Notes under the pieces: model-generated
Told to the model about the DNA's origin: nothing
Databases searched by the model: none
The model's input: the letters and a program-made list of their open reading frames with translations, nothing else
Program-made: the position numbers and the translations under genes
Virus record (IMG/VR): IMGVR_UViG_3300028925_009492
Location: 1-27,738 of that record
Strand: one strand, 5' to 3'
Length of the DNA stretch: 27,738 nt
Source of the DNA: a virus
Part shown: positions 1 through 27,738 of the stretch, piece by piece
How positions within the stretch are numbered: the first letter of the stretch is position 1
Layout: every line of letters begins with the position of its first letter

Positions 1-2594
1 CCACCCTTACGGTAGATGAAGTTGTCGAGGTTTGATGTGTCTGGACCGAACTTACCACCCAGTGACTGGAAGAACCGGACTATCACGCGATGTATCCGTA
101 CCAGCTTGCCCTGAGAGGTGCCATCCTTAGACCCAGCATCAGGTCGCAGGGTCTCAAAGTCAGAGTTGTAGGACAGTCCAATATGAGCCTTAGATGTCTC
201 TCTGTCGAGCGTTATAGCGCCAGATGCGACAGTCTTATTTGGGTGTGTGGAGCCTTCAGCCAATATAGCGACAGACTCGCCCTCTAAGTGATACAACCCT
301 GATATAGTCAGGATGCGCTTGCGTGCCTTGCCGCTCATGACGTAGGCCGTGTAGGCTGTGGCGTCGATAGCGTCATGGATGTGACCACCGGTCGTGAACG
401 TCGTGTAGGCTGAGCTATTGACACCTGACAGCTCAAACGTGTCAGCCGTCTTGTTAGCTACTGTGAAGCCTAATCCGTTAAGCTCAACCATTCCGCCAAC
501 GTCGAAGATACCGATCTCGTCAGTGTCTGCTAGGCCGTGCGCTACAGCTGTAACGACGCAGGGGTTAGCCTTTGTAGCGGCAGTAATGACTGTTGCGCGC
601 CCGACGCGGTCTGTGAGCTCGAAGGTGTTGGTAGCTTGGTTCATTATGCGGTATGTGACCTTATTGAGCTCGGTCATGCCCTTAACATCGGTGAACCGGA
701 TGTCGTCGCCATCTGAGAAGCCATGAGACGTCGCAGTGATCACTGCGGGGTCCGCAGCGGTAGCACCAGAGACCGTGATGGCCGAATCCAGCGAGAGACC
801 GCTGTCTACGAAGAAGGCGTCCTCTACGTCCGTTGTGAGGCTCCAGTAGGGGACCAAGTATTCTACGTAGCGGACGTTATTGCCGTTAATGTAGCGTTGG
901 ACGACGACGTAGACCTCATCTGCTGAACCACCAGCATTAGGAATGACCGCAACGCTCTCAACCTTGGAGCCTACAGCAGCTCCAGCAGAGCTGTACCCGC
1001 CCATGTTGTGGCGCGCCCAACCGATGACCTTCTGGTCCCGATCGTAGGTCATGCTGATGAGAGTACCGTCTACGAGACAACCCCACATGACGTTTTGAGG
1101 CTCAGACTGCCAAGCTAACTCAACAATGCCTGTTGCTGTCAGATGCTCGGCTACCAGCGTCATGTCAGGCGCTCTAAAACCGTCATCCTCGAAGATATAA
1201 GCTAATTCGCGTACTTTACGCTTCGCGTTCTGTACAAACAGTACTGCACGTCCCGCCCTAATGGGCGCTATGTCGGCACTACCGTAAGAAGACGACCTTT
1301 TAGCCTGTTTATTGGAAGGTGTCATGATGCCACCGGCGTCAGATGGTCTAGCCACCCACTCACCGCCAACAGTACCGATCAAAAGACCCTTCTCATCGTC
1401 CGCCATCCACCGGATAGCGTTCACGTTATCGGCTGACAGGGTTATTGAGACAGAACCGTCGTCTATGACTGTTCCGTCTGGGTCTGTAGGGGCCATATTC
1501 TCGAAGTCGCCCGATTTGCTCAAATCAAGACGCTGTGGGTAATCTACACCGCCACCAAACGCCAGTCTGTTCTGATGGAACGTGACAGCAGCAGGGAAAC
1601 CGGTGTTAGTCGACCAGACACCCAGACGCCAGTTGACTGTAGCCGTCGTGGCTGAAGCGTCAGGTCCGTCTATGGTGGCTGTGACAACAGTTGTGCTTGT
1701 GTGAGCAGTAATCGTCAACCAAGTCCAGTTAGCAGCTGCATCCTTCCAGCGTATCAGCCTTCCGATGTCAGATGTTAAGAAACCAGACCCACCGTTGATG
1801 TCGGTCACGACAGACGCCGTAACACTTACGCTTCCCGTGGTTCCACCGAGAACCAGCGTGGTGACACCTACGTTGGTGTTCAAATAGGGTCCGTCGAGGA
1901 AGGTTAAGTCTGTAATGGTCCAAGCTGTGTCGCTAGTGCGTGTTAGCTTGCGGGGTAGGTACCCCGTGTGAGTGATGTAGAGAACGTCAGCTGATTGTGA
2001 GAACTTCAGCTCGAACAAATCGGCTGTTGCGTATGTCGTTGTAAGCTCAACAGGTGTGCTGGCCGTGCCGGCAGAACCGTAGGTGGTGTAAGCAGAGCTA
2101 TCGATGTTCGTGCCGTGTAAATCTGTCAGCTCGAAGTCATTGGTGTTCTTGTTGGCTACCAAGTAGTTCTTGCCGTTAAGCTCAGTCATGCCAACTACGC
2201 CAGAGATGTAAACTTCGTCTCCGTTGCTGTAGCCGTGCGAGGTGTCTGTAACGACACACGGGCTGGCCTTAGTGGCTCCACTGATAGTCGTGTTGGCCTC
2301 GTGTACGCGCGCACCGTCTTTGAAGAAGCGCATGTAGAGGTTGCCTACCTCGATTACGTATGCCTGAGTGGTTGAGAACTCGAAAGGTATAATTCTCGTG
2401 ACGGCAGAGTTCGTCTTGACGTTGTCTATGTGCTTTGTGCCGGGACGACGTTCTACGGGTCCCTGAAGCAGCGGGATGAAGTTGGTGCAGGTTTTGAGAC
2501 CCGTCTTATACTTGTCCAGATCAGCACGGCCAAAAATCAACGATGAGATTTCACCGCCGTTGAAGTTGCTCTGTATTGGGCTTACCTTAGCCAT
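1..2594 (-). CDS. Tail tubular protein B-like (T7 gp12-type) protein, partial
   Basis: A long open frame starts at the ATG complementary to 2592-2594 and stays open to the left edge (about 864 codons), so the C-terminus is missing. The N-terminus reads MAKVSPIQSNFNGGEIS, followed by a region typical of podovirus nozzle proteins (FIPLLQGPVERRPGTK, then FPAAVTFHQNRLAFGG). In T7-like phages this protein forms the tail nozzle beneath the gp11 adaptor. Three copies of an about 60-residue repeat are visible, near 2090-2290, 605-780 and 415-600. Each follows the pattern PxVxT..HG...GDE....V.GM.ELN....V.N...F.FEL, which resembles the E1-FCCH-like domain found in phage tail proteins. The start directly abuts the stop of the gp11-like gene. 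I assign the tail role from position, size and N-terminal pattern. Confidence 0.85.
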   Translation of the reverse strand, partial: MAKVSPIQSNFNGGEISSLIFGRADLDKYKTGLKTCTNFIPLLQGPVERRPGTKHIDNVKTNSAVTRIIPFEFSTTQAYVIEVGNLYMRFFKDGARVHEANTTISGATKASPCVVTDTSHGYSNGDEVYISGVVGMTELNGKNYLVANKNTNDFELTDLHGTNIDSSAYTTYGSAGTASTPVELTTTYATADLFELKFSQSADVLYITHTGYLPRKLTRTSDTAWTITDLTFLDGPYLNTNVGVTTLVLGGTTGSVSVTASVVTDINGGSGFLTSDIGRLIRWKDAAANWTWLTITAHTSTTVVTATIDGPDASATTATVNWRLGVWSTNTGFPAAVTFHQNRLAFGGGVDYPQRLDLSKSGDFENMAPTDPDGTVIDDGSVSITLSADNVNAIRWMADDEKGLLIGTVGGEWVARPSDAGGIMTPSNKQAKRSSSYGSADIAPIRAGRAVLFVQNAKRKVRELAYIFEDDGFRAPDMTLVAEHLTATGIVELAWQSEPQNVMWGCLVDGTLISMTYDRDQKVIGWARHNMGGYSSAGAAVGSKVESVAVIPNAGGSADEVYVVVQRYINGNNVRYVEYLVPYWSLTTDVEDAFFVDSGLSLDSAITVSGATAADPAVITATSHGFSDGDDIRFTDVKGMTELNKVTYRIMNQATNTFELTDRVGRATVITAATKANPCVVTAVAHGLADTDEIGIFDVGGMVELNGLGFTVANKTADTFELSGVNSSAYTTFTTGGHIHDAIDATAYTAYVMSGKARKRILTISGLYHLEGESVAILAEGSTHPNKTVASGAITLDRETSKAHIGLSYNSDFETLRPDAGSKDGTSQGKLVRIHRVIVRFFQSLGGKFGPDTSNLDNFIYRKG

Positions 2595-3170
2595 CTAAAG
2601 TCTCGCTGTGAGCCAAGGGTCCGTAGGTGGTAATTGCGGGGGACGTCCGAAAGCGTTGGCCTTCTTCGCTTCCTTCTGTGCATTCACATACCGGGATGTC
2701 GCGTCATCCTTCTTTGTATTCGATTGAGTCACGGACTCGGCTATATCCATTGCGATGCGAGAAACAAGCAACTCTATGAACAGCGAATCAAACTGGCTCT
2801 CGTCAGTGATCTGTTTGATGTAGACGAGGTAAATAGGGGAGGTGTCGTCGGTCAGTATCTTACGGCCTTCGATCTGCCAGTCGTCCTGCGTTGAGAGGAT
2901 GCCTGTGCTGTCGTTGGGTAAAATACGTAGGCAGTCAGCTGGCAGCGGGTATTGCTTACCGTAACCAAATGCCGGGTCTGTCGCTTCAGCAGCTAAAGAA
3001 ACTCTAGTGCGTGCGAAGCTCCAAGGGTGTGAGCGTAACTCGCTGTCACGTGCGTGCGCGTAGATACGATTACAAGCACGTCCTGCTGTGCTGTCTTCGC
3101 TGAGGGATGAGATGGATTTTGCGCCCAACCGTTGTAGGGAAAGGTTGCAGATATCTACCGCAGAAGCCAT
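2595..3170 (-). CDS. Tail tubular protein A-like (T7 gp11-type) adaptor
   Basis: This 191-residue protein starts MASAVDICNLSLQRLGAK. The pattern (a first helix with N-x-AL-x-x-LG, then cysteine and an HPWSFAR segment near residue 48) is typical of gp11/gp4-like head-to-tail adaptors. In T7-type virions the adaptor forms a ring between portal and nozzle. A strong ribosome binding site (AGGAGG) precedes the ATG, directly downstream of a minus-strand terminator at 3182-3214. Expression may therefore be partly insulated from the capsid genes. Its stop is contiguous with the gp12-like start, the conserved gp11-gp12 order. The family call is from pattern and synteny. Confidence 0.85.
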   Translation of the reverse strand: MASAVDICNLSLQRLGAKSISSLSEDSTAGRACNRIYAHARDSELRSHPWSFARTRVSLAAEATDPAFGYGKQYPLPADCLRILPNDSTGILSTQDDWQIEGRKILTDDTSPIYLVYIKQITDESQFDSLFIELLVSRIAMDIAESVTQSNTKKDDATSRYVNAQKEAKKANAFGRPPQLPPTDPWLTARL

Positions 3171-3181
3171 GTAATCCTCCT

Positions 3182-3214
3182 AAAAAAAGAAAGTAGGGGG
3201 ACCGAAGTCCCCCT
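3182..3214 (-). terminator. Intrinsic terminator after the capsid gene pair
   Basis: On the minus strand an 8-bp perfect stem (AGGGGGAC/GTCCCCCT, 3195-3214) closes on a TTCG tetraloop with a C-G closing pair. It is followed by ACTTTCTTTTTTT. It lies between the capsid-associated gene and the gp11-like gene, where it would lower expression of tail genes relative to capsid. Confidence 0.85.
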
Positions 3215-3229
3215 AGCAATCAGTAACAA

Positions 3230-3694
3230 TCAATCAACTACGTATTCTATCGCAAGCATGATAGTGCCAGTAAGAGTGGCCCCACCAGTTACAACAGTAA
3301 TCAAGATGCCGTCTTCGTCGGCGTCTACTACGCTGTTTTTGCCGAGAGCAATCGTTGCAGCAACCACTACTGACTGAGCAGTAGTGGAAGCGGCAGCAGC
3401 TTTGTACTCGTCAACGTCTAAGGTGACCGCAGTCCCCGCAGCGTTGTTGTAGCCAGCATGTCCTACGGAAAGCGTAGAAGATGTGTCAAGCGCGTCATAA
3501 GTCAACTCGCCAGACATGATGCGTGCGCCGTTAGGGAGATTGAACATCTCGATAACAGTGCCCGAAGCAATGGCAGCAGCTTCGTATTCGCCATAAGCGA
3601 CACGACGACGTCCACCCATTTCATTGGGTTTGATCTTCGTTTTAGGAGTGTTCTGCTCCCATTTCGTCTTTTGGATGCTATATACAGTTGCCAT
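3230..3694 (-). CDS. Capsid-associated structural protein of unknown function (decoration candidate)
   Basis: This encodes 154 residues from the ATG at 3692-3694, which has GGAGG 8 nt upstream. A longer in-frame extension to 3757 would run back into the capsid gene and is not preferred. The protein has a short basic N-terminal third with a GGRRR run, then an Ala/Thr/Val/Gly-rich beta-like body ending GTIMLAIEYVVD. I do not recognise a named family. Its position 4 nt after the major capsid gene, inside the same terminator-bounded unit, suggests a head decoration or other abundant virion protein. That role is inferred. Confidence 0.8.
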   Translation of the reverse strand: MATVYSIQKTKWEQNTPKTKIKPNEMGGRRRVAYGEYEAAAIASGTVIEMFNLPNGARIMSGELTYDALDTSSTLSVGHAGYNNAAGTAVTLDVDEYKAAAASTTAQSVVVAATIALGKNSVVDADEDGILITVVTGGATLTGTIMLAIEYVVD

Positions 3695-3698
3695 GATA

Positions 3699-4565
3699 TT
3701 AAGCCTCCGAGCAAGTAATAGCGACGACCTTTTTCTCTTCGACTCGGGTAGCACCAAAAGTGCCTTTTAAGTAAACCTGAGTAGAATAAGATTTGTCGTC
3801 ACGTTCGGTCACACGGGCAGTGATATCATTCCAGATGCCCAAGTGAAGACCAGACTTAGCCCAGCATATTGCTGTACGGTCTGTTCCTGAAAGTGCCAAA
3901 CGCTGACTGTCGATGAAGTTAAAGCCCATGAAGGCTTTAATACGTCCATCCACGAGGACAGGCTTATTGGTGTAATCCAAGCTGATTGCTTGAGTCTCAC
4001 CGAGCAGGTCATCATGCTGTTGTGCACCAATGGCGCAATACAGGGGCTCGTTGTCAACGTCAACTTCAGCAGCAATAAGAAGCTGCATTGCTTCCCGCAG
4101 CTTAGCAACAGTGAGACCACCAGAAGTAGTCCCGGCTGTTTGAGCTGATGGGAAAGTTGTCGAAGTTGTTCCGTCTTCGCCTGTCTTAGACGTTCCGGTC
4201 GCGGCTGTGATGATTAGATCATCCATTGAACGGCCAAGTGCCATCGCGCCGTTGACGGCGTAAGGGGACGTTGGATCAGCGATGATGCGGAGCTTGTCAG
4301 TATCATCGATAAGATCCGCCCATTCGTAATCGCTGGGGTAAACCCATCTTTTATCATGGGGGGTTTCAATTAATGGTGTGTCAGAATGGCGCGTAGAGCG
4401 CAGCTGCGCTGTAACGGCACCAATTTGATTGACTGCGGCACCAGATTTTCCTTTGTAGCTGTCTTCGTTGACAGCTCCACGGAATTTGGAACCACGCTGT
4501 TGAAGAAGAGCCTCAACAGTCGATTTATAATCAATCACTGACCAGTCTAGGATTTCATTGGACAT
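3699..4565 (-). CDS. Major capsid protein
   Basis: The 288-residue protein starts MSNEILDWSVIDYKSTVEAL. I chose the ATG at 4563-4565 because GGAGG sits 6 nt before it; the in-frame ATG 12 nt upstream overlaps that ribosome binding site. The order is scaffold, three small genes, this gene, then tail adaptors, which is where podoviruses carry the HK97-fold capsid protein. Features consistent with that family are a long N-terminal helix, a DKRWVYPSDYEWADLIDD segment near residues 71-88, an Ala/Gly/Thr-rich middle and a C-terminal segment with YLKGTFGATRVEEKKVV. A 237-bp leader with a large inverted repeat precedes it. The call rests on synteny and composition rather than a diagnostic motif. Confidence 0.88.
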   Translation of the reverse strand: MSNEILDWSVIDYKSTVEALLQQRGSKFRGAVNEDSYKGKSGAAVNQIGAVTAQLRSTRHSDTPLIETPHDKRWVYPSDYEWADLIDDTDKLRIIADPTSPYAVNGAMALGRSMDDLIITAATGTSKTGEDGTTSTTFPSAQTAGTTSGGLTVAKLREAMQLLIAAEVDVDNEPLYCAIGAQQHDDLLGETQAISLDYTNKPVLVDGRIKAFMGFNFIDSQRLALSGTDRTAICWAKSGLHLGIWNDITARVTERDDKSYSTQVYLKGTFGATRVEEKKVVAITCSEA

Positions 4566-4802
4566 AGCGTCCTCCATAAGAGTTCAGTAAAAATTAACAA
4601 AAAGCTGGAGGCTTGTCCAAGTGTATGGGGCCACTACTCAGACCTTATTGTGGGCCGTTTCCGGTTGTCCACGTAGTCCTTTCGACGTCACATGACGCGC
4701 TTACAGGTGATAGTGTCATATGTGTTGCAAAAAGGCAACAAGTATCGTCAGAAGGTAATCATCTCACCGTCGAGACGATTACCTTATAATTTCTGACTAT
4801 AT
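4566..4802 (-). promoter_or_regulatory. Capsid-gene leader with two inverted repeats
   Basis: There is no gene in this 237-bp gap. Nearest the upstream gene is an imperfect hairpin: 14-nt arms 4752-4765 and 4772-4785 (13 Watson-Crick pairs plus one G-U on the minus strand), loop of 6. Flanking GTCAGA and TCTGAC (4748-4753 and 4791-4796) extend it. A second small hairpin lies at 4723-4740 (TGTTGC, 6-nt loop, GCAACA). No U-run directly follows the large stem, so it is not a clear terminator. It may be an RNA processing site, an operator, or part of a strong capsid-gene leader. Confidence 0.55.
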
Positions 4803-5060
4803 TTAACGCTTAGGTTTCGCGCTACAAGCCGAGGGCGTCCAACCGTGGACGCGCTTAAAATCATCACACATCCGACGAAGATTAGTGAGTTGGCTCTTAC
4901 CGGCTCGGTAAGCATTCTCAATCCTAATAATGGCTATTTGTTGAGAATTGGCTGAGACACTAGTTGTTCGTGCATAGCGACTCTCAACCGCCAGCACTCC
5001 GCCAGCTATGGAGCCAATTAGGGCAATCACTGCCGCGCCAAAAAGTATGTGTTGTTTAAT
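4803..5060 (-). CDS. Small membrane protein, possible ATT start
   Basis: The most conservative start is GTG at 5028-5030 (75 residues), but it has no ribosome binding site and would cut the hydrophobic segment. Ten codons upstream an ATT at 5058-5060 sits 8 nt after AAGGA. That start gives MKQHILFGAAVIALIGSIAGG, a standard single N-terminal membrane helix with a basic start. The rest is soluble and basic with two cysteines, ending SACSAKPKR. The gene lies between the capsid leader and a coiled-coil protein gene. I recognise no family; a virion or membrane role is unknown. The start choice is inference. Confidence 0.6.
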   Translation of the reverse strand: MKQHILFGAAVIALIGSIAGGVLAVESRYARTTSVSANSQQIAIIRIENAYRAGKSQLTNLRRMCDDFKRVHGWTPSACSAKPKR

Positions 5061-5111
5061 CTCGTTAATCCTTTTTATATATTAAAAGATCGCCTGAGAT
5101 CACCTCGGCGG

Positions 5112-5315
5112 CTAAAGGTTCTCGTAAGCCACTTTGATGACTGAGTTGAACGCACCAGCCTTAGAGATGAAAGTGTCGCGTTCTTCGCGGTGGGCTTCTA
5201 TAATCTTAGCGAAGTTAGCCGCCTCTGAGTCTAAGCGTTCTTGAGCTGCCCGGACTCTGTTCTCAGCAGCAACAGCCTTAGCAAGCGTTTCCTCAACGCT
5301 GTTTTTTACTGGCAT
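5112..5315 (-). CDS. Small coiled-coil protein of unknown function
   Basis: This 67-residue, charged, Ala/Glu-rich protein has heptad-like spacing over residues 8-48, suggesting one long helix. It starts at ATG 5313-5315, inside the end of the preceding 50-codon ORF (23-nt overlap). It lies between scaffold and capsid genes, where podoviruses often carry small head-assembly or regulatory genes. No family is recognised. Confidence 0.65.
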   Translation of the reverse strand: MPVKNSVEETLAKAVAAENRVRAAQERLDSEAANFAKIIEAHREERDTFISKAGAFNSVIKVAYENL

Positions 5316-5445
5316 TCTTAGTCTCTTTCTTGTATTCGCCTGTCTCTAAATATTCCTCGTAGTACGTAGCAATGAGTAGCGTCTCTGCCCATTCTTTGCT
5401 GTGTGTAATTGCGAGCCTTAAAGCCTCTAATCTAATCTGCTTCAA
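5293..5445 (-). CDS. 50-residue protein with TTG start, coupled to the scaffold gene
   Basis: A TTG at 5443-5445 overlaps the scaffold stop codon (TTGA junction, the non-ATG equivalent of ATGA coupling), with GGTGAG a few bases upstream. The frame gives 50 residues beginning MKQIRLEALRLAITHSKEWA and ends with a TGA at 5293-5295. It fills an otherwise unexplained 126-bp gap between scaffold and the coiled-coil gene. The composition is an amphipathic charged helix with YYEEYLETGEYKK near the C-terminus, like a small adaptor or assembly factor. Function unknown. Confidence 0.6.
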   Translation of the reverse strand: MKQIRLEALRLAITHSKEWAETLLIATYYEEYLETGEYKKETKNASKKQR

Positions 5446-6278
5446 GACTCACCAACCATAAACCGAGCCAGTTTAGACTTCTTGGCTACAGCAGCGGCGT
5501 GACCCGGATGCTGCTTGTCCAACCAAGCGTCCATAAACTCTTTATTACCGTTCAGTGCAACCATCTCTTCTTGCGCGGTAGCGGGTGTCATTGCGCCTGA
5601 GAGATGCGACTGACCTGTTATAACAATATCATCGCCCAATTGCGAACTTAACCTATCGACAAACTTCATGGCCTCTACTGGACCCATCGTAGCGCGTAAA
5701 CCTTCGAGGTTAGCATCTGACAGACCTAGCTGCGATGCTGCGGCGTTTATGCCGTCGACCTTCTGGTCAAATGCAGCGCCCCATTCTTTACGAAGGTCAG
5801 TCTCTGCGTCAACCGCTGATATCGTCTCTACGTCTTGTGCCGCTTGTCCTCTAGCTTGACCATACTCTGCCCACTGGGCTGTGAGATGGTCTGCTTGTTT
5901 CTGTGTAAGCCCTGCGTCGTGGAAGGTCTTACCCGCCCAGTTAGCAAAATCTCCGTCGTCACCCTCTGGAATTGGGATGCCGTATGAGTCTGCGTCTTCT
6001 GGTCTCCCTAACTTCGTATAAAACTCGTTCCTATCTGAATCTGAAGCGTCATCTCCTAGCAGTGTTACTGTCCGGCCCGCTTTGTCTGCACCCATTAGCT
6101 GTTCTAGGTTTCGGTAACTTCCGAGTACGTTCTCTACAGTGCCGTTTTGTAGACCTTTACTTTCGGCCCATGACCTTGTGTCTGTACTCTCTACTGAATC
6201 TATCCAAGATGACTTTGTGGCTTGTCCTTCCGGGGCCGTTTCCGCTTGTCCTTCCGGGGCGGTTGCTTCTTCGCTCAT
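5442..6278 (-). CDS. Scaffolding (capsid assembly) protein
   Basis: This 278-residue, acidic, Ala/Gln/Glu-rich protein lies between portal and capsid genes. The N-terminus is low-complexity, with an EGQA segment occurring twice near residues 9-20. The middle is helical (QKQADHLTAQWAEYGQA) and the C-terminus is short and basic (AKKSKLARFMVG), as expected for scaffolds that bind the capsid inner surface through a basic helical tail. AAGGA precedes the ATG. The role is to template procapsid assembly and then leave. The assignment is from synteny and composition. Confidence 0.82.
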   Translation of the reverse strand: MSEEATAPEGQAETAPEGQATKSSWIDSVESTDTRSWAESKGLQNGTVENVLGSYRNLEQLMGADKAGRTVTLLGDDASDSDRNEFYTKLGRPEDADSYGIPIPEGDDGDFANWAGKTFHDAGLTQKQADHLTAQWAEYGQARGQAAQDVETISAVDAETDLRKEWGAAFDQKVDGINAAASQLGLSDANLEGLRATMGPVEAMKFVDRLSSQLGDDIVITGQSHLSGAMTPATAQEEMVALNGNKEFMDAWLDKQHPGHAAAVAKKSKLARFMVGES

Positions 6279-6290
6279 ATAAAAAATTCC

Positions 6291-6533
6291 TTAATTATTG
6301 AAGTGGGACCATAGTTCGTCGTTAGTCAAATTAAGATGATTGGCGATCCGTAACCAAACTTCCCGTCGTCCTTGCATTATGCCTTCTATTCTAGCGTCTT
6401 CGTGAAACGTGCTCTCGTTAGCCCTACAGAACTTAGCTAAGTCGTCCAGCACTGCTTCACCATTGATACCCTTAAACGTGTGACGATACTTCTGTCCGCG
6501 CTCTTTTAAAAAGTCTTCTGCCTCAGCTGTCAT
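6291..6533 (-). CDS. Bbp19-like phage protein
   Basis: This 80-residue protein contains YRHTFKGINGEAVLDDLAKF, then a cysteine, TFHEDARIEGIMQGRREVWL and an R-I-x-x-H-L-N-L end. That is the consensus of the small Bbp19-like family found beside portal genes in podoviruses. Its molecular role is not established; it is probably involved in head morphogenesis. The ATG overlaps the portal stop (ATGA), so translation is coupled. Confidence 0.85.
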   Translation of the reverse strand: MTAEAEDFLKERGQKYRHTFKGINGEAVLDDLAKFCRANESTFHEDARIEGIMQGRREVWLRIANHLNLTNDELWSHFNN

Positions 6534-8149
6534 CCATCACCCAATTGTTTCATGATGCCCGCTGCTGCTGGCGCTGCCTCGATGGCTTGCTGTTGCTCTG
6601 AGGCTTGAGAGCGTTGCTTGCGTAGCTCATCGATCTCTTCTTGTCCACGCATCCATGATGCAGGAACAGCGTTGATCTCGGCGAGGGCGGGGTAGATGAC
6701 GTCAGTGTCGAATTGGTCGAGCACCGAGAGGTCTTGCGTTGTATTAGCGTAGGCTATCGCTGCTTCCAGTGTCCGCAACCAACCGGCAGCTTCTTCTGCA
6801 CGCTGAGAGCGTGAGAGCGGGCTGTCGTATTCGATGTCCAACTCACCACCGGCCTCGATCAGAGCGTCTGACATAGGCGGCAACATACCCTGTTGGACCA
6901 ACACGTCAAGCTCACGCTCGATCATTGGACCTAACATCTCAGACTGTTGACGTCCCATCGTGGGAGAGAGTAATGCACCCTTCTCACGCGCGCGTTCTAG
7001 CACTTCAGTCGCAGTCATTGTAGGTGTTTCTATGAGGATCTGGAACAGACTTACGAGGAACGCATCGTTGATTACGCTGCGCTCCATGTCCATCAGCTCT
7101 TGTCCAGCTGCTAGACTACCTGTGGGCAGTGCCTGTACTAGCGCACGACCTTCTGCGCTAACGCCACCGGGGTTCAACGCTCCGGGTTTCAGGCTGAAGG
7201 TGTCTAGGACACCATCGTCATGAGAAAGCAGGACAGGGTTTACGACCCGATGTCCCTGAGTGAGTAGGGTCTTCTTCTGTTCGTTCAAGACTTTGATCGC
7301 AGGTAACGCGATCATGGCAGGTGACCTGCCGTATAACTCGCCGGGGCCTGTGACGTACCGGCTAATAGGATAAGGGAAGGTGTTGAAGCCACCCTCGCTC
7401 ATGAGCTTCTTACCTTCGATCGAGACATAGTAGGACACGAAGGCTTTGCCGCGATAGTCCTTCTTTTTCTTGTCTACTTCGATGCGAGGCTTGACGCAAT
7501 GTATGATCTCGAATTTCTTGTTAGGGTGCTCTTTCAGTGCTGCTTCGACTGCGTCGGGAAGGCTTTCCCAACGACCGACATCAACGCGCTGCTGCATCTG
7601 ACGAGCCGTAAGAGAGAACTTGCGGAACGACGTATCAACAGAACCTTGGTGGCTCATGTCGAAGAAGATCTCCCGAAGATCCACCGAATTATAGCGAAGA
7701 CCACCATCGTCGTGAAAGTCAATGAACATACTCCCCGTACCAAAAGCACCAAGGCCCATATAGACTTCGTGCTGTTGGGATGCGTAGTTGGCCTTAGGCG
7801 CGTAGCGTGCCTTGAATAGGATGTTAGTTGCTTCCTCGAACCACAGCTTAGTGTCCCGGTCCTTGTTGAGGGATGAGTCAGATGCTTTGAGCCTATGCCA
7901 CTTCTGATTACGTGGCGTAAGCATGCTCTCCATCGCAGCAGCGAAGCGCTCTAGTCCGAGGGCTGCCGTCGAGTCGAACATCTTCTCTGTGCGCTTCTCG
8001 CCACGAGTGATGTCAGCAGAGTTCCGATTGAACGAGTTTGCGTAGCGGGGCAACACACGGTCAGCGATCTCTGACCAGTGTGCTTCCCAAGTACCGCGCT
8101 CGCCTTCAAGCTGGCCGAAGCGCTTGATTACATCAGCGGCTATATCCAT
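6530..8149 (-). CDS. Portal protein (head-to-tail connector)
   Basis: The protein has 539 residues, a usual length for the podovirus connector family. It starts MDIAADVIKRFGQLEGERG, then WEAHWSEIADRVLPRY, an arrangement seen in that family. MFDSTAALGLERFAAAMESM (residues about 57-76) and MYGRSPAM-like LYGRSPAMIALPAIKVLNEQ further along match the conserved core. Portals form the dodecameric ring through which DNA is packaged and released. The C-terminal Gln/Ala-rich tail is variable in the family. Three short paralogues lie upstream and the Bbp19-like gene is coupled downstream. Confidence 0.92.
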   Translation of the reverse strand: MDIAADVIKRFGQLEGERGTWEAHWSEIADRVLPRYANSFNRNSADITRGEKRTEKMFDSTAALGLERFAAAMESMLTPRNQKWHRLKASDSSLNKDRDTKLWFEEATNILFKARYAPKANYASQQHEVYMGLGAFGTGSMFIDFHDDGGLRYNSVDLREIFFDMSHQGSVDTSFRKFSLTARQMQQRVDVGRWESLPDAVEAALKEHPNKKFEIIHCVKPRIEVDKKKKDYRGKAFVSYYVSIEGKKLMSEGGFNTFPYPISRYVTGPGELYGRSPAMIALPAIKVLNEQKKTLLTQGHRVVNPVLLSHDDGVLDTFSLKPGALNPGGVSAEGRALVQALPTGSLAAGQELMDMERSVINDAFLVSLFQILIETPTMTATEVLERAREKGALLSPTMGRQQSEMLGPMIERELDVLVQQGMLPPMSDALIEAGGELDIEYDSPLSRSQRAEEAAGWLRTLEAAIAYANTTQDLSVLDQFDTDVIYPALAEINAVPASWMRGQEEIDELRKQRSQASEQQQAIEAAPAAAGIMKQLGDG

Positions 8150-8150
8150 G

Positions 8151-8399
8151 TTAGCTACCTAAGAGTTTTTTGCTTGTGTTCCGTCCCTCAGACTCACCGA
8201 GTCCGCCGGTGCCGGTGCTTGTGGAAGCGGCGCGGCCTTGTGTACTGGCTTTGCGTTTGAGGCGTTTCTCTATTCCACCCAGCAGGGAGACCGCAGGGTC
8301 AGCTACTGCTACAGGAGCTGCTGCTACAGGAGCTGCTGCTACAGGAGTTGCCTGTTGTCTAGGTGCTGTTTCGAAGATCCGCGAGATATAGTTGCCCAT
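8151..8399 (-). CDS. Short tandem paralogue 3 (MG...LLGS family), unknown function
   Basis: This 82-residue protein starts MGNYISR. It has a low-complexity segment of APVAA repeats, a basic patch (EKRLKRKASTQGRAAST), then STGTGGLGES and a C-terminal KKLLGS. The basic patch, Gly turn and final LLG(S/K) are shared with the two genes upstream. Its stop is separated from the portal start by one base (TAACATG), and the LLGS codons provide AGGTAG as the portal's ribosome binding site. Similar short proteins are known beside podovirus portals; no function is established. Confidence 0.75.
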   Translation of the reverse strand: MGNYISRIFETAPRQQATPVAAAPVAAAPVAVADPAVSLLGGIEKRLKRKASTQGRAASTSTGTGGLGESEGRNTSKKLLGS

Positions 8400-8400
8400 G

Positions 8401-8595
8401 TTACTTACCTAATAGTTGTGTGGAGGAGTCCTCGGAGCCCAACAATGTGGAGGAGGTCTTGGCACGAGCCCGCGTCTTAGCGTTGCGGTCGCGTTTGTTG
8501 TCTACTGCTTTTACGGGGTCTGGCCGTGGGGGCTCAACTACGGTCTTGTTCTCGATCGGAGGTGGGGTCGCTGAAGCTGATGAACCAAATCCCAT
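8401..8595 (-). CDS. Short tandem paralogue 2 (MG...LLGK family), unknown function
   Basis: A 64-residue protein starting MGFGSSASATPPPIE, with a basic segment (DNKRDRNAKTRARAKT), then STLLGSEDSSTQLLGK. LLG occurs twice, once internally and once at the end. The junction to the next gene is again TAACATG, with the LLGK codons supplying TTAGGTAAG ahead of the ATG. The first residues MGFGS match the upstream paralogue, supporting local duplication. Confidence 0.72.
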   Translation of the reverse strand: MGFGSSASATPPPIENKTVVEPPRPDPVKAVDNKRDRNAKTRARAKTSSTLLGSEDSSTQLLGK

Positions 8596-8596
8596 G

Positions 8597-8809
8597 TTAT
8601 GATCCTAGTAGTCTGTTTGTGGGTGGCTTGTCGTCGCTGAGTACGCCCTGTCCACCTGTTTTAATGTTAGCCTGACGGCCCCTGCGGTTGCCGAATTTCT
8701 TCACCGCTGCTGTCTTCGCTTGCTGTACTTCAGCGTCACTCTGCGTAGGCGGAGGTGGCGGGGCGGCAGGTGGCGGTGGCGGTGGTGGAGCTGGTGATCC
8801 GAAGCCCAT
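8597..8809 (-). CDS. Short tandem paralogue 1 (MG...LLGS family), unknown function
   Basis: I chose the start at 8807-8809 (AGGGA upstream), giving 70 residues. An upstream in-frame extension to 8872 would run through the terminator hairpin and its T-run and is rejected. The protein begins MGFGSPAPPPPPP, has a proline-rich stretch, a basic GNRRGRQANIKTGGQG motif and ends NRLLGS. This is the clearest member of the three-gene set. The proline-rich part is probably disordered. Confidence 0.72.
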   Translation of the reverse strand: MGFGSPAPPPPPPPAAPPPPPTQSDAEVQQAKTAAVKKFGNRRGRQANIKTGGQGVLSDDKPPTNRLLGS

Positions 8810-8844
8810 AGCTTTATCCCTGTGACATTTATGCCACTCTACAC

Positions 8845-8880
8845 AAAAAATTACCCAGATGCAATAGCGCATCCGGGTAA
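8845..8880 (-). terminator. Intrinsic terminator downstream of the large terminase gene
   Basis: On the minus strand a 12-bp stem (8851-8880, loop of 6, one G-U pair) is followed immediately by six U residues. On the plus strand the same site has an A-C mismatch and no T-run, so it is oriented for the leftward operon. It separates the terminase genes from the portal unit. Confidence 0.85.
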
Positions 8881-8900
8881 GTTATTCCAACCAAGGAGAG

Positions 8901-10430
8901 TTATGAAAAAACATCGTAGTCCATATCTGTCGCAACCCTACCCCGCCGCCTTCTCATAGTCAAGTTATCTTTACGACTTACCGTCCTGCTGAACGTCGTC
9001 GCCAGCGCGTCTGCCCAATCAGGCGATGCGTAGCCCCGCTTCTTCATCTTGTCCTTAGGCTCCAGCTTGAGCTGCCCCTTGAGGCTGTACTCATACATCG
9101 GCGCACACAGGTCCTCAACCAAGTCCTTCTCGTTCGGCAGCGAGCCTGTCCCGATCCAGTCCCTCATCCGCCCCCACAGCTCCACACGGTGGTTAGCGTA
9201 CATCTCCTTGTCCTGAGCCCCGCCCCCAACCTTAACCTCTATAACCTTATACCCTGTTGCCTTCAACAGATCAGCCACACCGCCCCCAACGCCGTCACCC
9301 TCTATGAACACAGCATCAGGGTTGTAGCGATCTATTGCCCTAGCGCAGTGCTCAGCAAGCTCTACGATGGAGCACTTATCATAACCCTCAAACGCTATTG
9401 ACCTAGCATCTCTGCCCTGTCGGAAGGCCAGCACAGCCTTATCATTCCCGAACCTTGCAGGATCAACGCCCATTAGAAGAGGTGCGCCCGTGTCAGGGTG
9501 TAACTCTCTGTCCATAGCTATCTCTACGTCTCCCCTACCGATGAACTGGTAGTCGCCTTGGCGTGGGAACTGGCCGTATACCTCGACTCTAGCCTGATCG
9601 CTGTCTTCTCCATACTGCCGTATGATGTTGTTGTACAGCGTCTGGTCATTCTCCACGACTGTGCGCGCGTCAATGTTCTGACTGTTCCAAGCAGCACGGT
9701 TGCCGTGGAAGCACTCGAAGAACTCACCGCTAGGGTTACGTGGATTGCTGATGGCGATCCAGAACCTGTGCACTGTCTTGTCTGTGAAGTAGCCTTGCGT
9801 CACTGGCCATATACAAGATGCTATGCCGGATGCCTCGTCGAACAGCACAGCCATGCCGCGTTGGCTATGCACACCAGCGAATGCATCGGGGGACTCCTCG
9901 GACCACAGCCGCGCCTGTATGTACCAGTAGGCCGAGTCAAACTGCGTCGTCTTCTTGAGGCTGTCCACCAGCCAGTCAGCTGGACGCAGGGACATAGCGT
10001 TATGCTCGAACCAACGTGAGTTGATTGACATGGTTGCCCACTTGCGTATCTCAGGGAACGTGGTGGATTTGAGCTGCTGCTCGGTATTCGCGCTGACGAT
10101 GACCGTACTGGCCGGTATGGTACTGAACAGCCAGATGGCCACCCAAGCCAAGAACGCTGATTTACCTATGCCGCGCCCAGATGCGCGTGCCATCTGCATC
10201 AGCTCAGGGTCGATGTCGTTGGCGACCCTACTGCGGTTGGCAACAATATGGTCCCTTATCTCTGTAAGCGCCTGTATCTGCCATTCTCTGGGTTTATCGA
10301 AATTCTCAAGCGGGCCACCCGGTACGCCCCAAGGGAAGGCGAACATCACAAACGCCAACGGATCGTCGGCAAGCTCCAGTATCTTAAGGATAAGTTGTTG
10401 TTCTTGTGCAGCTGGTTGTACTTTCGGCAT
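8901..10430 (-). CDS. terL: Terminase large subunit
   Basis: 509 residues, the usual length for a TerL packaging motor. The ATPase domain shows Walker A GRGIGKS (about residue 84) and Walker B MAVLFDEAS (about residue 193). The C-terminal RNase H-like nuclease shows GVDPARFGNDKAV (first Asp), FIEGDGVGGGVADLL and SPDWADALA. All motif positions look intact, so packaging activity is expected. It uses the portal as docking site and the small subunit for DNA recognition. The ribosome binding site before the ATG is weak (A/T-rich with GAAAG). A 139-bp G/C-rich gap separates it from the gene upstream. Confidence 0.95.
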   Translation of the reverse strand: MPKVQPAAQEQQLILKILELADDPLAFVMFAFPWGVPGGPLENFDKPREWQIQALTEIRDHIVANRSRVANDIDPELMQMARASGRGIGKSAFLAWVAIWLFSTIPASTVIVSANTEQQLKSTTFPEIRKWATMSINSRWFEHNAMSLRPADWLVDSLKKTTQFDSAYWYIQARLWSEESPDAFAGVHSQRGMAVLFDEASGIASCIWPVTQGYFTDKTVHRFWIAISNPRNPSGEFFECFHGNRAAWNSQNIDARTVVENDQTLYNNIIRQYGEDSDQARVEVYGQFPRQGDYQFIGRGDVEIAMDRELHPDTGAPLLMGVDPARFGNDKAVLAFRQGRDARSIAFEGYDKCSIVELAEHCARAIDRYNPDAVFIEGDGVGGGVADLLKATGYKVIEVKVGGGAQDKEMYANHRVELWGRMRDWIGTGSLPNEKDLVEDLCAPMYEYSLKGQLKLEPKDKMKKRGYASPDWADALATTFSRTVSRKDNLTMRRRRGRVATDMDYDVFS

Positions 10431-10569
10431 AAAAAACTTTCAAAAAATATTTAAATAAACTGTCCGGGTCAGGTCCATATCCCATGCGCCAGCCTCAGGC
10501 CTCGGGGTACCCCCGTGCCACCCCCCCGGTCTAGGCTAAGTCATTGAAACCTAACACCCTTCCAGCTTT
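10431..10569. other. Intergenic region between small-terminase candidate and terL, with palindrome
   Basis: There is no gene here. It holds a 10-bp palindrome GGGGTACCCC (10504-10513), G/C-rich tracts on each side, one copy of the TAAGTCATTGA motif (10537-10547) and, touching it, CCTAACACCCT (10550-10560). Just outside the terminase pair, this is a plausible packaging or regulatory site; nothing proves it. Confidence 0.5.
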
Positions 10570-10950
10570 TCAGCCCAATACCTCAAATCCATCATCATCA
10601 TCAGGTTCAAGCGTTTCAGGTGTTAGGGTGTCTGGCTCAGCTACGTGTTCGATGATAGGTCCAAGCGTCTCAGGTGTTAGGGTGTTAGTGGTGATGTCCT
10701 TCAGCCTGTTGCTTGCTTGCTCTAGTGCCAAGCCAAGGTCGACCACATTCACGTTAGCTGTCACGTCGATCGCCGATGGCATTACCTTCGCAACTAGCTG
10801 GATAAAGAGTGGTAGGGTTTTAGGGTCGTCAGCGAGAGACGCGAGCCACCTGCCTCCACCTTTGTGCCTAAATGCCCACTCAACCTCCTCGCGAATAGAC
10901 TTCATATCCTTGCGGTGTTTGAGTGGTGGCGGTGCGCCTCTTCGTGCCAT
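10570..10950 (-). CDS. Terminase small subunit candidate
   Basis: A 126-residue protein beginning with a basic MARRGAPPPLKHRKD segment, then helical REEVEWAFRHKGGGRWLAS and FIQLVAKVMPSAIDV, and ending in an acidic tail. The tail contains a duplicated TLTPETL-(G/E)-P element, encoded by copies of a sequence containing GGTGTTAGGG, and a run of Asp. It is the first gene of the late operon and lies directly upstream of terL, the standard place for the DNA-recognition subunit. The family is not recognised from motif alone, so the role rests on position. Confidence 0.6.
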   Translation of the reverse strand: MARRGAPPPLKHRKDMKSIREEVEWAFRHKGGGRWLASLADDPKTLPLFIQLVAKVMPSAIDVTANVNVVDLGLALEQASNRLKDITTNTLTPETLGPIIEHVAEPDTLTPETLEPDDDDGFEVLG

Positions 10951-11182
10951 GCTGCGTTACCTAAGTTGTTGAGCTGATTTATGATGCATTATCAATCAAG
11001 CCATAACAGTGCGGCAATACCTTATATATAGGCGCTATTTGAGGCACTCGCTGTAAGCCCCCGCCCAAGCCAAAAAGCCAACCTCTTCAATTAATGCATA
11101 ACCATGCCTCAGAACAGAGATACGCGCTGGTGGTGCCTCTGCGAGCGCTACAGACTATCGGTGCCAAATAAGGGCCCTAATG

Positions 11183-11347
11183 TTTCCGCCATTGTGCTCA
11201 CTGAGTGGCTTAAAACCGCGATCAATAAAGTGTGTAAGTCATTGATATCCCTGCACAAAATAGGCGTTTTACAACTTCCCAAGAGACTGAATGTGCCCCA
11301 AATCCAGCGTTTCAGCACACCGACATCGGCAGTTTTCCGCCATTGTG
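11183..11347 (+). repeat. Direct repeat pair TTTCCGCCATTGTG
   Basis: The 14-bp sequence occurs at 11183-11196 and 11334-11347, 151 bp apart, both in the same orientation inside the divergent control region. Placed upstream of the candidate early promoter, the pair could be a regulator binding site that loops DNA. The exact match is directly seen; the role is inferred. Confidence 0.6.
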
Positions 11348-11367
11348 AGATTAGTTTTACATGACAC

Positions 11368-11396
11368 TTGATAACCGATAATAAATACCCCATATT
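11368..11396 (+). promoter_or_regulatory. Candidate rightward early promoter
   Basis: TTGATA (11368-11373) and CATATT (11391-11396) are separated by 17 bp, giving 5/6 and 4/6 matches to the sigma-70 consensus. Transcription would begin near 11403, just before the structured leader. An overlapping alternative is TTTACA (11356-11361) with GATAAT (11377-11382), at a shorter 15-bp spacing. Confidence 0.4.
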
Positions 11397-11419
11397 ATGG
11401 TCAAGGCCACACCGGCTGC

Positions 11420-11519
11420 CCCGTTAAAAAACGGGAAACCTCAGCCCAGCTGAGTAACCCGCTTCCTGCCTCGCCGAGTAGAGATGGAAGCGCCTCACAA
11501 ACATAGAGGCATCAAGCGG
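11420..11519 (+). ncRNA. Structured early-operon leader RNA upstream of the ribozyme
   Basis: Several stems can be drawn: CCCGTT-AAAA-AACGGG (11420-11435); CTCAGC-CCA-GCTGAG (11440-11454), which can be extended by an outer CGGG/CCCG pair; GCTTCC/GGAAGC enclosing about 19 nt (11461-11501); and GCCTC/GAGGC around a 9-nt loop. The density of short perfect stems in about 100 nt suggests functional RNA. GTAACC at 11454-11459 can also pair with GGTTAC at 11531-11536, which would break stem I of the ribozyme and might regulate it. Family unknown. Confidence 0.5.
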
Positions 11520-11578
11520 ATATAGTCTGAGGTTACAAACCTCACTGATGAGACATAACAATGCCGAAACTAACAACC
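11518..11578 (+). ncRNA. Type III hammerhead ribozyme (self-cleaving)
   Basis: All conserved core parts are present in the right order. The cleavage triplet GUC is at 11525-11527. Stem I (11528-11534 with 11538-11544) has seven Watson-Crick pairs and an ACA loop. CUGAUGA lies at 11545-11551. Stem II (11552-11556 with 11561-11565) begins with the canonical G-C pair, has one A-C mismatch and an AACA loop. GAAA lies at 11566-11569. Stem III forms from UAGU (11523-11526) with ACUA (11569-11572) and may be extended by GG/CC further out. Stem III is open-ended, which makes it type III. Cleavage after C11527 would leave the early mRNA with a 5' hairpin about 65 nt before the first start codon. Hammerheads are known in phage genomes; the structure here is read by hand. 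Confidence 0.82.
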
Positions 11579-11591
11579 AAGGAATAGCCTG

Positions 11592-11681
11592 ATGAAACAC
11601 ATCCCTATATTTGCTGCCTACGCAATCGCCGGAACATCGGCTGTCGGTTACTACTTCATCTTCTCTATGTTAGCGTCATGA
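11592..11681 (+). CDS. 29-residue single-helix membrane peptide, first early gene
   Basis: The ATG at 11592 has AAGGAATAG upstream. The 29-residue frame begins MKHIPIFAAYAIAGTSAVGY and is hydrophobic through to the end, with a basic start, so one membrane helix is likely. Its stop overlaps the next start (ATGA at 11678-11681). It is the first gene after the hammerhead ribozyme. No family is recognised; it is likely real because of the coupling and ribosome binding site. Confidence 0.6.
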   Translation: MKHIPIFAAYAIAGTSAVGYYFIFSMLAS

Positions 11682-11926
11682 TCAAATACACCAAGCGCCC
11701 AAACATTGAGACGCTTCGCAGACGTTGCCGGGATGACAGAGACATCATCAACACCATCCGTCACGAATATACCAACTACAGCAAGGTTCAAGACGCTGTG
11801 TACGCCAGTGAGGACGCTGTGGCGATATTCCGCACGTTTTTCCACAGTGTTGTTGCACTGGACAAGAACCTCGGTTCTGAGGCTGCTGCCCAGTTCGGAA
11901 ACCATATCAAAGGATTAGCCAAATGA
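11678..11926 (+). CDS. Small early protein of unknown function, ends GLAK
   Basis: 82 residues, basic N-terminus (KRPNIETLRRRCRDDRD), otherwise helical. The C-terminal GLAK codons contain AAGGA, which is the ribosome binding site of the next gene, and the stop overlaps its start (ATGA). The same AAGGATTAGCCAAATGAT string ends the next gene as well. No known family. Confidence 0.75.
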   Translation: MIKYTKRPNIETLRRRCRDDRDIINTIRHEYTNYSKVQDAVYASEDAVAIFRTFFHSVVALDKNLGSEAAAQFGNHIKGLAK

Positions 11927-12156
11927 TTAGACCTGATATTACAGAGACCACGATCGCAGATTATGCTGAGTTAGATAACCAGTTGTTTCGTTTCCTCTTC
12001 ATATGCGATCTCTGCGAAGTGACTGTACCAGAGTTTGACAACGACACAGACGCTAGAGCGTTGGTCAACAGCACGGAGTATCACCTCAACTGCTGGTCTG
12101 GCACCCGATCGCACGATGGACAAGGTAACCGCATCAACGAAGGATTAGCCAAATGA
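11923..12156 (+). CDS. Small early protein of unknown function, ends GLAK
   Basis: 77 residues with a CDLC pair near residues 28-31 and a third Cys near 58. It is acidic overall. It begins by ATGA overlap with the previous gene and ends with the same 18-base string (12140-12157) as that gene. The two proteins are otherwise unrelated in sequence, so the shared end probably reflects selection on, or copying of, the ribosome binding site. Confidence 0.75.
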   Translation: MIRPDITETTIADYAELDNQLFRFLFICDLCEVTVPEFDNDTDARALVNSTEYHLNCWSGTRSHDGQGNRINEGLAK

Positions 12157-12356
12157 TCGCTCAAAACAAAGTCACCACCAACACCACACTGACCCTCAGC
12201 TACGACGAGCTGGACGATCTGACGCACGCAGTAAGCAAAGCAGTGTTTCACATGAAGAAAGAGCGGTTAACTTGCAGCGCTGGATTTGCTTCTGAGCTGC
12301 TTGATGTATTAGTAGCGGCTCAGGATGAAGCAAAGATAGTGGGAGCAGACAAATGA
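12153..12356 (+). CDS. Small early protein of unknown function
   Basis: A 67-residue, mostly helical, mixed-charge protein (YDELDDLTHAVSKAVFH; ELLDVLVAAQDEAK). It is coupled to both neighbours by ATGA overlaps (12153 and 12353). No family recognised. Confidence 0.75.
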   Translation: MIAQNKVTTNTTLTLSYDELDDLTHAVSKAVFHMKKERLTCSAGFASELLDVLVAAQDEAKIVGADK

Positions 12357-12679
12357 TGAAACCTACACAAGGCTGTTTTGCTAACCGTTGCGGATACACC
12401 GATGTTCACCCTTTCGAGGTCGTGAGGATCGTTTCTGATAAATGCATAGAGGTCCGCGCGATGGACACCAGCGACAATAAAACGAAGTTGGACTTCCACG
12501 TCGGCGGTTTTTCCGCTCACTGCTCAAATCAAAAGGATCAATCATACGACTTCACAAGCAACCCGGATAATCAAACCATAAAGGTCCGTCTGCACAAGGA
12601 TACATGGTGGCGCTCAAAACACGGTGAGCGGTTCTATATAGCAGAGGCACCACGCAAATTTCACGACTACAACTTCTGA
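12353..12679 (+). CDS. Conserved-type small phage protein of unknown function
   Basis: 108 residues. The pattern of YTDVHPFEVV near residues 15-24, a GFSAH segment, then an IKVRLHKDTWW segment and a C-terminal F-H-D-Y-N-F resembles a widespread small phage or plasmid protein family I cannot name. It is beta-rich in appearance. The ATG at 12353 overlaps the previous stop; a second ATG follows directly. Confidence 0.75.
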   Translation: MMKPTQGCFANRCGYTDVHPFEVVRIVSDKCIEVRAMDTSDNKTKLDFHVGGFSAHCSNQKDQSYDFTSNPDNQTIKVRLHKDTWWRSKHGERFYIAEAPRKFHDYNF

Positions 12680-12707
12680 TACCCAACCAACCAAGAGGAA
12701 CGGCAAT

Positions 12708-13016
12708 ATGATTAATGAAAACAAGCTCGACGAGATTGCAATGGATTACGCGATCGAAATACGGCGTGAAATTAAGGACCATGGTGGTGAAGAAACCGAG
12801 TTAGCGCACGAGTACGCTGACGGTTCTGAGTGGGCCATCTATTACCACAAAGCCCATGAGTTATGCCGCGAGTGTGATGTCACCAGCGGCGAAGACGGCT
12901 TGCGCGATGGAGGTGAGCCCCTCGCGGGATGGAGTTACGACACGATGGCAACGACTATTGCCTATTGGGAATTAAACACGCGCATTCTTTTGGCGCTTTC
13001 CGACATGGAGGATTGA
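12708..13016 (+). CDS. Acidic early protein of unknown function
   Basis: 102 residues, strongly acidic, starting MINENKLDEIAMDYAIEIRR with AGAGGA upstream. It contains YADGSEWAIYYHKAHELC near residue 36-53, a pattern common in hypothetical phage early proteins. The acidity would fit a DNA mimic, but there is no motif to support one. Confidence 0.75.
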   Translation: MINENKLDEIAMDYAIEIRREIKDHGGEETELAHEYADGSEWAIYYHKAHELCRECDVTSGEDGLRDGGEPLAGWSYDTMATTIAYWELNTRILLALSDMED

Positions 13017-13017
13017 T

Positions 13018-13242
13018 ATGGCTACTTGCTTAACGCTATCAGATGGAACGTGGTGCCTAGTAGAGCCCAAGCCCGACAACCCGCGCACGGATCACAGGGT
13101 CTTCCGGCATGGCAAGCACGGGGGTTACGACTGGGCGCACTACTCAGACGTGGATACTAACGGACCTAGAGCCCGTTGGTACGGTTGGGGGTCACCAGAA
13201 CTACCCGAAACAATGTTAGCAAATTCGGAGGCAGCGTCATGA
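13018..13242 (+). CDS. Small early protein of unknown function
   Basis: 74 residues, rich in Trp, His and Gly (GGYDWAHYSDVD; ARWYGWGSP), which suggests a small beta fold. GGAGG from the end of the previous gene forms its ribosome binding site. Its end overlaps the next start (ATGA). Confidence 0.72.
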   Translation: MATCLTLSDGTWCLVEPKPDNPRTDHRVFRHGKHGGYDWAHYSDVDTNGPRARWYGWGSPELPETMLANSEAAS

Positions 13243-13421
13243 TCGGTAACAAACAGGAATGGGCGGCGCAGTTCGTTAAAGCTGGCGCAAATTTAAACGC
13301 CGTCAATCGTGAATTAATATGCTGCGGGATACAAGCCAGCAACCCAGAAGAGGCTAGGGCTGTACGTAGTGAATTTATAAGACAAACGCTTGACGCTAAC
13401 GACGAGGGATTTACGATATGA
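13239..13421 (+). CDS. Small early protein of unknown function
   Basis: I chose ATG 13239, which overlaps the previous TGA, giving 60 residues beginning MIGNKQEWAAQFVKAGANLN. An upstream in-frame start is not needed. It is helical with a CC pair near residue 28 and ends by ATGA overlap with the next gene. No family recognised. Confidence 0.7.
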   Translation: MIGNKQEWAAQFVKAGANLNAVNRELICCGIQASNPEEARAVRSEFIRQTLDANDEGFTI

Positions 13422-13636
13422 AAACATTCAAAGCAACGAACTGCCTCCCCTACAGCGCGTGGTACGACTGGCAAGAAACAGGGTTTGACTTCAGAGTACG
13501 CAACCCAGACATGACGCTGGACCAAATCGCTACTGCTGCTGACCTGTTTGCAATGGATGCCGCTGGGTTGGGCGCGCATGACGGGGTTTATGCCGCACGG
13601 CGCAACGCCTTCATGGAGGGTGTGCACGATGCTTAA
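13418..13636 (+). CDS. Small early protein of unknown function
   Basis: 72 residues starting MKTFKATNCLPYSAWYDWQE. The start overlaps the previous stop. It has an aromatic N-terminal half and an Ala-rich helical C-terminal half. Its last codons carry GGAGG for the following gene, which starts 8 nt before this stop. Confidence 0.72.
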   Translation: MKTFKATNCLPYSAWYDWQETGFDFRVRNPDMTLDQIATAADLFAMDAAGLGAHDGVYAARRNAFMEGVHDA

Positions 13637-13877
13637 CTCAGAACCGAAATCATGGATGGAGTTGTCAATGTTCGATTATAAACCGACAAGCAAACGGTAC
13701 GCTAAGGCGGTCGCTCACTGGGTCCACCTGAATGATGAGGCGCAGCACATAGGCAGCGGACATCGGCGTGTGTGGGCTGTTGTGGGCCGCAAATGGGTGT
13801 ACTTAGCCAACCGCGAGGACCGTCAGCGTATCAGGGTCTCAACATGGAACGAAATATTGAAGAAAGAAATCAAATGA
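13629..13877 (+). CDS. Small early protein of unknown function
   Basis: 82 residues from ATG 13629 (GGAGG 9 nt upstream). It is basic and contains KPTSKRYAKAVAHWVHL and WAVVGRKWVYLANREDRQRI, a basic, aromatic pattern that could bind nucleic acid, though no named domain is seen. The frame overlaps the previous gene by 8 nt and the next by ATGA. Confidence 0.7.
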   Translation: MLNSEPKSWMELSMFDYKPTSKRYAKAVAHWVHLNDEAQHIGSGHRRVWAVVGRKWVYLANREDRQRIRVSTWNEILKKEIK

Positions 13878-14149
13878 AGATAATCACCATCGAGAAATCG
13901 GCGATCGATCGGTTCTGTAAATCATGGCCTTGTCACGGTTTTCCTGACGATCTCGATTTGATCGTATTTGCGACAAGCAACAACGGCGATCTAGTGGACC
14001 TTGAACTGTGCGATGATCGGGATAATGTAATCACATGGAGCATGACGAGCGGCGCAATGTTAGCACTACTTGATGATGCAGAAGAGAATGCAATTAGTCA
14101 GCCCATGCCGCCGGGTTGCTTGCCAATCCATTACGTTTTAACCGTATAA
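13874..14149 (+). CDS. Conserved-type small phage protein of unknown function
   Basis: 91 residues, starting MKIITIEKSAIDRFCKSWPC. The IEK.A.DRF...WPCHG.PD arrangement followed by NGDLVDLEL is one I associate with small hypothetical phage proteins; no function is known. The ATGA overlap with the previous gene supports the start; a longer in-frame version beginning at 13772 is rejected. Confidence 0.72.
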   Translation: MKIITIEKSAIDRFCKSWPCHGFPDDLDLIVFATSNNGDLVDLELCDDRDNVITWSMTSGAMLALLDDAEENAISQPMPPGCLPIHYVLTV

Positions 14150-14165
14150 CCAAGGAAACAATCAA

Positions 14166-14276
14166 ATGAAAACAGCACTAGACACGATAGCATTCGTCGC
14201 GATCCTATGTGGCATGGTCACGCTATTGACATTTGCAGCGGCATTCACTGATATAATAATGCCACTGATGAGTTAA
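14166..14276 (+). CDS. 36-residue membrane peptide
   Basis: AAGGA precedes ATG 14166. The frame starts MKTALDTIAFVAILCGMVTL and continues hydrophobic, giving one or two short membrane helices. It is the first of a run of small membrane-protein genes to 14952. Function unknown. Confidence 0.6.
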   Translation: MKTALDTIAFVAILCGMVTLLTFAAAFTDIIMPLMS

Positions 14277-14350
14277 GTTATTTAAATAGGTGCGCTGGGT
14301 TGGGGGGATCAGCGTACTCATTTTGAACAACTTGATCTAAGGTAAAGACA

Positions 14351-14587
14351 ATGGATAAAGACAGGCTTTCTTGGCTCAGTAAATGGGGCGGCACGATATG
14401 TACATGCTTAGCGGTATCACTACGATCGTTTGAGGGTATGCTAGGGCCCGATTTAATACTCTCAGTCATGGGGGTACTACTGTGGGCATATACTGCGATA
14501 CATACGAAGGACACGGCGCTGCTGGTGATCAACCTTGTGGTGCTGGGTTTACTACTTGGCGGGATGTACCGCTTTTTCTTAATTTAA
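14351..14587 (+). CDS. Small membrane protein, two to three helices
   Basis: 78 residues. Hydrophobic segments are seen near residues 15-24, 34-50 (LILSVMGVLLWAYTAI) and 57-72 (LLVINLVVLGLLLGG). The start MDKDRLSWLSKWGG is charged. AAGG lies upstream. No family recognised; a holin-like or host-membrane role is only possible. Confidence 0.68.
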   Translation: MDKDRLSWLSKWGGTICTCLAVSLRSFEGMLGPDLILSVMGVLLWAYTAIHTKDTALLVINLVVLGLLLGGMYRFFLI

Positions 14588-14597
14588 AGGAATTGAT

Positions 14598-14693
14598 ATG
14601 AATACAAACATCGTAATGTTGTTGCTGTCGTTGCTTTGCGTAGCGGTCGCGACTGGCATAGTATACTTGATAGTGGGAGGGGTTGTGATATGA
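14598..14693 (+). CDS. 31-residue single-helix membrane peptide
   Basis: The ATG at 14598 has AAAGGAATTGAT upstream. The whole peptide is hydrophobic apart from the first four residues. The stop overlaps the start of the next peptide (ATGA). Function unknown. Confidence 0.6.
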   Translation: MNTNIVMLLLSLLCVAVATGIVYLIVGGVVI

Positions 14694-14782
14694 AGGACCC
14701 AGTAATTCAATTTCTTGCGGTGTGCGCGATTGGCGTCCTACTATCCATATGCATCTCGCTATTCTGGGGCATACTATCATGA
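14690..14782 (+). CDS. 30-residue single-helix membrane peptide
   Basis: MKDPVIQFLAVCAIGVLLSI then SLFWGILS; one membrane helix with charged start. GGGAGGGG upstream is a ribosome binding site inside the previous gene. Both ends are ATGA overlaps. Confidence 0.6.
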   Translation: MKDPVIQFLAVCAIGVLLSICISLFWGILS

Positions 14783-14952
14783 GCGACCACACAAAAGCCT
14801 TTTGGTTGGGTTTCCTGTGCGTGCTAGGGTTCGTGTTCGTCCTTATCGGGCTCATATACGTGGTGCCGGGGTTGCTTCCCGCTAGTTGGGCCATCCCTGA
14901 CCCCGTGTATGACACACACTGGACGATCGGTTTACCCGGACAAATCAACTAA
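14779..14952 (+). CDS. 57-residue membrane protein with exported-like tail
   Basis: The start at 14779 overlaps the previous stop. MSDHTKAFWLGFLCVLGFVF leads into one long hydrophobic segment (residues about 8-34), then a polar, Pro-rich tail of about 25 residues. A longer frame from 14722 is rejected because it lacks coupling. Function unknown. Confidence 0.62.
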   Translation: MSDHTKAFWLGFLCVLGFVFVLIGLIYVVPGLLPASWAIPDPVYDTHWTIGLPGQIN

Positions 14953-14963
14953 TGGAGTAGAAA

Positions 14964-15353
14964 ATGATTGGACTAGAGATAAGTGACTTTGATAAGATAC
15001 CGCTTTTTCACTTTGTGGACGTCGCTCGCGAGATAGGGTTGGCGGCAAGTTACGACGATCGAGACGCTGATGAGGGTATCATGGACGTAGCCGTAGAGAA
15101 CTGGGTTACATTAGATGATACGATGACCTCGTTCCGCGTGTTCAAGCTGGGTCAGAAATGGGAACGGGGTGCAGAACAACGCTGGATTTTCCAATTGTAC
15201 ATTGCGGACGCCGAGGGTGATAACCTCACCGATCGCGGTTGCGTTTGGGGAAGCAGTAACATGGAAGGGTTGACCCTAGCTGTTCAGGAAGTGGACAACA
15301 GGTTTACCGGAATGACATACACATTAGAGGAAGCAGTAAATGCGAGAGTTTAG
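14964..15353 (+). CDS. Early protein of unknown function
   Basis: 129 residues, acidic, with MIGLEISDFDKIPLFHFVDV at the start and a Trp-containing centre (QRWIFQLYIAD). GGAG lies 7 nt before the ATG. Its last 14 nt overlap the HTH gene that follows. No motif identified. Confidence 0.7.
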   Translation: MIGLEISDFDKIPLFHFVDVAREIGLAASYDDRDADEGIMDVAVENWVTLDDTMTSFRVFKLGQKWERGAEQRWIFQLYIADAEGDNLTDRGCVWGSSNMEGLTLAVQEVDNRFTGMTYTLEEAVNARV

Positions 15354-15579
15354 AAAAAGACATAAATTAACACAAAAAAAGTTGGCGCGGTTGCTTCATA
15401 TGAGCGAAATTGGTGTTCGCGTCTCTGAAAAAAGAGGCACAATTCCAAAACCGATGAGACTTTTGTTAGTCGTGCTGACACCGACGCTGGATAAACTAGG
15501 GTTCGAAAAGACCAAAAATCTGCTCGATAGCGCAATAATAGAACAAAAAAGCTCTGTAACCCGCAGAAAACTGCGGTGA
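15340..15579 (+). CDS. Small Xre/Cro-like helix-turn-helix DNA-binding protein
   Basis: 79 residues. REFRKRHKLTQKKLARLLHM (residues 2-21) followed by SEIGVRVSEKRG gives the HTH_3 pattern: Q12 starts helix 2, with the recognition helix in the second segment. The basic C-terminus extends it. It is the last gene before a repeat-rich non-coding region, so it may bind the repeats there or act as an early repressor. The TGA stop lies inside the first TGAGGGA repeat. Confidence is good for HTH, low for target. Confidence 0.8.
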   Translation: MREFRKRHKLTQKKLARLLHMSEIGVRVSEKRGTIPKPMRLLLVVLTPTLDKLGFEKTKNLLDSAIIEQKSSVTRRKLR

Positions 15580-15624
15580 GGGACAGAAAAAGGGTATCCC
15601 TCAGAGATTTCCTCTGTAACCCGC
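15552..15624 (+). repeat. Direct repeat CTCTGTAACCCGC (60-bp period)
   Basis: The 13-mer is at 15552-15564 and 15612-15624, exactly 60 bp apart. The first copy lies in the end of the HTH gene and is part of a CCGCAG-AAAA-CTGCGG hairpin (15561-15576). Confidence 0.7.
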
Positions 15625-15900
15625 TGTTTTCCTCGATTGTCCAGCTGAGGGACTGAGGGACGGCTCTATATCTTTTCCCTGAGATTACATATGTATAAAT
15701 AGCTGTACTACTCCATAGAAACCCTTATATTGTCACTCACGCACTCAGAGACGAAATACGGCGGAAATACAGGCGGTACAGAAGGACAAAATCGGTAGCT
15801 TTGAGGGACTGAGGGAAATTCACTTTTTACCCAACGATTTCAATGACTTATTTTGGGTGTTTTTGGACGATTGCACTCAGCTAATGATTTCAATGACTTA
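15577..15900 (+). repeat. Iteron-like cluster in 390-bp non-coding region; candidate replication origin
   Basis: No gene is seen between 15580 and 15970. TGAGGGA occurs at 15577, 15646, 15654, 15802 and 15810, with one inverted copy (TCCCTCA, 15597-15603). GATTTCAATGACTTA occurs at 15836-15850 and 15886-15900, exactly 50 bp apart. The segment about 15660-15740 is AT-rich. Repeats, an AT-rich stretch and location between an HTH gene and the replication genes fit an origin, but also a multi-site operator. No DnaA box was identified. Confidence 0.6.
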
Positions 15901-15970
15901 AAGAAAATGGATTTGTCAACCCCTAATTTACTAATTCGGGTAATTCTGCTCGATAAAACCGGAGAAAAAC

Positions 15971-16054
15971 ATGGACGAAGAATGTACGTGCAAATGCAAC
16001 GCAGAAGAATGCGAATGTGAAGAGTGCAGCTGCGAGAAATGCGGCTGTAAATAA
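15971..16054 (+). CDS. Metallothionein-like Cys-rich microprotein (27 residues)
   Basis: The ATG at 15971 follows GGAGAAAAAC, a good ribosome binding site. Nine of 27 residues are Cys, at positions 5, 7, 9, 14, 16, 19, 21, 24 and 26. The pattern is C-x-C-x-C-x4-C-x-C-x2-C-x-C-x2-C-x-C, spaced by Glu, Lys and Ser with no aromatics or aliphatics except one Ala. This is the composition and spacing of metallothioneins, which chelate Zn, Cd or Cu in thiolate clusters. It lies alone between the repeat region and a palindrome-flanked promoter. It is shorter than usual bacterial members, so it may bind only two to four ions. The coding call rests on the ribosome binding site and the Cys pattern. Confidence 0.72.
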   Translation: MDEECTCKCNAEECECEECSCEKCGCK

Positions 16055-16055
16055 A

Positions 16056-16114
16056 CCTAACACCCTAATAGCCCAACACCGTACAAGCGTATAATCGTAC
16101 AGATCGGTGTTGGG
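16056..16114 (+). promoter_or_regulatory. Operator-like palindrome around a -10 box
   Basis: CCCAACACCG (16072-16081) and CGGTGTTGGG (16105-16114) are perfect 10-bp inverted arms around a consensus TATAAT (16090-16095). A related CCTAACACC lies at 16056-16064, 16 bp before the first arm. There is no good -35, which fits an activator- or repressor-controlled promoter for the genes from 16133 on. The same half-site sequence recurs elsewhere in the window. The site could also form an RNA hairpin with a 23-nt loop, but there is no U-run, so it is not a terminator. Confidence 0.6.
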
Positions 16115-16132
16115 TGTACTTTGGAGAGTAAA

Positions 16133-16354
16133 ATGGATCGTAACTATTTATCATACGGCTCTGACCGTATCGACGACGCAGACTTACTTAAAATAGAGGC
16201 AGACTTAGACGACATGACGGCAATATGCCAAGAGCTGCAATTCTTGCGGCACAGTGACGATGAGTTACGCGAAGAGCTCGACGCGCTGCATAAAGAGGTG
16301 CAGCTCTTGTTTGATAGTTTGGAGGGAACGCTGTCGTTCAAGTTAGATGGCTGA
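16133..16354 (+). CDS. Acidic coiled-coil protein of unknown function
   Basis: 73 residues from ATG 16133 with GGAG 6 nt upstream. A TTG 12 nt upstream overlaps the ribosome binding site and is rejected. It is rich in Asp, Glu and Leu with heptad-like spacing over residues 17-65, so one or two long helices are likely. It is the first gene behind the palindromic promoter and overlaps the DUF3310 gene by 8 nt. Confidence 0.7.
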   Translation: MDRNYLSYGSDRIDDADLLKIEADLDDMTAICQELQFLRHSDDELREELDALHKEVQLLFDSLEGTLSFKLDG

Positions 16355-16691
16355 GTGCGAGTATTGCCATGGGAACCATTACTATCGGTTCCGTGACGAG
16401 ACGGTCCCTTGTGGCTACTGCGCGGGTAGTAGTACCTTCTCAGGTCAATACGACGACGGCTACAGTCCCGACGACGACGGCTACAGTCCCGACGACGACG
16501 TCAACCACCCTGAGCACTATAACTTGGGACAGGAGCCGTTCCCGTTCATTGAGAGCTGGGGCATGTCGTTTGCTGAGGGCTGCGTCATTAAGTACGTGGT
16601 GCGTCACAAGCATAAGGGCGGGCTAAAGGACCTAAAGAAGGCAGCGTGGTACTTGAACAAGCTGATTGAGAGCTATGATGACGAGACGTGA
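16347..16691 (+). CDS. DUF3310 protein with N-terminal zinc ribbon
   Basis: 114 residues. Residues 1-25 hold two CxxC pairs (C4, C7 and C22, C25), a zinc-ribbon pattern. Residues 38-51 are a duplicated GYSPDDD encoded by a 21-bp tandem repeat. From residue 52, VNHPEHYN, then FIESWGMSFAEGCVIKYVVR and LKDLKKAAWYLNKLIES match DUF3310, a common phage early family with no proven activity (it has been called nucleotide-kinase-like). The zinc ribbon joined by a repeat linker is the odd part. Confidence 0.85.
   Translation: MAECEYCHGNHYYRFRDETVPCGYCAGSSTFSGQYDDGYSPDDDGYSPDDDVNHPEHYNLGQEPFPFIESWGMSFAEGCVIKYVVRHKHKGGLKDLKKAAWYLNKLIESYDDET
16452..16499 (+). repeat. 21-bp tandem repeat in the DUF3310 gene
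   Basis: Two full copies (16452-16472 and 16473-16493) plus six matching bases. It encodes the acidic (GYSPDDD)2 linker. Such in-frame repeats can change copy number by slippage without breaking the frame. Confidence 0.85.
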
Positions 16692-16875
16692 GTTAAACGA
16701 CAACAACTGGCGGTTCACTGAGTCACTCATGAACGCCGCCGGAGAGGTCACATTCGAGAAGCCCCTCAAGGCTAAGCCCTTCGATCTGGAGGGTGGACGC
16801 TTTGAGGATCACCCGGACGCTGATCGCGATCGGATGCCCCTGATGGGGTATGTACATAGGAGTTCACTATTATGA
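16675..16875 (+). CDS. Small early protein of unknown function
   Basis: 66 residues from the first of two adjacent ATGs (16675 and 16678), overlapping the DUF3310 stop. It contains NNWRFTESLMNAAGEVTFE and an acidic EGGRFEDHPDADRD. No family recognised. Its stop overlaps the next start (ATGA at 16872). Confidence 0.65.
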   Translation: MMTRRELNDNNWRFTESLMNAAGEVTFEKPLKAKPFDLEGGRFEDHPDADRDRMPLMGYVHRSSLL

Positions 16876-17018
16876 TGGAGCTGTTGATCATAGGCGCGGG
16901 GGCGGTAGCAGCCTTCCTCGTGTATGAAGCAAATAGAGAAAGGAAACGCTATGAGCTGCAAAGAATGCGACGACAAAGGTTACGTAATGGACGAAGTAAC
17001 AACCGGCGGGACCGCTGA
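16872..17018 (+). CDS. Single-helix membrane protein with basic tail, overlapping the next gene
   Basis: ATG 16872 overlaps the previous TGA. The 48-residue frame begins MMELLIIGAGAVAAFLVYEA (one membrane helix), then has an Arg-rich tail (about 13 Arg in 28 residues). It overlaps the zinc-ribbon gene by 68 bp in another frame; that overlap encodes much of the Arg-rich tail. It may be real because of coupling and the clean helix, or the tail could be a by-product of the other frame. Confidence 0.5.
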   Translation: MMELLIIGAGAVAAFLVYEANRERKRYELQRMRRQRLRNGRSNNRRDR

Positions 17019-17121
17019 CGGGAGCCCGTGGCAGTCATACCGATCAAGGCGCGTGCCTTGTGAGGTGTGCGCTGAGTTCCAGTTCCACGACCCGGACGGT
17101 CTGAGTAAGTGGGTCCCATGA
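16951..17121 (+). CDS. Small zinc-ribbon protein (DnaJ-like CxxC pairs)
   Basis: 56 residues from ATG 16951 (AAGGAA upstream). MSCKECDDKGYV carries the first CxxC with a following Gly, and RRVPCEVCAEF carries the second. The pattern CxxC-x-x-x-G resembles DnaJ zinc-finger repeats. It is probably a small metal-stabilised nucleic-acid or protein binder. Its stop overlaps the next start (ATGA at 17118). Confidence 0.7.
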   Translation: MSCKECDDKGYVMDEVTTGGTADGSPWQSYRSRRVPCEVCAEFQFHDPDGLSKWVP

Positions 17122-17243
17122 AAAAGTCGAATATAATTGAAATAAAAATATTCTTAGCTGCTGGTGTACCTCAAACAGTGCTGGCAGAACTATTTAACAC
17201 CAGCAAAACAGCTATCAATAGAATAGCAGTAAGGATGAAATGA
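17118..17243 (+). CDS. 41-residue stand-alone helix-turn-helix protein
   Basis: IKIFLAAGVPQTVLAELFNT followed by SKTAINRIAVRMK gives a resolvase/Hin-type HTH (A-G-V-x-x-x-x-L-A-x-x-F-x-x-S-x-x-x-I-x-x-I) with nothing else. It is coupled by ATGA at both ends, directly upstream of the primase-helicase gene. A lone HTH of this size may be a DNA-site recognition subunit for the next protein or a small regulator. Both are inference. Confidence 0.62.
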   Translation: MKKSNIIEIKIFLAAGVPQTVLAELFNTSKTAINRIAVRMK

Positions 17244-19411
17244 TCGACCATACAGAGTTCCTATCGACATTGTTTCCAACCCTAACACCCTCAGAGCATG
17301 TCAGCGTCACCGAGATACCCAAAGGGGGTTTCATAACGGACGCGCTGGCTACGGGTAAGGATTTCTCATCTTGGGACCCTGAAACCCCAAGAGCCATGTA
17401 CTTCTGCGTGTCGACGACGAACGGTAAGAGCCGGACCCGTGACAATCTGGTACGGTCTCACGTCCTGATGTTGGACGACATAGGCGACAAGACAGCAGAG
17501 CCGGGGGTAGAGCCGACTTATAAGCTCGAGACGTCCCCCGGCTCTTTCCACTGGGGCTACAACCTAGTTCCTACAGCTGACGTCACAAGGTTCGAGGCGT
17601 TGGTGGAGATAATCACGAAGGACTTAGGCTTCGGGGACAAGGGTGCCGGCGGTTCGTACCGTCTCGCACGTTTGCCGGGAAGCACCAACGTCAAGGATGG
17701 CAAGAACAACTTCAAATCAGTCATAACAGACTGGCACCCTGACAGGGTGTGGGAGTTGGACGAGTTAGCCTCTGAGTTTGGCGTGGACCTGAATAACGTC
17801 AAGACGAAACGCAAGCCAGTGTCTCGCGTAGAGACTAAGGACAACATCGACCCCTTGCTCGACTGGCTGAGCGCAGACAATCGCGTCATCTCAGACGGCG
17901 GTGAGTGGGTTGAGGTGGCGTGCCCTTGGGCATCGACGCACACTGACGGCAGTACGGCAGCAGGGTATAGCCCGCTAGGCCGAGGTGCCGAGGGTAACGT
18001 CGACAGCCGGGGGTTCAATTGCTTCCATGAGCACTGTAAGACGAAGAACATAGGCGATTACATCACTTGGGCCAAAAGTGTGGGCGGTCCTGACGTGACG
18101 GGCTACGATCCACTGCCATGGTTGCAGGAACGCTACGCATATCTTGGGATGGACGAGAAAGTGGTTGACTTACACCAGCGTAAACTCGGTGGAAGCGATT
18201 GGTTGTGGGATTTGAGGGCTTGGGGGCGGCGTCATCCCGGATATATAGAGAAAATCCGGGTTGCGGACGCCTTTGTGGCCTCTCATGACACAAAACACGC
18301 CGATTTCATGTCATATGTGCCCGTGAAACGTGAAGAAGACACAGGAATGGTGAAAGTATACAGTCAAACGGCAGTAAATGTGTACGTCCCGCCAAATTGG
18401 GACGAAATCGACGACCTTCCTGAGGTTTTCATCGAACATATGGAATACCTGATACCTGACACCCTAGAACGCGAGCTCTTTGTAGATTGGTTGGCTTATA
18501 AATTCCAAAATCCTGACCGGCGGTCGTATGCCATGCTAATGGTGGCCGATCGGGCGTTTGGTATAGGCCGATCGTGGATTAAAACGATGTTAGCTGCTAC
18601 GTTACAGTCGTCAGTCAACACAGCGACCTTAGGACAGCTAATCGGGCGTGGTACGTCCGCTGAGCAGTCCTATAATGACTGGCAATCCAGAACGCAGTTC
18701 ATTTGCATAGAGGAAGCAAGGGAAAGTACCGACAAAGACGTGTTCTACCAAGCATATGAGACGTTCAAGACTAACGTCGACCCTGCTGTGGGCGTTGGAA
18801 TACGTATTAACCCGAAATATGGCAAAACTAGGACCGAGAATATCTACTATAACGCCCTGATTTTCTCAAATCATAAGGACGCCATAGCAATACCGGCAAA
18901 TGATCGTAGAATATGCGTAATTAAGAACCCTACGACCATGGAGAGCTCGAGCTACTACGAAAGATTGGCTCGATCGATCACGTCCGGCGAGCCCCAACGC
19001 ATCTACTGGTATTTAATGCGCCGGGATGTGTCGGGTTTCGACAATATCATTCCCCCGATGACACCGGGTAAGCAAGACATGATATCCGCTAACGTCATGC
19101 CATCCGATGAAATCTGGAGTTTGATCGAAAATCAGCTGCCTGATCTGGTAACTAAGATCACCCTACAGGACGCCGTGGTGAGTGGTGCCGCCCAATTACG
19201 CATGGACGGCATAGCAAACAAGCCTCGGGCTGTGGCGGCTGCTCTATGGGCCGATATACCCCCATTGAGGGACGAGAAGAACGGCGCTCGATACCGTGTC
19301 GGGCCATCTAACTCGCAAGCTGAGCTTAAGGCGGTGAGAAACGTCGAAGAGTGGACGAAAAAGGACGACGAGAGAAGTAGAGAAGTAATGGTTGTGGGCA
19401 TGTCCCGTTAG
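17240..19411 (+). CDS. Primase-helicase fusion (AEP-like primase plus DUF5906-type helicase)
   Basis: 723 residues. N-terminal AEP-like part: LMLDDIGDK (DD at 79-80), SPGSFHWGYNL (99-109; active-site His) and GGSYRLARLPGSTN (137-150) fit archaeo-eukaryotic primase motifs. A zinc-binding insert follows (C228, C261, H263, C266). The C-terminal third is a superfamily 3-type helicase: a P-loop-like AFGIGRSW at 439-446 with Arg444 where Lys is usual, acidic FICIEEA (487-493), and FSNHKDAI...RR (542-557) as sensor/Arg-finger region. It would make primers and unwind the fork. The K-to-R change may reduce or alter ATPase activity; similar degenerate loops occur in phage relatives. Confidence 0.82.
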   Translation: MIDHTEFLSTLFPTLTPSEHVSVTEIPKGGFITDALATGKDFSSWDPETPRAMYFCVSTTNGKSRTRDNLVRSHVLMLDDIGDKTAEPGVEPTYKLETSPGSFHWGYNLVPTADVTRFEALVEIITKDLGFGDKGAGGSYRLARLPGSTNVKDGKNNFKSVITDWHPDRVWELDELASEFGVDLNNVKTKRKPVSRVETKDNIDPLLDWLSADNRVISDGGEWVEVACPWASTHTDGSTAAGYSPLGRGAEGNVDSRGFNCFHEHCKTKNIGDYITWAKSVGGPDVTGYDPLPWLQERYAYLGMDEKVVDLHQRKLGGSDWLWDLRAWGRRHPGYIEKIRVADAFVASHDTKHADFMSYVPVKREEDTGMVKVYSQTAVNVYVPPNWDEIDDLPEVFIEHMEYLIPDTLERELFVDWLAYKFQNPDRRSYAMLMVADRAFGIGRSWIKTMLAATLQSSVNTATLGQLIGRGTSAEQSYNDWQSRTQFICIEEARESTDKDVFYQAYETFKTNVDPAVGVGIRINPKYGKTRTENIYYNALIFSNHKDAIAIPANDRRICVIKNPTTMESSSYYERLARSITSGEPQRIYWYLMRRDVSGFDNIIPPMTPGKQDMISANVMPSDEIWSLIENQLPDLVTKITLQDAVVSGAAQLRMDGIANKPRAVAAALWADIPPLRDEKNGARYRVGPSNSQAELKAVRNVEEWTKKDDERSREVMVVGMSR

Positions 19412-19441
19412 CAATGTGTGCACCCTAGAAAGGATAATAAA

Positions 19442-19753
19442 ATGACTATCTATAGACACCCACCCGCAACTAAGAAACTTATCCTCGACCTCATCGAAAC
19501 GGGGTTGAGCAATAGTGATGTTGCCAGAGAAGTTAACAAGCAGCTGCGCGGGACACTAAACCGGCTCTTAACGAAGAACGCGGTTATCGGGATTAAGAAC
19601 AGAGCAGGGTTGTGCGCCCCCCGCGACCCAAGATTTTACCCTAAAACCCGCAAGAACAGCTACGATAAATCTGTGGCGTTCAACGAACACGTAGAGAAGG
19701 TCCCTTACGCACAGAAAGTTAAAAAAAGATTACTCGCAGCACTTGCACTCTGA
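19442..19753 (+). CDS. GcrA-like regulator
   Basis: 103 residues from ATG 19442 (AAAGGATAATAAA upstream). Residues 10-57 show KKLILDLIETGLSNSDVARE followed by TKNAVIGIKNRAGL, closely matching the GcrA N-terminal DNA-binding domain, whose hallmark is T-R/K-N-A-V-I-G-K-x-x-R-x-G-L. In Alphaproteobacteria GcrA works with sigma-70 at CcrM-methylated GANTC promoters. The C-terminal part is short and basic and differs from the cellular sigma-binding region. It may redirect host or phage transcription. A basic residue usually seen after VIG is Ile here. Confidence 0.7.
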   Translation: MTIYRHPPATKKLILDLIETGLSNSDVAREVNKQLRGTLNRLLTKNAVIGIKNRAGLCAPRDPRFYPKTRKNSYDKSVAFNEHVEKVPYAQKVKKRLLAALAL

Positions 19754-19770
19754 GAAAAAAGCACTATATT
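19743..19770 (+). promoter_or_regulatory. Candidate promoter before the DUF2800 gene
   Basis: TTGCAC (19743-19748) and TATATT (19765-19770) are 16 bp apart in the short gap before the nuclease gene; the -10 is 5/6, the -35 is weak. It would start an internal transcript for the replication genes. Confidence 0.3.
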
Positions 19771-19794
19771 AACTATTGAAACAGGAATAATGAA

Positions 19795-20922
19795 ATGAAG
19801 CATCTAACAATCGGTGGCTCCACCGCCGCTCGCACCTTAGGGTGCCCAGCTTGGATCAACAAATCTAAAGACGTACCAAAAAGACCGGGTGGATCGGCAG
19901 CTCTTGAGGGCTCGATGCATCATGAGATCATGGAACTGTGCCAGACTACCAGCACACGACCTTGGGATCACCTCGGCTTCGAGTATACCGAGGCAGGAAC
20001 GACCCTAACATTCGACGAAGACCATCTTGACCTAAGCAATATTGCTTTTGGTGCGACAAATGAGCTATTAAAAGAGCTCGACATAGACGAATTAGAGATC
20101 GAACCCTTCGTTGAGATCATCCCAGACGTTGCGGGGGGCTCGATCGACATGATTGGGCTGTCCTTAGACCGTAAAACCCTACTAATTTTAGATTATAAAT
20201 TCGGACGCGTGAAAGTCTCTCCCGAAGAGAACGCGCAGATGATGTTTTATGCCTTGGCGGCGCAAACGGACCCAAAAACCTCCGATCTTTTTGATAAAGT
20301 CGAGAAATTAGTCCTTGTGATCGTTCAGCCAAGACACAGCGGCGTTGTTTTTCGTTGGGACACAGACATTAAACGTCTTAACACCTACGCGAAACAACTT
20401 AACACCTCGATAGCTAACGTATCTGAGGCCACGAAGGGTAGTCCGGGTGCACATTGTAAGTGGTGCCCCGCCGAAGCCTTCTGCCCTGAGAAGCGTCAGG
20501 AGACACTAGTAGCCTCTACGCTCGGTACACGCTCGCATAATGAACTGATAGCGTCTGCTGCCGCAGTACAAGAGGTTGAGGCATGGGTCAAGGCCACCAA
20601 AGAAGCCTTATACATGCAGATGACAACTGGGATAGTTGTACCCGGTTGGAAAATAGTAGAAAAGAAGGCTACGCGTAAGTGGATTAACCCTGTGTTAGCT
20701 GAAACCGCAATGGTTGAGGTTCTGGGTGACTCTGCATTTAAGAAAGAGTTGCTGTCCGCAGCTCAAATGGAGAAAAAGCTGAAGAAAAAAGGGAAATTGT
20801 TTCCCCTAGACTCTTTGGTGGAGCGTAAGAGCTCAGGCAACACGTTAGCGCCTGAGGGTGACAGTCGCGAAGCTGTCATATCGTCAGAAATATCCGGCAA
20901 TCTTGCCAAACTATTGAAATAA
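19795..20922 (+). CDS. DUF2800 / Cas4-like PD-(D/E)XK nuclease
   Basis: 375 residues. Early Cys17, then SAALEGSMHHEIMEL (35-49), GGSIDMIGLS (catalytic Asp) and LLILDYKFGRVKVSPEENAQ, which carries the D-x-K motif and downstream Gln. The C-terminal CKWCPAEAFC gives three more Cys. Cys17 plus these three form the Cas4/RecB-type Fe-S cluster pattern. DUF2800 proteins sit with ssDNA-binding and Pol I-type genes in many phage replication modules and probably act as exonucleases in recombination or end processing. The genes downstream fit this. All motif residues look intact. Confidence 0.85.
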   Translation: MKHLTIGGSTAARTLGCPAWINKSKDVPKRPGGSAALEGSMHHEIMELCQTTSTRPWDHLGFEYTEAGTTLTFDEDHLDLSNIAFGATNELLKELDIDELEIEPFVEIIPDVAGGSIDMIGLSLDRKTLLILDYKFGRVKVSPEENAQMMFYALAAQTDPKTSDLFDKVEKLVLVIVQPRHSGVVFRWDTDIKRLNTYAKQLNTSIANVSEATKGSPGAHCKWCPAEAFCPEKRQETLVASTLGTRSHNELIASAAAVQEVEAWVKATKEALYMQMTTGIVVPGWKIVEKKATRKWINPVLAETAMVEVLGDSAFKKELLSAAQMEKKLKKKGKLFPLDSLVERKSSGNTLAPEGDSREAVISSEISGNLAKLLK

Positions 20923-20934
20923 GGAAGTAGCAAA

Positions 20935-21546
20935 ATGAATTTTCCATCAGTAATCGACCCTAACGATCTCGCATCAGCTCTGGTCAACAGCAAAGTGACT
21001 GAAGCTGCGCCTACAGCGGGCATGGCGTTCCTCAAAATGTCTTTCGAGACAGGTGAGTGGACGTTAGGTCAGGACGAAGACGTCACAGGCGAAGAGGTCT
21101 TAATTAATGTAGCGTCAATCAAGCACGGTTGGATCTTGTGGTCCGGCGGTCGTCCTAATAAGGCGATGGTAACCTTTAACCAAGATCTGCCCATGCCAAT
21201 GGACGGCATCGGTGCTGATTATCCTTCAGAGGCACGTTCTTTTGAGGGTGCTACGTTCGACGCCGGCAACGCACTACAGTTCGACACCTCGTCCTACGGC
21301 GGACGTAAAGGGGTTGACAAGCTGCTAAGCGAAGTCAAGACGAACGCAGCGTCAGGCTCTGAGTATCTCTACCCGCGTGTCAAGCTCTCATCTGAGAGTT
21401 ATATTAATGCGAAAAGAGGCGGCAAACCCACTTTCAATCCGCACTTCGAAGTGCTAGAGTGGCTCGACCGTGATGGTAAGTCAGGTCAGGAACTTACGCC
21501 GACAATCGAACCCCCAAAGCGTCAACGGCGCAAAACAGCCGAATAG
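20935..21546 (+). CDS. Putative single-stranded DNA-binding protein
   Basis: 203 residues, starting MNFPSVIDPNDLASALVNSK. The middle is beta-rich (FLKMSFETGEWTLGQDEDVT; HGWILWSGGRPNKAM) and the C-terminus is basic (PPKRQRRKTAE) rather than acidic. It lies between DUF2800 and polymerase genes, where phages of this type encode a DUF2815-like or other SSB. The exact family is not certain. A strong terminator follows 20 bp after the stop. Confidence 0.62.
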   Translation: MNFPSVIDPNDLASALVNSKVTEAAPTAGMAFLKMSFETGEWTLGQDEDVTGEEVLINVASIKHGWILWSGGRPNKAMVTFNQDLPMPMDGIGADYPSEARSFEGATFDAGNALQFDTSSYGGRKGVDKLLSEVKTNAASGSEYLYPRVKLSSESYINAKRGGKPTFNPHFEVLEWLDRDGKSGQELTPTIEPPKRQRRKTAE

Positions 21547-21567
21547 GCTTCAACCGGGGTAAGCAGG

Positions 21568-21599
21568 GGGGGAGCACACAGTGTTCCCCCTCTTTTTTT
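21568..21599 (+). terminator. Intrinsic terminator between the SSB-like gene and the polymerase gene
   Basis: GGGGGAGCAC (21568-21577), ACA loop, GTGTTCCCCC (21581-21590; one G-U pair), then TCTTTTTTT. The polymerase ribosome binding site begins directly after it, so polymerase expression depends on read-through, giving less polymerase than SSB. Confidence 0.88.
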
Positions 21600-21609
21600 G
21601 AGGTATATC

Positions 21610-23544
21610 ATGTTATATTTGGATTTGGAGACCCGGTCACAGTGCGACTTACTGTTTCACGGGCTGCGTAAGTACGCGCAGGACGACACAACTTCCATCA
21701 TTTGCATGGCTTACTGCTTTGATGACGAACCTATGAAATTTTGGTGGGCCGATGAGCCCTACCCAGAAGAAGTCAAGAATTACACAGGGCCTATCATGGC
21801 TCATAACGCTGACTTCGAGCGTCACCTGTTTGATTACGTCATAGCTAACGATTACGGCCATGCCCCCAAGATGGATCAGTGGCGGTGCAGCATGACTATG
21901 GCACTCGTCAGCGGGTACCCAGCAGGTCTTGGAAACTTAGCCATAGCGCTGGGGCTGCAAACTCAGAAGCAAACACACGGGACGAGGCTTATTAAAGCCT
22001 ATTGCGTACCCGGTCACGCTACAGACTTTGCAGACGGCGATCGCGAGCTGATGCAAGACTATTGCGAGAAGGATGTACAGGCCATGCGCGAAGCAGTGCA
22101 GTGCCTACGTCCACTGTCAGACGACGAGTGGTCTGAGTATCATCTGACCAGCCGCATCAATGAACGTGGTGTGCCGATCGATAAAGAGTTCGGCCTTGCC
22201 GCTCTGGGCTACGCTAAGGAAGTAGCTGAAGAGGCTAACGCCAAGATCGAAGAGCTAACCGGCGGGATGATGACGAAGGCAACCCAACGCAAGGCACGCG
22301 ACGAGTGGTTGTTCCCTAAGCTAACAGAAGACCAGCTGGTTCTTTTGGAGGTACACAAGGACGGGGTCAAGAAGTTCTCACTAGACAACGACCACCGCGC
22401 CTATCTTCTCGCGTGTGACGACTTAGACGCCGACGCTCGTGAGTTACTAGAGTATATCAACGACGCTGGGTCTTCAGCGTTGAAGAAATACGCAGTAGCT
22501 GTCCACACCGCTGCTGATGGTGCAGTCCATAATACCTTTTTATGGCACGGCGCTCAGACCGGACGGTTCAGTGGCAAGGGTGTACAGCCGCACAACTTCA
22601 GACGTGACGTCATCGAAGGCGATGAGTTGATTAACGACGTTAAGGCTGGGTTCGTGATTGATAAACCGGCTGATACCCTAGCACGCTTGCTCCGTGGCCT
22701 AATCCACTCTAAAGAGGGTCTCTACTACGTTGATTACAGTGCGATCGAAGGTAGAGTGGCACCGTGGCTGTCCGTATGCGACAGTGGTGAGAGCAAACTA
22801 GACCTGTACCGCGAAGACAAGGACGTCTACGTCGTAACTGCGGCGGACATGTTTGGGTTGAAGGAAGCTGACGTTGATAAGAACCTTCGTCAGTCAGGTA
22901 AGATCGCCGAGCTGTCGTTGCAGTTTGGTGGTTCTCATAACGCACTGATAGGGATGGCACGCAATTACGGTGTTACGTTCTCAGAGACTGAGGCACGGGA
23001 CATCGTAGTCAAGTGGCGTCAAGCCAATCAGTGGGCTGAGCAAATCTGGTTCAAGTACGATGCAGCTATCCGCTTGGCTGTTCGTGCGCCCAACACCCCG
23101 TGTCCTGTGGGCCGGGTGATTTACCAGTCTGATGGAAGGAACTATCTCTGGTGCCATCTCCCATCAGGTAAATTGCTGTCATATCCGAAACCTCGCTGGG
23201 AGGCCTACAAGACACCATGGGGCGCTGACATGGTTGGACCTACCTACCAGACCCACTTTAGACCTAAAGCCGGTCAGGCACCCCTCAGAGCGCCTCTACG
23301 GGGCCCTCTGTTGTTCCAGAACAGTGTGCAAGCGGTTGCCGCTGGAATATTGCGTGAAGCCCTAACGAGAGCAGACTTTGCTGGCCTTGATATACGACTG
23401 CACTGCCACGATGAAATCTTGGGTGTAGGGGATGAAGAGGCTGGTTATCTGTTGAATGAAATCATGCTAGAGCTGCCTATATGGGCTAAGGGGTTACCCC
23501 TAGCCACAGGCGGTGTAGCACTTGGAACAAGGTGGGGGAAATGA
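21610..23544 (+). CDS. Family A DNA polymerase with 3'-5' exonuclease
   Basis: 644 residues from ATG 21610 (GAGG upstream); the in-frame TTG at 21598 lies in the terminator tail. Exonuclease motifs: LDLET (D5, E7), MAHNADFERHLF, and YCEKDVQAM. Polymerase motifs: A, YYVDYSAIEGRV; B, RQSGKIAELSLQFG; C, LHCHDEILG. All catalytic residues are present. In the O-helix the residue equivalent to E. coli Phe762 is Leu (residue 435) and that of Tyr766 is Phe. In marine phage surveys Leu762 is associated with less aggressive or temperate lifestyles. The gene overlaps the VRR-NUC gene (ATGA). Confidence 0.95.
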   Translation: MLYLDLETRSQCDLLFHGLRKYAQDDTTSIICMAYCFDDEPMKFWWADEPYPEEVKNYTGPIMAHNADFERHLFDYVIANDYGHAPKMDQWRCSMTMALVSGYPAGLGNLAIALGLQTQKQTHGTRLIKAYCVPGHATDFADGDRELMQDYCEKDVQAMREAVQCLRPLSDDEWSEYHLTSRINERGVPIDKEFGLAALGYAKEVAEEANAKIEELTGGMMTKATQRKARDEWLFPKLTEDQLVLLEVHKDGVKKFSLDNDHRAYLLACDDLDADARELLEYINDAGSSALKKYAVAVHTAADGAVHNTFLWHGAQTGRFSGKGVQPHNFRRDVIEGDELINDVKAGFVIDKPADTLARLLRGLIHSKEGLYYVDYSAIEGRVAPWLSVCDSGESKLDLYREDKDVYVVTAADMFGLKEADVDKNLRQSGKIAELSLQFGGSHNALIGMARNYGVTFSETEARDIVVKWRQANQWAEQIWFKYDAAIRLAVRAPNTPCPVGRVIYQSDGRNYLWCHLPSGKLLSYPKPRWEAYKTPWGADMVGPTYQTHFRPKAGQAPLRAPLRGPLLFQNSVQAVAAGILREALTRADFAGLDIRLHCHDEILGVGDEEAGYLLNEIMLELPIWAKGLPLATGGVALGTRWGK

Positions 23545-23831
23545 GTGAAGCAACACTACAGCGGCAGTTCCGGCATAAGTGCCGGGACGCCGGCGTGTTT
23601 TGGCGTAAGATGAAGTTCGAAGGCCAACACGGTTGCCCTGATGTCATGATAGCGTATAAAGGTCAGATCGTGTTCGTGGAGTTAAAGAGCGACACGGGTC
23701 TGGGCCGTCTGTCAGGTATACAAGAATATCAAATTGAAAAAATGAGAAACGCCGACATAGTCGTCCGTGTTATCGCAACCACAGAAGGAGTTGATGATGT
23801 CATCCGTGAAATTAAAACAGGAACAGATTAA
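23541..23831 (+). CDS. VRR-NUC nuclease
   Basis: 96 residues. CPDVMIAYKGQIVFVELKS holds the PD...(D/E)xK core (E, K of VELKS), followed by RLSGIQEYQIEKM, the usual VRR-NUC helix. Stand-alone phage members cleave branched DNA such as Holliday junctions. It starts by ATGA overlap with the polymerase and overlaps the helicase gene by 35 bp. Confidence 0.9.
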   Translation: MSEATLQRQFRHKCRDAGVFWRKMKFEGQHGCPDVMIAYKGQIVFVELKSDTGLGRLSGIQEYQIEKMRNADIVVRVIATTEGVDDVIREIKTGTD

Positions 23832-25035
23832 AGCTGCAAACGCCTTAATCAACCAAGACGCTACAATCTTAGTCGCCAGCACCGGGTTCGGTAAGACGCT
23901 GGTGTGTCTGACAGCGATCAAGTCTCGCATGTTTGAGTCTGACACCAAAGTCCTAGTAGCCTGTCCGCCTAAGGTTATGAGTGTCTGGAAGAAAGAAGCT
24001 GCAAAATGGGACCACACCAGCGACCTCAAAGTACAGGTTCTGACTGGCACACCTGAGGCACGATCGAAACGTCTGCTGGAGAAGGCAGACATCGTAGTCA
24101 TCAGTCTGAACAGCCTAGACTGGCTGCTCAAAGAGCGTCACGGCTGCAACGCCATCATTATAGATGAGATCAGCAAAGCTACAGGCAAACAGGGTGCTGG
24201 GCTACGTTCTAAGAAGAAGTCCGATCGGTTCAAGTGGCGCGTTGGTATGACGGCTACACCTGTGTCGCAGGACTTCCAGAAGCTCTACTCGATGTGTCGT
24301 ATCATTGACGGCGGTCAAGCTCTCGGCAAAAGCAAAGACAGGTTCTTGAACGAGTTCTTTATCTCTGACTACATGGGCTACAACTGGGAGCTTCGTGCCG
24401 GCGCAGCGGAAATGATTACTGACCGGGTCTCTAGCCTTGTCTACGCAGTGTCCGACAGAAAATCCGCTGAACTACCACCTATTACCTTTCTCACTAAAAC
24501 CTTCGCGATGCCCCCCAAGACCAGAACCATCTATAACCGGATGAAGAAGGAAATGGTCGCGGGTGGAGCAGTAGCAGTTAACGACGCTGTCAAGTCTGGC
24601 AAGCTGCGTCAGATCGGTAGTGGTTTCTTATACCTAGAGGATGAGAAGACTAAGGTCTTGGATGATGCTCGGCGCACGGCTGTCAACAACTGGATAGCAG
24701 AGCTCGATGGTCGTCCGGGTCTGATCTTCTATGAGTTCACACAGCAAGAGACATGGGCTGAGAGCGGCGCATGCCGCTGGGCTCAGATAAACAGTATGTC
24801 GCACGGTATAGATGGACTACAGCACGAGTACGCAGACGTACTATTCGTGCAGCCTATCTGGTCTCGTGACGCCTACCTACAGGCGGTTGGCAGAGTGTGG
24901 CGTACTGGGCAGATCAAGCCGGTCAATGTGACTGTGTTAGTGTGTCAAGACAGCTTAGACGAACTGGTCATCAACCGGGTGGAGGATAAAGCCGCCTACA
25001 TGGTAGAATTTATGGGTCACTTAAAGGCAGAGTAA
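23797..25035 (+). CDS. SNF2/DEAD-like superfamily 2 helicase
   Basis: 412 residues from ATG 23797 (AGGAG 6 nt upstream; an ATG 3 nt earlier is too close). Motif I ASTGFGKT, motif II IIIDEIS (a DEIS variant of DEAH), motif III MTATP and C-terminal motif VI QAVGRVWRTGQ are in the expected order. It is shorter than cellular SNF2 proteins, as in phage replication modules with VRR-NUC. Role: fork remodelling or branch migration. Confidence 0.9.
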   Translation: MSSVKLKQEQIKAANALINQDATILVASTGFGKTLVCLTAIKSRMFESDTKVLVACPPKVMSVWKKEAAKWDHTSDLKVQVLTGTPEARSKRLLEKADIVVISLNSLDWLLKERHGCNAIIIDEISKATGKQGAGLRSKKKSDRFKWRVGMTATPVSQDFQKLYSMCRIIDGGQALGKSKDRFLNEFFISDYMGYNWELRAGAAEMITDRVSSLVYAVSDRKSAELPPITFLTKTFAMPPKTRTIYNRMKKEMVAGGAVAVNDAVKSGKLRQIGSGFLYLEDEKTKVLDDARRTAVNNWIAELDGRPGLIFYEFTQQETWAESGACRWAQINSMSHGIDGLQHEYADVLFVQPIWSRDAYLQAVGRVWRTGQIKPVNVTVLVCQDSLDELVINRVEDKAAYMVEFMGHLKAE

Positions 25036-25036
25036 A

Positions 25037-25420
25037 ATGACACGGAGGAAAGGCGAATCAAGAGAATCATACTTGGCACGAAAACGCGCTTACAACGATT
25101 GTACCTCCGACAAGCGAGCCGTGTACCGTGCTGCCAACAAGGAGAAAATAGCAGACTACCAGAGGGCTAACCTAGATAAGAGGTCAGCCAACCAAGCCAA
25201 ACGCCGAGCCAATAAGATACAGGCGTGTGGACTTCTGACGCAGGTTATAAGTGATGAAGTTGAGGCTATCTACTCTGAGGTCCAGAAGATGGGGGCGGAC
25301 TACCATGTCGACCACATCATCCCGCTACAAGGGGAGAACGTCTGTGGTTTGCACGTTCCTTGGAACCTTCAGATCGTAAACGCTACTCTTAACTTAAGGA
25401 AGGGCAACGGGCTCAAGTGA
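25037..25420 (+). CDS. HNH endonuclease-like protein
   Basis: 127 residues. A very basic N-terminal half (many Arg, Lys and Ala) leads into DYHVDHIIPLQGENVCGLHV, then PWNLQIVNATLNLRKGN. DHI (H93), N110 and N119/N124 fit the beta-beta-alpha-metal HNH core. It starts one base after the helicase stop and has its own terminator. Stand-alone HNH genes like this can be homing-type mobile genes or replication/packaging nucleases; intron signs are absent. Confidence 0.85.
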   Translation: MTRRKGESRESYLARKRAYNDCTSDKRAVYRAANKEKIADYQRANLDKRSANQAKRRANKIQACGLLTQVISDEVEAIYSEVQKMGADYHVDHIIPLQGENVCGLHVPWNLQIVNATLNLRKGNGLK

Positions 25421-25446
25421 GGCGCTACGGGCCTGTTTTTTTTTTT
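25420..25446 (+). terminator. Terminator of the early/replication operon
   Basis: AGGC (25420-25423) and GCCT (25431-25434) form a short stem, followed by G and eleven T. It lies between the convergent HNH and Nfu genes; the T-run ends on the Nfu stop codon. The stem is short, so efficiency may be modest. Confidence 0.65.
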
Positions 25447-25709
25447 CAGTAATAAGGGTTAACTACTTCCCCGTCCTCATGTGATACACTTTCAACATCA
25501 TCTGGCAGGTATTCTTTAAGAGTTTGTTCTACCCCTAGTTTAAGAGTGAATGAACTGGCAGCACAACCTGCACATGATCCTGTTAATTTAACATGGACAT
25601 TCTTTTTTTCTTCATCGTAGGATAATAATTGTATGAGTCCACCATGTTGAGCTATGGTAGGAGAAATTACATCAGCTAAGATGTCTTCTATTTTAGCAAA
25701 TGTTGTCAT
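25446..25709 (-). CDS. NifU/Nfu-type Fe-S cluster scaffold protein
   Basis: 87 residues. The whole protein is a NifU C-terminal domain: ISPTIAQHGGLIQLLSYDEE, then VHVKLTGSCAGCAASSFTLK (CxxC at C46 and C49) and LGVEQTLKEYLPDDVESV. Known Nfu proteins bind a [4Fe-4S] cluster between two CxxC motifs in a dimer and deliver it to target enzymes. The usual D-G-G is H-G-G here. The gene is coupled to the lysozyme by ATGA, and is the last gene of the leftward late operon. It is visibly more AT-rich (about 37% G+C in a 120-bp sample) than most of the window, suggesting recent transfer. It may supply clusters to phage or host Fe-S enzymes. Confidence 0.88.
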   Translation of the reverse strand: MTTFAKIEDILADVISPTIAQHGGLIQLLSYDEEKKNVHVKLTGSCAGCAASSFTLKLGVEQTLKEYLPDDVESVSHEDGEVVNPYY

Positions 25710-26170
25710 TTTCTGTAGCCACCATCACTATCAAGGAAGAGTAGTCTTTCTGCCTCACGTCTACGTACTAGACCTTTTACGATCTTCCCACCGGCTCTAC
25801 GCCATTGCCAGAAGTTATTAGCACAGCCGACATAGTCGCCTCTGTTGAGCTTCTGGCGGAAGGTGGAAGATTGGAAATTTCCCCCACCAATGTTAAAGCA
25901 GATGGAGGTTAGCGCCGTGCGCTGGTTCTCATTTAAGGGAACTACAACCAGTTCTTCAATCTTTCTCTCAAAATATCGAACTTGTCGTGTGAGTAGAACG
26001 GTGGCTCTTTCGAAGGAAATAGGCTTATCAGAAATGTGGACCCTAGTGCCGTTAAGACGCCAAATAGAACCAAAACCGATAGTAGCGATGCCACCACTAT
26101 CCAAATAAGGCTCAGCGCTAAAGCCTTCGAATTTAGAAATAAACTTAACAGCTTGTTCGATATCATTCAC
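25706..26170 (-). CDS. Lysozyme (endolysin, glycoside hydrolase 24 type)
   Basis: I place the start at GTG 26168-26170 (GAGAG upstream), giving 154 residues. The upstream in-frame extension only covers holin codons. Catalytic residues match T4 lysozyme spacing: Glu15 (KFEGF), Asp24 (YLDSGG) and Thr30 (ATIGFG). There is no signal peptide, so release needs the holin encoded upstream. It overlaps the holin stop by 8 nt. It cleaves host peptidoglycan at lysis. Like its Nfu neighbour it is AT-richer. Confidence 0.9.
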   Translation of the reverse strand: MNDIEQAVKFISKFEGFSAEPYLDSGGIATIGFGSIWRLNGTRVHISDKPISFERATVLLTRQVRYFERKIEELVVVPLNENQRTALTSICFNIGGGNFQSSTFRQKLNRGDYVGCANNFWQWRRAGGKIVKGLVRRREAERLLFLDSDGGYRK

Positions 26171-26612
26171 TAAACTCTCTTTCCCGTTTGCGTATCTCAC
26201 GTGACGTGAAGAAGAAACCAACCATAGACCCTAGCAGCGCAAAATACTGATCGTCGAGGATTGATTGCAGAGCGTCGAGGGTCAGACCCTCAGTGCCTAT
26301 AATTACATAGGCGATCGCGTAATTGATGACCAGAAATTCGATAGCGAATAAGTATGTCAGTACAGGTCGTACAGACGTAGACAGCGTAGCCATCCATTTG
26401 GCCGATGCCCTGATACCTGTTGCTTGTTCCTTGTGAGCTGCAACGATCTCATGACCGTCAGCTACAACGATGGCCTCCTGAACCTTGCCTTCTTGGACAG
26501 CTGCCAGCATAGCCAGCTCGTGTTTCTTATCTTGCTTGTCCTGAAAGAAGTCTAGCACTTTTGGGGCCATACCAAACAGGCTACCAAGCGCGGTTGTGAT
26601 TAATGCTATCAT
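26163..26612 (-). CDS. Holin, three-TM (gene transfer agent-like) type
   Basis: 149 residues. The N-terminus MIALITTALGSLFGMAPKVL is hydrophobic, followed by a charged helical region. Two membrane segments lie near residues 82-104 (RPVLTYLFAIEFLVINYAIA) and 123-137 (YFALLGSMVGFFFTS), then a basic/acidic tail. The RP at the start of the second segment and GSMVGFFFTSR are marks of the 3TM holin family known from alphaproteobacterial GTAs. It sits directly upstream of lysozyme. Role: timed membrane hole formation. Confidence 0.82.
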   Translation of the reverse strand: MIALITTALGSLFGMAPKVLDFFQDKQDKKHELAMLAAVQEGKVQEAIVVADGHEIVAAHKEQATGIRASAKWMATLSTSVRPVLTYLFAIEFLVINYAIAYVIIGTEGLTLDALQSILDDQYFALLGSMVGFFFTSREIRKREREFSE

Positions 26613-26782
26613 TTTTTACGATATTCCTTGAAAGCGGCAATCAGCCGGAAGGTGAGTAGAATGGCACCCCCAACGAATACATAAATCGTCGCACCCTCGT
26701 GGACCAGATCAATCCACACAGGAGATGTCGCCATAGACGTTCCGAGACCTACGTCGTATGTTTGCTGTACTGGTGGTGTCAT
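26609..26782 (-). CDS. 57-residue single-TM protein of the lysis cassette
   Basis: The ATG at 26780-26782 follows the upstream stop by one base (TGATATG). The frame has a polar N-terminus (MTPPVQQTYDVGLGTSMATS), one membrane helix (ATIYVFVGGAILLTFRLIAA) and a basic end (FKEYRKK). Its stop overlaps the holin start (ATGA). Position suggests an anti-holin, second holin or membrane partner; no family is recognised. Confidence 0.68.
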   Translation of the reverse strand: MTPPVQQTYDVGLGTSMATSPVWIDLVHEGATIYVFVGGAILLTFRLIAAFKEYRKK

Positions 26783-26783
26783 A

Positions 26784-27128
26784 TCAAAGGTCCCAACCTT
26801 TTAGTTTAACTATTGTGAACACTTCAAGTTCCCACATAGCCGCTTTCCAAATCATCACTTCACCGAAGAAGGTTTTACCCCTCTTCACAGGTTCCACCAG
26901 TACTACCGGGAACCCGTCCGGGCTATAGACGCATAACCCCGTCGCACTAAGCTCTTCTATCAAGGCCAACGCAGACCTGTTGTCTGTGGGCCTGAGCAAT
27001 TCAGTCGTCAACCCCAAATCTAAACATACTAACGTCGTTTCTACTACGCTACCCTTCCGTGTTATCTCGTGTCCTGCCTGTGCGCTGCCTGTTAAAATTA
27101 CCCACGCCAAGACCAGAGATTTTATCAT
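26784..27128 (-). CDS. Exported protein of unknown function near lysis genes
   Basis: 114 residues. MIKSLVLAWVILTGSAQAGH is a signal peptide with an AQA cleavage site; the mature protein has two Cys that could form a disulfide. It is coupled to the gene before it (ATGA) and to the lysis genes after it. It could be a periplasmic lysis factor, but there is no lipobox or spanin-like transmembrane helix to call it a spanin. Confidence 0.68.
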   Translation of the reverse strand: MIKSLVLAWVILTGSAQAGHEITRKGSVVETTLVCLDLGLTTELLRPTDNRSALALIEELSATGLCVYSPDGFPVVLVEPVKRGKTFFGEVMIWKAAMWELEVFTIVKLKGWDL

Positions 27129-27574
27129 GGTTTCGGGTGTTTCGCCTTAACCTTTTCGATGTAGGCCTTGACTGTTTCCGCTTCGCTGCCGGGGGCCGGT
27201 ATCAACTCTTTCCAGAGCGCGTCGAGCTGGTCCCCAACTGAAGGGTAGTCCCGTGCGCGAAGATGTGCATGGTTGTAGTCGTCGTCACCGGGTACGGGAT
27301 CTGGTGCTGGTGGTGGTGGTGCGCTGAGAGTAGTTGTGATTTCCCACCGTGACGTAGAAGCGTTCCACTTTGGCTTTGAGACACCTTTAGAGTAAGTGCC
27401 TGTGCCGACGCGGACGGCGAACGCTTCACGTATAGTGTATACGGTGTCAGCGTCGTAGAGTACTTCATCTACTTTCGCGTTGGATGTCATCCCGCCGTCT
27501 GGGCGTTTGACAGACCTGAGAGTGCGAAGGGTGCGCCCTACTTGCAGATGGTCTAAGGTTTCTATTACGAACAT
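27125..27574 (-). CDS. Tail-associated accessory protein (tail assembly chaperone-like)
   Basis: 149 residues. An N-terminal beta-like domain is followed by a proline-rich linker (SAPPPPAPDPVPGDDD) and a C-terminal ARDYPSVGDQLDALWKELIP helix. That Y-P-S-(I/V)-x-D-Q-L-D-x-L element is common at the C-terminus of small phage proteins encoded next to tail fibres. GGGAG precedes the ATG, inside the end of the tail-fibre gene. The exact role is not known. Confidence 0.72.
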   Translation of the reverse strand: MFVIETLDHLQVGRTLRTLRSVKRPDGGMTSNAKVDEVLYDADTVYTIREAFAVRVGTGTYSKGVSKPKWNASTSRWEITTTLSAPPPPAPDPVPGDDDYNHAHLRARDYPSVGDQLDALWKELIPAPGSEAETVKAYIEKVKAKHPKP

Positions 27575-27576
27575 TT

Positions 27577-27738
27577 TTATCTCCCGTTAGCGTATTTGAA
27601 TGGGGCTTCAGCAAAGGCCATGTAGACATAGGTGGCATCATCATTAATGGCAAATTCGCCGGGCTTTCTAATCTTAAACCCGTTGCTCAAAATATCTCCG
27701 TATGCATGGGCCGTATCTTCGGCGTTACTCAATTGTCC
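27577..27738 (-). CDS. Tail-fibre-type protein, partial C-terminus
   Basis: 53 codons are open to the right edge; the TAA is at 27577-27579. The visible end includes GDILSNGFKIRKPGEFAIN and YVYMAFAEAPFKYANGR. This S-N-G-F-K-(L/I)-R ... YI(Y)(M/I)AFAE.PFK end is typical of a phage tail-fibre/virion C-terminal domain. The rest lies outside the window. Confidence 0.75.
   Translation of the reverse strand, partial: GQLSNAEDTAHAYGDILSNGFKIRKPGEFAINDDATYVYMAFAEAPFKYANGR

Follow-up and report, generated by a model that had tools for sequence, protein, structure and literature searches.

Four copies of an 11-letter word in phage control regions as probable binding boxes for host IHF

Why does an 11-bp word, TAAGTCATTGA, occur four times in a phage genome fragment, each time outside its genes? 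Exact copies stand at 10537-10547 (+), 11235-11245 (+), 15840-15850 (-) and 15890-15900 (-) of the window (the whole 27,738-base record, itself a fragment), and no fifth exact copy occurs within it. The sequence-only reading had placed all four in intergenic DNA, in a terminase gap, a divergent region and a candidate origin, and this holds under a gene model picked by hand: the copies fall in 10431-10569, 10951-11677 and 15580-15972, within a non-coding share of 2,007 of 27,738 bases (7.2%). That three of the four copies extend to TAAGTCATTGAAA, and that the last two share sequence at a 50-bp spacing, was likewise confirmed, the latter (repeat family D20) being identical in 17 of 18 bases. Several mechanical ORFs in these regions were treated as spurious, namely an 86-aa and an 81-aa frame overlapping the 11235 copy, a 142-aa frame antisense to terS that starts at 10544, and a 55-aa TTG-start frame from 15853; a search with the 86-aa frame gave no relative in viral contigs. 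The idea that 11104-11364 is a mobile repeat containing a genuine ORF was rejected, since searches of plasmids, phages and viral contigs gave no match.

Among all 11-mers of the window, TAAGTCATTGA is the sole one with four non-overlapping copies, and in 200 order-3 Markov simulations of the window an 11-mer reached four or more copies once. The 9-mer AAGTCATTG has a fifth copy at 2134, in coding DNA. When up to two mismatches were allowed, 9 matches were obtained against a shuffle mean of 7.3, which is no enrichment; the signal therefore resides in the exact word.

On the opposite strand the word reads TCAATGACTTA, which forms the core of WATCAANNNNTTR, the consensus for IHF. Judged by sequence, the four copies are probably binding boxes for host IHF or a close DNABII relative, of the preferred subtype WTCAATGRCTTA; the window itself encodes no DNABII protein detectable by PF00216. 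The boxes resemble the IHF sites of lambda attP, E. coli oriC and chromosomal loci in their TCAA-N4-TTA frame with its fixed 4-base spacer, in an AT-rich tract 11-16 bp upstream (a feature of the viral family) and in their placement in non-coding control regions. They differ in a strong preference for a TGRC centre, in the arrangement of viral boxes as same-orientation pairs 36-66 bp apart (the range of the search set) and, for three of the four window copies, in one consensus base. Only the 11235 copy matches WATCAANNNNTTR in full, the other three reading TTTCAA, with T for A at the second position. The consensus appears as WATCARnnnnTTR in an excerpt of PMC8407004, which also gives WWTCARSnnnTTA for one of four E. 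coli in vivo IHF datasets; all four window copies match this latter form except at the S position, where they have T instead of G or C. This first central base, which is T in the window copies and in most viral sites, counts against IHF, since according to the same excerpt two of the four E. coli in vivo consensuses have G or C there and a third has C (PMC8407004). The flanks of the window boxes also score below those of the viral family, at 4.3, 1.4, 0.0 and -1.9 against a family median of 8.65 that derives from the training set, and an upstream T tract (about 11-16 bp away) is present in two of the four.

We infer that each box would be bound by IHF, which would put a sharp bend into the DNA, and that the protein would have a role at the terminase gap, the divergent region and the candidate origin. 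The first box (10537..10549, -) lies in the gap between terL (8901..10430, -) and a terS-like gene (10570..10950, -), 20 bp past the terS stop, and reads TTTCAATGACTTA towards terL; it has one mismatch to WATCAANNNNTTR, a weak flank (percentile 0.915) and no AT tract. The terS-like assignment rests on position before terL and on the layout of relatives, the 126-aa product having no family match. Adjoining the box is a conserved G-run element (10504..10527, GGGGGGGTGGCACGGGGGTACCCC on the minus strand), whose pattern precedes terL in 22 of 31 phages, counting that of the window, and which is a candidate packaging signal. Here IHF might shape the terS-terL DNA, where packaging may start or terL may be controlled. 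IHF is active at lambda cosB according to an excerpt of PMC4856287, and the arrangement is similar to cosB with its IHF site I1 in that a site of IHF type lies close to the terminase genes and adjoins a candidate packaging element; the window box differs in lying between terS and terL.

Some relatives share the terL-proximal location. Twenty-six of 30 distinct relatives (terL identity of at least 60%) had 420 bp of sequence upstream of terL, and 11 of these 26 carry WATCAANNNNTTR within that distance, against a shuffle mean of 0.43 and a maximum of 3, a significance that the shuffles overstate because the relatives are kin of each other. Conservation of the word itself in the intergenic DNA of relatives, which the earlier reading had made a test of its motif, gave a mixed outcome: TCAATGRCTTA stands within 420 bp upstream of terL in 4 of the 26, and two of these four (L025 and L046) lie, by eye, within the 3' end of terS. 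A threefold CAATGACTCAC upstream of terL in one phage (L084) is a look-alike but a different word, and was not counted as support.

The second box (11235..11247, -) reads TATCAATGACTTA towards terS and has TTTT at -15..-12, with a flank percentile of 0.993; at this point IHF may shape the divergent early/late control region.

The remaining two boxes form a pair, box 1 at 15838..15850 (+), reading TTTCAATGACTTA, with TTTTT at -16..-12 and a flank percentile of 0.975, and box 2 at 15888..15900 (+), 50 bp away in the same orientation, with a flank percentile of 0.956. Just upstream is an iteron-like array (15577..15816), a candidate replication origin with six TGAGGGA repeats starting at 15577, 15597 (reverse complement), 15646, 15654, 15802 and 15810; the window as a whole has 11. 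A primase-helicase gene (17240..19411, +) with RepB_primase and DUF5906 domains, the probable user of the origin, begins 1.3 kb beyond the pair. Because the boxes stand beside the six repeats and 1.3 kb before this gene, the pair is probably part of an origin. As regards a possible AT-rich unwinding region, positions 15801-16000 are 62% AT, while the remaining 200-bp stretches of 10401-16400 range from 42 to 58%. At such an origin, the pair, standing next to the repeats, could help an initiator, probably the RepB_primase/DUF5906 protein, to assemble the origin and open it. IHF acts at chromosome and plasmid origins according to an excerpt of PMC4980987, and the iteron origins of the pSC101, R6K and P1 plasmids described there are alike in having repeats beside IHF-type boxes with a replication gene nearby. 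The window differs from them in that its probable initiator is a primase-helicase rather than a plasmid Rep, and in having two identical tandem boxes, with the exact DnaA box TTATNCACA absent from both strands of the window. Relatives of the primase were found at four loci (31-47% identity), which hold no exact copy of the motif, and the search with the window's DNA polymerase returned no relative.

The word, often paired, recurs in many other phages. Same-orientation TCAATGRCTTA pairs were found in at least 120 viral stretches, whereas a control with a scrambled centre gave 11; these totals are lower bounds, and the 36-66 bp spacing was fixed by the search pattern. After removal of 22 stretches in which the segment with the pair was equal in length and more than 85% identical to one already kept, 98 distinct loci remained. 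The pairs are non-coding in 90 of these 98, and short repeats accompany them in 38, as in the window, against 12 of 213 random, mostly coding stretches from those loci; without motif masking the figures are 40 of 98 loci against 1 of 95 non-coding controls. Together with the consensus upstream of terL, these results support the class of element proposed in the earlier reading, a protein-binding, replication or packaging site. The 11-letter word can serve as a searchable signature of IHF-type control sites and probable origins in uncultivated phages, whose origins are mostly unknown, and it suggests that many such phages need a single DNA-bending host protein at several stages.

An IHF signature runs through this viral family. 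Among single-mismatch copies in the 98 loci, the four central bases vary 7, 13, 21 and 4 times (the 21 being mostly due to the R in the search pattern), and TCAA and TTA together vary twice. With the pair masked and TGRC centres left out, WATCAA-N4-TTA occurs 50 times around pairs (33 of 98 loci) against 4.4 expected, an 11-fold excess. Spacers of three or five bases give 1.6-fold and 0.8-fold, and endings in TTG 2.6-fold, with 1.3-fold for TTC and TTT. In the viral set, 78% of sites have A immediately before TCAA and 21% have T. The family flank is A-rich at -16..-12, where the lambda attP sequence compared, which we take to be site H', has AAAAAA.

Bacterial chromosomes carry the word as well. 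It occurs 79 times in 56 gammaproteobacterial genomes against 13 for the reversed control, 30 times in 58 alphaproteobacterial genomes against 5, and 66 times in 60 Bacteroidia genomes against 45, the last being little excess; the reversed totals were summed by hand from tables, and the counts take in genome G016, G004 or G005, picked for containing a pair, with 5, 5 and 1 of the matches. The scrambled-centre control shows little enrichment in gammaproteobacteria (23 against 14 reversed) and reaches 36 in Bacteroidia.

The TGRC centre is a preference for which IHF alone gives no account. A full-text literature search returned no report of it, and among the papers listed for the word and its variants none is, by title, on phage or IHF sites. 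One tentative possibility is that TCAATGRCTTA is a dedicated and widely shared phage cis-element, which would be a high-performance IHF box with a TGRC centre or else the target of a proteobacterial DNA-binding factor not yet recognised. Its paired use in many different phages would then make origin firing, packaging and early/late control depend on a single host protein. That another conserved proteobacterial factor reads the whole word at phage origins and control regions seems unlikely. It would fit the excess of this centre over the scrambled one in viral pairs and in gammaproteobacteria, the TGAC centre of 39 of 110 non-ascertained WTCAANNNNTTA sites near pairs, and the T at the first central base, yet the enrichment of other-centred WATCAA-N4-TTA, confined to the 4-base spacer, and the agreement of the A-tract position with lambda attP point back to IHF. 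To our knowledge, no known factor recognises the entire word.

Operators of phage regulators, promoter elements and integrase arms are each less likely than host IHF sites. It is improbable that the copies are operators through which a phage regulator, such as the 79-aa HTH protein (15340-15579), governs early, late and replication genes. They do sit in this phage's control regions, the HTH gene stops some 260 bp short of the pair, and its product matches HTH_3 weakly, below the cut-off; however, the 98 viral loci have greatly differing neighbour genes, the word is enriched in bacterial chromosomes, and no relative of the 79-aa protein was found in viral contigs, so its operator role was rejected. 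The binders named in the sequence-only reading (the 79-residue HTH, the 41-residue HTH and the GcrA-like protein) are accordingly unsupported, given the spread of the word across the 98 loci and alpha- and gammaproteobacterial chromosomes and a tolerance that is that of host IHF.

Promoter or leader elements, of which the same reading had offered an unusual promoter, are very unlikely. All four window copies read TCAATGACTTA towards the next gene and TATAAA-like stretches precede some viral copies. In the viral loci, however, the pairs point almost at random relative to the ORFs around them, which makes a promoter role improbable for them: they share the strand of the downstream ORF in 36 of 81 cases and that of the upstream ORF in 35 of 82, or in 35 of 86 and 39 of 82 when non-overlapping ORFs are used, all counted on mechanical ORFs. 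A sigma-70 promoter was rejected (9 sites against 8.4 in shuffles, with no -35/-10 hexamers at the four boxes), as were an RNA element, with no Rfam match at the boxes, and a tRNA.

The spacing of direct repeats by tens of bp is reminiscent of attP arms, and relatives have a dif-like site near the IHF consensus in the terS-terL gap, but tyrosine integrase arm-type or other recombination sites can hardly be the answer, integrase domains occurring, with neighbours taken from mechanical ORFs, in 2 of 82 upstream neighbours and in none of the 25 families listed, of 29, for 81 downstream neighbours or of the 17 distinct window proteins scanned, and no dif-like match (up to two mismatches) lying in the window's non-coding regions.

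Short intergenic direct repeats of another kind, TAACTGA, are described in marine Beggiatoaceae in an excerpt of PMC4679880; they resemble the present boxes in this respect but are a different word, for which a possible post-transcriptional role was suggested there. A Parabeggiatoa genome carries 95 copies of WATCAATGRCTTA against 1 of the reversed control, and the rest of the 16-genome set to which it belongs, every member of which was chosen because it held the pair, carries 86 against 13.

The repeated 11-mer lies at the four positions at which the sequence-only reading had placed it, 10537-10547 (+), 11235-11245 (+), 15840-15850 (-) and 15890-15900 (-), and an exact search found no other copies within the record. 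It is the only 11-mer present four times in the window, a count equalled in one of 200 Markov simulations. Its proposed confinement to non-coding DNA also held, all four copies falling inside the 7.2% of the window left non-coding, a share that depends on our own gene model. The window, 27.7 kb from an incomplete viral genome, comprises leftward terS/terL and structural genes and rightward early and replication genes, and all four copies read TWTCAATGACTTA on the strand reading towards the next gene. A second repeated word, CCTAACACC, occurs at 10550, 10619, 10673, 16056 and 17281; it abuts the 10537 box, with other copies after the candidate origin and within terS and the primase gene.

The core of the word, TCAA-TGAC-TTA, shares its frame with the consensus of integration host factor (IHF), a DNA-bending host protein of the DNABII family, quoted as WATCAANNNNTTR in PMC7581858 and PMC4585315 and as WATCARnnnnTTR in PMC8407004. 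The 11235 copy matches WATCAANNNNTTR in full, while the remaining three cores of the four carry TTTCAA, a one-base deviation, and the flanks of the window copies score below those of the viral pair family described below. The word has T as its first central base, where two of the four in vivo consensuses for E. coli (PMC8407004) have G/C and another has C. A PF00216 search found no DNABII protein encoded in the window, so the predicted IHF reading requires a host protein. IHF sites at phage packaging sites and replication origins are already known; full-text literature searches, judged by title and reaching only a minority of subscription journals, turned up no description of the word or of paired IHF boxes with a TGRC centre.

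Co-oriented pairs of TCAATGRCTTA (the opposite-strand word, R = A/G) separated by 25-55 bp were present in at least 120 stretches of a viral contig scan, 98 of them distinct, against 11 for a scrambled-centre control in the same collection; six of these 11 have an identical 65-base span and are therefore probably one family. In 90 of the 98 loci, overlap of the pair with ORFs of 100 aa or more (a non-overlapping set) stays below 30%. Genome contigs yielded 39 stretches with the exact-A pair, several of which appear by eye to be tandem arrays.

Single-mismatch copies within 400 bp of pairs vary at the central positions 7, 13, 21 and 4 times (the 21 largely reflecting R in the search pattern), with TCAA changed 1, 0, 0 and 1 times and TTA 0, 0 and 0 times. 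Because the search pattern itself fixed the centre, the pair was then masked and TGRC centres excluded; WATCAA-N4-TTA still occurred 50 times, in 33 of 98 loci, where the more distant DNA of these loci predicts 4.4. Changing the spacer to 3, 5 or 6 bases gave 1.6-, 0.8- and 0.4-fold, altered ends 2.6-fold (TTG) and 1.3-fold (TTC and TTT), and altered cores 0.5- to 2.0-fold. The family flank is A-rich from -16 to -12, with G scarce at -14 to -12 and C-rich -9/-8; in the lambda attP sequence compared, the TCAATTTGTTG site, which we take to be H', has AAAAAA at -16 to -11. The frame, the spacer length and the A-rich flank each represent a distinct feature of IHF sites.

IHF alone does not account for the strong preference for a TGRC centre. 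Near pairs, TGAC is the centre of 39 of 110 non-ascertained sites. WATCAATGRCTTA outnumbers its reversed pattern 79 to 13 in 56 gammaproteobacterial genomes (scrambled centre, 23 versus 14) and 30 to 5 in 58 alphaproteobacterial ones; the figures for 60 Bacteroidia genomes are 66 versus 45 (scrambled centre, 47 versus 36). The Parabeggiatoa genome (G002) holds 95 copies versus one of the reversed control. Among 20 gammaproteobacterial matches, hand-picked from those with an A centre, 11 fall outside any ORF of 100 aa or more. Either the hosts' own IHF favours a TGRC centre or a second factor reads TGRC; that a different proteobacterial factor, and not IHF, binds the word is unlikely.

It is less probable still that the copies form a phage operator. 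The 11235 copy, in the divergent control region, has the best core plus flank among the window copies (flank percentile 0.993). Promoter elements are a decidedly remote alternative; sigma-70 promoter-like sites in 10400-16200 show no excess (9 versus 8.4 in shuffles), so the regulatory role of the 11235 copy is a presumed one. Just upstream of the early genes, at 11520-11575 (+), lies a below-threshold Rfam match to a type III hammerhead ribozyme (31.8 bits versus a cut-off of 48.5; whole-window E value 0.0032), which retains an intact CUGAUGAG, the CGAAAC core and stem I; Rfam searches of 10 relatives' loci returned none.

At the candidate origin, TGAGGGA occurs six times (15577-15816) ahead of the 15838/15888 pair, out of 11 copies across the window. 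The AT content of 15801-16000 is 62%, a RepB_primase/DUF5906 gene starts at 17240, and the window contains no DnaA box TTATNCACA. With the pair masked, 38 of the 98 viral loci have a 7-mer in at least three copies beside it, versus 12 of 213 random, mostly coding stretches drawn from those loci. The nearest downstream ORFs of viral pairs (n = 81) include Prim-Pol (4), AAA_25 (6) and Terminase_2 (3, with 2 of 82 upstream), small counts all; these three families are absent among the 25 listed of 26 families from 62 distant ORFs, which do include one T4-type DNA_Packaging and one DNA_pol_A. PMC4980987 describes IHF as an aid to chromosome origins and to several plasmid origins. Directly after the box pair, a tiny Cys-rich ORF, MDEECTCKCNAEECECEECSCEKCGCK (15973-16055, +), looks metallothionein-like by eye.

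In a set of 26 relatives whose terL is at least 60% identical, the full WATCAANNNNTTR occurs within 420 bp upstream of terL in 11 (shuffle mean 0.43, maximum 3) and TCAATGRCTTA in four. By eye, the site overlaps the terS 3' end in six loci (L016, L019, L020, L025, L031 and L046), so coding may contribute there; in L027 and L039 the site is TATCAATGGCTTACA and follows the terS stop, oriented as in the window. In ten loci (the six above plus L018, L023, L071 and L074) an IHF consensus lies about 20-35 bp before a dif-like sequence of XerCD type, ATAA-N6-TTATGCG, in the terS-terL gap, possibly serving Xer-mediated integration or resolution. The window's non-coding regions contain no dif-like sequence at up to two mismatches, and that the copies are integrase arms is scarcely credible.

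The IHF-type box at 10537 adjoins a G-run element, GGGGGG..GGGGGTACCCC (10504-10527), whose pattern precedes terL in 22 of 31 phages, the window being one of them. By eye, many relatives have GGACCT and a TATTTTTT-like stretch after the G-run, and the combined pattern recurs in 39 viral stretches, partly checked. The element is a possible packaging (cos/pac) site. At lambda cosB, IHF bends DNA between TerS sites (PMC4856287); by analogy, the terminase-gap box could belong to a packaging complex. The palindrome GTTTAAAC, absent from the window, is repeated 6 to 18 times per 11-22 kb of sequence in L022, L023, L034, L036, L037, L039 and L088 (L034, L036 and L037 are apparently a single phage), with several copies inside the terS-terL gap. 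Just downstream of terL in L009, at positions 5451-5523, lies a match to the sRNA SorX that falls slightly short of the Rfam cut-off (44 versus 46.6 bits).

Follow-up and report, generated by a model that had tools for sequence, protein, structure and literature searches.

A candidate type III hammerhead ribozyme in the 5' leader of a phage early operon

Introduction

Can the early message of a phage be cut by an RNA element in its own leader, a short distance before the first start codon, and if so, what would the cut accomplish? Hammerheads have been reported in phages and prophages, including arrays between phage genes (Perreault et al. 2011, PMC3088659), and their role in prokaryotes and phages has been described as an open question (PMC6155905). 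The window, meaning the whole 27,738-bp stretch analyzed here, is a fragment of an uncultured virus, and a sequence-only reading of it had proposed that the early-operon leader contains a type III hammerhead. We assessed the parts of this motif, its significance, its predicted folding, and its genomic setting, together with the hammerheads of related phages.

Genomic context of the motif

The left part of the window is transcribed leftward and encodes a capsid protein (phrog_3437), a head-tail adaptor (phrog_332), and the terminase large subunit. The middle is transcribed rightward, with small early ORFs followed by primase, exonuclease, and DNA polymerase genes; because of these DNA primase, exonuclease, and polymerase genes, we take the operon to be early. 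The motif lies in the divergent gap. On one side of this gap is a putative small terminase (10570-10950), a name based solely on its position and a weak similarity; on the other is the ORF at 11592, the first to run rightward. Coordinates of the features are collected in Table 1. Assignment of a host through terminase relatives was dropped, since the relatives located within bacterial genome contigs were mostly from MAG bins (Uhrbacteria, Alphaproteobacteria, Burkholderiales, and Reyranella). Elsewhere in the window, an 87-aa ORF at 25446-25709 (-) resembles the C-terminal domain of the NifU/NfuA iron-sulfur scaffold (GSCAGC motif) when its translation is read by eye, which is unusual for a phage gene.

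Table 1. Features of the window that bear on the candidate ribozyme.
Feature	Position	Strand	Remarks
Terminase large subunit	8901..10430	-	phrog_2, E 3.6e-39; divergent from the early operon; defines the relatives
Putative early promoter, TTGATA-17-CATATT	11368..11396	+	inside the 19-nt box TTGATAAnnnATnATAAAT; from a consensus scan
Structured 5' leader RNA, four hairpins	11403..11527	+	predicted start; portion that would be cut off
Stem III 5' strand, UAGU	11523..11526	+	4 bp with 11569-11572
Cleavage triplet, GUC	11525..11527	+	predicted cut between C11527 and U11528
Stem I hairpin	11528..11544	+	7 bp (11528-11534 with 11538-11544), loop ACA
Core, CUGAUGA	11545..11551	+	conserved
Stem II, GACAU/AUGCC	11552..11565	+	11552-11556 with 11561-11565; loop AACA
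Core, GAAA	11566..11569	+	conserved
Stem III 3' strand, ACUA	11569..11572	+	pairs with 11523-11526
Shine-Dalgarno-like AAGGAA	11579..11584	+	outside the ribozyme
First early ORF	11592..11681	+	29 aa, one hydrophobic stretch; ATGA overlap with next start (translation)
Second early ORF	11678..11926	+	82 aa, without PHROG match

Structure of the hammerhead motif

A complete type III hammerhead core was found on the plus strand at 11523-11572. The invariant elements of the class (CUGANGA, GAAA, and a cleavable NUH triplet) are present as CUGAUGA, GAAA, and GUC, and three helices join at the core in the type III permutation, namely a stem I of 7 bp, a stem III of 4 bp, and a stem II in which 4 of 5 positions are paired. 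The G10.1-C11.1 pair of stem II is kept and the mismatch is A11553·C11564. An exact search for CTGANGAG-N12-CGAAAC in the window returned a single occurrence, the hammerhead core itself. The motif is in sense orientation to the early operon and ends 19 nt before the early start codon, ATG 11592, with the predicted cut after C11527 falling 64 nt upstream of that codon. All of the bases named in the sequence-only reading were therefore found, in the order that it gave, and its weak points (a stem III of just 4 bp and a single A-C mismatch in stem II) were described correctly. A 19-nt direct repeat, 79% identical, links window positions 10999-11017 and 11551-11569, the latter spanning stem II and GAAA; this may be due to chance.

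Significance of the match

Searching the whole window against 4227 Rfam families at E ≤ 1 produced a single match of any family, RF00008 (Hammerhead_3), at 11520-11575 with 31.8 bits and an E value of 0.0032. The match was full-length (model 1-54), and its score was below the RF00008 gathering cut-off of 48.5. Seven other hammerhead-bearing phage records likewise scored under the cut-off (29.4-47 bits), so the cut-off does not discriminate for phage hammerheads. The Rfam gathering threshold was therefore rejected as an arbiter, as well-formed phage hammerheads also fall short of it; many phage hammerheads are missed at that score.

To avoid dependence on the Rfam model alone, we derived a phage covariance model from 15 type III hammerheads of other phages, leaving the window out. 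The source sequences were hammerheads of viral contigs collected by pattern, and only those with all stems were kept. This model scored the window motif at 43.2 bits (E 1.1e-10), with the runner-up in the window at 11.1 bits. Over 1.0 Mb of related phage DNA, the window motif was the sole strong match, the next best being part of the type II hammerhead of the relative L068 at 22.2 bits. These scores are partly circular, as the pattern used for collecting relied on core bases that the window also has. A shuffle control, which is independent of this circularity, yielded no window-like type III hammerhead in 60 dinucleotide shuffles of 0.78 Mb (46 Mb), although the descriptor was loose enough to include the window motif. 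A covariation test on the model alignment was discounted as evidence because the sequences had been selected for pairing. Taken together, the empty shuffles, the sole Rfam match, and the gap between 43.2 and 11.1 bits bear out the earlier statement that chance occurrence is very unlikely. The covariance-model check proposed in the same reading returned a match, which was strong with the phage-specific model and below the curated cut-off with Rfam.

Predicted folding

Predicted thermodynamics is the main doubt on the hammerhead reading. In nearest-neighbor folding, a competing hairpin between GUCU (11525-11528) and AGAC (11551-11554) reached -8.1 kcal/mol compared to -5.0 kcal/mol for the hammerhead, and was thus favored by 3.1 kcal/mol; among 61 other phage hammerheads, just 3 fare worse in this respect. 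The hammerhead fold made up no more than 0.3% of the predicted ensemble in longer contexts, and stem I had a pairing probability of 0.85-1.0 across all folded contexts. Because such energies omit non-canonical core pairs and loop contacts, the folding deficit is a caution and not a disproof.

Tertiary contacts, such as the loop I-loop II contact of fast natural hammerheads, were also considered. The loop I-loop II contact available in the window is 3 bp (UUA/UAA) and is not convincing; in the other phage set, such contacts of at least 4 bp occurred in 11 of 61 hammerheads versus 5.0 expected. A pseudoknot between GUUA at the top of stem I and UAAC in loop II was rejected, as the pairing would disrupt stem I and a 4-nt match between such loops readily arises by chance. 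A switch pairing of GGCAU (11508-11512) with the AUGCC of stem II was seen in a short fold, disappeared when the whole leader was folded, and was also set aside.

The leader upstream of the predicted cut

The exact TTGATAAnnnATnATAAAT box occurs twice in the window, at 11368-11386 (+) and 10977-10995 (-), with the two copies facing outward at both ends of the divergent gap. These flanking copies suggest paired divergent promoters and a transcription start near 11403. The promoter itself is a weak call, with about 1 such site expected by chance in the consensus scan. The putative leader at 11403-11527 has a predicted folding energy of -44.0 kcal/mol (z -3.89; none of 200 shuffles was as stable), and the adjacent 125-nt stretches are not unusually stable (z -0.33 and 0.37). 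Among other phages with hammerheads, the stretch upstream of the L100 hammerhead is likewise structured (z -3.24), and those upstream of the L074, L077, L347, and L351 hammerheads are not unusually so (z 0.0 to 1.1). No tRNA or known leader RNA was found in 11403-11527, and the leader had no Rfam match. A DNA-level search with the leader found nothing similar in either 50,697 phage records or 80 terminase relatives.

Hammerheads in terminase relatives

The terminase family comprised 143 loci, 88 of which had at least 1.3 kb of upstream sequence. The closest terminase relatives of the window (up to 81% identity) keep the divergent layout and carry no CUGANGA...GAAA core upstream (28 loci). Complete hammerheads were present in six other contigs of the family, of type II in L068, L074, L347, and L358 and of type I in L077 and L351 (two copies). 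All seven are upstream of the terminase, on the strand opposite to it, and sense to the early genes. Strand-positions of this class made up 17.6% of those searched, giving a chance of about 3e-5 (0.1755 to the sixth power) for six independent contigs. These hammerheads end 7-57 nt before an ATG, compared to 19 nt in the window, and in several relatives the gene that follows the hammerhead is the second or third of the early genes rather than the first.

The choice of search model mattered. A descriptor for type III only, which retrieved the window alone, was rejected as misleading since the relatives carry types I and II, and the Rfam type II model missed L068 and L074 and found L069. The element in L069, a member of the same terminase family, is a type II-like hammerhead at 5352-5415 (-) with a GUG triplet and is probably not cleavable, as GUG is normally not a cleavable triplet.

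The CTAACAACCAA that precedes the Shine-Dalgarno-like site of the window is also found in the L068 leader, downstream of the hammerhead. Early proteins of the window, when compared to those of the hammerhead-bearing relatives, had only weak exonuclease and helicase matches, both in L069. No orthology could be detected among the proteins that flank the sites, so their correspondence is one of position rather than of demonstrated orthology. A lack of core conservation in relatives would, by the sequence-only reading's own account, have counted against it. Hammerheads do recur in the corresponding genome region of relatives, but the nearest ones by terminase lack them and elsewhere the topology mostly differs. 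Within a single terminase family, three permutations occupy corresponding early sites, a recurrence that is new as far as the literature consulted shows.

Proposed function and alternative explanations

Sequence, covariance model, genomic position, and relatives all support a type III hammerhead in the early-operon leader, and we consider it probable that the element is a self-cleaving RNA of this class that would cut the early transcript after C11527. The core and stems, the 19-nt spacing to the early start, and the early-strand recurrence in related phages were computed; the start near 11403, nascent folding, cleavage, and separation of leader and mRNA are steps that we infer. In this model, host RNA polymerase would start near 11403, and the nascent early RNA would fold and then cut itself between C11527 and U11528. 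The cut would yield two products: a leader of about 125 nt, strongly folded and ending in a 2',3'-cyclic phosphate, and a 5'-OH early mRNA that would begin with the stem I hairpin, its ribosome-binding site lying about 52 nt further on. The likely benefits would be an mRNA with a uniform, short, and open 5' region, rid of the structured leader, and without the 5' phosphates used by 5'-end-dependent bacterial decay. Cleavage may in this way process or stabilize the message.

In bacteria dependent on RNase E, 5'-end-dependent decay is hindered by a 5'-OH together with a 5' hairpin; in other bacteria, a 5'-OH product can be a substrate of RNase J. Any effect on decay would therefore depend on the host. 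After cleavage by the type I hammerheads of L077 and L351, the mRNA would lack a 5' hairpin; what is common to the family would therefore be cleavage near the ribosome-binding site rather than the hairpin.

The most likely alternative, itself improbable, is a decayed hammerhead that was once functional and is now inactive or very slow, owing to weak stems II and III and the competing hairpin. The mismatch in stem II, the 4-bp stem III, and a hammerhead fold that lies 3.1 kcal/mol above the minimum are what such a copy would show, the related element in L069 has a non-cleavable triplet, and 4 of the 18 consensus hammerheads tested by Perreault et al. were inactive (PMC3088659). However, neither the catalytic core bases nor the G10.1-C11.1 pair has been lost, which is unlikely after long neutral decay. 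Both weak features recur in Pseudomonas phage PaP3, whose candidate has a stem III of 4 bp and imperfect pairing in stem II, and a stem II with two pairs is common (PMC3088659). Accidental resemblance of an intergenic hairpin to a hammerhead is far less probable. The sub-gathering Rfam score, the absence of the element from the closest terminase relatives, and a predicted minimum that is not the hammerhead fold would all fit an accident, but a shuffle rate below about 1 in 46 Mb for a window-tolerant descriptor, the wide margin over the runner-up with the phage model, and the agreement of placement and strand with the relatives argue against it.

An explanation of nearly the same low probability as decay, and marginally below it, keeps the cleavage step of the preferred model and differs in which product matters. 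The selected product would be the released leader RNA (11403-11527), with a regulatory or decoy role, and the effect on the mRNA would be secondary. The exceptional stability of the leader relative to its neighbors and to all 200 shuffles, and the structured stretch before the L100 hammerhead, are in its favor. In contrast, the upstream stretches in L074, L077, L347, and L351 are ordinary, the hammerheads in these four sit within operons just before genes, and the leader matches nothing in Rfam. Cleavage of the early mRNA by an active hammerhead remains our preferred reading. Across the family, window included, the hammerheads are of three permutations and always sense to early genes and near a start codon, with the window case at the head of the early operon; on this basis, cutting near the 5' end of the early mRNA can be argued to be their function. 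A broader proposal, which we offer tentatively and hold to be doubtful as a whole, is that selection within this terminase-defined family keeps a self-cleaving step before the early genes while the ribozyme itself is replaceable (types I, II, and III at corresponding sites), and that in the window the cut may also free a strongly folded RNA, about 125 nt long, that itself serves some function. The window, L068, L074, L077, L347, L351, L358, and PaP3 provide defined loci for testing early-mRNA cutting.

Comparison with known phage hammerheads

Among viral contigs, the pattern search gave 61 distinct type III hammerheads, approximately half of which are intergenic compared to about one sixth of random positions. 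Where an ORF follows on the same strand, most of the hammerheads end no more than 40 nt from its start. Type III hammerheads in L091, L098, and L100 are on the early side of the terminase/early junction, next to terminases of another PHROG. PaP3, a cultured Pseudomonas podovirus, carries a type III-like match that lies 2 nt ahead of its first early gene (orf71); the phage model finds this match and Rfam misses it. It resembles the window case in its short stem III and imperfect stem II and in an early operon divergent from the terminase, and differs from it in having a GUA triplet (about 45462, minus strand), no G-C at 10.1-11.1, and a second candidate 1.3 kb downstream. That candidate, at 44073-44122 (-) in the PaP3 record (L423), follows orf67 and has CCCAA/UUGGG flanks that suggest type I, with an irregular stem III. 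One PaP3 hammerhead was active in vitro, and the main text of that report leaves unspecified which of the two candidates it was (PMC3088659).

Several phages carry hammerheads in multiple copies. On the minus strand of L150, eight type I hammerheads and one of type III occur in 14 kb, many at gene boundaries. In L258, the stretch 3616-6707 (+) holds six Hammerhead_II matches above the gathering score within 2.8 kb, each just before a small ORF, and further similar hammerhead cores besides. In L092, at 12720-13160 (+), a full type III hammerhead is followed by two partial copies (GUC, paired stem I, CUGAUGAGGA, and AUG) that lack stem II and have a Shine-Dalgarno sequence in the former core. 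Published prophage and phage arrays are like the window in having hammerheads directly 5' of phage genes, where they were proposed to cut long phage transcripts (PMC3088659, Fig. 3); unlike them, the window contains a single hammerhead, which heads an operon; the array cases of this analysis are L150, L258, L247, and L251. Theta ribozymes of gut phages are likewise self-cleaving RNAs for phage transcript processing, but have an HDV-like fold and are linked to suppressor tRNAs (PMC10879173).

Compared to RF00008, the window motif shares a full-length match, the type III order, and all core bases, and its shortfall (31.8 bits against 48.5) is accompanied by a short stem III and the stem II mismatch. 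The HHphage hammerhead of haloviruses HF1 and HF2 is similarly placed, with a few nucleotides separating it from the first ORF of an early operon, and the early transcript there has its 5' end mapped within 3 nt of the hammerhead cut (PMC3088659). However, HF1 and HF2 are viruses of an archaeal halophile, and their hammerhead has a variant core with insertions and precedes a helicase gene (PMC3088659), whereas the core of the window motif follows the consensus and the gene downstream of it is a different one. Because similar phage cases, including the hammerhead at the 5' end of the HF1/HF2 early mRNA, have been published (PMC3088659), the window element belongs to an already published kind of phage hammerhead.

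Follow-up and report, generated by a model that had tools for sequence, protein, structure and literature searches.

Introduction

Plasmid-type iteron origins that contain IHF sites, such as that of pSC101, have as initiator a winged-helix protein of the RepA type. For environmental phages with a primase-helicase of their own, we know of no general way to locate the origin. In RSF1010 oriV, the iterons belong to RepC, the helicase is RepA, and the primase, RepB′, starts at the ssiA and ssiB hairpins (PMC4234260, PMC4434180). In pRN1, the origin is a stem-loop that begins 54 bp past the end of the PrimPol-helicase gene and suffices besides the replication operon; similar stem-loops have been proposed for phages such as BIP-1 (PMC4234260). 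For the NrS-1 polymerase, two 8-nt recognition sequences and a possible origin are reported, and in the sections of that report available to us neither iterons nor an IHF box is described (PMC7102993). Finally, the promoter hairpins of phage N4 extrude from supercoiled DNA by virtue of a loop rule (PMC4496689) that is found again below.

Here, we analyse a linear virus record, 27,738 bases long (the window, that is, the whole stretch of DNA studied), in which the element at 15552–15900 is probably an iteron origin that includes two IHF-like sites, predicted from the sequence to be used by the phage's own primase-helicase; we favour this reading without regarding it as secure. A preliminary description had already proposed a candidate origin at this place, which is still the best reading and has gained comparative evidence, while the helical phasing of the repeats finds no support, nor does a tie between them and the HTH protein, and GATTTCAATGACTTA is more easily read as a bending site of IHF type than as an iteron.

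The locus resembles each of the systems above in part. With pSC101-type origins it shares short repeats, an AT-rich stretch, IHF-like sites and a nearby replication gene; unlike them, it has a primase-helicase as its proposed initiator instead of a RepA-type protein, and the boxes of its family are often paired. The RepB-type primase domain (PF16793) and the iterons recall RSF1010, and hairpins accompany some relatives of the element, whereas in the window primase and helicase are fused in one protein and no C[GNA]G or C[TTTA]G hairpin is present. As in pRN1, the predicted origin is beside a primase-helicase gene, and an inverted repeat behind the primase of a related locus (L034) is comparable to the pRN1 stem-loop, but the window element is rich in iterons and lies upstream (5′) of the gene rather than as a stem-loop at its 3′ side. 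The helicase region of the NrS-1 polymerase is related to that of the window protein. The C[GNA]G loop rule of the promoters of the N4 virion RNA polymerase (PMC4496689), restricted to one strand, is common to some relatives of the element; in these, by contrast, the hairpin adjoins iterons and box, and no link to a virion RNA polymerase was seen.

The Repeats of the Element and Their Gene Context

Three kinds of repeat make up the element: six TGAGGGA iterons (15577–15816), two copies of CTCTGTAACCCGC and two 18-bp copies of AAYGATTTCAATGACTTA (15833 and 15883). They had been noticed by inspection, and the analysis confirmed that they are real and beyond chance. Five iterons are direct and one is inverted, namely those at 15577–15583 (+) and 15597–15603 (–), a pair starting at 15646 and 15654 (TGAGGGACTGAGGGA, 15646–15660, +) and a second pair starting at 15802 and 15810 (again TGAGGGACTGAGGGA, 15802–15816, +). 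The repeat search placed the CTCTGTAACCCGC copies at 15552–15564 and 15612–15624, both on the + strand and 60 bp apart. The two copies of GATTTCAATGACTTA, 50 bp apart at 15836 and 15886, sit within the 18-mer, whose copies are identical at 17 of 18 positions and which, from the repeat and from the box family described below, are annotated as IHF-like box 1 (AACGATTTCAATGACTTA, 15833–15850, +) and box 2 (AATGATTTCAATGACTTA, 15883–15900, +). Among 1000 dinucleotide shuffles of 15340–16132, none gave an exact direct repeat of at least 15 at a distance of up to 100 bp, two repeats of at least 13, or a 7-mer present six times in 250 bp, and a 7-mer present six times in 370 bp was found in 0 of 577 windows from elsewhere in the record. 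Furthermore, TGAGGGA occurs 11 times in the whole window, the mean in shuffled sequences being 2.9, and 11 or more occurrences were reached in 0 of 100 shuffles.

The AT-rich stretch of the preliminary description was recovered as a putative unwinding element at 15664–15745, where the element is at its least stable; the duplex instability of this stretch reaches the 99.96th percentile and ranks fourth among the non-overlapping 80-bp windows of the record. The spacings of 50 and 60 bp had been regarded as near multiples of the helical repeat; with 10.5 bp to the turn they correspond to 4.8 and 5.7 turns, and box pairs in 44 other stretches are spaced by 51–74 bp (scan range 45–75), so that phasing is not convincing.

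The region had also been considered gene-free, which holds only from 15580 on, because the ORF of a small HTH protein (15340–15579, +, 79 aa) contains the first CTCTGTAACCCGC copy; this ORF extends into the left end of the element, and its stop codon TGA forms the start of the first TGAGGGA. The assignment of this ORF to HTH_3 in Pfam (E 0.0018, 18.7 bits) is under the cut-off of 23. Downstream lies, at 17240–19411 (+), the proposed user of the origin, a primase-helicase with RepB_primase and DUF5906 domains, both above the Pfam cut-off (PF16793, E 1.6e-6, 28.6 bits, cut-off 24.3; PF19263, E 2e-6). A family A DNA polymerase, a DUF2800/PD-(D/E)XK protein and a SNF2-type helicase are also encoded downstream of the HTH ORF; the large terminase is encoded at 8901–10430 on the opposite strand. 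A profile of the window primase and three relatives matches the C-terminal region of the NrS-1 polymerase (6k9c, E 8.3e-5), and a structure prediction from four sequences, with a mean pLDDT of only 30, was set aside. Three features expected of an iteron origin are present, namely short repeats beyond chance, an AT-rich stretch and, 1.3 kb downstream, a gene that may encode the initiator. The tRNA search of the window found none, a DNA search of phages with 15300–16400 gave no match, and the window polymerase, used as query against viral contigs, retrieved no relative.

An IHF-like Box Recurring in Other Viruses

IHF binds the consensus WATCAANNNNTTR (PMC4585315), from which both window boxes differ by one base, a T in place of A; the same single-base difference from the consensus is seen in the looser pattern TTTCAATGACTTA. 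Near sites with one to four mismatches at no more than 250 bp from a box, 24 in number with a few from one locus, were collected from one representative per sequence group (76 groups of 129 loci), as in the later analyses. Position 7 is changed in six of these sites, always from T to A, and all six are perfect matches to WATCAANNNNTTR; elsewhere the changes number 3–6 at the four N positions, 0–2 in TCAA and 1–3 in TTA. The excess of second sites near boxes is partly circular, since the 44 viral loci were picked for having two boxes. A feature that speaks against plain IHF is the conservation of the outer bases of the box and of its N4 part beyond what IHF binding needs. The AAYGATTTCAATGACTTA boxes are probably not iterons, because AATGWTTTCAATGACTTA recurs widely and its variants fit WATCAANNNNTTR; of the repeats previously taken as possible iterons, the TGAGGGA units keep that role and the GATTTCAATGACTTA copies are better read as IHF-like bending sites.

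As a single box, AATGWTTTCAATGACTTA was found in at least 120 viral stretches, compared with 13 for the reversed-pattern control. Two GATTTCAATGACTTA copies at 40–65 bp occur in seven viral stretches, none of which has a protein match to the window ORFs, and paired TTTCAATGACTTA boxes in 44 viral stretches vs. five in 257 Gb of bacterial and archaeal genomes. Among 289 genomes of the class of Chelatococcus caeni (G001, the genome behind locus L085), the box is present in four, C. caeni included, and the reversed control in none. The repeats near paired boxes vary by lineage (ACTTCCGCA, TGGAACATT, GTGGTACAA, CCTGTACGGTAG and others). When the flanks were tested for an over-repeated 7-mer, in a stretch set by hand for the window (15551–15920) and extending from –150 to +210 from the box in the other groups, p was ≤0.05 in 17 of 25 sequence groups, window included, and ≤0.005 in 12; the test failed in the remaining eight, three of the five annotated phages among them. 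The single boxes of L156, L147 and L120 lie next to what appear by eye to be tRNA ends, and these are perhaps attachment sites.

The string TGAGGGACTGAGGGA alone was tried as a lead and rejected, as it retrieved 31 viral stretches with 0 matching the primase, HTH protein or polymerase of the window. Tandem arrays of TGAGGGA type, with 8- or 15-bp spacing, were noted in L016, L030 and L031, again with no match to these three proteins.

A full-text search retrieved no paper with the 15-mer string of the box, and its 11-mers led to no phage paper, judging by titles. Searches on iterons, IHF and primase origins gave, among the matches listed, no description of such a family; this silence is weak evidence of absence, because subscription papers are mostly outside the literature searched.

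Position of the Box Beside Primase-Helicase Genes

In the 76 sequence groups, 14 of 24 primase-helicase genes have their 3′ end within 200 bp of a box, vs. four of 231 other ORFs of at least 300 aa, a count that is partly circular because the primase reference set, built from single-linkage clusters, came from the first scan. The 80 listed loci of the single-box scan included 74 new ones, which were analysed first, and 36 more (L169–L204) were reserved as a held-out set, reduced to 20 independent loci after removal of alike ones. A count of the same type on the new listed loci of that scan only gave 8/15 and, in the held-out loci, a primase-helicase 3′ end lies within 200 bp of the box in four of five cases, vs. 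two of 34 other ORFs. None of the 13 reversed-pattern control loci has a primase-helicase match, in a search in which three positive controls were found. In the first set the primase-helicase family, defined as a single-linkage cluster, is present on 21 loci, window included. Its builds differ: according to Pfam, ten members or their annotated counterparts combine Toprim or PrimPol with AAA_25, DUF3987, DUF5906 or VapE, some of these domains being under the cut-off.

The box is not confined to such surroundings. A terminase-large-subunit family, one member of which was confirmed, replaces or accompanies the primase in 16 loci of the first set, and 52 of the 76 groups, many of them on short contigs, have no primase-helicase match. 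Among five annotated phages, RcGingersnap, R3 and N65 have the box 0.06–1.1 kb from the primase and 8.8–20.7 kb from the terminase; in RcHartney an HTH gene and a small gene flank it, with an NrS-1-like protein 3.5 kb away, and in the T7-like TRX32-1 it is 1.3 kb past TerL, the primase being far off. A strict rule that places the box by the primase is disfavoured by TRX32-1, by the 16 terminase loci and by the 52 groups without a primase. The window itself is atypical, its element being 1.3 kb upstream of the primase gene and not, as usual, just behind it. Sites matching WWTCAANNNNTTR number two in R3, both in the element; three in N65, two of them in the element; one in the 50 kb of RcGingersnap that were read, in the element; seven in RcHartney, three in the element; and seven in TRX32-1, one in the element.

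GC skew, which had been suggested as a check, tracks gene direction in the window and leaves the site unmarked. In the five annotated phages (RcGingersnap computed on 50 of 68 kb) the nearest extreme is 3.2–10.7 kb from the box, except in TRX32-1, in which it is 1.25 kb away; with no consistent turning point by the box, skew was rejected as an origin marker.

Relatives of the Window Primase

Four relatives of the window primase were found at first and 14, these four included, by means of a profile. The nearest, L034 and L036, are 46% identical in the alignment (L035 resembles L034), and both have ten TAGGGAA repeats, the two strands taken together, in a stretch that begins some 90 bp ahead of the primase stop and extends some 200 bp past it. 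Just behind this stop, amid the iterons, lies TTTCAACGACTTG, and neither locus has any other TTTCAANNNNTTR site; in L034, this IHF-like sequence is surrounded by an imperfect inverted repeat of 23 nt. Iterons and an IHF-like site are common to both arrangements, since the window has TGAGGGA with TTTCAATGACTTA and L034/L036 have TAGGGAA with TTTCAACGACTTG, and the iterons share the core AGGGA. The order differs, the element preceding the primase by 1.3 kb in the window and being located at the primase stop in L034/L036.

The combination of box and iterons is absent from ten more distant relatives (27–33%), and a simple vertical story is therefore disfavoured. Two further sequences add nothing to this comparison, as the sequence of L228 (42% identical) stops within the gene and is uninformative, and L226 was omitted as a near copy of L225. 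In L231, five AAGATAA copies start 60 bp behind the end of the primase match. A contig with a distant primase relative, L238, shows at 8185–8544 about 16 units of ATTTTAC/CGTAAAA type, mostly at 15-bp spacing.

Mini-Hairpins Beside Some Boxes

In L038, L041, L063, L066 and other loci, short palindromes with a GNA or TTTA loop start 39–55 bp to the left of the leftmost box. On 114 distinct flanks, which are not independent lineages, such loops occur in 14 of 38 hairpins, vs. 26 of 1744 in the remainder of the contigs concerned (Fisher p 4.5e-15). All 14 are on the strand that reads AATGATTTCAATGACTTA, with 0/38 on the opposite one, and a C-G pair closes 12 of them. In the held-out loci, one of nine hairpins has a GNA or TTTA loop, closed by T-A and not C-G, so that the mini-hairpin is confined to part of the family at most. 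Within 15300–16250 of the window, none of the hairpins with a stem of at least 5 has a GNA or TTTA loop, and the only stem-6 hairpin inside the element, detected by the hairpin search at 15561–15576 (+), is CCGCAG[AAAA]CTGCGG.

A Candidate Origin and the Alternatives

Computation has established the repeats, the unstable stretch, the domains of the primase-helicase, the recurrence of box and iterons and the adjacency of box and primase elsewhere. If the element is an origin, the TGAGGGAC iterons would be bound by the primase-helicase of 17240–19411 or by a small partner, for instance the HTH protein, and host IHF or a similar protein would bind the two AATGATTTCAATGACTTA boxes and bend the DNA. 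The AT-rich stretch between the iteron pairs, 15664–15745, might then open, allowing the helicase part to load and the primase part to begin the first strand.

The main rival is a regulatory one, in which the HTH protein or another regulator, bound to TGAGGGA or CTCTGTAACCCGC and helped by IHF, would control the early operon from the gene at 16133. We consider such an operator or promoter unlikely, although the HTH gene overlaps the element, RcHartney likewise has an HTH gene just before the box, and 7-bp units in direct and inverted orientation fit a repressor. In other phages the box accompanies the 3′ ends of primase-helicase genes that differ in build, the L034/L036 iterons are at and behind the primase stop, and promoters, of sigma-70-like type only, are not in excess in 14900–17300 (three vs. 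2.9 expected). It is far less probable, if still conceivable, that the element is a packaging site. Lambda cosB consists of an IHF site and boxes for the small terminase, an architecture like that of the element; the box is near terminase genes in some lineages, and the window boxes at 10537 and 11235 flank ORF 10570–10950, which is a small terminase by position only. The element, however, is about 4.6 kb from that ORF, whereas cosB adjoins the small terminase, and in RcGingersnap, R3 and N65 the distances to the terminase given above (8.8–20.7 kb) leave the box beside the primase.

That the element is a functionless simple TGAGGGAC microsatellite appears highly improbable: several of the 31 viral stretches with TGAGGGACTGAGGGA, none of which matches the window's primase, HTH protein or polymerase, are plain tandem arrays, but the units of the window are dispersed, one is inverted, they are combined with a conserved box, and they are matched by the AGGGA iterons of the primase relatives. 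Least probable of all, to the point of being very hard to credit, are the arms of an attachment site, in which IHF sites would accompany integrase arm sites. IHF sites are normal in attP and the single boxes of L156 and L147 adjoin, by eye, tRNA-like ends, but box and integrase are about 21 kb apart in N65 and about 18 kb apart in RcGingersnap, and the window is without a tRNA.

Extending the origin reading from this element to its family, we tentatively suggest, as a doubtful proposal, a widespread and undescribed phage origin module. It would consist of a near-invariant 18-bp bending box, often paired, of lineage-specific iterons and, in some lineages, of a strand-specific, very stable mini-hairpin (C[GNA]G or C[TTTA]G) as primase start, and it would be used by primase-helicases of at least five builds; the reader of the box may be more specific than ordinary IHF. 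Our confidence in this module, low to begin with, was lowered slightly further because the held-out loci did not confirm the hairpin result. If the mini-hairpin is the start site of the primase, the firing of the origin would be tied to the loop chemistry of N4 promoters. The box would serve as a search handle, predicting iteron and replication start phage by phage, and, as several of the predicted elements are carried by cultured phages of Rhodobacter, Paracoccus and Rhizobium, the prediction is directly testable.

Further Features of the Window

Between the element and the gene at 16133, a possible Cys-rich ORF of 27 aa (15971–16054, +; MDEECTCKCNAEECECEECSCEKCGCK) is metallothionein-like by eye, with no match in a tblastn search of phages. 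Two further IHF-like sites lie on the – strand, at 10537–10549 (TTTCAATGACTTA) and at 11235–11247 (TATCAATGACTTA, a perfect IHF consensus); they are possibly packaging or promoter sites, and the ORF between them, 10570–10950, has no PHROGs match. At 16072–16114, directly before the gene at 16133, a perfect 10-bp inverted repeat (CCCAACACCG/CGGTGTTGGG) flanks a TATAAT stretch.

Follow-up and report, generated by a model that had tools for sequence, protein, structure and literature searches.

The SmtA type of bacterial metallothionein carries His ligands and a zinc-finger-like fold, the copper thioneins of fungi are rich in Ser and Gly, and the beta domain of the mammalian protein has CxC and CxxC motifs. 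The bacterial proteins SmtA, BmtA and PsdMT as well as MymT sequester metal through Cys-rich sequences (PMC7387436), and the established fungal copper thioneins, such as the metallothioneins of Neurospora crassa and Agaricus bisporus, have 26 amino acids and 7 Cys (PMC4755600). The classical metallothionein clusters M3(SCys)9 and M4(SCys)11 contain nine and 11 Cys, and Cu6(SCys)9 is the form proposed for copper (PMC2364930). In the open-access full-text literature, outside which most subscription papers lie, we found no report of phage-encoded metallothioneins. Here, we describe a Cys-rich microgene in an IMG/VR virus record that is linear and 27,738 bases long, analyzed at its full length and called the window below.

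A Cysteine-Rich Microgene Far beyond Chance

Direct translation of positions 15971..16054 on the + strand gives a microgene of 27 codons, a putative mini-metallothionein, with the product MDEECTCKCNAEECECEECSCEKCGCK and a ribosome-binding site GGAG (15961..15964, +) that can be read directly 6 nt 5' of the ATG. The nine Cys make up 33% of the residues and are spaced C-x-C-x-C-x4-C-x-C-x2-C-x-C-x2-C-x-C (1-1-4-1-2-1-2-1). The peptide contains no His, no aromatic residue and no hydrophobic core; the non-Cys residues are acidic, small or Lys and, with 9 D/E vs. 3 K, make it strongly acidic. Metallothioneins are recognized by their composition (small, very Cys-rich, CxC/CxxC, few or no aromatics), and at 27 amino acids and 9 Cys, MDEECTCKCNAEECECEECSCEKCGCK has that composition.

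The ORF is far beyond chance. The whole window was shuffled 300 times with its dinucleotide composition preserved. ORFs of 15 to 60 codons in which Cys made up at least 30% of the residues and numbered six or more arose 0.01 times per shuffled window, the real window having 1; ORFs with 9 Cys, or with an ATG and a 4-base Shine–Dalgarno (SD) sequence, appeared in 0/300 shuffles. The translation, the GGAG and the shuffles together confirm the initial annotation in its description of a 27-codon, 9-Cys ORF with C-x-C and C-x2-C spacing and a good ribosome-binding site. The codon usage is mixed for both Cys (TGT 3, TGC 6) and Glu (GAA 6, GAG 2), and the microgene is thus not a DNA microsatellite or simple repeat. 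No long ORF was found on the opposite strand at 15971–16054.

Setting within a Tailed Phage Genome

The gene content of the window, with a terminase (8901–10430, −; a sub-cutoff Pfam match with hundreds of relatives in viral contigs), a head–tail adaptor/portal (6530–8149, −; phrog_332, 2e-146), a RepB-primase/DUF5906 protein (17240–19411), DUF2800, DNA polymerase A (polA) and an SNF2-type helicase, identifies the source as a tailed phage. The best relatives of the portal in named records are from one uncultivated Caudoviricetes record (57%), Stenotrophomonas phages (42%) and pelagiphages (~35%).

The microgene is the first ORF past a noncoding region of ~390 bp, which itself comes after a gene for a small helix–turn–helix (HTH) protein (15340..15579, +; Cro-like by inspection, with a weak PHROG match of unknown function). 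The intergenic leader (15580..15960, +) is a probable control region and contains the direct repeats TGAGGGACTGAGGGA and AAYGATTTCAATGACTTA, each present twice; no sigma-70 promoter consensus was found on the + strand of the leader region and no Rfam families or tRNAs were found. The microgene is probably expressed early, given that no other gene separates it from this HTH/repeat control region and that the replication genes come later. A perfect 10-bp inverted repeat follows the microgene (16072..16114, +) and folds into 11 pairs at −23.9 kcal/mol (z −3.7), without a U-tract; it is a candidate operator, processing site or attenuator-like hairpin.

Two further motifs recur in the window. Four copies of GATTTCAATGACTTA with at most one mismatch lie at 15836–15850 (+), 15886–15900 (+), 10537–10551 (−) and 11235–11249 (−), every one of them upstream of genes on its own strand, when ~0.6 matches would be expected even at three mismatches, and the motif is a candidate phage-specific promoter or operator. 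The motif CTAACACCCTA occurs seven times at up to one mismatch vs. 0.33 expected (e.g., at 16057–16067, 10678–10688, 10551–10561 and 17282–17292), with part of the copies being intergenic and part within genes.

The next gene 3' of the microgene (16133..16354, +) has its own ribosome-binding site GGAGAG (16123–16128) and no assigned function. It is followed by a DUF3310 protein (16347..16691, +) with an N-terminal CxxC...CxxC and a 65-aa protein (16924..17121, +) with the same arrangement, both possible zinc sites. Farther away, a NifU-domain (Nfu-like) protein (25446–25709, −; Pfam E 4.6e-21) adjoins a gene that is lysozyme-like by inspection. The initial annotation spoke of many CxxC proteins encoded nearby: the two downstream products, with two CxxC pairs each, and the NifU-domain protein bear this out in kind, but their number is modest. 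No metal-responsive regulator or transporter was recognized in the window.

Search for Relatives of the Microgene

We found no homologue with the exact 1-1-4-1-2-1-2-1 spacing in IMG/VR, the three matches of the exact-spacing search being spurious. A pattern defined by the Cys spacing only retrieved, among the matches listed, low-complexity Cys runs and not comparable microgenes; for this reason, an E/K-anchored pattern was taken instead. The MDEECTCKCNAEECECEECSCEKCGCK peptide had no match in Pfam-A, NCBIfam or PHROGs even at E ≤ 10, HMMER filters being weak on 27 amino acids, and none in the PDB. A tblastn search of MDEECTCKCNAEECECEECSCEKCGCK and sister peptides against phage isolates returned nothing and is uninformative, as the search probably masks peptides of this kind as low-complexity sequence; the neighbor genes of two sister peptides were likewise without a match in phage isolates.

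Relatives of the phage were sought via the primase (4 loci), the terminase (80 loci kept), polA and a concatenate of the early region (no confirmed locus), and no homologue of the microgene was found among them. The contigs with the most similar terminases (up to 81%) either lack the microgene or do not extend to its region. One of them (L249) retains a homologue of the HTH gene adjoining a terminase 81% identical to that of the window, and its contig stops about where the microgene would be. Among 48 relative records, most of them fragments, there was no SD-preceded CxCxxCxC ORF, with 7 pattern matches vs. 11 for the reversed control. A search for MDEECTCKCNAEECECEECSCEKCGCK itself in six relative phage records found none; it had no positive control of its own, though it recovers the copy in the window. 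The check for Cys positions conserved in homologous phages, proposed in the initial annotation, thus gave no same-spacing homologue, the relatives either being without the microgene or not reaching it. Given this and the absence from the terminase relatives searched, the microgene looks, by sequence comparison, like accessory cargo: either the cargo is recent, or too few relatives have been sampled.

Phage CxC Micropeptides and an 11-Cys Family

A scan across IMG/VR with the pattern C-x-C-[EK]-x-C-x-C-[EK]-x-C-x-C found this core in at least 120 stretches. An SD of at least four bases preceded 42 of the 57 distinct short ATG ORFs among the matches listed, compared with ~11% for random ATGs from those contigs; for ORFs with several in-frame ATGs, the one with the best SD was used, a slight bias toward the ORFs. 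Several micropeptide genes, among the examples listed, lie 0 to 25 nt from genes for a tail spike or fiber (L139, L228, L215), a terminase (L183) or a head-closure protein (L161), and in another (L155), the terminase is two genes upstream. This tight packing against virion genes indicates that many of the micropeptides are genuine phage genes; others sit on short contigs whose viral status is presumed. In one group of six distinct related sequences, the non-Cys codons differ by 41 synonymous vs. 24 nonsynonymous changes and the Cys codons vary between TGT and TGC only, a ratio as for a selected protein, although part of this signal is imposed by the pattern used for the search. No model in Pfam, NCBIfam or PHROGs credibly covers any tested member. 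A class of such genes exists in phages and bacteria. Its phage members, such as MIEYKCENCDCENCDCENCNCENCDCK (L230) and MTNECDCENCECENCDCK (L198), share with MDEECTCKCNAEECECEECSCEKCGCK the CxC-[EK]-x-CxC-[EK]-x-CxC core, a length below 60 amino acids and, in most cases, an ATG with an SD, but they lack its CxCxC start, and many of them belong to late structural operons, whereas the MDEECTCKCNAEECECEECSCEKCGCK gene is near a control region and replication genes.

When MDEECTCKCNAEECECEECSCEKCGCK was aligned to all collected peptides, the top matches were three 11-Cys peptides (L147, L378, L359) with the spacing 1-1-2-4-2-1-2-1-2-1. A search for this exact spacing in IMG/VR found 12 viral contigs, several longer than 80 kb and one of 459 kb, and the peptides are clearly readable in most of them. 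Of 199 Flavobacteriaceae genomes, 35 matched a 7-Cys version of the pattern, with TGT repeats or chance accounting for a few of the matches; the reversed 7-Cys control matched only genomes bearing TGT repeats. The Flavobacteriaceae peptides, e.g., MKTDKNCTCTCENCKNGQCQNCTCESCSCSGCNC, form a single family of 30 to 35 amino acids and 11 Cys with small variations in spacing, found in ~30 of the 199 genomes (loci L462–L470, L472, L473 and L476–L478; also L349, L359, L378 and L453). No Pfam or NCBIfam model matched the Cys-rich part of the tested 11-Cys members and, judging from its sequences, the Flavobacteriaceae family is probably an unannotated cellular metallothionein.

The 11-Cys micropeptides of Flavobacteriaceae and large phages (L359, L378, L457, L459, L147; 30 to 40 amino acids) resemble MDEECTCKCNAEECECEECSCEKCGCK in the CxCxC start, the C-terminal CxC-x2-CxC-x2-CxC and the Glu and Lys between the Cys. 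Their alignment with MDEECTCKCNAEECECEECSCEKCGCK has a gap in the middle: the window's peptide lies outside the family spacing C-x-C-x-C-x2-C-x3-5-C-x2-C-x-C-x2-C-x-C-x2-C-x-C, agreeing at the ends and having a shorter middle, without an internal C-containing segment (minus two Cys), and it is more acidic. The family profile scores MDEECTCKCNAEECECEECSCEKCGCK at 10.6 bits, a score reached by 1 of 2,000 shuffles. Since short Cys-rich peptides align easily, homology is only suggested; the architecture appears to be common to both, with descent not provable at such length.

Other Cys-rich proteins appeared in these searches. GrpE-like proteins (by inspection) from Clostridia, Bacillales and Tenericutes MAGs (L337, L358, L377, L401, L451) have long CxCExC Cys-rich N-terminal tails, and similar tails are found at the C terminus of ferredoxin-like proteins (L357, L409). 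Three viral-contig proteins (L151, L172, L200) combine a membrane anchor with CSNAACPCEDCTCKDCKCG, followed in L151 and L172 by a domain that by inspection is thioredoxin-like (CKQC). Conserved Bacteroidota peptides of 30 to 37 amino acids (L384, L352, L399, L402, L437, L444, L448) have an end similar to CGNPNCTCENCTCENCTCG; that of L384 had no match in Pfam or NCBIfam.

Alternative Readings of the Microgene

The short ORF is rich in one amino acid and ends 79 nt upstream of the following start codon, with a stable hairpin downstream (−23.9 kcal/mol, z −3.7) and last codons that can also pair. It could therefore be a leader peptide whose nine Cys codons sense charged tRNA-Cys, the hairpin at 16072–16114 coupling ribosome pausing to control of the operon. 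We consider this unlikely. Amino-acid attenuators combine consecutive regulatory codons with hairpins that compete and a terminator bearing a U-tract. The locus does have a hairpin, but this lacks a U-tract, the next ribosome-binding site (16123–16128) is not sequestered, and the Cys codons are not in runs but dispersed in C-x-C and C-x2-C spacing as for metal binding. The similar micropeptides of other phages, moreover, lie inside operons, 0 to 20 nt from their neighbors. The repeated adjacency of those micropeptides to virion genes and the richness of phage early regions in small host-takeover proteins would fit a structured Zn- (or Fe-S-) dependent micro-adaptor that binds a specific host or phage protein, for instance to inhibit it or to assist virion assembly, with no role in metal management. 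MDEECTCKCNAEECECEECSCEKCGCK, however, has no hydrophobic or aromatic residues for a binding surface or core, and the residues between the Cys vary freely while the Cys are kept, which is typical of metal-cluster peptides; such an adaptor, too, has a small chance of being the right answer.

Two other readings seem very improbable. That the ORF is an untranslated product of chance would agree with its lack of conservation in any relative found and its position beside a noncoding control region, but such an ORF with an SD was seen in 0/300 shuffles and its architecture is that of SD-enriched genes elsewhere. A thiol/redox buffer or a store of cysteine or sulfur, in which metal binding is incidental, could be reconciled with 33% Cys and the NifU-domain scaffold gene in the same genome (25446–25709); it would have no need for the recurrent CxC/CxxC spacing, and we hold it to be the faintest of the candidates.

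A Putative Metal-Thiolate Peptide

We regard it as fairly probable that the microgene is a translated phage metallothionein-like gene whose product is a Zn(II)/Cu(I)-thiolate peptide serving as a metal buffer in infection. The initial label of a metallothionein-like microgene is the best reading and is supported in part, by the beyond-chance ORF, the phage contig and the SD-preceded CxC/CxxC micropeptides of many phage contigs; it is weakened by the lack of a same-spacing homologue, by the absence from the 48 relative records (mostly fragments), by the strong acidity of the peptide and by the failure to recognize a metal-responsive regulator or transporter in the window. We infer that MDEECTCKCNAEECECEECSCEKCGCK is translated, that this happens early and that it binds metal at the stoichiometry given below; as to which metal is bound and what the phage gains, we can offer a guess. 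With no His, aromatic residue or hydrophobic core, the peptide plausibly folds only around metal. Unfolded in the metal-free state, it would wrap a single metal-thiolate cluster via its nine Cys; the simplest forms would be Zn3(SCys)9 and, for Cu(I), a cluster with about six metal ions. During infection, such a peptide would serve as a dissolved buffer or a transient carrier for Zn(II)/Cu(I): it could hold metal freed by the breakdown of host proteins and hand it to new phage Cys4 proteins, e.g., the CxxC proteins encoded just downstream; alternatively, its benefit may be to blunt metal or oxidant stress. Zinc or copper buffering, virion protection and metal delivery, as suggested initially, are putative roles, and buffering and transfer of Zn/Cu during infection would be the most economical function.

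A broader proposal, to which we give slightly less than an even chance, is that phages commonly carry mini-metallothioneins of a 9-Cys (M3S9-type) and an 11-Cys kind (M4S11-type, shared with Flavobacteriaceae), forming an unannotated accessory class that manages zinc or copper and of which the window contains a small one. Should the peptides bind metal, phages would have a metal-handling strategy that escapes gene callers because of gene size and profile libraries because of low complexity, and the 9- and 11-Cys types would be minimal models of the M3S9 and M4S11 clusters. The peptides are short enough for synthesis, which makes the claim cheap to test.

Comparison with Known Metallothioneins

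The bacterial SmtA/BmtA/PsdMT and MymT proteins are about twice as long as MDEECTCKCNAEECECEECSCEKCGCK, which has no match to the known prokaryotic metallothionein profiles (SmtA/BmtA type, Pfam and NCBIfam). The beta domain of mammalian metallothionein, M3(SCys)9, has nine Cys as does MDEECTCKCNAEECECEECSCEKCGCK (PMC2364930), but it is one of two domains, its sequence is unrelated and the mammalian protein is Lys-rich, whereas MDEECTCKCNAEECECEECSCEKCGCK is very acidic. In size and CxC motifs, MDEECTCKCNAEECECEECSCEKCGCK resembles the fungal copper thioneins (PMC4755600), although their spacing, X2-CXC-X5-CXC-X3-CXC-X2-C-X3 with 7 Cys, is different and no relationship is implied. Given that a 26-residue thionein with 7 Cys is established in fungi, small size is no objection to MDEECTCKCNAEECECEECSCEKCGCK being a metallothionein.

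Follow-up and report, generated by a model that had tools for sequence, protein, structure and literature searches.

The closest described counterpart of the gene reported here is the nifU-like gene of Prochlorococcus phage P-SSM2 and other Kyanoviridae, which likewise encodes a single-domain protein with a CxxC motif in a lytic marine phage. The two differ in sequence (38% identity, on separate branches of the Nfu tree) and in location: the P-SSM2 gene lies near petE among accessory genes, while the gene described here lies at the end of a lysis operon. Iron-sulfur (Fe-S) assembly genes including nifU have been reported on marine viral contigs and read as host Fe-S support (PMC8940887, PMC7785012), and the available portions of those reports draw no link to a lysis operon or to phage-to-phage transfer. 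Auxiliary genes cross between unrelated marine phage families, as described for HTVC023P-type pelagiphages (PMC9599517); the main text of that study makes no mention of NifU, Nfu or Fe-S genes. Phage nifU genes, Fe-S assembly genes in marine viromes and cross-family transfer in pelagiphages are already known, and the new details here are a conserved operon-end slot and a scarred transfer. No description of a phage-only Nfu clade, of the operon-end slot, or of a bounded and scarred transfer was found among the open-access papers searched.

Full-length NfuA comprises a degenerate A-type N-terminal domain and an Nfu domain, and NifU proper comprises an IscU-like N-terminal domain, a ferredoxin domain and an Nfu domain. 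We analyzed a viral contig of 27,738 nucleotides (IMGVR_UViG_3300028925_009492), the whole of which is called the window below, and which carries a single-domain member of this family. The features relevant to this gene, nfu, are as follows.

25446..25709, minus strand: nfu, 87 aa, single-domain NifU/Nfu-type Fe-S carrier (PF01106 and AlphaFold model)
25563..25574, minus strand: CxxC motif of nfu (C46-A-G-C49), invariant in 11/11 aligned viral relatives
25706..25709, minus strand: ATGA overlap of the lysozyme stop and nfu start, from the sequence (nfu ATG at 25709)
25706..26221, minus strand: T4-type lysozyme (endolysin; PF00959, E 6e-37)
25709..25732, minus strand: 8-residue lysozyme tail DSDGGYRK, a donor-like C-terminus absent from homologues
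26163..26612, minus strand: holin-like gene before the lysozyme (phrog_6637, E 1.4e-16; GTA_holin_3TM, E 8.6e-4, below cut-off)
25406..25446, plus strand: terminator-like hairpin and T run closing the opposite (replication) operon (fold z -1.9)
25037..25420, plus strand: HNH/endonuclease VII-like gene converging on nfu (phrog_1035, E 2e-11)
25416..25725, minus strand: piece very probably imported, 87-90% nucleotide identity to AT-rich phages L002/L003/L004
19795..20922, plus strand: DUF2800 PD-(D/E)XK exonuclease, candidate Fe-S client (PF10926, 1e-45; PF12705, 8e-10)

The original prediction, made from the DNA letters alone, of an intact NifU/Nfu Fe-S scaffold domain with a CxxC motif was borne out. 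In a Pfam profile search the product matched PF01106 with an E-value of 4.6e-21 and 75.2 bits (cut-off 27) over profile positions 1-65 of 67, and it contains the motif GSCAGCAAS; the full-domain match, the CxxC and the Nfu alpha/beta fold together place it in this family. The AlphaFold model (pLDDT 86) superimposes on Arabidopsis CnfU (2z51) and human NFU1 (2m5o) with TM scores of 0.75-0.76 and rmsd of 1.3-1.6. These proteins have the fold and CxxC in common with the viral protein at 32-35% identity, but the viral protein has its own C-terminal tail, SHE-x-GE...PYY. Bacterial NfuA is resembled in the C-terminal Nfu domain and HGG motif, and the H-x-x-G ... (Y/F)Y ending is similar to those of Salmonella NfuA (YhgI) and a Maritalea protein; the N-terminal domain of bacterial NfuA is absent. 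Consistent with this, the product reached only 51 bits against the 269 required for full-length NfuA (TIGR03341, profile positions 108-177 of 190 only) and 40 bits against 273 for NifU proper (TIGR02000, 221-285 of 290 only). A search of the whole contig revealed no other NifU domain, and a two-domain NifU or a second Nfu was therefore rejected.

The CxxC lies within a block, N37-S52 (NVHVKLTGSCAGCAAS), that is invariant across the 11 aligned viral relatives, and by analogy with the family it is expected to be the cluster-binding site at a homodimer interface. Going by characterized members, the homodimer would hold one [4Fe-4S] cluster between its two CxxC motifs.

As first proposed, nfu closes the lysis operon, behind the lysozyme gene. 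The description of nfu as fused to the lysozyme by ATGA coupling holds for the ATGA but not for the fusion, the two being separate genes that share 4 bp. A simple scan found no promoter-like or nfu-specific terminator site above chance. The G+C content of nfu, said to be notably below that of the window, is 37.1% versus 50.8%, and its GC3 is 22% versus 42-65% in the other genes checked. It is the lowest 264-nt stretch: among 2748 segments of this length, only those over nfu (0.15%) were as AT-rich.

Two IMG/VR scans with nfu returned 16 contigs with proteins 54-93% identical, and a scan with a neighboring membrane-protein gene added others. The relatives of nfu sort into three gene contexts. 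Group A phages are AT-rich (GC about 0.32-0.40; the three longest contigs are 55-61 kb) and distantly related to pelagiphages HTVC023P/027P; in these, nfu closes a lysis cassette that encodes an M15 peptidase and a ~96-aa membrane protein, and converges on terminase small-subunit and holin genes. Group B contigs (L009, L011, L012) carry nfu after a ribonucleotide reductase gene, with a Cas4-type exonuclease in the gene run, and here nfu converges on a holin-like gene. The group C proteins are 54-56% identical to that of the window and also keep the CxxC, and most of their contigs are arranged as in group A. Judged from gene order, what the contexts share is a final position ahead of a convergent junction; lysis neighbors are common but not universal. 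Because the gene run around nfu in group B holds ribonucleotide reductase and Cas4-type exonuclease genes, a link between nfu and lysis need not be assumed.

Contigs found through the donor-type membrane gene, independent of nfu, numbered 67; 13 of these carry nfu, always on the same strand and within about 1 kb downstream of the membrane gene. The ~96-aa protein itself (L003 7711-8004) has an almost invariant core, FVELWPAG(K/R)WGSGSLPSDVRQDLKIG; it adjoins the lysis cassette in phages with nfu, and it is also found in contigs whose downstream genes are quite different.

To place the gene phylogenetically, a tree was built from 37 Nfu domains, 17 of which were viral rows. All 17 formed one virus-only clade (support 98/95; recovered in 98% of bootstrap trees), within which the window nfu stands beside those of L003 and L004. 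The P-SSM2-type cyanophage NifU branches elsewhere, suggesting that Nfu was acquired by phages probably at least twice. The nearest cellular rows are from Flavobacteriaceae, which were fetched with viral-motif patterns and thus form a biased sample; every match from a further draw of Bacteroidota sequences was weaker than these. The HGG and C-terminal H..G..YY motifs of the viral clade point to proteobacterial NfuA-like proteins. Contamination by host DNA, which the original prediction had proposed to check by phylogeny, is ruled out by the virus-only clade and by the phage flanks, and genes for the portal (head-tail adaptor), terminase and major head proteins are in the same contig. Loss of the CxxC in close relatives, named in advance as an outcome that would tell against the assignment, is not seen; the motif is retained in every viral relative. 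With phage genes around it and a place in a virus-only clade, nfu is a metabolic gene of host type carried by a true phage, and hence a putative auxiliary metabolic gene, a term that would further imply expression during infection and an altered host metabolism. It was indeed acquired, as had been suggested for a gene at this operon end, but its immediate source was another phage lineage and not a host.

The evidence for this source lies in the DNA. Similarity between the window and L002/L003/L004 is confined to about 310 bp, with both flanks unrelated, and this piece consists of nfu and the terminator of the convergent operon. The terminator-like hairpin of the opposite operon, reading GGCCCGTAG(A/C)GCCTCACT and followed by an A/T run, is common to the window, L003 and L004; since it belongs to the right end of the homologous stretch, it would have arrived together with nfu. 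The window phage is of another type than the donors, with a portal of phrog_332 and portal relatives 65-85% identical, and no NifU domain was found in 30 records of these portal relatives, many of which are fragments. In one relative with homologous lysozyme and holin genes (G001), the operon stops at the lysozyme and lacks nfu. Comparison of a lysozyme scan with the contigs from the nfu query gave no second viral contig with a lysozyme-nfu junction; the lysozyme scan produced no full-length homologue above 48% identity, and its contigs were absent from the nfu-query set. The window nfu is separated from its nearest sampled relatives by a dS of 0.4-0.56, and the exact donor is outside the sample. 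We consider it very probable that nfu encodes a stand-alone Nfu-type carrier that moved from phage to phage.

The end of the lysozyme gene may mark where this exchange began. All 25 lysozyme homologues stop 1-3 residues past the point at which the window tail begins, and in group A the membrane proteins encoded ahead of nfu, or of its slot, terminate in NGGYNRK, NGGGRK or NGGSRK with their stop codons within an ATGA. Among 2647 ORF tails from 12 genomes, the ending GG-x(1,2)-RK occurs only in the window lysozyme and two donor-type proteins, a motif that was picked after the tail had been seen and that spans a short stretch. A raw DNA test against the L003 gene alone was weak, as 73 of 2646 ORF ends score as high; against L004 four ORF ends do so, two of them from the terminus, in G033, of the donor-type membrane gene itself. 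We regard the tail as a likely recombination scar, with the left crossover in the donor's upstream membrane-protein gene; this reading is not proven, given the post hoc choice of motif and the shortness of the match.

The AT-rich donor lineage keeps nfu last in its lysis cassette. The crossover would have extended between the final codons of its lysis-linked membrane gene and a point shortly beyond the convergent terminator, with the left breakpoint placed from a short match and the rest read directly from the sequence. A crossover of this span would have landed nfu behind the lysozyme with the ATGA overlap and terminator in place, and the position in the lysis operon would be inherited from the donor lineage, not peculiar to the window phage. 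The HNH/endonuclease VII-like gene directly adjoins the imported piece, and a homing-type nuclease could have aided the crossover.

The donor-phage terminase is 40% identical to those of HTVC023P/027P and phage 023Pt_psg01, a distance at which a SAR11-like alphaproteobacterial donor host is only a hint. A 791-aa neighbor in the donor phages had no phage match. Elsewhere in the window, a small protein encoded at 19418-19753 (plus strand) is 55% identical to one in the donor-type G031 and 40% identical to one in G032, with no match among the window's own phage relatives, and is possibly a second gene exchanged between the two phage types. Its GcrA-like match (PF07750, E 0.0014) is weak, below cut-off, and would hint at an alphaproteobacterial host. 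A small CxxC-rich, zinc-ribbon-like protein at 16347-16691 (plus strand) has distant matches (35-43%) in G031, G032 and G033.

Comparison of the window nfu with that of L003 gave 24 synonymous and 6 nonsynonymous differences (dN/dS 0.055), and with that of L004 19 and 7 (dN/dS 0.089), indicating purifying selection on the gene; the window branch is short, and these ratios do not prove selection in the present host. By analogy with the family, the protein is probably an active Fe-S carrier, a reading we hold with good confidence. It would take clusters from the host assembly system and deliver them to Fe-S proteins being turned over in late infection, such as host metabolic or respiratory enzymes, with the phage's own Cas4-type nuclease possibly another recipient. 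We tentatively put forward host proteins as the main clients, in a general support of Fe-S metabolism late in infection. The suggestion that nfu serves virion proteins is unsupported, as nothing here links it to them. Overall, an Nfu carrier recombined in from an AT-rich phage lineage and providing late Fe-S supply is the best explanation of the data and a likely one.

The strongest competing reading, which we think possible but less probable than general support, is that the carrier mainly serves the phage's Cas4/AddB-type Fe-S exonuclease (DUF2800 here; phrog_1990 in other nfu phages). The expected Cas4-like protein is present in the window: the DUF2800 product belongs to phrog_69, matches PDDEXK_1 and has four cysteines, C17 and a CxxCx5C (C221, C224, C230). 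A CxxCx5C nuclease also occurs in three group A genomes and two group B contigs, which with the window makes every nfu phage group where such a gene could be sought, and in group B the nuclease, ribonucleotide reductase and nfu genes are on one strand in the same run. However, the same four cysteines are present in 4/4 relatives examined, none of which has a NifU match, so that a Cas4-type client is plausible but the motif is not discriminating. The group A nuclease has pelagiphage and roseophage relatives without an nfu match, and the late operon that holds nfu in the window and in group A lies away from the nuclease. Cysteines kept in nfu-less relatives, and relatives of the donor-type nuclease in many phages that gave no nfu match, favor general Fe-S support over the nuclease.

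It is unlikely that nfu is an operon-end passenger of little effect here, with the pre-terminator position a tolerated cargo slot. Other small genes do fill the same slot in relatives L170, L171 and L176, and nfu is absent from most contigs with the neighboring membrane gene, but the CxxC and core are invariant, dN/dS is below 0.1, and the gene is intact after transfer. We likewise doubt that a mobile "nfu plus terminator" piece is shared by several unrelated phages, placed repeatedly as the last element before a convergent late-operon junction. If this were true, Fe-S supply would be a late function under selection in different phage families, with a possible tie to the timing of lysis or to iron in the burst.

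That an assembler joined the nfu piece to the contig is very improbable. The arrangement is known from a single contig, and the piece and its flanks differ sharply in base composition and nearest relatives; a chimera would require two exact joins spaced by about 310 bp, each of them gene-compatible, in a piece 10-13% off the nearest known sequences, and the flanks are of one phage type, as G001-like relatives contain the replication genes together with the lysozyme. Least credible is a role of Nfu in lysis itself, for instance as a timer that responds to iron or redox state and is coupled to the endolysin or holin, for which we know of no precedent: the lysis-cassette end recurs in groups A and C and in the window, but group B nfu adjoins ribonucleotide reductase and Cas4 with no lysis genes, and the lysis genes that accompany nfu are not related to each other (an M15 peptidase in one case, a T4-type lysozyme in the other).

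Taken as a transferred Nfu carrier, the locus provides an unusually clean record of an auxiliary gene crossing phage families, with both edges of the piece marked and a probable scar in the endolysin. The recurrence of nfu at operon ends suggests a reason for small auxiliary genes to collect there: the terminator they need travels along. With a phage-only Nfu lineage evolving under purifying selection, late Fe-S supply in infected bacteria becomes a hypothesis that can be tested.
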